Below are positions 1-35,728 of a DNA stretch of 35,728 nucleotides, piece by piece. Source of the DNA: Candidatus Parcubacteria bacterium (GTDB taxonomy: Bacteria > Patescibacteriota > Saccharimonadia > UBA4664 > JAHWKN01); the NCBI GenBank assembly GCA_019347875.1, contig JAHWKN010000007.1, positions 1 to 35,728 of the forward strand, read 5' to 3'. Within the stretch, counting starts at the first letter, position 1. The number at the start of each line of letters is the position of its first letter. The notes beneath the pieces are model-generated. The model worked only from the letters and a program-made list of their open reading frames with translations, had not been told where the DNA came from and searched no databases. The translations under genes were made by a program, and so were the position numbers.

Positions 1-9
1 CCACCGGCG

Positions 10-115
10 GGCCTGCGGAACTCGCTCGCCTTTAGGCTCACTCAAACAGTCCTCGGCTTTATCCGCCGCTGGCGGTCCGGCTGTTTGGGGTTCGCTCCAA
101 TACTCGGGGATGGTA
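10..115 (+). repeat. Structured dispersed repeat, copy A (partial)
   Basis: Shares with copy C (24371-24622) the core GGCCTGCGGAACTCGCTC (GGCCTGCGG... here from 10), then a small hairpin, CAAACAG (43-49), a variable inner hairpin, CTGTTTG (81-87), and the tail GCTCCAATACTCGGGGATGG. The small hairpin is GCC-TTTA-GGC here but CCGAT-TGT-ATCGG in copy C. The inner hairpin is CCGCC-GCT-GGCGG here but different in copy C. The CAAAAAGTAAC hairpin end is absent, possibly because the window begins here. Confidence 0.8.
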
Positions 116-119
116 AGAA

Positions 120-161
120 GGGATTCGGGGTTCGGGATTAGTAGATCGTAGATCGGGGGAG
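120..161. repeat. Degenerate heptanucleotide repeat
   Basis: Six consecutive heptamers in strict phase: GGGATTC, GGGGTTC, GGGATTA, GTAGATC, GTAGATC, GGGGGAG. The same heptamer types recur, inverted, inside valS (27147-27234). The pattern resembles the short tandemly repeated repetitive (STRR) sequences described in cyanobacteria; the comparison is by form only. Confidence 0.75.
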
Positions 162-270
162 TCCTTTTCCTATCCCTGACCGCCCCAACCAACCCCAAGC
201 CTTGCCAGCAGCCAGAAAGCCGGAAGCTAGCGTTAAGCTTTATCTAGGTATTGTTGTAAACTGGCCGAGG

Positions 271-396
271 ACTGTTTGAGCCCCGATGAAATCGGAGCGA
301 GTTCCGCAGGCCGACAGCTTAACGGTAGCTGGAGGTGTTTCTAGCTGATAAGCCGGCTTGGCAGTTTTTGGTTACTTTTTGCTGACAAAAAGTAAC
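271..396 (-). repeat. Structured dispersed repeat, copy B
   Basis: This 126-bp block is the reverse complement of 35603-35728 (copy D) with two mismatches by eye. It ends in the palindrome GTTACTTTTTG-CTGA-CAAAAAGTAAC (371-396). At the other side it carries CCGAT-GAA-ATCGG and CTGTTTGAG-type sequence. It lies head to head with copy A. Confidence 0.9.
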
Positions 397-525
397 GAAG
401 AGGAGCGCTGCGAAGAGGGGGCTGAGAGTGAAGGGCTTGGTGCCGCCTAACGGCGGATGGATGTGCAGTAATGGGGGGTTTTAGAGGCTTTGCTACAAAG
501 CATTAGCTTTTTTGTTCTTTTATGC

Positions 526-531
526 TATGAT
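526..531 (+). promoter_or_regulatory. Putative -10 of the pilin gene
   Basis: TATGAT preceded by TGC gives an extended -10 (TGCTATGAT), the same form as TGCTANAAT in front of several genes in this window. No good -35 is visible. The start codon is 40 bp downstream with a Shine-Dalgarno AAGGAGG at 552-558, so this transcript is leadered. Confidence 0.5.
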
Positions 532-571
532 CAAGCTAACAGATCGGATATAAGGAGGCAAAGTTACGCAA

Positions 572-964
572 ATGAAAGCAGTTATGAAGAAACTGGCGGT
601 TTGGGGGGCTGGGGCCAGCGCCGTCGTCAGCGTTTGGGCGCACCGCGCTTATGCCGAGGTTCCCAGCACACTACAAGAGGGCGTTTCGGCCTCACGGCCG
701 GATGGAGCCACCGAGAGTCTGCCCAACGTGTTTAGAACCGTGGCCAACACCTTGATCTTTTTGGTCGGCGCCATCGCGGTGATCGTGCTGATCATTGGCG
801 GCTTGCGCTACGTTTTGTCGGGCGGCGATCCGGGCGGCGTCAAGAGCGCCAAGGACACCATTTTGTACGCTATCATCGGTATCATTGTGGCCATCTTAGC
901 TTTTGCGCTGGTCAACTTTGTCATCGAACGGTTCCAGGCCGCACCTCCCTTAAACAACCCGTAA
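572..964 (+). CDS. TrbC/VirB2-like pilin precursor (small two-helix membrane protein)
   Basis: 130 aa. Residues 1-28 form a signal peptide (basic start MKAVMKK, hydrophobic core, cleavage site AYA/EV). Two transmembrane helices follow at about 58-77 and 97-117, separated by the short loop LSGGDPGGVKSAKD. This layout is that of the VirB2/TrbC pilin-like family attached to type IV secretion systems and common in Saccharibacteria and other CPR genomes. No VirB4, VirB6 or pilus genes are next to it, so assembly into a filament is inference. AAGGAGG at 552-558 supports the start, with a rather long spacing; Met5 (584) is an alternative. A strong terminator follows at once, so it is a single-gene transcript. 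The repeat-rich region lies upstream. Confidence 0.7.
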   Translation: MKAVMKKLAVWGAGASAVVSVWAHRAYAEVPSTLQEGVSASRPDGATESLPNVFRTVANTLIFLVGAIAVIVLIIGGLRYVLSGGDPGGVKSAKDTILYAIIGIIVAILAFALVNFVIERFQAAPPLNNP

Positions 965-980
965 CCGCCTTAGCGCTAGA

Positions 981-1006
981 AACGGCCGCCTTGAGCGGCC
1001 GTTTTT
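981..1006. terminator. Intrinsic terminator between pilin and truB
   Basis: Stem ACGGCCGC / GCGGCCGT with a short CTTGA loop, followed on the plus strand by TTTTTAT. It ends the pilin transcript. The gene on the other side (truB) converges and stops at 1022, so the stem may serve both directions, although the T tract is clear only on the plus strand. Confidence 0.85.
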
Positions 1007-1021
1007 ATGTCACAAACGTGA

Positions 1022-1699
1022 CTAAGTTGAAACGGGCAGCAACGCCGACGCCACCGTTTGGCTTGTAGCCCCTTCTAGCTCAACCGCCTGCGCGAGCTCA
1101 TACGGGCCTACCCGCGTGCGCACCAGGCCGCTCAAATAGGCGCCGGTGCTGAGCCGCTGGCCGATGTCCTGGGCCAGGGTGCGGATGTAGGTACCACTGG
1201 AAACGGCAGCTTCGAGCGTTAGGGTGGGATACTCGTAACTGGTTAGGACCAGGCTGTAGACGGTGACGGTACGGCTTGGGATCTTTGGCGTTTGGCCCTT
1301 GCGCGCCAGCTTGTAGGCCTCCCGGCCCTTAATTTTAATGGCCGAGTAGATTGGCGGGGTTTGGGTAATTTGACCAGTGAAGCGCCGCAGCGTCCGTTCT
1401 ATCTCTTCGATCGCTGGCCGGCGCGGGCTGACCGCCGTTTTCTCCCCTTCGGCGTCGCCGGTAGAGCTGCCGGCCCCGAGCGTCAGCTCGGCCCGGTAGG
1501 TTTTATCGAGCTTGCTCAGCCGGCCGGCCTGCTTGCAGGCCGCCCCAAACAGCATGAGCATCAGGCCGGTCGCCAGCGGGTCGAGCGTTCCGGCATGACC
1601 GATTTTGATCTTGCCGGGGGCGGTGATTCGGCGCAGCCGGCGGATGACGTCAAACGAGGTGATTCCGATAGGCTTGTTGATTAGCAGCAGGCCGTCCAT
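1022..1699 (-). CDS. truB: tRNA pseudouridine synthase B
   Basis: 225 aa. Converts U55 to pseudouridine in the T-loop of tRNAs. The N-terminal motif GLLLINKPIGITSFDVI and the catalytic motif GHAGTLDPLATG (catalytic Asp about 40) are both intact. The conserved KTYRAEL, PPIYSAIKIKGREAYKLAR and SSGTYIRTLAQDIG blocks follow in order. At 225 aa it is shorter than the roughly 300-aa enterobacterial enzyme and has little or no C-terminal PUA-like domain, common in short TruB proteins. ATG 1699 starts exactly at the conserved MDGLLLINKP. A possible TAGAAT -10 lies about 30 bp upstream; no strong Shine-Dalgarno is visible. It stands alone, convergent with the pilin gene. Confidence 0.95.
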   Translation of the reverse strand: MDGLLLINKPIGITSFDVIRRLRRITAPGKIKIGHAGTLDPLATGLMLMLFGAACKQAGRLSKLDKTYRAELTLGAGSSTGDAEGEKTAVSPRRPAIEEIERTLRRFTGQITQTPPIYSAIKIKGREAYKLARKGQTPKIPSRTVTVYSLVLTSYEYPTLTLEAAVSSGTYIRTLAQDIGQRLSTGAYLSGLVRTRVGPYELAQAVELEGATSQTVASALLPVST

Positions 1700-1818
1700 G
1701 GCGTTATGGTCCCGGTTAGTTAATTCTAAAGAAAAGCCGGATGTTTTTCATTTTACGCCACAAAACGGTTGAGCTGTTATACCGCTTATGATAAGGTGGA
1801 GCTAAAGGAGGAGTGTTT

Positions 1819-1890
1819 GTGGTTGTAATCTTACTTTGGGCTCTGGCTTTCGTTCTCGCCTATCGCCTGCTGGCTACCAGCAACTCCTAA
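1819..1890 (+). CDS. 23-aa hydrophobic microprotein (predicted single membrane helix)
   Basis: A GTG-started reading frame of 23 codons ending in TAA, encoding a product beginning MVVILLWALAF and ending LLATSNS. Hydrophobic residues fill nearly all of it, as in a single transmembrane helix. The support for translation is a near-perfect Shine-Dalgarno AAAGGAGGAG (1804-1813) placed 5-6 nt before the GTG, plus a -10-like TATGAT at 1787-1792. No homologue is recognised and the function is unknown. The gene sits alone between truB and recX, transcribed opposite to both. Alternative: the Shine-Dalgarno match is chance, but its strength and the in-frame stop after one helix argue for a real small gene. 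Confidence 0.5.
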   Translation: MVVILLWALAFVLAYRLLATSNS

Positions 1891-1977
1891 CGGTTGGCCG
1901 CTGCGGCGGCTTGGGGCGATTAAGGCCGGGTTTTGGGCCGAAGGCCTGGAGCCTGGTCTTGCGTTAAGACACCCGGG

Positions 1978-2604
1978 TCACCGGTCTGGTGGCGTTTCGG
2001 CAAGTTCCGCCAGAACCTGCTTGACCATGCCGTACTCAAACCCCTGAGCCGCTAAGTACTGCGTTAACTTGCGTTGGTCCCGGTACCTGGCCAGGGCCAG
2101 TTTTTTTGAGGCAACCGTTCGCAGCGCCTGGCGCTCGTCCTCTTGGCTAACCGCCTCCAGCGCCCCAGCCACCGTATCGGGCGCCAGCCCTTTTTGGCGC
2201 AGCTCCTGTTCCAGCCGGCGCTTACTGCGGGGCTTGAGGTTTTGGCGGTCCCGAATCCAGGCTCCGGCAAAATCAACGTCACCAAGCAGCCCTTTAGCGG
2301 CTAGCTCGGCGGCCACCTCGTCAACCACCGCTTGATCGTGGCCCTTGCCGGTTAAGTGGTCACGCATCTCGCGGCTGCTGCGCGAGCGGAAGCTAAGGTA
2401 GCTAAGTGCCTGCTCGTATGCTTTTGCTGTCCGCGACCTAGCTTTTAGCTGTTCCAGTTCCGCCTCCGACAGCTCCTGGCCCCGCCGCAACCCGGAAGCC
2501 AGCAGATCGTTGGCCGATAGCCCGACGGCAAAGCGATCGTCTACAAAGACCGAGTAGCGACCGGGCCGCTTTTGCTGCTGCTGGATCTTGGTTACAACCG
2601 GCAT
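1978..2604 (-). CDS. recX: RecA regulatory protein RecX
   Basis: 208 aa. RecX binds the RecA filament and limits its growth and activity. The sequence has the family's three-helix repeats: AYEQALSYLSFRSRSSREMRDHL, then the DFAGAWIRDRQNLKPRSKRRLEQELRQKG block, then a third repeat near the C-terminus. The N-terminal 50 residues (TKIQQQQKRPGRYSVFVDDRFAVGLS) form the short beta-rich extension seen in Gram-positive-type RecX. It lies 27 bp downstream of recA on the same strand, the classical recA-recX order, so co-transcription from the recA promoter is likely. An AGGGTGAG element precedes ATG 2604 as ribosome-binding site. Confidence 0.9.
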   Translation of the reverse strand: MPVVTKIQQQQKRPGRYSVFVDDRFAVGLSANDLLASGLRRGQELSEAELEQLKARSRTAKAYEQALSYLSFRSRSSREMRDHLTGKGHDQAVVDEVAAELAAKGLLGDVDFAGAWIRDRQNLKPRSKRRLEQELRQKGLAPDTVAGALEAVSQEDERQALRTVASKKLALARYRDQRKLTQYLAAQGFEYGMVKQVLAELAETPPDR

Positions 2605-2631
2605 CTCGCGCTCACCCTGCAGGGACTCTCT

Positions 2632-3699
2632 TTAGGTTGCTACTTTGCGGATGGCTTGCTCTAGCTCGCCCATCGCCTTGGGGTGATCAGTCAGAAACTG
2701 CTTAGCCGCTTCGCGCCCCTGGCCCATCTTTTCGTCTTGGTACTCATACCAGGCGCCGCTTTTTTTGACCAGCTCGTGCTTGACGGCCAGATCCAGAATA
2801 TCGCCGGCGGTGGAGATGCCCTGGTTGTACATGATGTCAAACTCGGCTACCCGAAACGGTGCCGCCACCTTGTTTTTGACTACCTTCACCTTGACGTGGT
2901 TACCCATGACGCGGTCGCCGTCTTTGATTTGCTCGCTGCGGCGAATGTCGAGCCGCACCGAGGAGTAGTACTTCAGCGCCTGGCCGCCGGCGGTGGTTTC
3001 CGGGTTGCCGAACATGACACCGATCTTCATGCGTAGCTGGTTTAAGAAGATGACGGTGGTGTTGCTTTTGCTGATCACGCCGGTTAGCTTGCGCAGGGCC
3101 TGAGACATCAGCCGCGCCTGCAGCCCCATGTGCGAATCGCCCATCTCGCCCTCAATCTCGGCCCGTGGTACCAGTGCCGCCACCGAGTCAACCACCACCA
3201 CCTCGACGGCGCTTGAGCGCACCAGCGTTTCGGTGATCTCCAGCGCCTGCTCACCGGTGTCCGGCTGCGAGATCAGCAGATCATCCAGGTTAACGCCGAT
3301 TTTGGCGGCATACTCCGGGTCCATGGCGTGCTCGGCATCGACAAAAGCGGCCAGCCCCCCTTTTTTCTGAACTTCGGCGACGACGTGCAAGGCCAAGGTG
3401 GTTTTACCGCTCGACTCCGGTCCGTAAATCTCGATAATGCGGCCTTGCGGGATGCCGCCGCCTAGCGCCAGGTCGAGGCTCAAGCTGCCGGTCGGGATGG
3501 TTTTAACATCGATGTGATGCCCCTCGCCTAGGCGCATAATCGAACCCTTGCCGAACTGCTTCTCGATCTGAGCTACGGCCAGGTCAACCGCCCGCAGCCG
3601 CTCCGACTTGTTCTCGTTATTACTTTGCTCTGTTGCCACGGGCTTGTCTGGGCTCTCCTTGGTTTTCTTGACCGGCTTTTCTGACACTGCTTGAGACAT
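2632..3699 (-). CDS. recA: Recombinase RecA
   Basis: 355 aa. ATP-dependent strand-exchange protein of homologous recombination and, where LexA exists, the SOS co-protease. Walker A GPESSGKT is at about 93-100. The [10 protein letters not shown]-like Walker B region ([14 protein letters not shown]), the [28 protein letters not shown] loops L1/L2 and KNKVAAPFR are intact. The first 35 residues are a Lys/Glu/Ser-rich extension before the usual N-terminus ([23 protein letters not shown]). The C-terminus lacks a long acidic tail. It is transcribed with recX. The promoter at 3788-3816 contains a GTTC-N7-GTTC direct repeat, and the leader can form a long hairpin (3733-3777). Confidence 0.98.
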
Positions 3700-3732
3700 T
3701 GTACATTCCTTTACTTGGTTTATCTATAACGA

Positions 3733-3777
3733 CCTGGCGAACTCCCCTCTCGGCGCCGATGGGCGCTCCCCGCCAGG
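3733..3777 (-). promoter_or_regulatory. Hairpin in the recA mRNA leader
   Basis: The outer arms CCTGGCG (3733-3739) and CGCCAGG (3771-3777) pair perfectly, and an inner GCGCC/GGCGC pair can stack within. It lies between the recA -10 and the start codon, so it would form in the leader. No poly-T follows, so it is not a typical terminator; a role in stability or translation control is possible but unproven. Confidence 0.5.
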
Positions 3778-3787
3778 ACGTAACTCA

Positions 3788-3816
3788 AGCCTACCGAACA
3801 AAAAGCGAACTGTCAA
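3788..3816 (-). promoter_or_regulatory. recA promoter with GTTC-N7-GTTC operator (candidate SOS box)
   Basis: On the minus strand: TTGACA (-35, 3811-3816), a 17-bp spacer, TAGGCT (-10, 3788-3793). The spacer holds GTTC-GCTTTTT-GTTC, a direct repeat with 7 bp between half-sites. GTTC-N7-GTTC is the known LexA operator form of Alphaproteobacteria. Almost the same spacer occurs in the promoter of the 60-aa gene at 14804-14833. A repressor bound here would cover both promoter hexamers. Confidence 0.75.
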
Positions 3817-3862
3817 GCTAAAACAATCAAAGTCATTAAAATCATCTGCGGCAGCGGAGGCG

Positions 3863-4363
3863 TTAGCGGTAGTTGGTAAACTCCAGCGGGAAATCGAACT
3901 CCTGCTGCTTCAACAGCGCCATCACCGCCTGCAGGTCGTCTTTGCTGGCGCCGGTCACCCGTACGGCGTCGCCCTGGATCTGGGTTTTGACCTTGGGGTA
4001 AGAGTCGCGGATCAGTTTGGTGATCTTTTTGGCCTTGTCCTGATCCAGCCCCTTCTTAAACTTAACCGTCCAGCGCATCTGGCTGCCGCCCTGCACGGGC
4101 TCGCTCGACAGGTCCAGCACCTTGATCGAAACCCCGCGCTTGATCAGCTTACTTTGCAGTACGTCAACCACCGAGTTGAGCTGGTTGCGCGAGTCGCCTT
4201 CGATTAATACGCCCTCTTTGTCTTTGGAGACAAACTCCAGCTTGGCGGCGGTGCCTTTAAAGTCGTAGCGGGTCACCAGCTCGCGCTGAGCCTGGTCGAC
4301 CGCGTTGGTCATCTCGGCGACATCGTAGTCGCTGACAACATCGAATGAGAAGTCCTTGGCCAT
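3863..4363 (-). CDS. yajQ: YajQ-family nucleotide-binding protein (UPF0234)
   Basis: 166 aa, full length for the family (about 160). The conserved opening FSFDVVSDYDVAEMTNAVDQAQRELVTRYDFKGT and the late block QIQGDAVRVTGASKDDLQAVMALLK are clear. YajQ proteins have two ferredoxin-like folds, bind nucleotides or nucleic acid, and in Xanthomonas one binds cyclic di-GMP; the role here is unknown. The start is well fixed by the family. A TAAAAT hexamer (4370-4375) lies exactly 6 nt before the ATG with no Shine-Dalgarno, so the mRNA is probably leaderless. The next gene upstream on the same strand (4414) overlaps this promoter spacing. Confidence 0.95.
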   Translation of the reverse strand: MAKDFSFDVVSDYDVAEMTNAVDQAQRELVTRYDFKGTAAKLEFVSKDKEGVLIEGDSRNQLNSVVDVLQSKLIKRGVSIKVLDLSSEPVQGGSQMRWTVKFKKGLDQDKAKKITKLIRDSYPKVKTQIQGDAVRVTGASKDDLQAVMALLKQQEFDFPLEFTNYR

Positions 4364-4413
4364 AAGGCTATTTTAAGCTTTGAACCTGAAATGGCAAATT
4401 ACGCGTCATCGGG

Positions 4414-5400
4414 CTACCGGTTGGCGGGAGCTTCGGGGAAGTTGGTGTCTTTGGCGAACTCCAGGTTGCGTTTGATCTCGCCGTCTTGGCCCAGCGGACT
4501 TAGGCTCTTGTTTGCCACCACCTTGTTGGTGATGACCAGGCTGGTAGCACCGGCGTTACCGGTCGTTAGCTTAATTTCGCGTTCCCCCCGAAACAGCTGG
4601 CTGGTACCCGGCAGCATCGTTAAGCGGGTTTCCTTGCCGTCTACCTTGACCGTCAGCCAGGTGGCAGCCTCCTTAATCGTCACGCTCATGGCGATGCCAT
4701 CAAACGGAGCGGCCGGCACGCTGACCGGGGCGTTGGCGATCTTCGGCGGTTTGGCTAAAATGCTGCGGCTGACGGTGGTGGTCTTGCCCAGCTTGTTTTT
4801 GGCGACCACTTCGATGGTGTTAATCCCCTCCTGCAACGCCAGTTTATCGCTAAAGCGGCCGTTGCCGTCGGTTAAGACCGGCGAGTCGTTGACAAAAACG
4901 TCGGCGCCCGGGCTGGCCTCTCCGGCCACCGTCACCAGGCTGCCGCCGATCACTTGATCGCCGGTCGGCGAACTGATCTCCAGCCTGGGAGCGGCGGCTA
5001 GCGCCGTAAACTGCCAGCCGAGATAGGCAACGATAGCCCCCGCCGCCAGCAGCAAAGCGCCGGCGATCATGATCTTGGGGGTGACGGTGAGGCGTCGTGA
5101 CGGAACCGGCCGGATCAGCTTGGTCGGCGCCGCCTCAATCCGGCCGCCGCGCTCCGCCAGATACTGCTTAACGACCGCCGCCGAGTCAAGCCCTAAAAAG
5201 TTGGCGTACTTGGCCACAAAGCCGCGCGCGTAGATGTCGTTGGGCAGCTCGGCGTAGTCGCCGGACTCCAGCTTGACCAGGTACTTGCCGCGGATTTTAG
5301 TGGCCAGCTCCACCTGCGCCAAGCTCAGCCGCAGGCCGGTGCGGCGCTTTTTGAGCGTCTGAGCGACGGTCGGTTCCAGGCTGGGGCTGTCTTCTTTCAT
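4414..5400 (-). CDS. RodZ-like membrane protein: N-terminal HTH, one TM helix, Ig-like and DUF4115-like domains
   Basis: 328 aa. Residues about 12-70 form the RodZ-type helix-turn-helix (LKKRRTGLRLSLAQVELATKIRGKYL, then LPNDIYARGFVAKYANFLGLD). A transmembrane helix lies at about 110-130. The outer part has an Ig-like, glucodextranase-type domain at about 138-215 (ISSPTGDQVIGGSLVTVAGEASPGADVFVN) and a C-terminal domain at about 235-310 similar to the RodZ DUF4115 region (TWLTVKVDGKE). RodZ links MreB to the cell-wall machinery; whether MreB exists here cannot be seen. It is 58 bp downstream of ftsK on the same strand and may be co-transcribed. An AGGA about 11 nt before the ATG is the only ribosome-binding-site candidate. 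Confidence 0.85.
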   Translation of the reverse strand: MKEDSPSLEPTVAQTLKKRRTGLRLSLAQVELATKIRGKYLVKLESGDYAELPNDIYARGFVAKYANFLGLDSAAVVKQYLAERGGRIEAAPTKLIRPVPSRRLTVTPKIMIAGALLLAAGAIVAYLGWQFTALAAAPRLEISSPTGDQVIGGSLVTVAGEASPGADVFVNDSPVLTDGNGRFSDKLALQEGINTIEVVAKNKLGKTTTVSRSILAKPPKIANAPVSVPAAPFDGIAMSVTIKEAATWLTVKVDGKETRLTMLPGTSQLFRGEREIKLTTGNAGATSLVITNKVVANKSLSPLGQDGEIKRNLEFAKDTNFPEAPANR

Positions 5401-5458
5401 ACGCTAGTAATCCTAAATCGGTTAAGGCAGCACGCGGCTGACGCGTCGATGCCAATCG

Positions 5459-7654
5459 TTAAACGTCTTGACCGTCGCCGCCGCCCACATCGCTGACGCT
5501 GGCCACCAGTACGTCGCGCGGACGGGCGCCGTCGGCCGGTCCGATCACTCCCCGCTCCTCTAGCAGATCCAACAGCCGGGCCGCCCGGGCGTAGCCGACG
5601 CGCAGGCGCCGCTGCAACAGCGAGGCCGAGGCCTTGCCGCTGCGGATGACCGTTTCGGCCGCCTCGTTAAACAGGTCGTCATCGGGCTCGCCGAAGTCAT
5701 CCATGCCGCCGCGCCCGCCGCCCAGCTTGACCGGCTGCGACAGAATCTCGTCGTTGTACTGAGGCGGACGGGCGCTGCGCAGGTAATCGGTTACCGCCTT
5801 GGTCTCTTTTTCGTCCATGAACACGCCCTGGATGCGCTTGGGTTTAATAAACTCGGGGCTGCCAAACAGCATGTCTCCCTTGCCCAGCAGCTTCTCGGCT
5901 CCGGACTGGTCTAGAATGGTGCGCGAATCGACCTGGGAGGCCACGCTAAAGGCCAGGCGGGCCGGGATGTTGGCCTTGATCACGCCGGTAATGACGTTGA
6001 CGCTGGGGCGCTGGGTGGCCAGTACCAGGTGGATGCCGGTGGCCCGGGCCATCTGGGCCAACCGCACGATCAGCGCCTCGACATCGGCCGCCGCCAGCGC
6101 CATTAAGTCGGCCAGCTCGTCGATGACGATGACGATGTAGGGCATGGTTTCGTCGCGGTAAGTCGGGAGGGTCTCCTCGTCCGCCGCGTCCTTTTGGTCT
6201 GGCTCCAAAGCCTGGTCTTTAGCACCCGCTTTTTTCTTGGGCTGGCCGGCGTTGTACTCGGTAATGTTGCGTTTGCCCACCTCGGCGAACAGCTTGTAGC
6301 GCCGCTCCATCTCGGCCACCGCCCACTTAAGCGCCGAAATACACTTTTCGGGCTCGACGATCACCGGCGCTAAGAGGTGCGGGATGCCGTTGTACAGCGA
6401 CAGCTCCACCCGTTTGGGGTCGACCAGAATCATCTTCAGATCCGACGGCGAGTTGCGGTACAGCAGGCTGGTTAGAAGCGAGTTGATCATGACGCTCTTA
6501 CCCGAGCCGGTGGCGCCGGCAATCAGCATGTGGGGCATGCGGGCCAGGTCGGCCGCCGCCGGCTGCCCGGCCACATCGCGGCCCAATACGAAGGTTAAGG
6601 GCGACTTCATGGCGGTGATTTCGGGCGAGGTTAAAATGTCGCGCAGCCGCACCGTCATGGCGGTTTTGTTGGGGATCTCGATGCCGACCGCGCTCTTGCC
6701 GGGGATGGGCGCCTCGATGCGGATGGGATGGGCGGCCAGACTGAGCGCCAGGTTGTGGTCCAGCCCGGTGATCTTGGTTAGCTTGACACCGCTGGGCGGC
6801 TTGAAGGTGTACTGGGTGACGGTGGGTCCGACGTTGACCTCGCCCATGGCTACGTCGATACCAAAACTGTCTAGCGTTTGCTCGATGGTGGCGGCGTTAC
6901 CCTTGATGTTGCCGGCGTCGGGCTTGGAGGTGGTTTCCTGCAGCAAGCTGAAGCTTGGCGGAACCCAGTCCAGATCGTGGCTGGCTACCAGCGCCTCCTC
7001 TCCCCTTTCGGGCTTAGCGCCCCTGGCGGCCTCTCCGCCAATGGTACCCTTAATAGGCAGACGGTTGTTGGCCGCGGCGATCGGCTCGTTAATGGTGATC
7101 TCGGCCTCGCCCCGGTCGCGGCGCACCAGTCCAACCAGCCCCCTAAACAGGTCGCTTAAGCGGGTGCCGGTAGCCATCATCAGGCTGATCCCAAGCAGCG
7201 CCACCAGCAGTACGGCACCGGCCGGTACGTTCAGTATCATCAGTAAGCCTTTAGCGATACCAAAACCGCTAAATCCGCCGCCCATGCCGTCGCGGGCCAG
7301 ATCGAAGGCGGAGGCCGGATCGATGCCGATGTGGAACAAACCGGCCAGAGCCAGTAAAAAGCCGCTAAAACCGAAGTAGTTGCCCGCCCCGACCTCGTAG
7401 CGGTCCGGCAAAAACAGCATCACGCCGAGCATTAGCAAAATCACCGGCAGGATGTAAGCGCCGAACCCCAAGGCCTGGCGCAACAGGTCGAACAGCAGGC
7501 TCACCAGTGAGCCGCCCAGGTTTAATGTCGCCAGCATCAGCAGTACCGCCAACGCCAAGAACACGATAGCCAGAATCTCCTGGCTGACCTCCGGGGAAAG
7601 TTCCGGCTTCCAGCTGATGTAGGGAACCGTCTTGGTTTTCTTGCGCCGTGCCAT
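5459..7654 (-). CDS. ftsK: DNA translocase FtsK/SpoIIIE family
   Basis: 731 aa. A septum-bound motor that pumps chromosomal DNA during division. About four membrane helices occupy residues 25-165. A short linker follows, then the alpha/beta motor: the GPTVTQYTFKPPSGVKLTKI block, Walker A GATGSGKS (380-387), the ILVDPKRVELSLYNGIPHLLAPV block, Walker B IVIDELADLM, and ATQRPSVNVITGVIKANIPARLAF. The C-terminal winged-helix gamma domain (LLQRRLRVGYARAARLLDLLEERGVIG) that reads orienting DNA motifs is present. A Lys/Asp/Glu-rich insert lies before the Walker B motif. The TATAAT at 7663-7668 is 8 nt from the ATG and no Shine-Dalgarno is seen, so the mRNA is probably leaderless. Confidence 0.96.
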   Translation of the reverse strand: MARRKKTKTVPYISWKPELSPEVSQEILAIVFLALAVLLMLATLNLGGSLVSLLFDLLRQALGFGAYILPVILLMLGVMLFLPDRYEVGAGNYFGFSGFLLALAGLFHIGIDPASAFDLARDGMGGGFSGFGIAKGLLMILNVPAGAVLLVALLGISLMMATGTRLSDLFRGLVGLVRRDRGEAEITINEPIAAANNRLPIKGTIGGEAARGAKPERGEEALVASHDLDWVPPSFSLLQETTSKPDAGNIKGNAATIEQTLDSFGIDVAMGEVNVGPTVTQYTFKPPSGVKLTKITGLDHNLALSLAAHPIRIEAPIPGKSAVGIEIPNKTAMTVRLRDILTSPEITAMKSPLTFVLGRDVAGQPAAADLARMPHMLIAGATGSGKSVMINSLLTSLLYRNSPSDLKMILVDPKRVELSLYNGIPHLLAPVIVEPEKCISALKWAVAEMERRYKLFAEVGKRNITEYNAGQPKKKAGAKDQALEPDQKDAADEETLPTYRDETMPYIVIVIDELADLMALAAADVEALIVRLAQMARATGIHLVLATQRPSVNVITGVIKANIPARLAFSVASQVDSRTILDQSGAEKLLGKGDMLFGSPEFIKPKRIQGVFMDEKETKAVTDYLRSARPPQYNDEILSQPVKLGGGRGGMDDFGEPDDDLFNEAAETVIRSGKASASLLQRRLRVGYARAARLLDLLEERGVIGPADGARPRDVLVASVSDVGGGDGQDV

Positions 7655-7770
7655 ATGGGTTAATTATAACGCTTGTGGCTCTAATCTGTCACCCTCATCG
7701 CCAACGGTTTCTGCCCTCACTTAAATTACTCATGCATGCAAGCAAAAGACAGCCGGGTTATGCTGGCACC

Positions 7771-8505
7771 ATGCCAAACATTTTCGTCGGTACCAGCGGG
7801 TTTAGCTATAAGGGCTGGAGCAAGATTTTTTACCCTGAGGATCTGCCGCAGCGGCGGCAGCTGGAGTACTACGCCGCCCGTTACAACTCGGTTGAGATAA
7901 ACAACACTTTTTACCGCTTGCCCAACAAGTCGACCTACGCCGCCTGGCGGGAGCGCACGCCGGATAACTTTTGCTTTGCCATCAAGGGCAGCCGCTACAT
8001 TACCCAGACCCGCCAGCTGACCGACACCGCCGAAGCGGTCGGCAACTACTTTGAGCGGGCCGAGGCGCTGGGCGGCAAGCTTGGTGTGGTGTTGTGGCAG
8101 CTGCCGCCGCACCTGCGGGCGGACCAAGATAAGCTGGAGCGGTTTTGCCGGGTTCTGGCGGCAAACGAGGTGGCCAAGAGCGTTCGCCATGCCGCCGAGT
8201 TCCGGCACCAAAGTTGGTTTACGCCTGAAACTTACGCTCTGTTGCGCCGTTATAACCTGGCGCTGGTCATCGCCCACTCCGAGCGTTGGCCCTCGGCCGA
8301 GGAGGTAACGGCCGACTTCGTCTACCTGCGTTTTCACGGCGCGCCCAAACTCTACACCTCCAACTACAGCGATGATGAGCTGAAGGGCTGGGCCGACAAG
8401 GCCCGCCGCTGGGCGGACGGCAAAGATCTCTACGCCTACTTTAACAACGACGTCGACGGTCATGCCGTCAAGAACGCCCAAACCTTGAGCAAGTTTTTAA
8501 GCTAA
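7771..8505 (+). CDS. DUF72 (YecE-like) family protein
   Basis: 244 aa. TIM-barrel-like DUF72 family of unknown biochemical role. Diagnostic blocks are IFVGTSGFSYKGW at the N-terminus, YYAARYNSVEINNTFYRLP, FCFAIKGSRYITQTRQL, and the C-terminal LYAYFNNDVDGHAVKNA. An in-frame extension begins upstream (7648 or 7738), but the conserved start MPNIFVGTSG is the ATG at 7771. TATGCT (7759-7764) lies 6 nt before this ATG, as in the aminotransferase at 32839, which supports both the start and a leaderless mRNA. The gene is divergent from ftsK and convergent with the RNase J gene. Confidence 0.88.
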   Translation: MPNIFVGTSGFSYKGWSKIFYPEDLPQRRQLEYYAARYNSVEINNTFYRLPNKSTYAAWRERTPDNFCFAIKGSRYITQTRQLTDTAEAVGNYFERAEALGGKLGVVLWQLPPHLRADQDKLERFCRVLAANEVAKSVRHAAEFRHQSWFTPETYALLRRYNLALVIAHSERWPSAEEVTADFVYLRFHGAPKLYTSNYSDDELKGWADKARRWADGKDLYAYFNNDVDGHAVKNAQTLSKFLS

Positions 8506-8526
8506 AGGGCGCCGGCTCTTTTTTAG

Positions 8527-10566
8527 TTAGACCTCGTTAACCACGGGGATGACCATGGGGTTGCGCTTGGTGCGCTGGTAAAGAAAATCGCTGATTTCGT
8601 CGCGCAGTTTGAGCTTGAACTTGCCCCAGTCGGTCGGCTCGCGGGTGCTGCGCGACTCAAACACGCGGCGGATCTCGGTGCGGGCCCGGTTGATCAGCTC
8701 CTCGTTCTCCTTCATGTAGATGAAGCCGCGCGAGATGATGTCGGGGCTCGAAACCAGTTTACCGGTGCGGCGGTCGACCGTGCCGACGATGACGAAGATG
8801 CCGTCGCCGGCCATGGTCAGCCGGTCGCGCAGTACGATGCCCTCGACATCGCCAATGCCCGAGCCATCGATCATGATCTTGCCCGAGGGCACCCGTTCGC
8901 CCTTGCGTGCCCCTTGGGCGGTTACCTCCAGTACGTCGCCGTTATCAAGCACAAACACGTTGTTAGAGGGCAGGCCGTTTTGTACGGCCAGTTCGGCGTG
9001 GCGTACCAAGTGGTGAAACTCGCCGTGCTGAGGCACAAAGTACTGCGGCCGGGTCAGCTTGATCATCTCCTTCAGCTCGTCGCGAGAGGCGTGCCCGGAA
9101 ACGTGCAGGATGCCGCAGTCGTCCAGCTCGCGGGTCGCTTGCTGGTACACCCGGGAGCCTTCGCGCATCAGGGCGTCGACCGAGGTGACCACCGACTTTT
9201 CGTTGCCGGGAATAGGGTTTGAACTCATGATGACGGCGTCGCCCGGCTTAATTTTGATGTGGGGATGGTCGCCGGTCGACATGCGCACCAGGGCCGAGTT
9301 AACCTCGCCCTGCGATCCGGTACACAGCACCACCACCTGGTTGTCGGGCAGCTTGGAGGCGTCCTGCACCCGGGTGATCATGCCGGGGGGCACCTTGAGG
9401 TAGCCCAGTTTTACCGCCAGCTCGACGTTGGCCAGCATCGAACGGCCGGTAAAGGCCAGCTTGCGGCCGGTCTTGTGGGCGGCGTCGATCACCAGCTGCA
9501 CCCGGTTGATCTGGCTGGCAAACGACGACACGATGATGCGCCCGGCCTGGCGCCGGAACAGGTCTTCGAAAGACGGCTCAATGTCGCGCTCACTGGGGGT
9601 GCGCCCCAGCCTTTCGCAGCTGGTTGAATCGCTTAACAGCAGCAGTACGCCCTCGTCGCCCAGCTGTTTCAGGCGCACCAGGTCGGCCGGTTTGTTGTCG
9701 ATCGGGTTGGGGTCGAACCGGAAGTCGCCGGTGTGGACGATCTTACCCAGCGGCGTATCGATGGCGATCGAGCAGGCGTCGGGGATCGAGTGGGTGGTAC
9801 GCACCAGCTCGACCTTAAAGGCGCCCAGCTGCACCTTTTCGTGCTTATCGGGGTCCATGATGCGCAGTTGGGGCTGGGTACTTAGCCGGTACTCCACCAG
9901 CTTTTTCTCCACCATGCCGGCCGAAAAGCGGGCGGTGTAGATGGGGGCGGGCAGTTTGGGCAAAACAAAGGGAATTCCCCCCATGTGGTCCTCGTGGGCG
10001 TGGGTCAGAATGTGTCCGCGGATTTTATGCTTGTTCTTCTCTAGGTAGGTGGTCACCGGGATGACGTAATCGATACCCGGCTGGTCGTCGGTCGGGAACA
10101 TAAAGCCCATGTCGATGACGATAATGTCGTTTTCGTACTCGATCGCCATCATGTTTTTGCCGATCTCGCCCATTCCGCCCAGCGGAATGATCTTTAGCTT
10201 GGGTTGGCGGGTGACAATGTTGGCCAGGCGAGCCCCGGCCTGCGCGGGTTCTCCCCCGCCGCCGTTGTAGATCGACCGGTTGATCGGTACCGCGTCGGCG
10301 GCCGGCAACGGCCGCTGGGCCGGACCACGGTGGCGGGTCCCCCTGGGTGTCTGGTTTGAGCCGCGCGGCTTCTGGCCGCCGCCGGGCCGGTTTGGCCGGT
10401 TTTGGCCGGCCGGGTCCGGCCGGCCATCACGGCGCGGCGGTTGGCTGTTGCTGCCGCCCGGGGCGGGCCGGCTGGCGCTCTCGCCCCCCGGTTTTAGGTT
10501 TTGGTTGGGTTGGCGGCGGTTGTTCGAGCCCTGATTTTGGGGCCTCTGGTTTGGATTGTTGTCCAT
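8527..10566 (-). CDS. rnj: Ribonuclease J with a long disordered N-terminal tail
   Basis: 679 aa. Metallo-beta-lactamase/beta-CASP RNase with 5'-3' exo- and endonuclease activity in mRNA decay and RNA maturation. Residues 1-120 are low-complexity, rich in Asn, Gln, Pro, Gly and Arg (repeated RPG, GGG, NRP). The enzyme core starts at LKIIPLGGMGEIGKNM and has the zinc motif HAHEDH (189-194), VHTGDFRFDP, and the beta-CASP blocks LCTGSQGE and VSGHASRDELKEM. The tail probably contacts RNA or partner proteins (inference). ATG 10566 is chosen because AAAGGAAA lies just before it; an upstream in-frame start would add seven residues. It is 41 bp downstream of the UDG gene, probably the same transcript. 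Confidence 0.95.
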   Translation of the reverse strand: MDNNPNQRPQNQGSNNRRQPNQNLKPGGESASRPAPGGSNSQPPRRDGRPDPAGQNRPNRPGGGQKPRGSNQTPRGTRHRGPAQRPLPAADAVPINRSIYNGGGGEPAQAGARLANIVTRQPKLKIIPLGGMGEIGKNMMAIEYENDIIVIDMGFMFPTDDQPGIDYVIPVTTYLEKNKHKIRGHILTHAHEDHMGGIPFVLPKLPAPIYTARFSAGMVEKKLVEYRLSTQPQLRIMDPDKHEKVQLGAFKVELVRTTHSIPDACSIAIDTPLGKIVHTGDFRFDPNPIDNKPADLVRLKQLGDEGVLLLLSDSTSCERLGRTPSERDIEPSFEDLFRRQAGRIIVSSFASQINRVQLVIDAAHKTGRKLAFTGRSMLANVELAVKLGYLKVPPGMITRVQDASKLPDNQVVVLCTGSQGEVNSALVRMSTGDHPHIKIKPGDAVIMSSNPIPGNEKSVVTSVDALMREGSRVYQQATRELDDCGILHVSGHASRDELKEMIKLTRPQYFVPQHGEFHHLVRHAELAVQNGLPSNNVFVLDNGDVLEVTAQGARKGERVPSGKIMIDGSGIGDVEGIVLRDRLTMAGDGIFVIVGTVDRRTGKLVSSPDIISRGFIYMKENEELINRARTEIRRVFESRSTREPTDWGKFKLKLRDEISDFLYQRTKRNPMVIPVVNEV

Positions 10567-10607
10567 GTTTCCTTTACTTCTGGTCACGCCGACGGCGGGA
10601 CCGTTAC

Positions 10608-11207
10608 TTACTTAAATAATTGCTTTTGTTCGGGGTTCGGCTCATCAGCGATCTTTTGCAGGATAAGAGGTATGCGGTTAAAGTCGTCGATCAGCGTTTG
10701 GCGCATGCCGCCGTTGTACAAGGCGGCGGCCGGGTGGAACAGCGGCAGATAAACCTGGCCGTTTTTACGCAGGGCGCGTCCGTGTGCCTGGCTGATCTTC
10801 AGCTCCGGCAAAAACACGTTCATGGCGTGCCGGCCTAAAAAGACGATCAGCTTGGGCTTGATGATGTTGATCTGCTGCTGCAGATACGGCATGAACGCTT
10901 TGATCTCCTCCGGCAGCGGGTCACGGTTGGCGGGCGGGCGGTACTTAACGATGTTTGTGATGTAGACGTTTTGGCGGTCCAGCCCGATCCCGGCCAGCAT
11001 CTCGTTTAAAAACTTGCCGGCGGCACCCACAAACGGCTTCCCCTGCTTGTCCTCGTGGGCGCCCGGCGCCTCCCCGATAAACATCACCGCGGCGTCGGAG
11101 CCACCCTCGCCGGGTACCAGCTGGGTGGCTCCGACGCGCAGTTGGGGGCAGACGCCGTCGGTTGCGATGCGCTCGGCCACCTGCCGCAAAGCGGCGGTTT
11201 TATCCAT
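10608..11207 (-). CDS. Uracil-DNA glycosylase, family 4-like, lacking most iron-sulfur cysteines
   Basis: 199 aa. Removes uracil from DNA. Motif A GEAPGAHEDKQGKPFVGAAG (45-64) and the late motif HPAAALYNGG (His158) identify the family 4 (UDGa-type) branch. In that family four cysteines bind a 4Fe-4S cluster. Here only one (Cys20, in GVCPQL) is evident. The Cys of the usual VVKCRPP block is Tyr89 (IVKYRPP), and the next one, in EIxAC, is Phe105 (EIKAFMP). The cluster is therefore probably absent. The gene lies directly upstream of rnj. A TATGGC hexamer 5 nt before the ATG may be a weak leaderless promoter. Confidence 0.9.
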   Translation of the reverse strand: MDKTAALRQVAERIATDGVCPQLRVGATQLVPGEGGSDAAVMFIGEAPGAHEDKQGKPFVGAAGKFLNEMLAGIGLDRQNVYITNIVKYRPPANRDPLPEEIKAFMPYLQQQINIIKPKLIVFLGRHAMNVFLPELKISQAHGRALRKNGQVYLPLFHPAAALYNGGMRQTLIDDFNRIPLILQKIADEPNPEQKQLFK

Positions 11208-11228
11208 TGCTTGCCATACAAACGCTAA

Positions 11229-11260
11229 TCTCTAAACCCTAACCCCTAACTTTCTAAAAC
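11229..11260. repeat. Short heptanucleotide repeat (CCCTAAM type)
   Basis: Heptamers in phase: ACCCTAA, CCCCTAA, CTTTCTA, between the UDG start and the pnp end. The remaining bases of the 139-bp gap show no gene. Confidence 0.5.
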
Positions 11261-11346
11261 AAAGGCCATACCCACCCGATGTTTAAAGCTATTTTGGTGT
11301 TTGTCGTTGGTTTAAGGACGCATCCCTTAGGGCCGCCTGCCGGGGT

Positions 11347-13470
11347 TTAGCGTTTGCCCGCTTCAGACTCCTGCGCCGCTTTCTTGCTTAAGTTGAGCCG
11401 CCCTTGCGAGTCGACCTCTATTAGCTTCACCTTTATCTTATCACCCAGCTTAACGACGTCCTCGACCTTTTCTACCCGGCCGTCAGCCAGGCGCGAGATG
11501 TGGACCAGGCCGTCGCGTCCGGGCATGATGTTGACGAAGGCCCCGAACTCCATGATCTTGACCACCTCGCCGGTATAGATCTTGCCCACTTCGGGGTCCT
11601 CCGTTAAGGTTTTGATCCAGTCGATGGCGGCCTGGGCCGCCTCACCGCTGGTGGAGGCGATCATGACCAGCCCGGAGTCTTCGATATCGATCTCGACGCC
11701 GGTTTCGGCGATGATCTTGTTGATCATCTCGCCGCCCTTGCCGATGACGTCGCGGATCTTTTCGGGGTTGATCATCAGCTTGGAGATGCGCGGTGCGTGG
11801 GCGGCCAGCTCCGGCCGCGGCCGATCGATCACCGCCAGCATTTTGGCCATGATGTGCGCCCGACCCTGCTTGGCCTGGTCCAAGGCCTGTTTCATGATCT
11901 CGGAGGTAATACCCTTAACCTTAATGTCCATCTGCAGGGCGGTGATGCCGTCATCGGTGCCGGCCACCTTAAAGTCCATGTCGCCGGCAAAGTCCTCCGC
12001 CCCGGCGATGTCGGATAAAATAACGAACTTTTCGCCGTCGGTTACCAGCCCCATGGCGATGCCGGCCACCGGCTTGCGCAGCGGCACGCCGGCATCCATC
12101 AAACTCAGGGTCGAACCGCAAACGCTGGCCATCGAGGTTGAGCCGTTAGAGGCGACAGCCTCCGAGACGGTGCGGATGGTGTAGGGGAAATCCTCCACGG
12201 TCGGGATCATCGGCAGCAGCGCCCGTTCGGCCAGCGCCCCGTGGCCGATCTCGCGGCGGCCCGGTGAACGCATCGGCTTGGTCTCGCCGACCGAGTACGG
12301 GGGGAAGTTGTAGTGGTGCATGTAGCGCTTGGTGGTGTCTTCCTCCATGGTGTCGATCAGCTGGGCGTAGCTAGTAGAGGCCAGCGTGGTGACGTTGAGC
12401 ACCTGGGTGGTGCCGCGGGTAAACAGGGCCGAACCGTGGGTGCGGGGCAGCAGGCCGACCTGCGAGCTGATCGGGCGGATGTCGGTGCTTTGCCGGTTGT
12501 CGGGGCGGTGGCCTTCTTTTAAAATCGCTCGGCGCACCTCGTAGTCGATCACCTGGCGGAAGGCCATCTCGATCTGGTTGTGCGCATAATCTTCACCGAA
12601 CCGCTCGTGCACCTCGCGCTCCAGGTTGCGGATGGCGTCGTGGCGCTGGTACTGGCTTTCGTGCCGCACCGCCGGCCCCAGTTTGTCTTTCAAGTAATCG
12701 TCCAGCGTCTTGACCAGGTCCTTGGCCGGCGCGTCAAGCTCATACTCTTTCGGCTTAACCCCCAGCTTGCGCACCATCTCTTCTTGCAGCTTAATGAGCG
12801 GCTGGATCTCGCGGTGCGCCGTTTCGATGGCCCGGATCATGGTGTCTTCGTCAACCTCGTTGGCGCCCGCTTCAACCATCATGATGGCATCCTTGGTGCC
12901 GGCCACCGTTAGGTCCAGTTTGCTGCTGGCCATTTGCTCGGTGGTCGGGAAGGCCACCAGCTTGCCGTCGATCAGCCCAATGCGCACGCCGGCCACAGGG
13001 CCCTCGAACGGCGCCCCGCTAGTCATGAGGGCGGTCGAAATCGCGGTCATGGCGATGATGTCGGGGGCGTAAACCAGGTCGGCCGAGATGACGGTGGCGA
13101 TGCCCTGGACGTCGTTGCGGTAACCTTTGGGAAACAACGGCCGGATCGGCCGGTCGATCAGGCGGGCGGACAGGGTGGCGTGTTCCGACGCCCGGCCTTC
13201 GCGCTTAATGAAGCGCGACCCGGAGATCTTGCCGGCGGCGTACATGCGCTCTTCGTAATCGATTAGGAGCGGGAAAAAATCGATGCCGTCACGCGCGCTG
13301 TTGGAGACGACGGCGGTACCCAGTACCACCGTGTCGCCGTAGCGCACCGTCACGGCGCTGTCGGCCAAAAAGGCCATCTTGCCGGTCTCAACCGTTAACG
13401 TTTTACCGCAAAACTCGGTCTCAAACGTCTGCGTTTTCCCACCGAAAGGGTGGATAATGTCTGGCTGCAT
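11347..13470 (-). CDS. pnp: Polyribonucleotide nucleotidyltransferase (PNPase)
   Basis: 707 aa, full length. Phosphorolytic 3'-5' exoribonuclease. Two RNase PH domains are seen (the second with FPPYSVGETKPMRSPGRREIGHGALAERAL and the catalytic region SMASVCGSTLSLMDAGVPL, FAGDMDFKVAGT). A KH domain (PEKIRDVIGKGGEMINKIIAETGVEIDI) and a C-terminal S1 domain (GEVVKIMEFGAFVNIMPGRDGLVHIS) follow. The Shine-Dalgarno TAAGGAGA lies just before ATG 13470. It is downstream of rpsO on the same strand, the classical rpsO-pnp order, with a 151-bp gap that holds a heptamer repeat and a GATTAAA/TTTAATC stem. Confidence 0.97.
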   Translation of the reverse strand: MQPDIIHPFGGKTQTFETEFCGKTLTVETGKMAFLADSAVTVRYGDTVVLGTAVVSNSARDGIDFFPLLIDYEERMYAAGKISGSRFIKREGRASEHATLSARLIDRPIRPLFPKGYRNDVQGIATVISADLVYAPDIIAMTAISTALMTSGAPFEGPVAGVRIGLIDGKLVAFPTTEQMASSKLDLTVAGTKDAIMMVEAGANEVDEDTMIRAIETAHREIQPLIKLQEEMVRKLGVKPKEYELDAPAKDLVKTLDDYLKDKLGPAVRHESQYQRHDAIRNLEREVHERFGEDYAHNQIEMAFRQVIDYEVRRAILKEGHRPDNRQSTDIRPISSQVGLLPRTHGSALFTRGTTQVLNVTTLASTSYAQLIDTMEEDTTKRYMHHYNFPPYSVGETKPMRSPGRREIGHGALAERALLPMIPTVEDFPYTIRTVSEAVASNGSTSMASVCGSTLSLMDAGVPLRKPVAGIAMGLVTDGEKFVILSDIAGAEDFAGDMDFKVAGTDDGITALQMDIKVKGITSEIMKQALDQAKQGRAHIMAKMLAVIDRPRPELAAHAPRISKLMINPEKIRDVIGKGGEMINKIIAETGVEIDIEDSGLVMIASTSGEAAQAAIDWIKTLTEDPEVGKIYTGEVVKIMEFGAFVNIMPGRDGLVHISRLADGRVEKVEDVVKLGDKIKVKLIEVDSQGRLNLSKKAAQESEAGKR

Positions 13471-13510
13471 ACTCTCCTTACTTGCCGCAACGTAAGTGTC
13501 GGGGACAAGA

Positions 13511-13526
13511 GATTAAAAATTTAATC
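13511..13526 (-). promoter_or_regulatory. A/T stem-loop in the pnp leader
   Basis: GATTAAA and TTTAATC are perfect 7-nt arms separated by 2 nt, 40-60 nt upstream of the pnp start. In other bacteria a leader hairpin is the target of pnp autoregulation. That this stem plays the same part is inference only. Confidence 0.35.
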
Positions 13527-13558
13527 CCAAAGCTCCGTCACCTACAGCTACGTTTATG

Positions 13559-13621
13559 TTTAACATTTAACACCTGACAACTGGGTTTGGTTGTCAAATG
13601 TCAAAGGTCAATCGTCAAGGG
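13559..13621. repeat. Heptanucleotide repeat between rpsO and pnp
   Basis: Nine heptamers in continuous phase, from TTTAACA, TTTAACA, CCTGACA through TCAAATG, TCAAAGG, TCAATCG to TCAAGGG, ending at the rpsO stop codon. On the minus strand the unit reads TTGACNN four times, which is close to a -35 hexamer. Confidence 0.75.
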
Positions 13622-13888
13622 TTAGCGGCGCAAACCTAACTTTTTAATCAGCGCCTGGTAGCGCTCGTGGTCGCGCTTACTCAGGTAGCCGAGCAAGCTG
13701 CGGCGCTTACTCACCATCATCAGTAGTCCCCGCCGGGAGTGGTGGTCCTTTTTGTGGGTTTTCAGGTGGTCGGTCAGCACCTTGATCTGCTCGGTAAAAA
13801 TAGCCACCTGCACCTCGGGCGAACCGGTGTCTTTGTTGTGTCCCTGCAGCTGGGAGATAATCTTTGATTTGACGTCGGTAGTTAGCAT
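13622..13888 (-). CDS. rpsO: 30S ribosomal protein S15
   Basis: 88 aa, matching the usual 88-89. Binds 16S rRNA early in small-subunit assembly. The sequence runs [87 protein letters not shown], the complete S15 fold. ATG 13888 is the start by family length; an in-frame TTG 39 nt upstream is rejected. A TATGCT and a TAGACT upstream are candidate -10s. No Shine-Dalgarno is evident. S15 usually sits before pnp, as here. Confidence 0.96.
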
Positions 13889-13962
13889 TACAGTTGAGTA
13901 GTCTAACAGACTTGCCGCTAATCTCAAAGCATAAGCGTGTGTTTAGTTGGCTAGGTGTTACG

Positions 13963-13996
13963 GGCGGTGGGTAGATGTTACATCTATCCCACCGCC
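13963..13996. other. Near-perfect 15-bp stem-loop between rpsO and the 104-aa gene
   Basis: GGCGGTGGGTAGATG (13963-13977) pairs with CATCTATCCCACCGCC (13981-13996) with one bulged base and a TTA loop. It follows the stop codon of the 104-aa gene by 22 nt on the minus strand and precedes rpsO. There is no T tract, so it is at best a weak terminator; it may instead be a 3'-end stabiliser or processing site. Confidence 0.55.
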
Positions 13997-14018
13997 TGCA
14001 GATCGAAATCGGCTCCAG

Positions 14019-14333
14019 CTACTCCATATCCAGTTGCGCGAAGTACTCACTGGCCTCTAGCCGCCACAGCTCGCGCCAGGGGCCGCGGCGGCTTTCTTTG
14101 ACTTCTCGTGCTTCCAGTACGAAAACCGTTTCGGGGTACCCATGTCGGACATCGGCATCGGCCATGGTGATAGCGTCAAACAGCGAGTATGCCGGCTTGA
14201 TTTCGATTTCCTCAGGATCTCTCATTCTGAGTTCATTGATGTCGGCCGCCAAAGTTTGCGCTTGGACAAGTACGCGGCGGTTGGCGCCGTCGTGATCGCA
14301 CTGGATGGCTCGGTACTCGAACTCCTTCAGCAT
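14019..14333 (-). CDS. Hypothetical protein, 104 aa
   Basis: No family is recognised. The protein is acidic and soluble with no signal peptide or membrane helix. It opens with MLKEFEYRAIQCDHDGANRRVL, whose beta-strand-like spacing and charged linker (RMRDPEEIEIKP) suggest a small alpha/beta fold. The start is set by AGGAGG placed 6 nt before ATG 14333; an upstream in-frame start at 14423 lacks this. It stands apart from its neighbours, with a 131-bp gap upstream. A strong stem-loop lies just after its stop. Confidence 0.7.
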   Translation of the reverse strand: MLKEFEYRAIQCDHDGANRRVLVQAQTLAADINELRMRDPEEIEIKPAYSLFDAITMADADVRHGYPETVFVLEAREVKESRRGPWRELWRLEASEYFAQLDME

Positions 14334-14554
14334 GTGGTCCTCCTGCCTTGTCGGGCTTTCCGGCCGGGCGAACTGAGCGCTAACCAGCACGCAACTCGCC
14401 CGGCCCGAAGTAACGGATGTCAAAGAGGCAGCCTAAGAATTCTCTCAACATAACACGTCCGGGCACATTAGTCAAGGCTACCGATTGTTCTCTGCGGATC
14501 CTCTGTGTTACTGGTGGACAGAGAGGTTCACTAGCCTAGGTCATTGGCTCCCAA

Positions 14555-14737
14555 CTATTGGGCCGAGCCGGCCAGTTGGTCGCTGGTGGCGTGCTCGATC
14601 TTGGCCAGACGGAAGGTGGAGTCTTTGGCGATGGTCTTGACCACCTCAACGCTCTCTTGCACCGGGCCGAGCTTAGCCTCGACCACCTCGCTGATAACCA
14701 CTTTAAGTTGGTTTAAATCGTCTTCGCTCCAGGACAT
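14555..14737 (-). CDS. Small coiled-coil protein, 60 aa, candidate SOS-controlled gene
   Basis: 60 aa, soluble, acidic, predicted mostly helical with heptad-like spacing of Val, Ile and Leu (LNQLKVVISEVVEAKL...VEVVKTIAKDSTFRLAKIE). It resembles in style the short helical proteins frequent in CPR genomes, but no family is named. The Shine-Dalgarno AAGGAGGG lies about 6 nt before ATG 14737, so translation is well supported. Its promoter (14804-14833) is nearly identical to that of recA, including the GTTC-N7-GTTC repeat. A role in the DNA-damage response is therefore suggested by regulation, not by sequence. A TTCGAG/CTCGAA hairpin lies in its leader. Confidence 0.75.
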   Translation of the reverse strand: MSWSEDDLNQLKVVISEVVEAKLGPVQESVEVVKTIAKDSTFRLAKIEHATSDQLAGSAQ

Positions 14738-14803
14738 GTCGCCCTCCTTTTAGTTCGCAGTTCGAGTTAACGGCTCGAAGCTCGATATTTGTTAATCGCC
14801 TCC

Positions 14804-14833
14804 ATTGTAACCGAACTAAAACCGAACTGTCAA
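14804..14833 (-). promoter_or_regulatory. Promoter with GTTC-N7-GTTC operator upstream of the 60-aa gene
   Basis: On the minus strand TTGACA (14828-14833), an 18-bp spacer, TACAAT (14804-14809). The spacer contains GTTC-GGTTTTA-GTTC (half-sites at 14824-14827 and 14813-14816 on plus coordinates). Over about 24 bp it differs from the recA promoter by only a few bases. This identity across unrelated genes points to a common repressor. Confidence 0.75.
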
Positions 14834-14865
14834 GACTCATTTTGCCCGATGGAAGGTCGCCCAAA

Positions 14866-14897
14866 CAAAACGCCCGCAGAGTAGGCGGGCGTTTTGT
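14866..14897 (-). terminator. Intrinsic terminator after hsp20
   Basis: Perfect stem CAAAACGCCCGC / GCGGGCGTTTTG with a 6-nt loop, 50 bp beyond the hsp20 stop codon and before the promoter of the next gene. The T-rich arm on either strand lets it work in both directions. Confidence 0.85.
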
Positions 14898-14948
14898 GGT
14901 CGAAGAATGTTTATTCCGGTTTAAGGCTTCGGCTTCTTTCGGACAGCT

Positions 14949-15383
14949 CTACTCGGGCTTTACCTTGATCTTTTTGACCTTGTCCTGGGCAACCTTGGGG
15001 ATAGAGACTGTTAAGACGCCGTCTTTTAGACTGGCGTTGGCTTTTTCGGCGATGGTGGAGGTGGGCAAAATGACCGAGCGTGAAAACGAGCCCCAGTAGC
15101 ACTCCTGCACGTAGTAGTGTTCGCGGTCGACCTCTTTTTCTTCGACGCGCTCCCCTCTTAAGGTCACCACGTCTTCGGATACGCTGATGTCGATGTCGTC
15201 GGCCTTGACCCCGGCGATTGGGGCCTTGATGACGACGCTGTCCTTGGTCTGGTAGACGTCAACCGCCAGCTGACCCTCCAGCTCCTCGCCCATCCAGTCC
15301 TCGCCGCCCTCGCTAGGGGTGCTGTCTAAAAACTCATCCTGCAAAATGTCTTCTTGGTTAGCAGAAACCTTCTTGCCTGCCAT
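14949..15383 (-). CDS. Small heat-shock protein (Hsp20, alpha-crystallin family)
   Basis: 144 aa. ATP-independent holdase chaperone. An acidic, flexible N-terminal arm of about 38 residues (with EDILQDEFLDS and GGEDWMGEELEG) leads into the alpha-crystallin domain: LAVDVYQTKDSVVIKAPIAGVKADDIDISV, TLRGERVEEKEVDREHYYVQECYWGSFSRSVILP, and the closing A-x-x-x-n-G-V-L motif ASLKDGVLTVSIPK. The short lysine-rich tail KVKKIKVKPE contains the IxV-like element used in oligomer contacts. GGAGGT lies about 5 nt before the ATG. No CIRCE inverted repeat is seen, so HrcA control is not supported. Confidence 0.95.
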   Translation of the reverse strand: MAGKKVSANQEDILQDEFLDSTPSEGGEDWMGEELEGQLAVDVYQTKDSVVIKAPIAGVKADDIDISVSEDVVTLRGERVEEKEVDREHYYVQECYWGSFSRSVILPTSTIAEKANASLKDGVLTVSIPKVAQDKVKKIKVKPE

Positions 15384-15445
15384 ACTGACCTCCGTTACTT
15401 ATGCTACCCCGCCCGCTCCGGTTGCTTTATAATACCCTTTTCCCT

Positions 15446-15475
15446 ATTATATCCAGACGTCTCGGTTAAAAGCAA
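15446..15475 (-). promoter_or_regulatory. Putative hsp20 promoter
   Basis: TATAAT (15446-15451) with a weak TTGCTT (15470-15475) 18 bp upstream on the minus strand. A second AT-rich -10-like TATTAT lies about 20 bp downstream. The long leader ends in the GGAGGT ribosome-binding site. Confidence 0.5.
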
Positions 15476-15560
15476 GAAGCATAAGCTTACGCTTAATGCT
15501 AACCGCGAATAATTGGCGGAAAGTTGCTGGGCCGAGTATACCAGAAATTAAAAAACACTT

Positions 15561-16229
15561 ATGAAACTGATCCAACAGCTAATAGAGTTTGTCGCGCCGC
15601 TGGAGTGTCTTGGCTGCGGACGGGAGGGCGGGCTGGTTTGCCGCGCCTGTTTGCCGGGCATCATTATCACCAAACGCCCGACCTGCTACCGCTGCAACCG
15701 CCTGAGCCCGGGCGGCCGCACCTGCCTCAGCTGCCGGCCCTCGACCAAGCTGTCCGGCGTGACGGTGGCGTCGCATTACGAAGGCGCGGTGAAGGCGCTG
15801 ATCGGGGCGCTCAAGTACCAGCGGGCTGCGTCTGCCGCCGGCCTGGCGGCCGCTTTGATAACCCCTTTGCTGAAAGACCTGGCTATCGATGTGGTCACCA
15901 GCACCCCGGCTTCGGCCGGCCGCTACCGTCAGCGCGGGTACAACCAGGCCCAGCTGGTGGCTAAAGCGGTGGCGAAGTCGCTTAATCTACCTTATGCCGA
16001 CCTATTGATCCGTACCGGCAATGCTCACCAGGTCGGCACTAGCCGCCAACAGCGCCTCAAGCAGGTGCAGGGGGCGTTTGAGCCGCGCCGCCCGTACCTA
16101 ATTCAAGACACCCGCATTCTGTTGGTAGACGACGTCGTCACTACCGGTGCCACCATGGCCGAATGCGCCAAGGCGCTCAAGGGTGCCGGCGCCAAACATG
16201 TTTGGGGCACGGCCATCGCCAAGCATTAA
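15561..16229 (+). CDS. comF: ComF family phosphoribosyltransferase-like protein
   Basis: 222 aa. ComF proteins are needed for DNA uptake in naturally competent bacteria, where ComFC acts on the single-stranded DNA in the cytoplasm. Two zinc-ribbon pairs are seen: Cys16, 19, 27, 30 and Cys42, 45, 55, 58. The phosphoribosyltransferase domain follows with STPASAGRYRQRGYNQAQLVAKAVA and the PRPP-loop ILLVDDVVTTGATMAECAKAL. No ComFA or other competence gene is nearby. A TATACC lies 19 bp upstream and no Shine-Dalgarno is visible. An overlapping frame starting at 15524 is a shadow. Confidence 0.93.
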   Translation: MKLIQQLIEFVAPLECLGCGREGGLVCRACLPGIIITKRPTCYRCNRLSPGGRTCLSCRPSTKLSGVTVASHYEGAVKALIGALKYQRAASAAGLAAALITPLLKDLAIDVVTSTPASAGRYRQRGYNQAQLVAKAVAKSLNLPYADLLIRTGNAHQVGTSRQQRLKQVQGAFEPRRPYLIQDTRILLVDDVVTTGATMAECAKALKGAGAKHVWGTAIAKH

Positions 16230-16232
16230 AAC

Positions 16233-16280
16233 GAGTAACGAGGAGTGAGTAGTCAGTAGTGAGGAGAGAGCAGGCGGCAG
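16233..16280. repeat. Heptanucleotide repeat after comF
   Basis: Heptamers in phase GAGTAAC, GAGGAGT, GAGTAGT, CAGTAGT, GAGGAGA, GAGCAGG. The same units recur in 16466-16500, 29367-29478 and inside valS and tsaD. The rest of the 154-bp comF-tRNA gap holds a -10-like TATGGTAAT near 16306. Confidence 0.7.
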
Positions 16281-16383
16281 AAGGTCATTCCTCGGCGGCT
16301 TAGTTTATGGTAATCTAACTTGCGTCAATTACCGCCAATCGGCCTCAAGCCGGCACGCGAAGGCTGGAGCCCGGTTTGGACGA

Positions 16384-16459
16384 GCGCTCGTAGCTCAGTG
16401 GATAGAGCATCAGCTTGCGGTGCTGGGGGTCGCAGGTTCGAATCCTGCCGAGCGCACCA
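16384..16459 (+). tRNA. tRNA-Arg (anticodon GCG)
   Basis: 76 nt including encoded CCA. Acceptor GCGCTCG / CGAGCGC, D-arm GCTC..GAGC, anticodon stem TCAGC/GCTGG with loop TTGCGGT, T-arm CAGG-TTCGAAT-CCTG. The anticodon reads GCG, decoding CGC and CGU. Most bacteria use ACG edited to ICG by TadA for this box, so a GCG anticodon is unusual. Confidence 0.95.
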
Positions 16460-16465
16460 TTGGGA

Positions 16466-16500
16466 ATGTAGTCAGTAGACAGTAGTGAGTAGTCAGGGGA
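16466..16500. repeat. Heptanucleotide repeat between tRNA-Arg and tRNA-Ser
   Basis: Heptamers in phase GTAGTCA, GTAGACA, GTAGTGA, GTAGTCA, GGGGAAA. Confidence 0.7.
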
Positions 16501-16560
16501 AACTAGGCAATCCGCACCCAGTGCTGTTTGGCGGGGACTGGAAGAAGAGTTGTACAGTCA

Positions 16561-16650
16561 GGAGAGGTGGCCGAGTGGCTGAAGGCGCCGCTCTCGAAAA
16601 GCGGTATGCCCGCAAGGGTATCGTGGGTTCGAATCCCACCCTCTCCGCCA
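16561..16650 (+). tRNA. tRNA-Ser (anticodon CGA)
   Basis: 90 nt including encoded CCA. Acceptor GGAGAGG / CCTCTCC, long variable arm (TATGCCCGCAAGGGTATC region), anticodon loop CTCGAAA giving CGA, T-loop TTCGAAT. The 35 nt from its terminal GCCA onward reappear inverted beyond the 3' end of tRNA-Ser(TGA). Confidence 0.96.
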
Positions 16651-16681
16651 TTCGACAAGCTCATGGCAAGCCAGGAGATTG
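16647..16681. repeat. Inverted repeat, left arm (tRNA-Ser 3' end plus flank)
   Basis: 35 nt identical to the reverse complement of 21028-21062, spanning the GCCA end of tRNA-Ser(CGA) and 31 nt of flank; similarity continues more weakly for about 30 nt (CTGAGC..GGCGAGT). The two arms face each other across 4.4 kb. Confidence 0.9.
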
Positions 16682-16746
16682 AAGAGCCTGAGCCAGCAGG
16701 GCGAGTGGCCGCTGTAACTTGTTGTGGTAAAAGAGTAGGAGTCGCC

Positions 16747-17205
16747 ATGAACATAGTTAATGATGATATTTTGTCAGCGACAAAGATTAAGGCTGACGCC
16801 AGCCCCCGCCAGCGAGCGAACTACAACTTGCACGAACCGGACGACTATCTCCAGCGCATGCTGCAGGTGGCAAACCGAGGCACCTATGTCACGCCTCACA
16901 TACATACCGACAAGCTGGAGTTGTTTATTATTCTGGGCGGCAAGGTGGCCGTTAATACTTTTGATGATCATGGCAACCTACAAGAAAGTAGCTTAATTGG
17001 CGAAGATTGCGTCTTGGCCGAAGTTCCCGCTGGAACCTGGCACAACATCGTTGTGCTGAGTGACAGCTCCAGCTTCATCGAGATTATCGAGGGCCACTAC
17101 AACCCCGACACTCATAAAAACTTTGCCCCATGGGCTCCCCACGAGGGCCATCCGGACGCCTCGAAATATCTGGAGCGGCTTACAGGGCAAATACAGGGGC
17201 GCTAA
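16747..17205 (+). CDS. WbuC-like cupin protein
   Basis: 152 aa. A single cupin barrel: RGTYVTPHIHTDKLELFIILGGKVAVNTFD carries the metal-binding HxH and Glu, and VPAGTWHNIVVLS carries the second His. The closing YNPDTHKNFAPWAPHEG is typical of the WbuC family, found near polysaccharide genes in other bacteria; the substrate is unknown. AGGAG lies 6 nt before ATG 16747. A longer in-frame extension reaching back through the tRNA-Ser gene is an artefact. The stop overlaps the next start as TAATG, so the two genes are translationally coupled. Confidence 0.85.
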   Translation: MNIVNDDILSATKIKADASPRQRANYNLHEPDDYLQRMLQVANRGTYVTPHIHTDKLELFIILGGKVAVNTFDDHGNLQESSLIGEDCVLAEVPAGTWHNIVVLSDSSSFIEIIEGHYNPDTHKNFAPWAPHEGHPDASKYLERLTGQIQGR

Positions 17206-17486
17206 TGACAGAAAAGTACCCGGAATTTAAAGCCGGCATCTACCGCCACTACAAGGGGCCTTTGTATTTAGCTCTAGGCTTGGCCCATGACGCCAATGAC
17301 GAGCATCGGGTAGGCGTAGTTTATATCGGTTTGCAGCTGGATAAAGCAAAAGCCGGCCCGCGCCTGGCGGTTCGCACTTACGCTGACTTTTATGCGGCGG
17401 TAAACGCGGCTACCGGAGAGGCGGTAAGCCCCGAAGATCTACAGGCGGTGCCTAGGTTTGAGTACATCGGGCAAACCATAGACTAA
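17205..17486 (+). CDS. DUF1653-containing small protein
   Basis: 93 aa. The DUF1653 pattern is clear: AGIYRHYKGPLYLALGLAHDANDEHRVGVVYIGLQ followed by LAVRTYADFY and the late PRFEYIGQ. Function unknown. It starts on the ATG that overlaps the cupin stop codon by one base, so it belongs to the same mRNA. It is the last gene of this short plus-strand unit; the next gene is convergent 35 bp away. Confidence 0.85.
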   Translation: MTEKYPEFKAGIYRHYKGPLYLALGLAHDANDEHRVGVVYIGLQLDKAKAGPRLAVRTYADFYAAVNAATGEAVSPEDLQAVPRFEYIGQTID

Positions 17487-17521
17487 GAGTTTGCTCGGTT
17501 AGCTATCTAATTTGGATTTAT

Positions 17522-18112
17522 CTAGAACTTCAGTTTGCGCGTCAGGCGCTCGACCAGGTCGGGGTCGCGGTCGGCTCTGGGCAGCTCTTGCGACAGTATG
17601 TCGATAATCTGATCGAGATCTTTGCTCTCAAACAAGACGGTTAAGCGCGGCATAAAGCGCTGAGCCGGGTCGAGGTCGATAGCGTGCCAGGCCACGTCGT
17701 TAAACACCGCGAACGAGCGGAACTGGCTGTAAGGGTAATGCTTGTTATCGATACTGATGCCGCTGGCATCGAGCCGGTAGCTCATTACCCGCGGCTCCTT
17801 GCCGGCGTACACTCCCAGCGCGGCCGCCATGGCGATAAAAACGGCGATGCTAAACCACTGCTTAGTGACCGCTGCCGCCACGACCAAGACCGCGACTGCG
17901 GCGAACAGCAGCAGGTACCAGCTGGCCGGCTTTTGATGGTGCAGAAACTCCGAGGCCTGCCAGCTGAGGCTTTCTACCGCTGGCGCCTGCTCGGCGCTGT
18001 CTTCGGCCTGAAGTTCCGACTCGCCGGGCTGGTAATCCGCCTCCGAAGCGGTTTCGTCGGCTTGCTCTAGCGCGGCCTCGGGGTCAGAGTTTGGGGCATC
18101 GGTGTCGTTCAC
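17522..18112 (-). CDS. Two-helix membrane protein with acidic N-terminus, conserved-hypothetical type
   Basis: 196 aa. Residues 1-45 are strongly acidic and disordered. A SWQASEFLHHQKPASW block leads into two close transmembrane helices (about 64-103), then a soluble PH-like beta domain (YRLDASGISIDNKHYPYSQFRSFAVFND) and a C-terminal helix ending in basic residues. This layout (W-x-A-x-E-Y, two helices, PH-like domain) is common among uncharacterised CPR membrane proteins; no function is claimed. The start is GTG 18112, because GATAAT (18119-18124) lies exactly 6 nt upstream, as in other leaderless genes here, and a nearby ATG runs into a stop. Confidence 0.75.
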   Translation of the reverse strand: MNDTDAPNSDPEAALEQADETASEADYQPGESELQAEDSAEQAPAVESLSWQASEFLHHQKPASWYLLLFAAVAVLVVAAAVTKQWFSIAVFIAMAAALGVYAGKEPRVMSYRLDASGISIDNKHYPYSQFRSFAVFNDVAWHAIDLDPAQRFMPRLTVLFESKDLDQIIDILSQELPRADRDPDLVERLTRKLKF

Positions 18113-18257
18113 GCCTTCATTATCCTACAAGCATAAGCCAAATACAAACCGGGGCCGGACTGGCGTTAAGAGTGTAAGCGCCTATGCTTGACTTTGCTCT
18201 CTCAGCGGACAAACTTCTTGAAGGAGGAAGTACCTCGACAACAGAAAAGAGATCAGG

Positions 18258-19217
18258 ATGCGTCACGTACTTCGGAGTCAGCAGTTTGATGAGGAGCTTT
18301 TGTTGCTTCTGTTTGAACGCGCCGCCGATTTACAGACCAATTTCGATGATCCGCGCCGACACCGTATGATGGGTCAACTGCTGGCCGGTAGCATGCTCTT
18401 CAACGTCTTTTACGAACCGTCAACCCGGACACGCATGTCGTTTGCTGCCGCCGCGCAGCACTTGGGCATGCAAGTGGTTACCACTGAAAACGCCCGTGAG
18501 TTTTCATCGTCCGCCAAGGGCGAGACCCTGGAGGACTCGATACGGGTGATGTGCGAATACCGCCCGGACGTAATTGTCTTGCGGCACCATGAAGACGGGG
18601 CTGCCGAGAGGGCGGCAGTGGTTAGCGGCGTGCCGGTGATCAATGCCGGTGATGGCGGCGGGCAGCACCCGACACAAGCTCTGCTCGACCTCTACACAAT
18701 CAAGCACGAGCTTGAGCGTATATCGAACCTCCATTTGCTCATCGGAGGCGACCTGGCGAGAGGGCGAACCGCGCGCAGCCTAGCCTACCTGATAAGCAAG
18801 TTCCCAGGTAATCGCATAACCTTTGTCTCCCCCCGCGAACTGTCGGTGGGAGAGGATATCAAGCAGCACCTGTCTGAGCACGAAGTCCCGTACTCGGAAA
18901 CGGAGGAGCTGCGGGATGCCTTGCCGGAGGCGGACGTCGTCTACTGGACTCGTACTCAATTGGAGCGGCACAAAGGGCAGATCTTGGACCCGTTTGTATT
19001 GGGAGTAGACGAGCTGGCGCTGATGAAACAGGATACCGTTTTGCTGCATCCACTCCCCAGAATCGGGGAGATTACCGTTGAGGTTGATAGCGATCCGAGA
19101 GCTGCCTATTTTCGCCAGGCCGGTAACGGGATGTTTGTGCGCATGGCGTTGATCGAGTGGGTTCTTGAGCTCTTGGCTCCTGGCCCAACCTCCGACGACT
19201 CTCAGGAGAGAACGTGA
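18258..19217 (+). CDS. pyrB: Aspartate carbamoyltransferase catalytic chain
   Basis: 319 aa, normal length. Joins carbamoyl phosphate and aspartate, the first committed step of pyrimidine synthesis. The carbamoyl-phosphate motif FYEPSTRTR (51-59), the SSSAKGET loop (83-90), HPTQALLD (137-144) and the late HPLPR are all intact, so it should be active. No regulatory chain (pyrI) or carbamoyl-phosphate synthase is in the window. The stop overlaps the guaA start (GTGA), giving translational coupling. A strong AAGGAGGAAGT at 18222-18232 lies 27 nt before the ATG with no start codon at the right distance; its GAGG/CCTC pairing may matter for control. The gene lies in the segment flanked by tRNA-Ser copies. 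Confidence 0.95.
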   Translation: MRHVLRSQQFDEELLLLLFERAADLQTNFDDPRRHRMMGQLLAGSMLFNVFYEPSTRTRMSFAAAAQHLGMQVVTTENAREFSSSAKGETLEDSIRVMCEYRPDVIVLRHHEDGAAERAAVVSGVPVINAGDGGGQHPTQALLDLYTIKHELERISNLHLLIGGDLARGRTARSLAYLISKFPGNRITFVSPRELSVGEDIKQHLSEHEVPYSETEELRDALPEADVVYWTRTQLERHKGQILDPFVLGVDELALMKQDTVLLHPLPRIGEITVEVDSDPRAAYFRQAGNGMFVRMALIEWVLELLAPGPTSDDSQERT

Positions 19218-20809
19218 TCAATACCCTGAAAACCGTAAATGAGGCCGTTCTGGCCGAAATCCAGGCGGAGCAGAGCCTGCGTCGTACTTCGGAAGTGTTT
19301 TTGCTGTTCTCGCTCGGAAGCCAGTTCGATCACCTGATCAAACTGGCGCTGGATCGACTGGGGGTTTACTGCCTGGTGGCCGACCCCGGCAGCTTGTCCG
19401 CCGCCGACGTGGCGCGCCTGCAGCCCAAAGGGATCATTCTCTCCGGAGGGCCCGCCTCTGTTCACGTTCAGGTGCCGCCATTCCATACAGACATATTCGA
19501 TCTGGGCATACCGGTGCTGGGTATCTGTTTGGGGTTTCAGCTTTGGGCGTCGCACCGTGGTATGTTCGTCAGCCCCTCCGTCAAGCGGGAGTACGGTACG
19601 CATCTACTGAGCATAAACAGCCCGGAAGCCGAGCTGTTTGACGGCATCGGGAACGGCACCGCCGTACTGCAAAGCCACGTTGACCGAGTGGAGTCGGCGG
19701 AGGGGCTGGAGGTGCTGGCCGGAACCGACCATGCGCCGATCGCAGCCGCCCGCATGGATCATCTGTGGGGGGTTCAGTTTCACCCGGAAGTGACGGATAC
19801 GGTAGACGGTGAGCGGATGTTGGAAAACTTCTGCTTTAGAATCTGCCGCGCGCAGGATCGTTACCCGGCAGGTGACGAGGCACAGCGCAAGGTCGCAGAG
19901 ATTAAGCGACGCGTCGGCGACCAACAAGTGCTCCTGGCTCTCTCCGGCGGCAGCGACTCCACGGCCTTGGCGTATCTGTTGCGGGCTGCCGTGCCGGGGC
20001 AGATCCATGCCGTTTACATCAAGGGTATCGACCGGCCCGACGACGAAGCCTACGTCAGGCGCTTTTTTGGAGACCAGGACTGGCTAACCCTTTCAATAGC
20101 CGATGCCAGCACCCAGTTTCTAGAGGCGCTGCGGGGCAAAAAGACCATGCACGATAAGCGTGTAGCGATGCGCGGAGTCTACAAGCAGGCGCTGGAGCGT
20201 GAGGCGGCCGCCTGCGGCGCCGGGTTCATCGCTCAAGGAACGCTGTACACCGACATCTCTGAAAGTGGGGGCGGCTACACCAGCGGTGCCCGTAAGGCAC
20301 AGATCAAACTGCACCACAACACGGGGCTTGGGTTTGGCCTGCCGGAGCTGACGCCGCTTGACGACTGCGTGAAGGATACGGCCCGACAGATCGGCCGAGC
20401 CGTGGGTGCGCCGGAAGAGCTGATGGTTCGCCATCCATTCCCGGGACCGGGGCTGGTGGTGCGGATCGAGGGAGAGATAGACGCCGAGAAGTTGCTGATA
20501 GCCCGACAGGCTGACGGCATATTCATCGAAGAGTTGCGCCGTCACGGTCTGTACGAGGGGGTCTGGCAGGCCGGCGCCGTCGTAACGCAGTCCATTACCA
20601 CCTGCAGCAAGGGTGACGACGCTCCCTCGGGCCTGGTTCTAGCGTTGTGGGTGGTGTGGAGCGTTAACGGCTTTACCGCTCAGTGGGCCGAGCTGCCGTT
20701 CGAGTTTTTGCGGCTGGCGTCTAAGCGCCTGACAAACGAAATCGATGAGGTGGGCGCCGTCGTCTACCGCATCTCAGACAAGCCCCCCGCAACAATTGAA
20801 TGGGGGTAA
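19214..20809 (+). CDS. guaA: GMP synthase (glutamine-hydrolysing)
   Basis: 531 aa. Amidates XMP to GMP using glutamine and ATP. The glutaminase domain has the triad Cys105 (GICLGFQ) with His190 and Glu192 (FHPEV). The ATP-pyrophosphatase P-loop is SGGSDS (244-249), a Ser for Val change from the usual SGGVDS. The dimer domain shows HPFPGPGLVVR and the C-terminus DKPPATIEWG. The start is GTG 19214, overlapping the pyrB stop by 4 nt; roughly 25 residues precede the usual start of the glutaminase fold. A terminator follows at 20829. Genes for purine synthesis up to XMP are not in the window, so salvage may feed it. Confidence 0.95.
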   Translation: MINTLKTVNEAVLAEIQAEQSLRRTSEVFLLFSLGSQFDHLIKLALDRLGVYCLVADPGSLSAADVARLQPKGIILSGGPASVHVQVPPFHTDIFDLGIPVLGICLGFQLWASHRGMFVSPSVKREYGTHLLSINSPEAELFDGIGNGTAVLQSHVDRVESAEGLEVLAGTDHAPIAAARMDHLWGVQFHPEVTDTVDGERMLENFCFRICRAQDRYPAGDEAQRKVAEIKRRVGDQQVLLALSGGSDSTALAYLLRAAVPGQIHAVYIKGIDRPDDEAYVRRFFGDQDWLTLSIADASTQFLEALRGKKTMHDKRVAMRGVYKQALEREAAACGAGFIAQGTLYTDISESGGGYTSGARKAQIKLHHNTGLGFGLPELTPLDDCVKDTARQIGRAVGAPEELMVRHPFPGPGLVVRIEGEIDAEKLLIARQADGIFIEELRRHGLYEGVWQAGAVVTQSITTCSKGDDAPSGLVLALWVVWSVNGFTAQWAELPFEFLRLASKRLTNEIDEVGAVVYRISDKPPATIEWG

Positions 20810-20828
20810 GCAGCTGGTTCTGCACAAC

Positions 20829-20865
20829 AGCCCCGGTGGGAGTGATCCTACCGGGGCTCTTTATT
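20829..20865 (+). terminator. Intrinsic terminator of the pyrB-guaA operon
   Basis: AGCCCCGGT pairs with ACCGGGGCT; an inner GGA/TCC pair and a GTGA loop extend the stem. CTTTATT follows. It begins 20 bp after the guaA stop. Confidence 0.9.
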
Positions 20866-20869
20866 CTGG

Positions 20870-20896
20870 CTTGTTGAATGGCGGAGGGGGTGGGAT
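20870..20896. repeat. Partial duplicate of the tRNA-Ser(TGA) 3' end
   Basis: 27 nt matching 21050-21076 with one mismatch. The matched stretch covers the 3' end of tRNA-Ser(TGA) (CCA, discriminator, acceptor and part of the T-arm on the minus strand) and 9 nt of flank. Such short copies of a tRNA end are typical footprints of integration or recombination at tRNA genes. Confidence 0.75.
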
Positions 20897-21027
20897 AGCG
20901 GCTACGCCTTCTCCGCAAAGTGCTCGATAAATCCAAGCAGCCTGGCCTTATCTGAGCGCACGTGGGTTCTCATGAGCCTTTAACTTCATGGCCCTTCGAC
21001 TCGCCTTGCTCGCTCAGGGTCATTCTC

Positions 21028-21062
21028 CAATCTCCTGGCTTGCCATGAGCTTGTCGAATGGC
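21028..21062. repeat. Inverted repeat, right arm (tRNA-Ser 3' end plus flank)
   Basis: Reverse complement of 16647-16681 over 35 nt. It also contains a TTCGAC..CTTGTCGAA-type motif resembling widespread short intergenic repeats. The region 20897-21027 has no gene. Confidence 0.9.
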
Positions 21063-21146
21063 GGAGGGGGTGGGATTCGAACCCACGGACCCGTTAAGGT
21101 CTCCGGTTTTCAAGACCGGTGCACTCGGCCGCTATGCGACCCCTCC
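21059..21146 (-). tRNA. tRNA-Ser (anticodon TGA)
   Basis: 88 nt including encoded CCA. On the minus strand: acceptor GGAGGGG paired with CCCCCTCC-type 3' arm, anticodon loop CTTGAAA giving TGA, long variable arm, T-arm GTGGG-TTCGAAT-CCCAC. Confidence 0.96.
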
Positions 21147-21217
21147 AAGCCGGCCATTACGTGCCCGCAGCGGGCGGTTTGATGAGCCGCTAGATCGGAT
21201 GATAATATTTTACCATT

Positions 21218-21982
21218 ATGGGTTTATCAGATATCAAAGTGCTGCTGGTGCAGCTGCGTAAAGATCCGGTGATGCGCGACCATGAGTACCGGGGGCTGTT
21301 GCGCTCGGGACGGTTGCGGCCGCAGCAGGTAACGCGCGTCAACGGGCTGGAAGAGCCGCTCGAGATGGCGCATTTAGACGGCAAGCAGCTGCTGTTTATC
21401 GGCGGCAGCGGTGATTATTCGGTGCTTGACGAGCTGCCGTTTACGCGGGTTTTAACCGACATGCTACAAAAGTGCCGTCTAGACGACCTACCGGTGCTGG
21501 GTTCTTGCTGGGGCGCCCAGTTTATGGCCCACGTGCTGGGCGGAAAGGTGATCACCGATCCCGAGACGGAAGAAACCGGTACCTACCTGATGTACAAAAC
21601 GCCAGAGGCTGACGCCGACCCGCTGTTTCGCGACTTTCCATCCGCCTTTCTGGCTCAAATCGGCCACCACGAACGCATCGCTGCGCTGCCTCCGGGAGCG
21701 GTTAACCTGGTTAAAAGCGATAAAACCTCGATGCAGGCCTTTACCTGGCCGGGTTCGTCCCAGTACGCGCTGCAGTTTCACCCCGAACTGGATAAAACCG
21801 GTCTGGTCGAGCGCGTTATTCACTACCGAGAGTCCTACGCCGCCGATCCGCTGGTGTTTGACCTGATCATAAACAACGCCAAGGAGTCGCCCTGGACCGA
21901 CCACCTGGTGGAGCGGTTTATCGAGCGGATCGTACTGCCGTGCTATAGCCGGAAGGAGCTGGCGTTACCAAAATACCGGTAA
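21218..21982 (+). CDS. Class I glutamine amidotransferase-like protein
   Basis: 254 aa. The catalytic triad of class I amidotransferases is present: Cys in GSCWGAQ, and His and Glu in QFHPEL. The flanking LLFIGGSGDYSVLDELPFTRVLTDML and GHHERIAALPPGA blocks fit stand-alone GATase-1 proteins of the GuaA/YfeJ-like kind. The acceptor substrate is unknown; no synthetase domain is fused. AT-rich -10-like sequence (GATAATATTTT, 21201-21211) lies directly before ATG 21218 and no Shine-Dalgarno exists, so a leaderless or very short leader is likely. Confidence 0.85.
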   Translation: MGLSDIKVLLVQLRKDPVMRDHEYRGLLRSGRLRPQQVTRVNGLEEPLEMAHLDGKQLLFIGGSGDYSVLDELPFTRVLTDMLQKCRLDDLPVLGSCWGAQFMAHVLGGKVITDPETEETGTYLMYKTPEADADPLFRDFPSAFLAQIGHHERIAALPPGAVNLVKSDKTSMQAFTWPGSSQYALQFHPELDKTGLVERVIHYRESYAADPLVFDLIINNAKESPWTDHLVERFIERIVLPCYSRKELALPKYR

Positions 21983-22070
21983 AATCGGGCTATTTGCTTG
22001 TTATTTTGCATCAATACTCCCCGGCTGTCTTTTGCTAACCTATGGTAATAGAGAAGTAAGAGGAGGTGTT

Positions 22071-22439
22071 ATGCAGTACAGGGAGTTCATCAAAAAAGTC
22101 CAAGCCAATTCCGGGTTTTCCGATAGTGAGTGCGAGCAGGCCACGCAAGTGTTTATGGAGACGCTGTCGTCGCGGCTAACCAGCCAGGAGCTGAAGGACC
22201 TGTGCAGCCAGCTGCCGCAGGAAATGGTTGATATGTGCGAGCCGGCCGCCGGCGAAATGGTTAAAATGAGCGGCGAGGAGTTTCTGGAGCGGATTGCCCA
22301 AAGGCAAAACATCGACTCCGCCCGAGCCAAAAAGCAGATGCACGCGGTGTGGCTGACGCTCAAAGAAGCTGTGTCGGAAGGCGAGATCAGGGACATTCAA
22401 AGCCAACTGCCCGAGGATCTGCGGGAGATGCTGCACTAA
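22071..22439 (+). CDS. DUF2267-family small protein
   Basis: 122 aa, all-helical and acidic. The opening MQYREFIKKVQANSGFSDSECEQATQVFMETLSSRLTSQELKDLCSQLPQEM fits DUF2267, a family built of two similar helical halves; the second half (RAKKQMHAVWLTLKEAVSEGEIRDIQSQLPEDLREML) mirrors it. Function unknown. GAGGAGGT ends 3 nt before ATG 22071, which sets the start; a frame beginning at 22032 is an extension. A TATGGTAAT (-10-like) lies about 25 bp upstream. It stands alone before tRNA-Ser(GCT). Confidence 0.85.
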   Translation: MQYREFIKKVQANSGFSDSECEQATQVFMETLSSRLTSQELKDLCSQLPQEMVDMCEPAAGEMVKMSGEEFLERIAQRQNIDSARAKKQMHAVWLTLKEAVSEGEIRDIQSQLPEDLREMLH

Positions 22440-22480
22440 AAACGTCTGATTAAGCATTGTCAGGCACTATAAAAAAGCAA

Positions 22481-22580
22481 GCGGCGCGGCGAAAGCTGGA
22501 TAAATCGCATGTGATTTAGTAAGCTGGAGTCGCGCTGCGGCGTGCCTGCACGCCGCAGTGGCGTTACGGCACGCAGGCGT
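22481..22580 (+). other. Highly structured segment upstream of tRNA-Ser(GCT)
   Basis: GCGGCGCGGC (22481-22490) can pair with GTCGCGCTGC (22529-22538) around an inner TAAATC/GATTTA hairpin (22501-22518) flanked by direct repeats of AAGCTGGA. A second stem CTGCGGCGTG / CACGCCGCAG (22535-22558) overlaps the first helix, and a third pairing GCGTGCC / GGCACGC (22540-22574) overlaps the second. These folds exclude one another. No named RNA family is recognised. Confidence 0.5.
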
Positions 22581-22673
22581 GGAGAGGTACCCAAGTGGCT
22601 GAAGGGGCGGGTTTGCTAAACCTGTAGTGGGGCGCAAGCTCCAGCGAGAGTTCGAATCTCTCCCTCTCCGCCA
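22581..22673 (+). tRNA. tRNA-Ser (anticodon GCT)
   Basis: 93 nt including encoded CCA. Acceptor GGAGAGG / CCTCTCC, anticodon loop TTGCTAA giving GCT (AGC and AGU codons), long variable arm (GTGGGGCGCAAGCTCCAGC region), T-arm GAGAG-TTCGAAT-CTCTC. The next coding start is only 8 nt beyond the CCA. Confidence 0.96.
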
Positions 22674-22681
22674 TCGTTATT

Positions 22682-23155
22682 ATGTATCCAGACGGCGATC
22701 AAAATCTGAACTACGAAACCGATACAGCGGTCTATTTCTTTACCTCAGCTTTCGAGCCATTAAACAACTGGTCGGCACATCAGGTAAAACTGTGGGGTAA
22801 AAACTTCCCTACCGTCGAGCACGCTTTTCATTACCGTAAGTTTTCTGACGCTGAACCCCAGGTAGCAGAGCAGATTTTACTGGCGCCAAGCCCTTGGGCG
22901 ACCGTGCAGATTGAGCGGGTGCATCGGGGCAGCCGCCGGCCGGACTGGCAGAGCGTTAAGGTCGATATTATGACCGAGATAGTGACGGCTAAAGCAGCTC
23001 AAAATCAGGACGTACATGACTGTCTGCTCAAGACCGGCAACAAAACGATCATCGAGAACTCGCCGTGGGACAGCTTTTGGGGCATCGGGCCGGATGGTCA
23101 AGGTCAAAATCAGATGGGCCGTATCTTAACGAAGATTAGGTCGGAGCTAGCTTAG
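22682..23155 (+). CDS. NADAR-domain protein (YbiA/DUF1768 family)
   Basis: 157 aa, normal family length. NADAR enzymes are N-glycosidases; YbiA-type members act on riboflavin-pathway intermediates and others remove ADP-ribose from guanine in DNA. Family marks are AVYFFTSAFEPLNNWSAHQVKLWGKNFPTVEHAFHYRKFSD at the N-terminus and DSFWGIGPDGQGQNQMGRILTKIR at the C-terminus. The start lies 8 nt after tRNA-Ser(GCT), with no Shine-Dalgarno and no -10 of its own. It is therefore probably co-transcribed with the tRNA, and cleavage at the tRNA 3' end would yield an mRNA with a leader of about 8 nt. Confidence 0.88.
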   Translation: MYPDGDQNLNYETDTAVYFFTSAFEPLNNWSAHQVKLWGKNFPTVEHAFHYRKFSDAEPQVAEQILLAPSPWATVQIERVHRGSRRPDWQSVKVDIMTEIVTAKAAQNQDVHDCLLKTGNKTIIENSPWDSFWGIGPDGQGQNQMGRILTKIRSELA

Positions 23156-23311
23156 CTCCCCTGCCCCACCCAGCTAGTAATTGGTGCGCCTCCTTTCCTT
23201 GGGTGTAAAACGGTGCACGTGCGCGATTTGCACACATGCTGACAGATTAGAATTAAGCACAGGAGCTTTAATTTTTTCATCGGGGCTGCACACTGGCTGG
23301 CTGTTCTTGTC

Positions 23312-24250
23312 TTAAATCTTGCCGGTTTCCAGCTGCTTGATTAAGTCGCTTTCACGATCAACCCCTGCCTGGTCGTCTAAATGGCGGTAGGCGTCTCTTA
23401 GTAGACGGTGCAGCTGGAGGTTACCCGGGTCAATGGCAAGCCCCTTAATCAGGTGAGCTTTGGCGGCCGCCAGCTCGGACGGGCCTGGTTGGCGCGGCGC
23501 CAGCTCAATTCTGGCCAGCAGCAGGTAGCCCTCGCTGTTAAGCGCAGGCGTTTTTAGGAGTACGCGTTGTGAGCTGCGTAGGAGCCCTTGGGCGTACAGG
23601 GCGTGGGCGAGCGCTGTTTTACTCACTTGTGCCTTTTCGAGCGTCTGGCGGGCCTCTAGAGGTCTCAGAGAGCTGATTAACGCAGCAAGCTCTAGTGTTT
23701 TGCCGCCGGCGGCGTAGCTAAAGCCCAGCTGCAGGGCGGCCTGGTCGTCTCCCAACCCGTAAGAAACGGCTTCGCGGGCGGCCGCCGTGGCCTGGTCGGT
23801 CTTATCCAGCTCCAGCAAAGCCCGGGATTTGGCGGTCAGGGGACCGGGCGTCTGCTTGTCGGCCATCATTTGCTCTAGTGTGGCTATGGCGGCCTCAAAT
23901 TGGCCCGAGCGGAACTGGATATCGGCGATCTTGGCTCTCCCCTCCCCTCTCGGTAGCCGCCGCAACGCCTCAACCGCCCGGTCGGGGCGGTTGAGGCTAA
24001 GGTAGGCGTCGGCTAGCTTGTTGATGATGGCGCCGTTGGAGGGCTGCAGCAAGCTGGCCATGTGGTAGTTGACGGCCGCCGTACGCGGGTCTTTGATGGC
24101 TGCCGCATCGGCTTGGCGCACCAGATCGGCAGAGCGCCGATTGGCGTAGCTGTTGGCCGGTGGGATGCCTGCGGTCAATACGCAGACCGTTAGTATAAGC
24201 GTCAAAGCGGTCAGGAGTTTGAACTTGAGGCGGTCTGAGATTGCGGCCAT
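23312..24250 (-). CDS. Membrane-anchored or exported TPR protein
   Basis: 312 aa. A basic start and a hydrophobic helix at about 12-35 (LLTALTLILTVCVLTAGIPPANSYA) act as signal peptide or membrane anchor. The rest is tetratricopeptide-like helical repeats, for example AVNYHMASLLQPSNGAIINKLADAYLSLNRPDRAVEALRRL and HLIKGLAIDPGNLQLHRLLRDAYRHL. TPRs bind partner proteins; the partner is unknown. TAGAAT (24258-24263), preceded by TGC, lies 7 nt before the ATG with no Shine-Dalgarno, so the mRNA is probably leaderless. It reads away from the repeat-rich gap upstream. Confidence 0.8.
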   Translation of the reverse strand: MAAISDRLKFKLLTALTLILTVCVLTAGIPPANSYANRRSADLVRQADAAAIKDPRTAAVNYHMASLLQPSNGAIINKLADAYLSLNRPDRAVEALRRLPRGEGRAKIADIQFRSGQFEAAIATLEQMMADKQTPGPLTAKSRALLELDKTDQATAAAREAVSYGLGDDQAALQLGFSYAAGGKTLELAALISSLRPLEARQTLEKAQVSKTALAHALYAQGLLRSSQRVLLKTPALNSEGYLLLARIELAPRQPGPSELAAAKAHLIKGLAIDPGNLQLHRLLRDAYRHLDDQAGVDRESDLIKQLETGKI

Positions 24251-24670
24251 TACGCTTATTCTAGCACCAAAAGTTAAAGGGGGTTTTGGTTATAGTTAAC
24301 CCTTCGACCCAACCTCCTTCGCAGCGGTCCCACCGCTACTCCTCCTAACTCCCCCGTAATCCGCTCTTTCGTCACTTTTGCACCGTCAAAAGTAACCAAA
24401 ATCGGCCGAGTAGGTCGCTAACTCCAAGCCACCCAGTCCGTAAAAGGCCGGGCCTGCGGAACTCGCTCCGATTGTATCGGGGCTCAAACAGTCCTCGGCC
24501 TGTTTCGGCCTTTTCCGGTCTGGCTGTTTGGGGTTAGCTCCAATACTCGGGGATGGTAGGGGCAAAGGCTTGGTTCTCTTTTATTCAGCGCTGCGTGAGT
24601 CGAGCTGCCAAAAAGTAACGAAGAAGGTGTTCTCGGGCAATTAGGCGATGAAGAGGCATGACGCGGGTAA
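24251..24670. other. 420-bp gap holding dispersed repeat copy C
   Basis: No gene is supported. The gap contains the promoter of the TPR gene at its left end, the most complete copy of the structured dispersed repeat (24371-24622), and short unassigned flanks up to the valS stop codon. No obvious intrinsic terminator for valS is seen other than hairpins of the repeat itself. Confidence 0.7.
24371..24622 (+). repeat. Structured dispersed repeat, copy C (most complete)
   Basis: Begins with GTCACTTTTG-CACCGT-CAAAAGTAAC, then the core GGCCTGCGGAACTCGCTC (24450-24468), the hairpin CCGAT-TGT-ATCGG, CAAACAG (24485-24491) pairing with CTGTTTG (24524-24530) around a GGCC..GGCC inner stem, then GCTCCAATACTCGGGGATGG, and ends with CAAAAAGTAACGAAG. 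Compared with copies A, B and D, stem sequences differ but still pair. Confidence 0.8.
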
Positions 24671-27313
24671 TTAAGCTTGCTCGATGACCCTAATCTGCTC
24701 ATCCAGTTTCGCCAAGACCCCCCTGGCTTGCTCCAGCCGGTCTTTGGTGTCGGCAATCACCGCTTTGGGTGCTGATTTCACGAAAGACCGGTTAGACAGC
24801 TGGTTGTCCAGCTTGGCCAGATACTCACGCTGACTGGCGCGCTTGGCTTGTAAGCTTCCTAAATAGGCCTTAACGGTGGCGGCGTCAATATCCAGCCAGG
24901 CCTCGTCCTGCCGGCTTCCGAGCGCCAGTCCCCTCCCCTGCTCCACCCGCTTAATCTCCCCTGTTCCTGCCAGCCGCTTGATCAAAGCGGCGTTCTGCTC
25001 GATCAGGCTCGATTGTTTGTATAACAGTACGGGCTGGCTTAGCTTTAAATCGGCCTTTAGCCCCCGTATCTGGTTGATGATCTCTTGTAGCTTTTCGAAC
25101 TGGTGGTACTCCCGGGCAAAACGGTGCTGCGTGTTCGGCCAGTGTTCGGTTATCAGGTTGGTCTGCTGCCAAGGGATGTTTTGCCAGATCGTCTCGGTTA
25201 CAAAAGGGGCGAAAGGGTGGGTCAGTTTCAGAATGGTCTCGAGCGCGTAAACCAGTACCGGCAGGTTAAGATCGGACTTTGAGGCCTCGAGGTACCAGTC
25301 GGCAAAGTCGTTCCAAAGCAGTGAGTAGGCGGCCTGACCGGCGTCGCTGAAGCGGTAGCTGTCGAGGTCTTTGGTGATGCTTGCATTTGCTTGTGAAAGC
25401 TTATGCAATAACCATTTGTCGGGGAGGGAAAGGGTAGCGGGGAGTGGGGAGTGAGGAGTGAGCTTTTCGGGGTTGGCTTCTGTCTCCTCGCTACTCGCTA
25501 CCGCCCCCAGCACAAACCGGGCAACGTTCCACAGCTTATTACAGAAGTTACGGTAGCCCTCGACCTTTTTTTCGCCCAGGGCGCCGTCGTTACCCGGTGT
25601 GATGCCGATGACGAGCGCCAGCCGCAGGGCGTCGGTGCCGTACTTGGCGGTAAAGTCGAGAGGGTTGATGACGTTGCCTTTTGATTTGCTCATTTTCTGA
25701 CCATGCGCGTCGTTGACCATACCGTGCAGATAAACGTTTTTAAACGGCACCTCGCCGGTGCGGTAAAGTCCGAGCATAACCATGCGGGTGACCCAGAGGA
25801 ACAAAATATCGCGGCCGGTTTCCATGACCGAGGTCGGGTAGAAGCGGTCGAAGTCGCCGGTGGCCATGAGGGTGGCAAACGGCCATTGGCTGGAGGAAAA
25901 CCAGGTGTCGAAGATGTCGGTTTCGGGTTCGTAGTTGCCCTGGCCGTAGTAAGCCTGGGCCTCGGTCTCATCGGCCGTGATCAGGTAGGGGAGTTTGCCG
26001 TCGTCGCCGGAGGCGTTGTAGTAAACTGGGATGCGCATGCCCCACCAGTCCTGGCGGCTGATGTTCCAGTCACGCAGGTTCTCGAGCCAGTTAACGTAGA
26101 CCTTCTCGAAGCGTTTGGGGATGATCTTGATGTCGCCGTTTTTAACCGCCGCGATGGCCGGCGCAACCAACGGCCGAACCTTTAGCCACCACTGTTCGGT
26201 TACCAACGGCTCGATAGCCGTCCCGCAGCGGTCGTGGACGGCCACGGCGTGTTTGTAGTTCATGTCGATGTGGTCGATTAAGCCGCGCTCCTCCAGGTCG
26301 CGTGATACCTGCGCGCGCGCTTCGTCTACCGGCATGCCGGCGTACTTGCCGCACAGGGCGGTTAAGCGGCCATCGGTGCCGATGGCCGCTTTGACCTCCA
26401 GATTATGCCGCAGCCCTATCTCCCAGTCGTTCGGGTCGTGGGCCGGCGTTACCTTGACGACGCCGGTACCGAAGGCTGGATTAACGTGGGTATCGGCAAT
26501 GACCTTAAGCGAGAACTTTCCAAGCAGTCCGTCGGCCTCGATTTCCTTGCCGACGTACTTTCGGTAGCGCTCATCTTGAGGATGGACCGCGATGGCGGTG
26601 TCGGCGAACTTGGTCTCGGGGCGGACGGTGGCCAGCACGAACGGCCCGTACTTGATGTAGTACAGCGGGTCGATCTGCTCGCGGTGCTTAATCTCGATGT
26701 CGGCAAAGCCGGAGCGGCAGCGCGGGCACCAGTTAACGATGCGGTTGCCGCGGTAGATCAAGCCGTCGTCGTGCAGCCGTTTAAACGTTTCGTAGACGAT
26801 GGCGATGATGTCGGGGTCGAGCGTGAACTTCATCCGGCTCCAGTCGCAGCTAAAGCCCAGGCTGCGCAGCTGGTTCTCCATGTTGACCCTGTTCTTTTGG
26901 GTGAAGGCCATGACGTCGGCATAAAAGCGCTCACGGCCCAGGTCGAACCGGCTTTTGCCCTCTTTCTCCAGTAATCTCTCATAAACTACCTGCGTCTCGA
27001 TACCGGCGTGGTCGGCGCCGGGCAGCCATAGGGTGGGCTGGCCCAGCATGCGGTGGTAACGGATTAAGATATCCTCCACCGTGTACATGGCGTGGCCGGT
27101 GTGCAGGTCGCCGTTAGCGTTGGGCGGCGGCATGATGATGCAAAAGGGGGACTCGGGACTCGTAGGTCGTATGTCGGGTTTGGCCGCCTTATCCGATCTA
27201 CGATCTGCGATCCCCGAACCCCGGTCTGCCGGCTTAAAGGCCCCGGACTCTTCCCACATGCGGTAGATGTCGGCTTCATACTTGGCCGGTTCGTAGGCTT
27301 TATCCATTTCCAT
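24671..27313 (-). CDS. valS: Valyl-tRNA synthetase with two repeat-derived insertions
   Basis: 880 aa. Charges tRNA-Val and edits mis-charged threonine. The class I motifs are PPPNANGDLHTGH (HxGH at 71-74) and GQKMSKSKGN (about 541). The editing domain (FGTGVVKVTPAHDPNDWEIG), DWNISRQDWWGMRIPVYY and the C-terminal coiled-coil arm are present. Two stretches are foreign in look: residues about 30-55, right before the HxGH block, and about 604-627. Both are encoded by 7-bp phased repeats (27147-27234 and 25433-25502) and would be surface loops. TAAAAT (27321-27326), in the TGCTAAAAT context, lies 7 nt before ATG 27313, so the mRNA is probably leaderless. Confidence 0.97.
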   Translation of the reverse strand: MEMDKAYEPAKYEADIYRMWEESGAFKPADRGSGIADRRSDKAAKPDIRPTSPESPFCIIMPPPNANGDLHTGHAMYTVEDILIRYHRMLGQPTLWLPGADHAGIETQVVYERLLEKEGKSRFDLGRERFYADVMAFTQKNRVNMENQLRSLGFSCDWSRMKFTLDPDIIAIVYETFKRLHDDGLIYRGNRIVNWCPRCRSGFADIEIKHREQIDPLYYIKYGPFVLATVRPETKFADTAIAVHPQDERYRKYVGKEIEADGLLGKFSLKVIADTHVNPAFGTGVVKVTPAHDPNDWEIGLRHNLEVKAAIGTDGRLTALCGKYAGMPVDEARAQVSRDLEERGLIDHIDMNYKHAVAVHDRCGTAIEPLVTEQWWLKVRPLVAPAIAAVKNGDIKIIPKRFEKVYVNWLENLRDWNISRQDWWGMRIPVYYNASGDDGKLPYLITADETEAQAYYGQGNYEPETDIFDTWFSSSQWPFATLMATGDFDRFYPTSVMETGRDILFLWVTRMVMLGLYRTGEVPFKNVYLHGMVNDAHGQKMSKSKGNVINPLDFTAKYGTDALRLALVIGITPGNDGALGEKKVEGYRNFCNKLWNVARFVLGAVASSEETEANPEKLTPHSPLPATLSLPDKWLLHKLSQANASITKDLDSYRFSDAGQAAYSLLWNDFADWYLEASKSDLNLPVLVYALETILKLTHPFAPFVTETIWQNIPWQQTNLITEHWPNTQHRFAREYHQFEKLQEIINQIRGLKADLKLSQPVLLYKQSSLIEQNAALIKRLAGTGEIKRVEQGRGLALGSRQDEAWLDIDAATVKAYLGSLQAKRASQREYLAKLDNQLSNRSFVKSAPKAVIADTKDRLEQARGVLAKLDEQIRVIEQA
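25433..25502. repeat. Heptanucleotide repeats inside valS (C-terminal third)
   Basis: Units such as GGGGAGT, GGGGAGT, GAGGAGT, GAGCTTT, then oppositely oriented CTCCTCG, CTACTCG, CTACCGC. They keep the valS frame open and encode a Ser/Pro/Glu/Thr-rich loop (about residues 604-627). Confidence 0.7.
27147..27234. repeat. Heptanucleotide repeats inside valS (N-terminus)
   Basis: GGGACTC, GGGACTC, GTAGGTC, GTATGTC on one side, and CGATCTA, CGATCTG, CGATCCC, CGAACCC, CGGTCTG in the opposite sense on the other. They are related to 120-161 and encode an Arg/Ser/Asp/Pro-rich insert at residues about 30-55. Confidence 0.75.
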
Positions 27314-27371
27314 AGGCTCGATTTTAGCACGCCGGCTCTGTAGCCGTTAGCGTCCGGCCCAAACCGCACAG

Positions 27372-28109
27372 CTACGATATAAGTCGTGCTTCTAGCGGCG
27401 TCTCGACGGTCTTGTTACCGCGAAGTTCTACTCGATAAGCCGTTTTGTCCACGTTAGCGGTAACTACCTCGCTGAGCTTGGTTCCAATAAAGTGCATGGC
27501 TACATCCGTATCGGCCGCGTAGCCGGCCGGGAAGCCTTCGGCGATCAGCGAGCGGTATAGAGGACGGCGCTGCAGCTCGCTGTCGTAGTGAGGGCAGTGG
27601 CTGCCAGGCAGAAAGCTTAGTCCGTCGCGCAAAGGGGCCAGCTGATCGAGGTTGAACGAGTCGGTGGTACCGCCTTCAAACCAGCACAGTGATCCGGCGC
27701 TTCCGCCGGTCAGGATAATGCCCGCTGCCCAGGCCTCCTCCAGTAGTTTGTCGACTCCGTGCGCCCGCCAGACCGCCAGCATGTTGACGGTGTTTCCGCC
27801 GCTGACCCAGATAATATCCTGATCCAGCAGATGGGCGCGTAAATCGGTGATAACGCGGTTAAAAAGCGCGACGTGGGAGCGCTGGCTACGGTCTGCTGGG
27901 AAGCGTGAGTACATCCCGACTAAGGCTTCCGCCGAATCGCCGGCGGCGGTTGGAATAAACGTGACCTTTGGCCTGGGCTTGCCCGTCAGTTCCAGCAAGT
28001 AATTGATAAGCGGATGCGGACGGTTCGGCGTTCGGCTCAAGCCGCCGAAAGGCACGATATGGCTCTTTTTGAGCGTGTCTGACTTAGCCTTTGTTTTCAT
28101 ATTAGTCAC
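27372..28109 (-). CDS. Peptidase S51 (dipeptidase E-like)
   Basis: 245 aa. Family S51 serine peptidases cleave aspartyl dipeptides or cyanophycin-derived beta-Asp-Arg. The catalytic Ser lies in GGSAGSLCWF (Ser137), with WVSGGNTVNML (about 101-111) and PTAAGDS upstream. Its substrate here is unknown. The start is GTG 28109, because TAAAAT (28116-28121) in a TGCTAAAAT context lies exactly 6 nt upstream; an ATG nine bases further in would be an alternative but lacks any Shine-Dalgarno. The neighbour valS has the same promoter type, so the two are separate transcripts. Confidence 0.85.
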   Translation of the reverse strand: MTNMKTKAKSDTLKKSHIVPFGGLSRTPNRPHPLINYLLELTGKPRPKVTFIPTAAGDSAEALVGMYSRFPADRSQRSHVALFNRVITDLRAHLLDQDIIWVSGGNTVNMLAVWRAHGVDKLLEEAWAAGIILTGGSAGSLCWFEGGTTDSFNLDQLAPLRDGLSFLPGSHCPHYDSELQRRPLYRSLIAEGFPAGYAADTDVAMHFIGTKLSEVVTANVDKTAYRVELRGNKTVETPLEARLIS

Positions 28110-28196
28110 GAGCTGATTTTAGCACGAAGTAGGGGTTACACCCGTCAAAGCGCCAAGTGCGGCGGCCGTTACAAGCGTACCCATCTTTTGCACATG

Positions 28197-28214
28197 AAAA
28201 AGCGTAAGCGCTTT
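28197..28214 (-). terminator. Intrinsic terminator of tsaD
   Basis: On the minus strand AAAGCG-CTTA-CGCTTT followed by TT, one base beyond the tsaD stop codon. The stem is short (6 bp), so efficiency may be moderate. Confidence 0.6.
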
Positions 28215-28215
28215 G

Positions 28216-29352
28216 CTACATCGCTAACGAAGAGTCGGCAACGAGCTTCGCCGGGTCGATTTGCTGGTCGGCTTTGGCGTAATGGTGACCCAGCGCCGCC
28301 ACCATAGCAGCATTGTCCGTGCAGAGGTAGGGAGGCGGGATGAGGACCGGGACCGGAACACGCCGCCGCAGCTCTTGGCGCAGGGCTTGGTTGGCCGCCA
28401 CTCCGCCGGCCAGCACAATTTGTTTTGGCTGGTGCGCTTCACATGCAACTTCCAAGCGGTCTACCAACGTGTCGACCACCGTTTTCTGGAAACTGGCGGC
28501 CAGGTCGTTTCTTTGCTGTTCGGTCAGCTTGTGGTGCAGCTCCCAGGACGGAGCGGTGTGGTCGAGGCCGGCCAGCTCCTGCACCTGGCGCAAGACAGCG
28601 GTTTTCAGGCCGCTGAAGCTGTAATCTAAACTATGCTTGCCAAGTTTAGCCTTAGGAAAGCTAAAAGCTTGCTCGTTACCCTTAAGCGCCGCTTTGGCGA
28701 TGGCCGGCCCGCCGGGGAAACCCAGTCCGAGCAGTTTGGCGATCTTGTCGAACGCCTCGCCGGCGGCGTCATCGCGGGTTTGGCCCAGTACCGTGTAGTC
28801 CAGGTGGCCGCGGAACAGCGCAATCTGAGAGTGTCCTCCGGATACGATCAGCGCCAGGAGGGGGAAGCGGGGAGAGGAGAGAGGAGAGGGTAGAGAGGAG
28901 GGAGCTGCGTCATGCAAGAAGGCCGCGTAAACGTGGGCTTCGACGTGGTTGATGGCATAGAGGGGCTTGTTTTTAGTATAGGACAGAGTGCGAGCGGTGA
29001 GTGTGCCGATTAGCAGTGAGCCGTGCAGCCCGGGACCGGCGGTGACGGCGATGCCGTCGACTAGCCCCCAGTAGTCAGGAGTGGGTAGTGAGGAGCGAGT
29101 CTTGGAAGCAATCTGGCTCACTCCACCCTCCTCACTACTAACTACTTGAGAAAAAGCCTCTGTCAAGGCTTTTTCGACCACAGGCAGCATCACTTCGATG
29201 TGGCTGCGAGCCGCCACCTCCGGTACGACGCCGCCGTAGGCCGCATGCAGGTCGATTTGTGAGGCTACCACATTACTTAGCAGAGTCGCACCGTCCTTGA
29301 CGACGGCAGCGGCCGTTTCGTCGCAGCTGGTTTCGATACCCAGGATGTTCAT
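28216..29352 (-). CDS. tsaD: tRNA threonylcarbamoyladenosine biosynthesis protein TsaD, with two repeat-derived insertions
   Basis: 378 aa. Completes t6A37 modification of ANN-decoding tRNAs together with TsaB, TsaE and TsaC. Motifs: ILGIETSCDETAAAVV at the N-terminus, metal-binding NHVEAHVYAAF, VSGGHSQIALF, and the late IVLAGGVAANQALRQEL. The chain has extra Ser/Pro/Glu-rich loops at residues about 67-94 and 149-165, both encoded by 7-bp phased repeats. The start is ATG 29352, since TATACT (29359-29364) is exactly 6 nt upstream and the family begins here. An 85-residue in-frame extension upstream simply reads through tandem repeats. It is divergent from the femAB-like gene. Confidence 0.95.
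   Translation of the reverse strand: MNILGIETSCDETAAAVVKDGATLLSNVVASQIDLHAAYGGVVPEVAARSHIEVMLPVVEKALTEAFSQVVSSEEGGVSQIASKTRSSLPTPDYWGLVDGIAVTAGPGLHGSLLIGTLTARTLSYTKNKPLYAINHVEAHVYAAFLHDAAPSSLPSPLSSPRFPLLALIVSGGHSQIALFRGHLDYTVLGQTRDDAAGEAFDKIAKLLGLGFPGGPAIAKAALKGNEQAFSFPKAKLGKHSLDYSFSGLKTAVLRQVQELAGLDHTAPSWELHHKLTEQQRNDLAASFQKTVVDTLVDRLEVACEAHQPKQIVLAGGVAANQALRQELRRRVPVPVLIPPPYLCTDNAAMVAALGHHYAKADQQIDPAKLVADSSLAM
28858..28905. repeat. Heptanucleotide repeats inside tsaD (second insertion)
   Basis: Units GGGGAGA, GGAGAGA, GGAGAGG, GTAGAGA, GGAGGGA on the plus strand. They encode a Ser/Pro/Leu-rich loop (SSLPSPLSSPRFP) between the NHVEAHVYAAF and VSGGHSQI motifs. Confidence 0.7.
29069..29150. 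repeat. Inverted pair of heptanucleotide repeats inside tsaD (first insertion)
   Basis: AGTAGTC, AGGAGTG, GGTAGTG, AGGAGCG on the left and CTCCACC, CTCCTCA, CTACTAA, CTACTTG on the right. The two arms are partly complementary, so the segment could fold as a hairpin in DNA or mRNA. Confidence 0.7.
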
Positions 29353-29366
29353 GCGGTTAGTATACA

Positions 29367-29478
29367 GGAGTGAGGAGTGAGGAGTGAGGAGTGAGGAGTG
29401 AGGAGTGAGGAGTGAGGAGTGAGGAGTGAGGAGTGGGTAGTGAGGAGTGGGTAGTGGGGAGTGGGTAGTTGGGAGCGG
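29367..29478. repeat. Sixteen-copy heptanucleotide tandem repeat in the tsaD-femAB intergenic region
   Basis: GGAGTGA nine times in a row from 29367, then seven variants (GGAGTGG, GTAGTGA, GGAGTGG, GTAGTGG, GGAGTGG, GTAGTTG, GGAGCGG) with no loss of 7-bp phase. It lies between the divergent leaderless promoters of tsaD (29359-29364) and the femAB-like gene (29526-29531). Confidence 0.95.
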
Positions 29479-29525
29479 GCAAGTAGCCAAGGGCGCGTTT
29501 CTGGCTTCTGACTGCGCCGTGCTGC

Positions 29526-29531
29526 TACAAT
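29526..29531 (+). promoter_or_regulatory. Leaderless -10 of the femAB-like operon
   Basis: TACAAT in the context TGCTACAAT, 7 nt before ATG 29539. It faces the tsaD -10 across the 16-copy repeat. Confidence 0.65.
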
Positions 29532-29538
29532 GTTGCCA

Positions 29539-30522
29539 ATGGTTACGATTCATCAGGGCGTTCCGGACCGGGATTGGGATGAGCGGTTGGTCCGGCTGGG
29601 CGGACATTTTTTACAAAGCCGCCCGTGGGCGCAGTTCCAGGCGGCGCTGGGCCGCAACGTGCTGTCAGCGCGTAACGCGTCCTGGGCCTGGGGGGCTGCC
29701 GAACGGCAGGGGAGAGGGGTCAACTACCTTTATGCCCCTTACGGCCCTTGTGCGGACGCTGACGGGCTGACAGCGGCACTTGAGAGCTTGGCCGCGGCCG
29801 GGCGCGGGCATGGTGCCGATTTTGTGCGCTTTGAGCCCCAGACATCCCAAGCGGCCGCCTCGTCAATCGCCGCTACGCTGGAGAAACTCGCTGCCAAGCC
29901 GTTTGCCGAGGTCAACCCCTCGCACACCTGGGTTCTCGACCTGGCGCCCGATGAGGCCGTTTTAAGATCGGGACTGTCGTCCGGCAACCGCAACATCATC
30001 AACAAAGCCGAGCGCGCCGGCATAAGCTGCCGAGAGGCTAACGCCGACGGCGTTGAACCTTTTCTGGCCATGCTGCACGACACCTACACTCGCGCGGGGA
30101 TTAAGGCTTACGACGACGATTACTACCGCACTATGCTGCAGGTGCTGCATCCGGCGGGGGCCGCCCGGCTGGTTTACGCGTATTATCAGGGGAAACCGGT
30201 GGCCGGAGTGATCGTGTACGACTGGAACGGCCGGCGGCACTACGCCCATGCGGCGGCCGACCAGGCCGTCAACCGTCAGATTAACGCTGCACGCATGCTG
30301 GTGTGGTTTCTGATAATGGGCGCCAAGCGCGCCGGCTTAACGGCGTTTGATTTCTGGGGGGTGGCGCCTGATGACGACCCCAAACACCCTTGGCACGGCC
30401 TGAGCAAGTTTAAAAAATCGTTTGGCGGCAATGGAGTCCAGTACGCGGGCACCTGGGATCTCCCCCTAAAACCCGCCAAGTATCAGGTTTACCGGCTGGC
30501 TAAGAAAGTGCTGCCGCTGTGA
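29539..30522 (+). CDS. FemAB-family peptidoglycan-bridge aminoacyltransferase (first of two)
   Basis: 327 aa. Fem-type enzymes move amino acids from aminoacyl-tRNA onto the peptidoglycan stem to build the cross-bridge. Two GNAT-like halves are seen; signatures include FLQSRPWAQFQAALG, LRSGLSSGNRNIINKAERAGI, LHDTYTRAGIKAYDDDYYRTML, YYQGKPVAGVIVYDWNGRRHYAHAAAD and AFDFWGVAPDDDPKHPWHGLSKFKKSFGG. It would act at the inner membrane face. ATG 29539 is preferred over ATG 29530, because 29530 lies inside the -10 TACAAT. It overlaps the next gene by 4 nt (GTGA), so the two are coupled. Confidence 0.93.
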   Translation: MVTIHQGVPDRDWDERLVRLGGHFLQSRPWAQFQAALGRNVLSARNASWAWGAAERQGRGVNYLYAPYGPCADADGLTAALESLAAAGRGHGADFVRFEPQTSQAAASSIAATLEKLAAKPFAEVNPSHTWVLDLAPDEAVLRSGLSSGNRNIINKAERAGISCREANADGVEPFLAMLHDTYTRAGIKAYDDDYYRTMLQVLHPAGAARLVYAYYQGKPVAGVIVYDWNGRRHYAHAAADQAVNRQINAARMLVWFLIMGAKRAGLTAFDFWGVAPDDDPKHPWHGLSKFKKSFGGNGVQYAGTWDLPLKPAKYQVYRLAKKVLPL

Positions 30523-31580
30523 TTCGCGTGGCTACCTCGGACGAACTGGAGCGTTGGGACGAACTGGTGGCGGGCAATCCTGACGGCGGTAACGTGCTGC
30601 AGTGCCGGGCGTTCGGGGAGGTCAAGTCGCGCCACGGCTGGGAGGCCCGCTATCTTATCGGTCAAAAGTCAGACGTTAAAAGTCAAAAGTCCGGTCTGGC
30701 GATGCTGGCGCTGGTCCGCGCTGTCGCCGGGTTCGGCGAGCTTTGGTATGTTCCCAAAGGGCCCGGGGTGAGTGGCGTTAAGCAGCTGTCTGAACTAGTT
30801 AAGGACCTTAAGCAATATGCCGCCAAAGCTTTTCTAATAAAAGTTGAGCCCGAGCTGCTTAAAAAATCTAAAGACCAGGTCTTGGAGGAGACGGGGCTGG
30901 TGAAGGCGCCGCGTGATTTACAGCTAAACGCCGCTACGGTGCTGCTTGATTTGCGGCCGTCAGAAGATGAGATTATGGCTGCCTTTAAGCAAAAAACCCG
31001 CTATAACATCCGGCTGGCGGAGCGTAAGGGGGTGAGGGTTGAGCCGGCGGAGCTGACTTCGCGTAACATCGATTTGATGTACGGGATGATGCGCGAGACT
31101 TACCGGCGGGCAGGAGTATACACCCGGCCGAAAGCCTACTTTAGCGACTTTTGGCGGCTGCATACTGAATCTGGGCGCGGACAGCTGTTTTTTGCCGCCC
31201 ACGAGGGGCAGGTACTGGCCGCCGCGTTTGTGACTTACTTGGGCCAAAAAGCGCTGTATAAAGACGGCGCTTCCAGGCGCGAGCACAGCGGCTGGCAGGC
31301 GCCGTACCTGCTGCAATGGGAGATTATGCGCTGGCTCAAAGGCCAGGGGGTAGGGGAGTACGATCTGCACGGCACGCCGCCGGCCGACAGATTGGAAGAC
31401 AAGACCCATCCACTGCAAAGCCTGGCCCAGTTTAAAACCGGCTTTAACCCCCGGATCACCGAGTTTATCGGAACGTATGATCTGCCGGTTGATGAAGCCA
31501 GGTATCGCGCCTGGAACCGTTTTGGTGAGCGCGCCGTGACGGCTTACAATTTCCGTTTGCGCAAGCGTCTGTTTTACTAA
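30519..31580 (+). CDS. FemAB-family peptidoglycan-bridge aminoacyltransferase (second), with repeat-derived insertion
   Basis: 353 aa. Same fold and family as the preceding gene: LQCRAFGEVKSRHGWEA, IMAAFKQKTRYNIRLAERKGVRVE, MYGMMRETYRRAGVYTRPKAYFSDFW, AAHEGQVLAAAFVTYLGQKALYKDGAS and YDLHGTPPADRLEDKTHPLQSLAQFKTGF. Starts at GTG 30519, overlapping the first gene's stop. Two enzymes in a row suggest a bridge of two or more residues. Residues about 47-59 (QKSDVKSQKSG) are encoded by five heptamers (30661-30695), between two beta strands of the fold. Confidence 0.92.
   Translation: MIRVATSDELERWDELVAGNPDGGNVLQCRAFGEVKSRHGWEARYLIGQKSDVKSQKSGLAMLALVRAVAGFGELWYVPKGPGVSGVKQLSELVKDLKQYAAKAFLIKVEPELLKKSKDQVLEETGLVKAPRDLQLNAATVLLDLRPSEDEIMAAFKQKTRYNIRLAERKGVRVEPAELTSRNIDLMYGMMRETYRRAGVYTRPKAYFSDFWRLHTESGRGQLFFAAHEGQVLAAAFVTYLGQKALYKDGASRREHSGWQAPYLLQWEIMRWLKGQGVGEYDLHGTPPADRLEDKTHPLQSLAQFKTGFNPRITEFIGTYDLPVDEARYRAWNRFGERAVTAYNFRLRKRLFY
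30661..30695. repeat. Heptanucleotide repeats inside the second femAB gene
   Basis: Exactly five units: GTCAAAA, GTCAGAC, GTTAAAA, GTCAAAA, GTCCGGT. They encode the short Lys/Ser-rich loop QKSDVKSQKSG. Confidence 0.8.
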
Positions 31581-31596
31581 ACTCAGCCTAAAACTT

Positions 31597-31614
31597 CATC
31601 CGGCGGTTGCCGGA
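31597..31614. terminator. Possible bidirectional terminator between convergent genes
   Basis: ATCCGGC-GGTT-GCCGGAT, 7-bp stem, followed by TAAAATCTT on plus and GAAGTTTTA on minus. It lies between the second femAB gene and the 99-aa minus-strand gene. T tracts are weak. Confidence 0.5.
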
Positions 31615-31634
31615 TTAAAATCTTGGGTTGAGTG

Positions 31635-31662
31635 CCCAGCCCTGGATTACTCCAGAGCTGGG
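31635..31662 (-). other. Stem-loop after the 99-aa gene
   Basis: CCCAGC-C-CTGGA-TTAC-TCCAG-A-GCTGGG, an 11-bp stem with one mismatch, 18 bp beyond the stop codon of the 31681-31980 gene. No T tract follows directly; it may act with the 31597-31614 stem. Confidence 0.5.
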
Positions 31663-31680
31663 CCGCCCGACTGGTGTCTG

Positions 31681-31980
31681 CTAGTTGAAGCGCCACCATT
31701 CCGCATCGCTCTCCTTGGTCTTTCTGACGAACCGCTCCCGGGTTGCGAAAAGACCCAGACAGATTAGTGCCGTCAGGCCAAAAAGCGAACCGCCGAAGAG
31801 GCGCTGGAGCGGCAGTAGTTCGGGTGCGAACCACGAGACTGTGAGCGCCTGATAGGCGAACCAGGCCATGACGCCGACGCAGACCAGGAAAACCGAGTGC
31901 CACCAGCGCTTCATGAGCGTAGCCTCGCTCTCGCCCACCAGCGCCACCACCAACGCAGTTTTTTGCCTCAAAGAATGCAT
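31681..31980 (-). CDS. Small two-helix membrane protein, 99 aa
   Basis: No family is recognised. A cytoplasmic N-terminus of about 24 residues is followed by two hydrophobic helices, near residues 28-46 (HSVFLVCVGVMAWFAYQAL) and 60-78 (FGGSLFGLTALICLGLFA), and a charged tail ending AEWWRFN. AAAGGAG lies about 6 nt before ATG 31980, a good ribosome-binding site; the internal ATG at KRWWHS is less supported. It is 42 bp downstream of the 120-aa gene, probably the last gene of a three-gene minus-strand transcript. Confidence 0.65.
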   Translation of the reverse strand: MHSLRQKTALVVALVGESEATLMKRWWHSVFLVCVGVMAWFAYQALTVSWFAPELLPLQRLFGGSLFGLTALICLGLFATRERFVRKTKESDAEWWRFN

Positions 31981-32022
31981 CTTTTACTCCTTTGCTCGAG
32001 ATGTTGACTGTAACCTGGGCCC

Positions 32023-32385
32023 CTACCGTTCGCCGGCTACCTGGTGTATTTGCACCTGGCCTCTGAAGGGCAGGCAGTACGGCCTCCCGATGGTCTCGTT
32101 AGCTTCCCCGAGCAGCGTAAGTGCTTGCTGCCGCGCCGTCCGCTCACTTTTGGCGGCAAGATTGAACCGCACGTCCGCCTTGACGACGTTGCCATTGGGG
32201 GACGACTCTGCGACAGAGACCCGCTTTAGGCCCTTTAAGCGCAAGGCGTTCCACAGCTGGGCTCTTAGCTCTTGGCCGCGTCGGGCCGTCTGTCTGCTAA
32301 CGGCAATGCATAGATGGTACGTTTGCACTGGCCTCCAGTTCTGGTCGCGGCCGCGCGTGAAGTGCGGCTTGTGAATAGTGAGCAC
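32023..32385 (-). CDS. Hypothetical protein, 120 aa, coupled to the upstream gene
   Basis: No family is recognised. The protein is basic, soluble and without membrane helices, and includes TYHLCIAVSRQTARRGQELRAQLWNAL and VKADVRFNLAAKSERTARQQALTLLGEAN. The start is taken as GTG 32385, whose first base is the last base of the preceding stop codon (TAGTG), a strong sign of translational coupling; frames starting further upstream have no ribosome-binding site. The later part shows a weak likeness in layout to the upstream protein (a beta strand, a charged helix of the type SAxxARRAK/SERTARQQA), so the two may be distant paralogues. Confidence 0.6.
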   Translation of the reverse strand: MLTIHKPHFTRGRDQNWRPVQTYHLCIAVSRQTARRGQELRAQLWNALRLKGLKRVSVAESSPNGNVVKADVRFNLAAKSERTARQQALTLLGEANETIGRPYCLPFRGQVQIHQVAGER

Positions 32386-32687
32386 TAATCGCTTGATTCG
32401 TAGCGCCGTACCTCGATCGCGTCGGGCAGTATCTGCATGATGCCGGTCCATCGATTTTGCCTGATGAGCCTCCAGACGAAGTTTTTAGCGCGGCGGGCTG
32501 CCGATTCTGCGGATGTTGCTTCAACCGCAAGACCTACGTCTACGCAGCCGGTGGAAGGTATCCCGCCAAAGTCGATTTCTTTGGCTCCGTTTTCATCTAG
32601 AACCTTCACCAGTCTGTTGGGCTGAGATGCAGGATACGCTTGACCTTTTGGGCATTGCATCCAGATAGTAACAAACCACCTGCGCAT
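32385..32687 (-). CDS. Hypothetical protein, 100 aa
   Basis: No family is recognised. A beta-strand opening (MRRWFVTIWMQCPKG) is followed by a linker, then CVDVGLAVEATSAESAARRAKNFVWRLIRQNRW and a final strand IMQILPDAIEVRRY: a beta-alpha-beta plan like a small ferredoxin-like fold. GGAGGAG lies 4-5 nt before ATG 32687, a strong ribosome-binding site. The promoter (32761-32789) is also clear. It is first in a three-gene minus-strand unit ending at 31681, divergent from the aminotransferase gene. Confidence 0.65.
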   Translation of the reverse strand: MRRWFVTIWMQCPKGQAYPASQPNRLVKVLDENGAKEIDFGGIPSTGCVDVGLAVEATSAESAARRAKNFVWRLIRQNRWTGIMQILPDAIEVRRYESSD

Positions 32688-32760
32688 CGTCTCCTCCAGA
32701 AGGCGAGTTACGGATTGTCGAGGTGCAAAAAAAAGAAGGCGTTACCCTCATTGCATCAGC

Positions 32761-32789
32761 AATATAGCACTTTTCGGTTTGCCTGTCAG
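32761..32789 (-). promoter_or_regulatory. Promoter of the three-gene unknown operon
   Basis: On the minus strand CTGACA (32784-32789), 17-bp spacer, TATATT (32761-32766) in a TGCTATATT context. A leader of about 70 nt follows, with a small ATTGC/GCAAT hairpin and a run of eight T near 32727-32734. Confidence 0.65.
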
Positions 32790-32826
32790 CCTCCGCACCT
32801 AAGTTGCCCGCAGGCAAGGATGACGT

Positions 32827-32832
32827 TATGCT
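32827..32832 (+). promoter_or_regulatory. Leaderless -10 of the aminotransferase gene
   Basis: TATGCT, 6 nt before ATG 32839, the same hexamer and spacing as in front of the DUF72 gene (7759-7764). Confidence 0.6.
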
Positions 32833-32838
32833 TATCCC

Positions 32839-34146
32839 ATGCGCTTAAATCTGGTCCACGAAGGGGCCGATGAGCTTAATTACGAGATTCGCCAGATTGC
32901 CGAGCTGGGGCGGCGGCTGGAGACGGCCGGCGTCAAGATGACGTGGGAGAACATCGGCGATCCGGTCGCCAAAGGCGAGGAGGTGCCACAGTGGATTCGC
33001 CGGGTTGTGGCGGCGGCGGCCGCCGATAGCTCCAGCTACGCCTACGCTCCCACCAAAGGTCTGCTCAGCGCCCGGCAATTCTTGGCCGAGCGGGTCGACG
33101 GCAGTAGCCTGGATCCCGAAGACATCATCTTTTTTAACGGCCTGGGCGACGCCGTCTCGAAAATTTATACGCAGCTAGAGCGCAACGCGCGGGTACTGGG
33201 CCCCTCACCGGCCTACCCGACGCATTCGTCGGCCGAAGCGGCCCACGCCGGGTCGCACCACTTAACCTACCAGCTCGATCCCCACAACGGCTGGCTGCCG
33301 GACGTGGCCGACATTCGCAGCAAGGTCAAGTACAACCCCAACATCGCCGCCATTTTAATTATCAATCCCGACAACCCTACCGGCATGGTTTATCCAAAGG
33401 CGATTTTAGAGGAGATGGTGGCGATTGCCGATGAGTACGATCTGTTTTTGGTGGCCGATGAGATTTATGCCGAACTAAGCTACGGGAGTGAGGCTTTTGT
33501 GCCTCTCGGCGACGTAGTTGGGCGCGTACCGGCGCTGGTTTTACGGGGTTTAAGCAAAGAGGTGCCGTGGCCAGGCGCGCGGTGCGGCTGGATCGAGGTG
33601 TATAACCGTGACGAGGATGTGAACTTCGAGCGTTACGTTAGTTCGATAGTTGATGCCAAGATGCTGGAGGTAGGTTCGACCACGCTGCCGCAGACGGTGC
33701 TGCCGGCGATCTTGAGCGACCAGCGCTACGCCAGGTGGCTGGAGTCGCGGCGCCAGCGCTACGCCGAGCGGGCCAAACTGGCTACGCAAGAGCTGGGCAA
33801 GATTGTCGGCGCTAACGTCGTTTGCCCCGCGGGCGCCTTTTACCTGACCGTGACGTTTCAGCCGGGCTCACTGAACTACGGCCAGGGGCTGGCACTGGAA
33901 CCGGAGCCGGTACGCGAGGAGGTGGAGCGCGCGGCCGTCAAGCTCGGGCCTACCGAGCTGGACAAGCGGTTTTGCTACTACCTGATGGGCGCAACCGGTT
34001 TGTGCGTCGTACCCCTCTCCGGCTTCAACACCGAGCTGCCGGGGTTCCGCATGACGCTCTTGGAGCCGGATGAGAAAAAGTTCCAAAGGACACTCAATAT
34101 TTTAAGTAAGGCCATCCCGGCTTATTTAAGGTCGGCGGCCAAGTAA
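32839..34146 (+). CDS. Class I/II PLP-dependent aminotransferase
   Basis: 435 aa. Fold-type I aminotransferase. The signature INPDNPTG, the VADEIYAELSYG block and the PLP-binding lysine in GLSKEVPWPGARCGW are intact; RMTLLEPDEK carries the late substrate-binding Arg. It is most like the AlaA/aspartate aminotransferase branch, but the amino acid cannot be fixed from sequence. At 435 aa it is slightly long, with an insert near residues 345-385 (LNYGQGLALEPEPVREEVERAAVKLGPTELDKRFCYY). No Shine-Dalgarno; TATGCT 6 nt upstream suggests a leaderless mRNA. It lies 72 bp before the Mur ligase gene, which has its own -10. Confidence 0.93.
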   Translation: MRLNLVHEGADELNYEIRQIAELGRRLETAGVKMTWENIGDPVAKGEEVPQWIRRVVAAAAADSSSYAYAPTKGLLSARQFLAERVDGSSLDPEDIIFFNGLGDAVSKIYTQLERNARVLGPSPAYPTHSSAEAAHAGSHHLTYQLDPHNGWLPDVADIRSKVKYNPNIAAILIINPDNPTGMVYPKAILEEMVAIADEYDLFLVADEIYAELSYGSEAFVPLGDVVGRVPALVLRGLSKEVPWPGARCGWIEVYNRDEDVNFERYVSSIVDAKMLEVGSTTLPQTVLPAILSDQRYARWLESRRQRYAERAKLATQELGKIVGANVVCPAGAFYLTVTFQPGSLNYGQGLALEPEPVREEVERAAVKLGPTELDKRFCYYLMGATGLCVVPLSGFNTELPGFRMTLLEPDEKKFQRTLNILSKAIPAYLRSAAK

Positions 34147-34206
34147 TTGCCATCTGCAGCTGGCTAACCAAATGCTTTGCAGCTTATAAAACACCTGTTT
34201 CTGATA

Positions 34207-34212
34207 TAAAAT
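34207..34212 (+). promoter_or_regulatory. Leaderless -10 of the murE-like gene
   Basis: TAAAAT, 6 nt before ATG 34219; an overlapping TATAAA (34205-34210) would give 8 nt. Confidence 0.55.
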
Positions 34213-34218
34213 CAGCTT

Positions 34219-35526
34219 ATGTTTCGCAAAATCGTTAAAGCGCTCATCCCGCACCAGCTGTTCCGCTTTATCGAGCCCTATGGTCACCTACTGGAGGCGG
34301 TGTTGGCGAATGTTGTGTACGGCTTTCCGGCGCGGAAGCTCAGCGTTATAGGCGTTACCGGTACTAACGGCAAGTCCACGACCGCGCGGCTGATCCACAC
34401 CATGCTGGACGAGGCCGGGTACAAGGTGGGGTTGCTGTCGACGGTGGTGAATGGCATGGGCAAGGATTTGGTGATAAACCCGGTACACATGACGACCGAC
34501 AAGTCGTTTCGGGTGTTTCGGCAGATGAAGACGTTTAAGCAAGCCGGGGCCGAGTGGGTGGTGCTCGAGATTACCAGTCACGCGTTGGCCCAAAACCGGG
34601 CTTGGGGGGTGCCGTACCAGGTGGCGGTGATAACCAACCTCACTCACGAGCACCTGGACTACCATGGCACGTTCGAGCGCTACCGGGCCGCCAAGCTGCG
34701 GCTGTTCCAGCAGTGTAATCGCAACCGGCGGGGGCTGCGGATGGGGGTGGTTAACGCCGACGACCCGTCGGCGGAAGTTTTTGCGGCCGCCGTTGCCCAC
34801 CCGATACTTTACGGCATTAAGGCCGGGAGTTTGCGCGCTGCCAACATTAACAGCACCGCTACCGGTAGTACTTTTACGGCCAAGGATGAACGCGGCTCAG
34901 TCAGCTACAATCTGCGGACAAACTTGCCCGGCAGCTTTAACATCTCGAACGCGCTGGCGGCGGCCGGCGTCGGTATAGCGGTTGGACTGGGTAAGCACCA
35001 GATCGAGCGGGGGATAGCGGCCACCGAGTCGGTCGAGGGCCGCATGAACGCAATTGACGAGGGGCAGGACTTTAGCGTGATCGTCGATTATGCCCACACG
35101 CCTGACTCCTTTGAAAAGCTGCTGGCCGAGATGAAGCCGCTGACAAAAGGCCGGTTGATTGTTATGTTCGGCTCCGCCGGCCGCCGCGACGAGAGTAAGC
35201 GCTCGGTACAAGGGGAGCTGGCGGGCCGCTTTGCTGACGTAGTGGTGGTGACCGAAGAGGACGACCGGGATGTTGATGGGCTGGTGATTATGGACCAGAT
35301 AGCGGCGGGGGCCGAAAAGGCCGGCAAAAAGCGTGATAAGGACTTATTCTTGGTGCATGACCGCACCGAGGCGATTGCTTTTGCCGTTAACCAGGCCGAG
35401 ACAGGTGACACTGTGATGCTGCTGGGCAAGGGTCATGAGCAGATGATTGAACGGGGCGACGGAGAGCATCCGTGGGATGAGGCCGAGAGCGCCCGGCAGG
35501 CGATTCGGCAGAGGGTTGAGCGGTAG
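34219..35526 (+). CDS. murE: Mur ligase of the MurE type with a reduced N-terminal domain
   Basis: 435 aa. MurE adds the third amino acid to UDP-MurNAc-dipeptide in peptidoglycan synthesis. The ATP loop VTGTNGKST (46-54), TSHALAQNR, NLTHEHLDYHGT, the modified-lysine region YRAAKLRLF and the third-domain blocks IVDYAHTPDSF, MFGSAGRRDESKR and LLGKGHEQ are intact. Only about 40 residues precede the ATP loop, versus about 100 in typical MurE, so the UDP-MurNAc-binding first domain is largely missing. At the specificity position the DNPR (meso-diaminopimelate) motif is replaced by DDRD, so the amino acid is uncertain. TAAAAT 6 nt upstream suggests a leaderless mRNA. Confidence 0.88.
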   Translation: MFRKIVKALIPHQLFRFIEPYGHLLEAVLANVVYGFPARKLSVIGVTGTNGKSTTARLIHTMLDEAGYKVGLLSTVVNGMGKDLVINPVHMTTDKSFRVFRQMKTFKQAGAEWVVLEITSHALAQNRAWGVPYQVAVITNLTHEHLDYHGTFERYRAAKLRLFQQCNRNRRGLRMGVVNADDPSAEVFAAAVAHPILYGIKAGSLRAANINSTATGSTFTAKDERGSVSYNLRTNLPGSFNISNALAAAGVGIAVGLGKHQIERGIAATESVEGRMNAIDEGQDFSVIVDYAHTPDSFEKLLAEMKPLTKGRLIVMFGSAGRRDESKRSVQGELAGRFADVVVVTEEDDRDVDGLVIMDQIAAGAEKAGKKRDKDLFLVHDRTEAIAFAVNQAETGDTVMLLGKGHEQMIERGDGEHPWDEAESARQAIRQRVER

Positions 35527-35602
35527 TTTCCGCTCGACAAGCCCCTTCTGCCATCACCCTTACCTCTACTGCCCGCCTACTTACCAAATACACCCCTCTC
35601 TC

Positions 35603-35728
35603 GTTACTTTTTGTCAGCAAAAAGTAACCAAAAACTGCCAAGCCGGCTCATCAGCTAGAAACACCTCCAGCTACCGTTAAGCTGTAGGCCTGCGGAACTC
35701 GCTCCGATTTCATCGGGGCTCAAACAGT
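35603..35728 (+). repeat. Structured dispersed repeat, copy D (runs off the window)
   Basis: 126 bp starting with the palindrome GTTACTTTTTG-TCAG-CAAAAAGTAAC and ending at CCGAT-TTC-ATCGG GGCTCAAACAGT. It is the reverse complement of 271-396 with two mismatches. The window stops inside it. The stretch 35527-35602 between the murE-like gene and the repeat has no feature. Confidence 0.9.

Follow-up and report, generated by a model that had tools for sequence, protein, structure and literature searches.

The window, by which we mean the whole stretch of 35,728 nucleotides analysed here, contains a valyl-tRNA synthetase gene (valS) whose coding sequence holds two palindromes built from repeats of seven bases (heptads), the first of them just before the HxGH motif. 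We refer to a stretch in which 17 of 21 bases match the base seven further on as a lag-7 tract. The features of this gene are as follows:

24671-27313, minus strand: valS, valyl-tRNA synthetase of 880 amino acids (translation of the open reading frame; NCBIfam TIGR00422)
27167-27226, minus strand: net insert, codons 30-49 (ValS alignment; pLDDT below 50 at residues 31-53)
27147-27222, no strand assigned: two-armed heptad palindrome of 76 bp, codons 31-56 (folds; lag-7 tract at 27194-27223; similarity to the V1 region of 16S rRNA)
25431-25501, minus strand: second heptad palindrome in valS, residues about 604-628, here called loop E (TRF, alignment, fold and pLDDT)

The valS product matches TIGR00422 with a score of 839.7 bits, compared with the NCBIfam cut-off of 612.1, and its translation contains the HTGH (HxGH) and KMSKS motifs. 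Among the matches listed for its own genome (788,579 bases, 84.8% complete), it is the only strong full-length ValS, the two others listed having 25 and 37% identity.

An earlier note on this DNA had reported a seven-base repeat insert at 27147-27234, directly before the HxGH motif, with two halves in opposite orientation that could form a hairpin, and the sequence is as it described. On the plus strand the left arm (27147-27178) reads GGGGACTC GGGACTC GTAGGTC GTATGTC GGG, and the right arm (27193-27222), oriented the opposite way, reads CCGATCTACGATCTGCGATCCCCGAACCCC, the DNA of the insert being a palindrome of degenerate heptamers. The lag-7 threshold is reached by the right arm only, while the left arm is recorded as 2.1 copies by TRF. 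The arms pair with each other: the plus strand from 27147 to 27222 forms one hairpin within an 88-nucleotide fold of -49.8 kcal/mol (z -5.3; none of 200 shuffles as good), and the mRNA strand folds at -36 kcal/mol (z -2.7; 2 of 200 shuffles as good).

We aligned ValS with relatives in 35 rows, two genomes being present twice; the region of the insert is covered by 34 rows, and no relative is closer than the same order. All 34 covering rows are gapped at columns 31-40 and 43-47, and columns 30, 41-42 and 48-49 hold one to four residues in a few rows; the nearest relative reads AFKPAGDSNKEPF at the place where the ValS of the window reads AFKPADRGSGIADRRSDKAAKPDIRPTSPESPF. The segment from F26 to P62 is 35 residues long here and is the longest among 193 genes (range 13-35, median 15, next longest 31). 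The empty columns and the length of this segment together indicate a net insert of about 20 residues, 30-49. It had been claimed that residues 30 to 55 or so have no counterpart in the usual passage of the enzyme; this stands for residues 30-49, whereas residues 50-55 align with an ordinary variable loop.

It might be argued that the insert is merely an old, ordinary and functional loop of ValS, and the loop before the HxGH motif does vary in length in ValS generally, as the range just given illustrates. However, the insert residues are lacking in every relative that covers the region, and the heptads are still recognisable; no relative was found to share the residues without the seven-base pattern, the comparison being with genomes no nearer than the same order. 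We have dropped this reading, which is contradicted at the order level and to which we attach almost no credence. An AlphaFold model of the enzyme (23-row alignment) has a mean pLDDT of 88, and the only segments below 50 are residues 31-53 and 608-621, which correspond to the two heptad inserts, although the low values are due in part to other alignment rows not covering the insert columns. The peptide of the first insert is predicted to be a floppy, disordered extra loop.

The second valS insert is of the same general character. Columns 608-616 and 623-624 are sparsely filled in relatives, and its DNA folds at -45.7 on the plus strand (z -5.95) and at -23.2 on the mRNA strand (z -3.4). That both ValS inserts pair, and that a heptad hairpin is also present in a spacer of this genome read by eye as groES-groEL (locus L296; z -4.1), could be taken to mean that the hairpins are selected as nucleic acids, for instance through translation pausing or mRNA stability, and that the peptide is a by-product. 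This seems very improbable to us, as the plus strands of the two ValS inserts together contain 14 G.T pairs versus 2 A.C pairs, which makes for weaker pairing in the mRNA, as if that pairing were being lost. We regard this strand bias as only a hint, because the counts elsewhere (2 versus 3 in tsaD, 1 versus 2 in the L296 spacer, and 1 versus 4 in 16S rRNA) show no such bias.

Heptads are present at other places in the window as well, both within genes and between them:

10-312, no strand assigned: 303-bp element with perfect 18-bp and 17-bp inverted repeats at its ends, holding a one-armed heptad tract at 120-161
11220-11250, no strand assigned: heptad tract (AAACCCT) outside the large open reading frames (TRF; lag-7 tract)
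13591-13619, no strand assigned: heptad tract (TGTCAAA) outside the large open reading frames (TRF; lag-7 tract)
16241-16270, no strand assigned: intergenic heptad tract between the open reading frame at 15561-16229 and tRNA-Arg (weak BLAST matches, E 0.04 and 0.27)
16468-16496, no strand assigned: heptad tract between tRNA-Arg and tRNA-Ser (TRF; lag-7 tract; tRNA prediction)
28216-29352, minus strand: tsaD, 378 amino acids (NCBIfam TIGR03723, 380.4 bits compared with a cut-off of 296.1)
28856-28904, minus strand: one-armed (GAGAGGA)n tract in tsaD, residues about 150-166 (TRF; lag-7 tract)
29070-29154, minus strand: heptad palindrome in tsaD, residues about 67-94 (alignment breaks and a gap in relatives)
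29366-29479, no strand assigned: 14-copy (AGGAGTG) array directly upstream of tsaD (TRF)
30661-30691, plus strand: (GTCAAAA)n tract in a FemAB-family gene at 30519-31580 (TRF score 41, under the lag-7 threshold; Pfam)

The tsaD gene carries one clear insert. In 18 of 20 relatives the alignment of its product is interrupted on either side of the palindrome, at residues 64-67 and 94-98; those of the remaining two (G016 and G038) run through unbroken. The residues of the palindrome are absent from 13 of the 14 relatives in a second alignment, the other six of the 20 having fallen to the filter for a start motif. We note that in one relative (G016, locus L134) the site of this insert is occupied by some 17 residues of unrelated sequence. 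The palindrome folds at -35.7, a value that is not significant (z -1.2; 20 of 200 shuffles as good), as is the case for a second tsaD value (z -1.7), and the segment at residues 150-166 is no longer than in some of the aligned relatives. A 463-residue open reading frame at tsaD begins further upstream and reads through the heptad array. That 14-copy array has no match among 72,556 plasmid records, for which the low-complexity filter may be the cause. The hairpin of the spacer at 16241 is likewise not significant (z -1.0). Elsewhere in the genome the prepilin peptidase gene (L127) also holds a heptad tract. A heptad-like stretch in MutM (L304) was considered as a further insert and is not counted, its BLAST match being weak (E 0.27) and a lag-7 tract lacking.

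There are eight lag-7 tracts in the window, representing seven arrays (two of the tracts belong to one array), whereas 200 first-order resamplings of the window averaged 0.01 and gave at most 1. Over all lags from 4 to 30, tracts are found in the window at lag 7 and at its multiples 14, 21 and 28 alone. Across 187,705 bases of the same genome there are 13 tracts at lag 7, including the eight of the window, four at lag 14, and none at lags 5, 8, 10, 11, 13, 16 or 17, and in 170,135 bases we counted 12 at lag 7, four at lag 6 and six at lag 18. Ten relatives, sampled over 452,216 bases, have no lag-7 tract.

A BLAST search of the valS palindrome against its own genome (E up to 10) identifies nine other places, only one of which spans both arms. 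This place lies in the 16S rRNA gene, at its V1 hairpin (C16:10712-10767); over 67 query positions the two sequences are 70% identical (E 4.4e-4), and the hairpin folds with a z of -5.2. The identity of the gene is backed by an Rfam SSU match. We note that the match is a modest one and that both arms are of low complexity. The V1 stem of this 16S rRNA is long because of the heptad hairpin, and its length also varies among relatives (16 of 17 16S loci could be read with a loose motif). By eye, the V1 stems of two genomes of the same class (L179 and L183) look partly built from heptads. The earlier note saw in the valS insert a noncoding repeat becoming protein sequence; the extra residues are indeed derived from a repeat, but a noncoding source is not borne out, the sole other two-armed match lying in the 16S rRNA gene and not at 120-161, and on the evidence of one genome the copying may have gone in either direction.

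Six of the one-armed matches, 120-161 included, lie near contig ends and within sequence of the 303-bp element, to which related sequence is present near the ends of contigs C4, C19, C22, C29, C38 and C39. The likeness that had been pointed out between the valS heptamers and those at 120-161 is real (87% identity over 31 nucleotides, E 1.3e-4 within the genome), but 120-161 is not the free intergenic repeat it was thought to be: it corresponds to one arm only and sits inside the stretch with inverted-repeat ends. The presence of a heptad tract inside an element that recurs near contig ends raises the question of whether the heptads are the hairpin arm of a palindromic element of the REP or MITE kind, moved by a transposase, as for Rickettsia palindromic elements. 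In the same vein, loop E of ValS in one relative (G004) holds a different palindromic repeat that is present, with one mismatch, at one further place in that genome. However, the valS insert, as judged by eye, is without the terminal repeats of the 303-bp element and shows only its own palindrome, and no match to Y1_Tnp (PF01797) is found in the genome itself (G000), at 84.8% completeness, or in G151 or G147; one or two matches each are present in G066, G108 and G107. Movement by a REP transposase is thus unsupported, and we think it rather improbable that a transposed element accounts for the heptads. The G004 repeat does indicate that loop E accepts palindromes of several kinds.

We have examined ValS genes more widely in a survey of 197 loci (80 from contigs of named genomes and 117 from other genomes, our own among them), reduced to 194 after removal of three with identical centres. 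Within the phylum, ValS is matched at E 1e-100 or better in 123 of 162 genomes, and 90 of these entered the survey (30 loci, of which 27 were new, and 60 more); the 33 left out comprise the 31 weakest matches, which are mostly partial, and two partial matches from the middle of the list (G195 and G032). The sampling of related loci may omit records very near the window. Of the 194 genes, 15 carry lag-7 tracts, 20 in all, whereas 50 codon shuffles averaged 0.3 tracts and never exceeded 2; in the same survey there are 12 tracts at lag 14, five at lag 16, and none or one at lags 4, 5, 10, 11, 13, 17, 19 and 20. Lag 8 yields five tracts from three of the 194 genes, two of which have true octamer arrays. 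Seven is therefore the favoured step without being an exclusive one, given these lag-8 tracts and those at lags 6 and 18 in the genome of the window. One of the genes with tracts is from an Anaerolineae record (L041), and the remainder, our own aside, are Patescibacteria, by record title or by belonging to the phylum of the window.

The 20 tracts fall at about six loops of ValS, at positions (in the numbering of P0001) of about 31-41 (our own genome only), 223-226 (two tracts), 377-382 (two), 433-451 (six), 600-630 (eight) and 683 (one). Of the 258 residues that they encode, 98 lie in columns occupied by fewer than 25% of the sequences, compared with a background of 2.3% of all residues. The heptamers mostly differ (CAGCAGT, ATTTCAG, AATTACG, GGAGTGA, AAATCTC, AAATTCG and others), with AAATCTC being shared by L260 and L261, whose genomes belong to different families.

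Two of the genes surveyed carry the same array twice. At locus L249 the same 31 bases, AAGAGCTCGGAGCTCGCAGCTCGGGGTTCGG, are present at two ValS loops, positions 602 and 683. Outside those two places a 23-base core of them has no exact match in its own genome, and a search of 11 other genomes gave none either. Both arms are present at one site and a single arm at the other, which parallels valS and 120-161 in the window. At L282, positions 377 and 605 both hold (AAATTCG)4. Those two loops are the only places in its own genome with an exact match to the 21-mer of three copies, and a search of 11 other genomes recovered this 21-mer once in G158 and once in G196. The confinement of an exact core to a single gene argues against arrays moving freely throughout the genome.

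These twin arrays also bear on the possibility of local expansion de novo, by which a chance heptamer in each loop would be amplified by slippage with no copying between sites. Slippage does yield tandem heptads, and differing heptamers among genomes are what such a process would leave. However, two independent expansions within a gene are unlikely to settle on the same heptamer, and it thus appears that the arrays have been copied, apparently locally; the two-armed sequence common to valS and 16S rRNA similarly needs copying, and simple slippage does not make inverted arms. Local expansion is for these reasons an unlikely explanation.

We favor the interpretation that a heptanucleotide module was recently copied into valS, in frame, at a loop that tolerates changes of length, and consider it probable. 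As to how the arrays are copied, we infer that an arm of about 30 nucleotides, comprising three to five heptamers, would be copied from place to place, probably by template switching or slippage of the nascent strand during replication or repair, and that the inverted second arm would arise through fold-back copying. Most insertions would be lost, the survivors being those that are in frame and free of stop codons and that lie in exposed loops, in spacers, or in rRNA stems tolerant of length; the inserted peptide would have no catalytic role and be tolerated as a disordered loop. More tentatively, new protein loops in Patescibacteria may generally and repeatedly stem from heptanucleotide modules. 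Each genome would have a repertoire of heptamers, some of them common to other genomes, from which arrays are copied locally, sometimes twice in one gene, at a seven-base step, and the survivors would build up in rRNA stems and at a small recurring set of permissive loops in essential enzymes. This broader proposal is one that we hold with some reserve.

Bacteria with small genomes are usually thought to purge repeats of this type. With the heptad inserts, nature has in effect run the experiment of turning repeats into protein several times over, and because the sites of insertion converge across lineages while the sequences mostly do not, where an insert is tolerated can be separated from what is inserted. 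Twin arrays in one gene offer a way to test how the copying works, and it is these arrays and the convergence of sites that most warrant the attention of specialists. Among the top matches in the open-licence PMC literature we found none that deals with heptads in proteins of Patescibacteria. The closest known systems are in other bacteria.

Rickettsia palindromic elements lie in frame within conserved proteins, and are also present in tmRNA and in the RNase P (M1) RNA (PMC2229807). The heptad inserts are similar in being palindromic repeats tolerated in frame in conserved protein genes (ValS and TsaD) and in occurring in stable RNA genes too, as in the V1 hairpin of 16S rRNA. However, the Rickettsia elements, as reviewed by Delihas, are 105-146 bp long, carry terminal repeats of 12 bp and share a family consensus (PMC2229807), whereas here there are heptad arms of about 30 nucleotides whose sequence is mostly specific to the genome. 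The valS palindrome is only 76 bp and just one of the nine other BLAST places is two-armed; because neither the unit of 105-146 bp with terminal inverted repeats nor a consensus of that kind is seen, we place the heptad inserts outside this group.

The short tandemly repeated repetitive (STRR) heptanucleotides of cyanobacteria, which usually have 7-bp units, form hairpins and lie in spacers (PMC2670836), are alike in their tandem 7-bp units (lag 7 being singled out here also), in their hairpins and in their presence in spacers, but the heptads described here are also within essential protein genes, and in Patescibacteria, the host being by all indications a Saccharibacterium; the comparison covers unit length, hairpins and location. 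In Nostoc, the P6b stem of the trnL intron is built from heptanucleotide arms (PMC3488679), and there, as in the V1 stem of 16S rRNA here, degenerate heptads pair arm to arm and alter the length of a tolerant RNA stem, although P6b belongs to the intron of a tRNA gene and not to rRNA or protein. TAACTGA arrays, known from Beggiatoaceae, cyanobacteria and Bacteroidetes (PMC4679880), are also heptamer repeats, distributed patchily across phyla and, in the account given in that paper, with no evident mechanism of transfer; they differ in being a single fixed heptamer, in nearly all being direct repeats, and in lying mostly just upstream of start codons. Why the step should be one of seven bases is a question that these genomes have in common with those of cyanobacteria and Beggiatoaceae. 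The heptad inserts work like the Rickettsia elements and look like the STRR repeats, and we have filed them in neither.

Sequence related to the element at the start of the window recurs near the ends of contigs C4, C19, C22, C29, C38 and C39 of the same genome (G000), and this recurrence is probably the cause of the assembly breaks at those contig ends; the element is as follows:

10–312: 303-bp element with perfect 18-bp and 17-bp inverted repeats as its borders

The longest open reading frame for tsaD (28216–29607, minus strand) includes the 14-copy AGGAGTG array, so that annotating it in full would give the protein a spurious extra repeat peptide; the true start is probably at 29352.

In the 16S gene of G000, the V1 stem (locus L163, 1480–1575, on contig C16) owes extra length to a hairpin of heptads capped by a GAAA loop, and by eye TTAGATT- or TAGAAAT-like heptads are also seen in the V1 stems of L179 and L183, from genomes G041 and G011 respectively, which belong to the same class as G000 and to a different family. 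Typing of Saccharibacteria that is based on V1 could suffer from stems lengthened in this way.

Other ValS coding sequences contain repeats as well. Internal octamer arrays of the ACACAAAA kind are present in a Falkowbacteria record (L046, 1119–1168 and 1335–1431) and a Kuenenbacteria record (L029, 2398–2454). In L064 (approximately 1105–1200) a heptad tract is closely followed by a separate CCCCCTTGATAAAGGGGG hairpin, a single loop accommodating both. The loop of the second heptad insert in G000 is the one occupied in L094, from genome G004, by a palindromic repeat (approximately 1745–1810) encoding the peptide SGHPELDSGSIPDRVRNDN, which we take to be similar to a widespread repeat.
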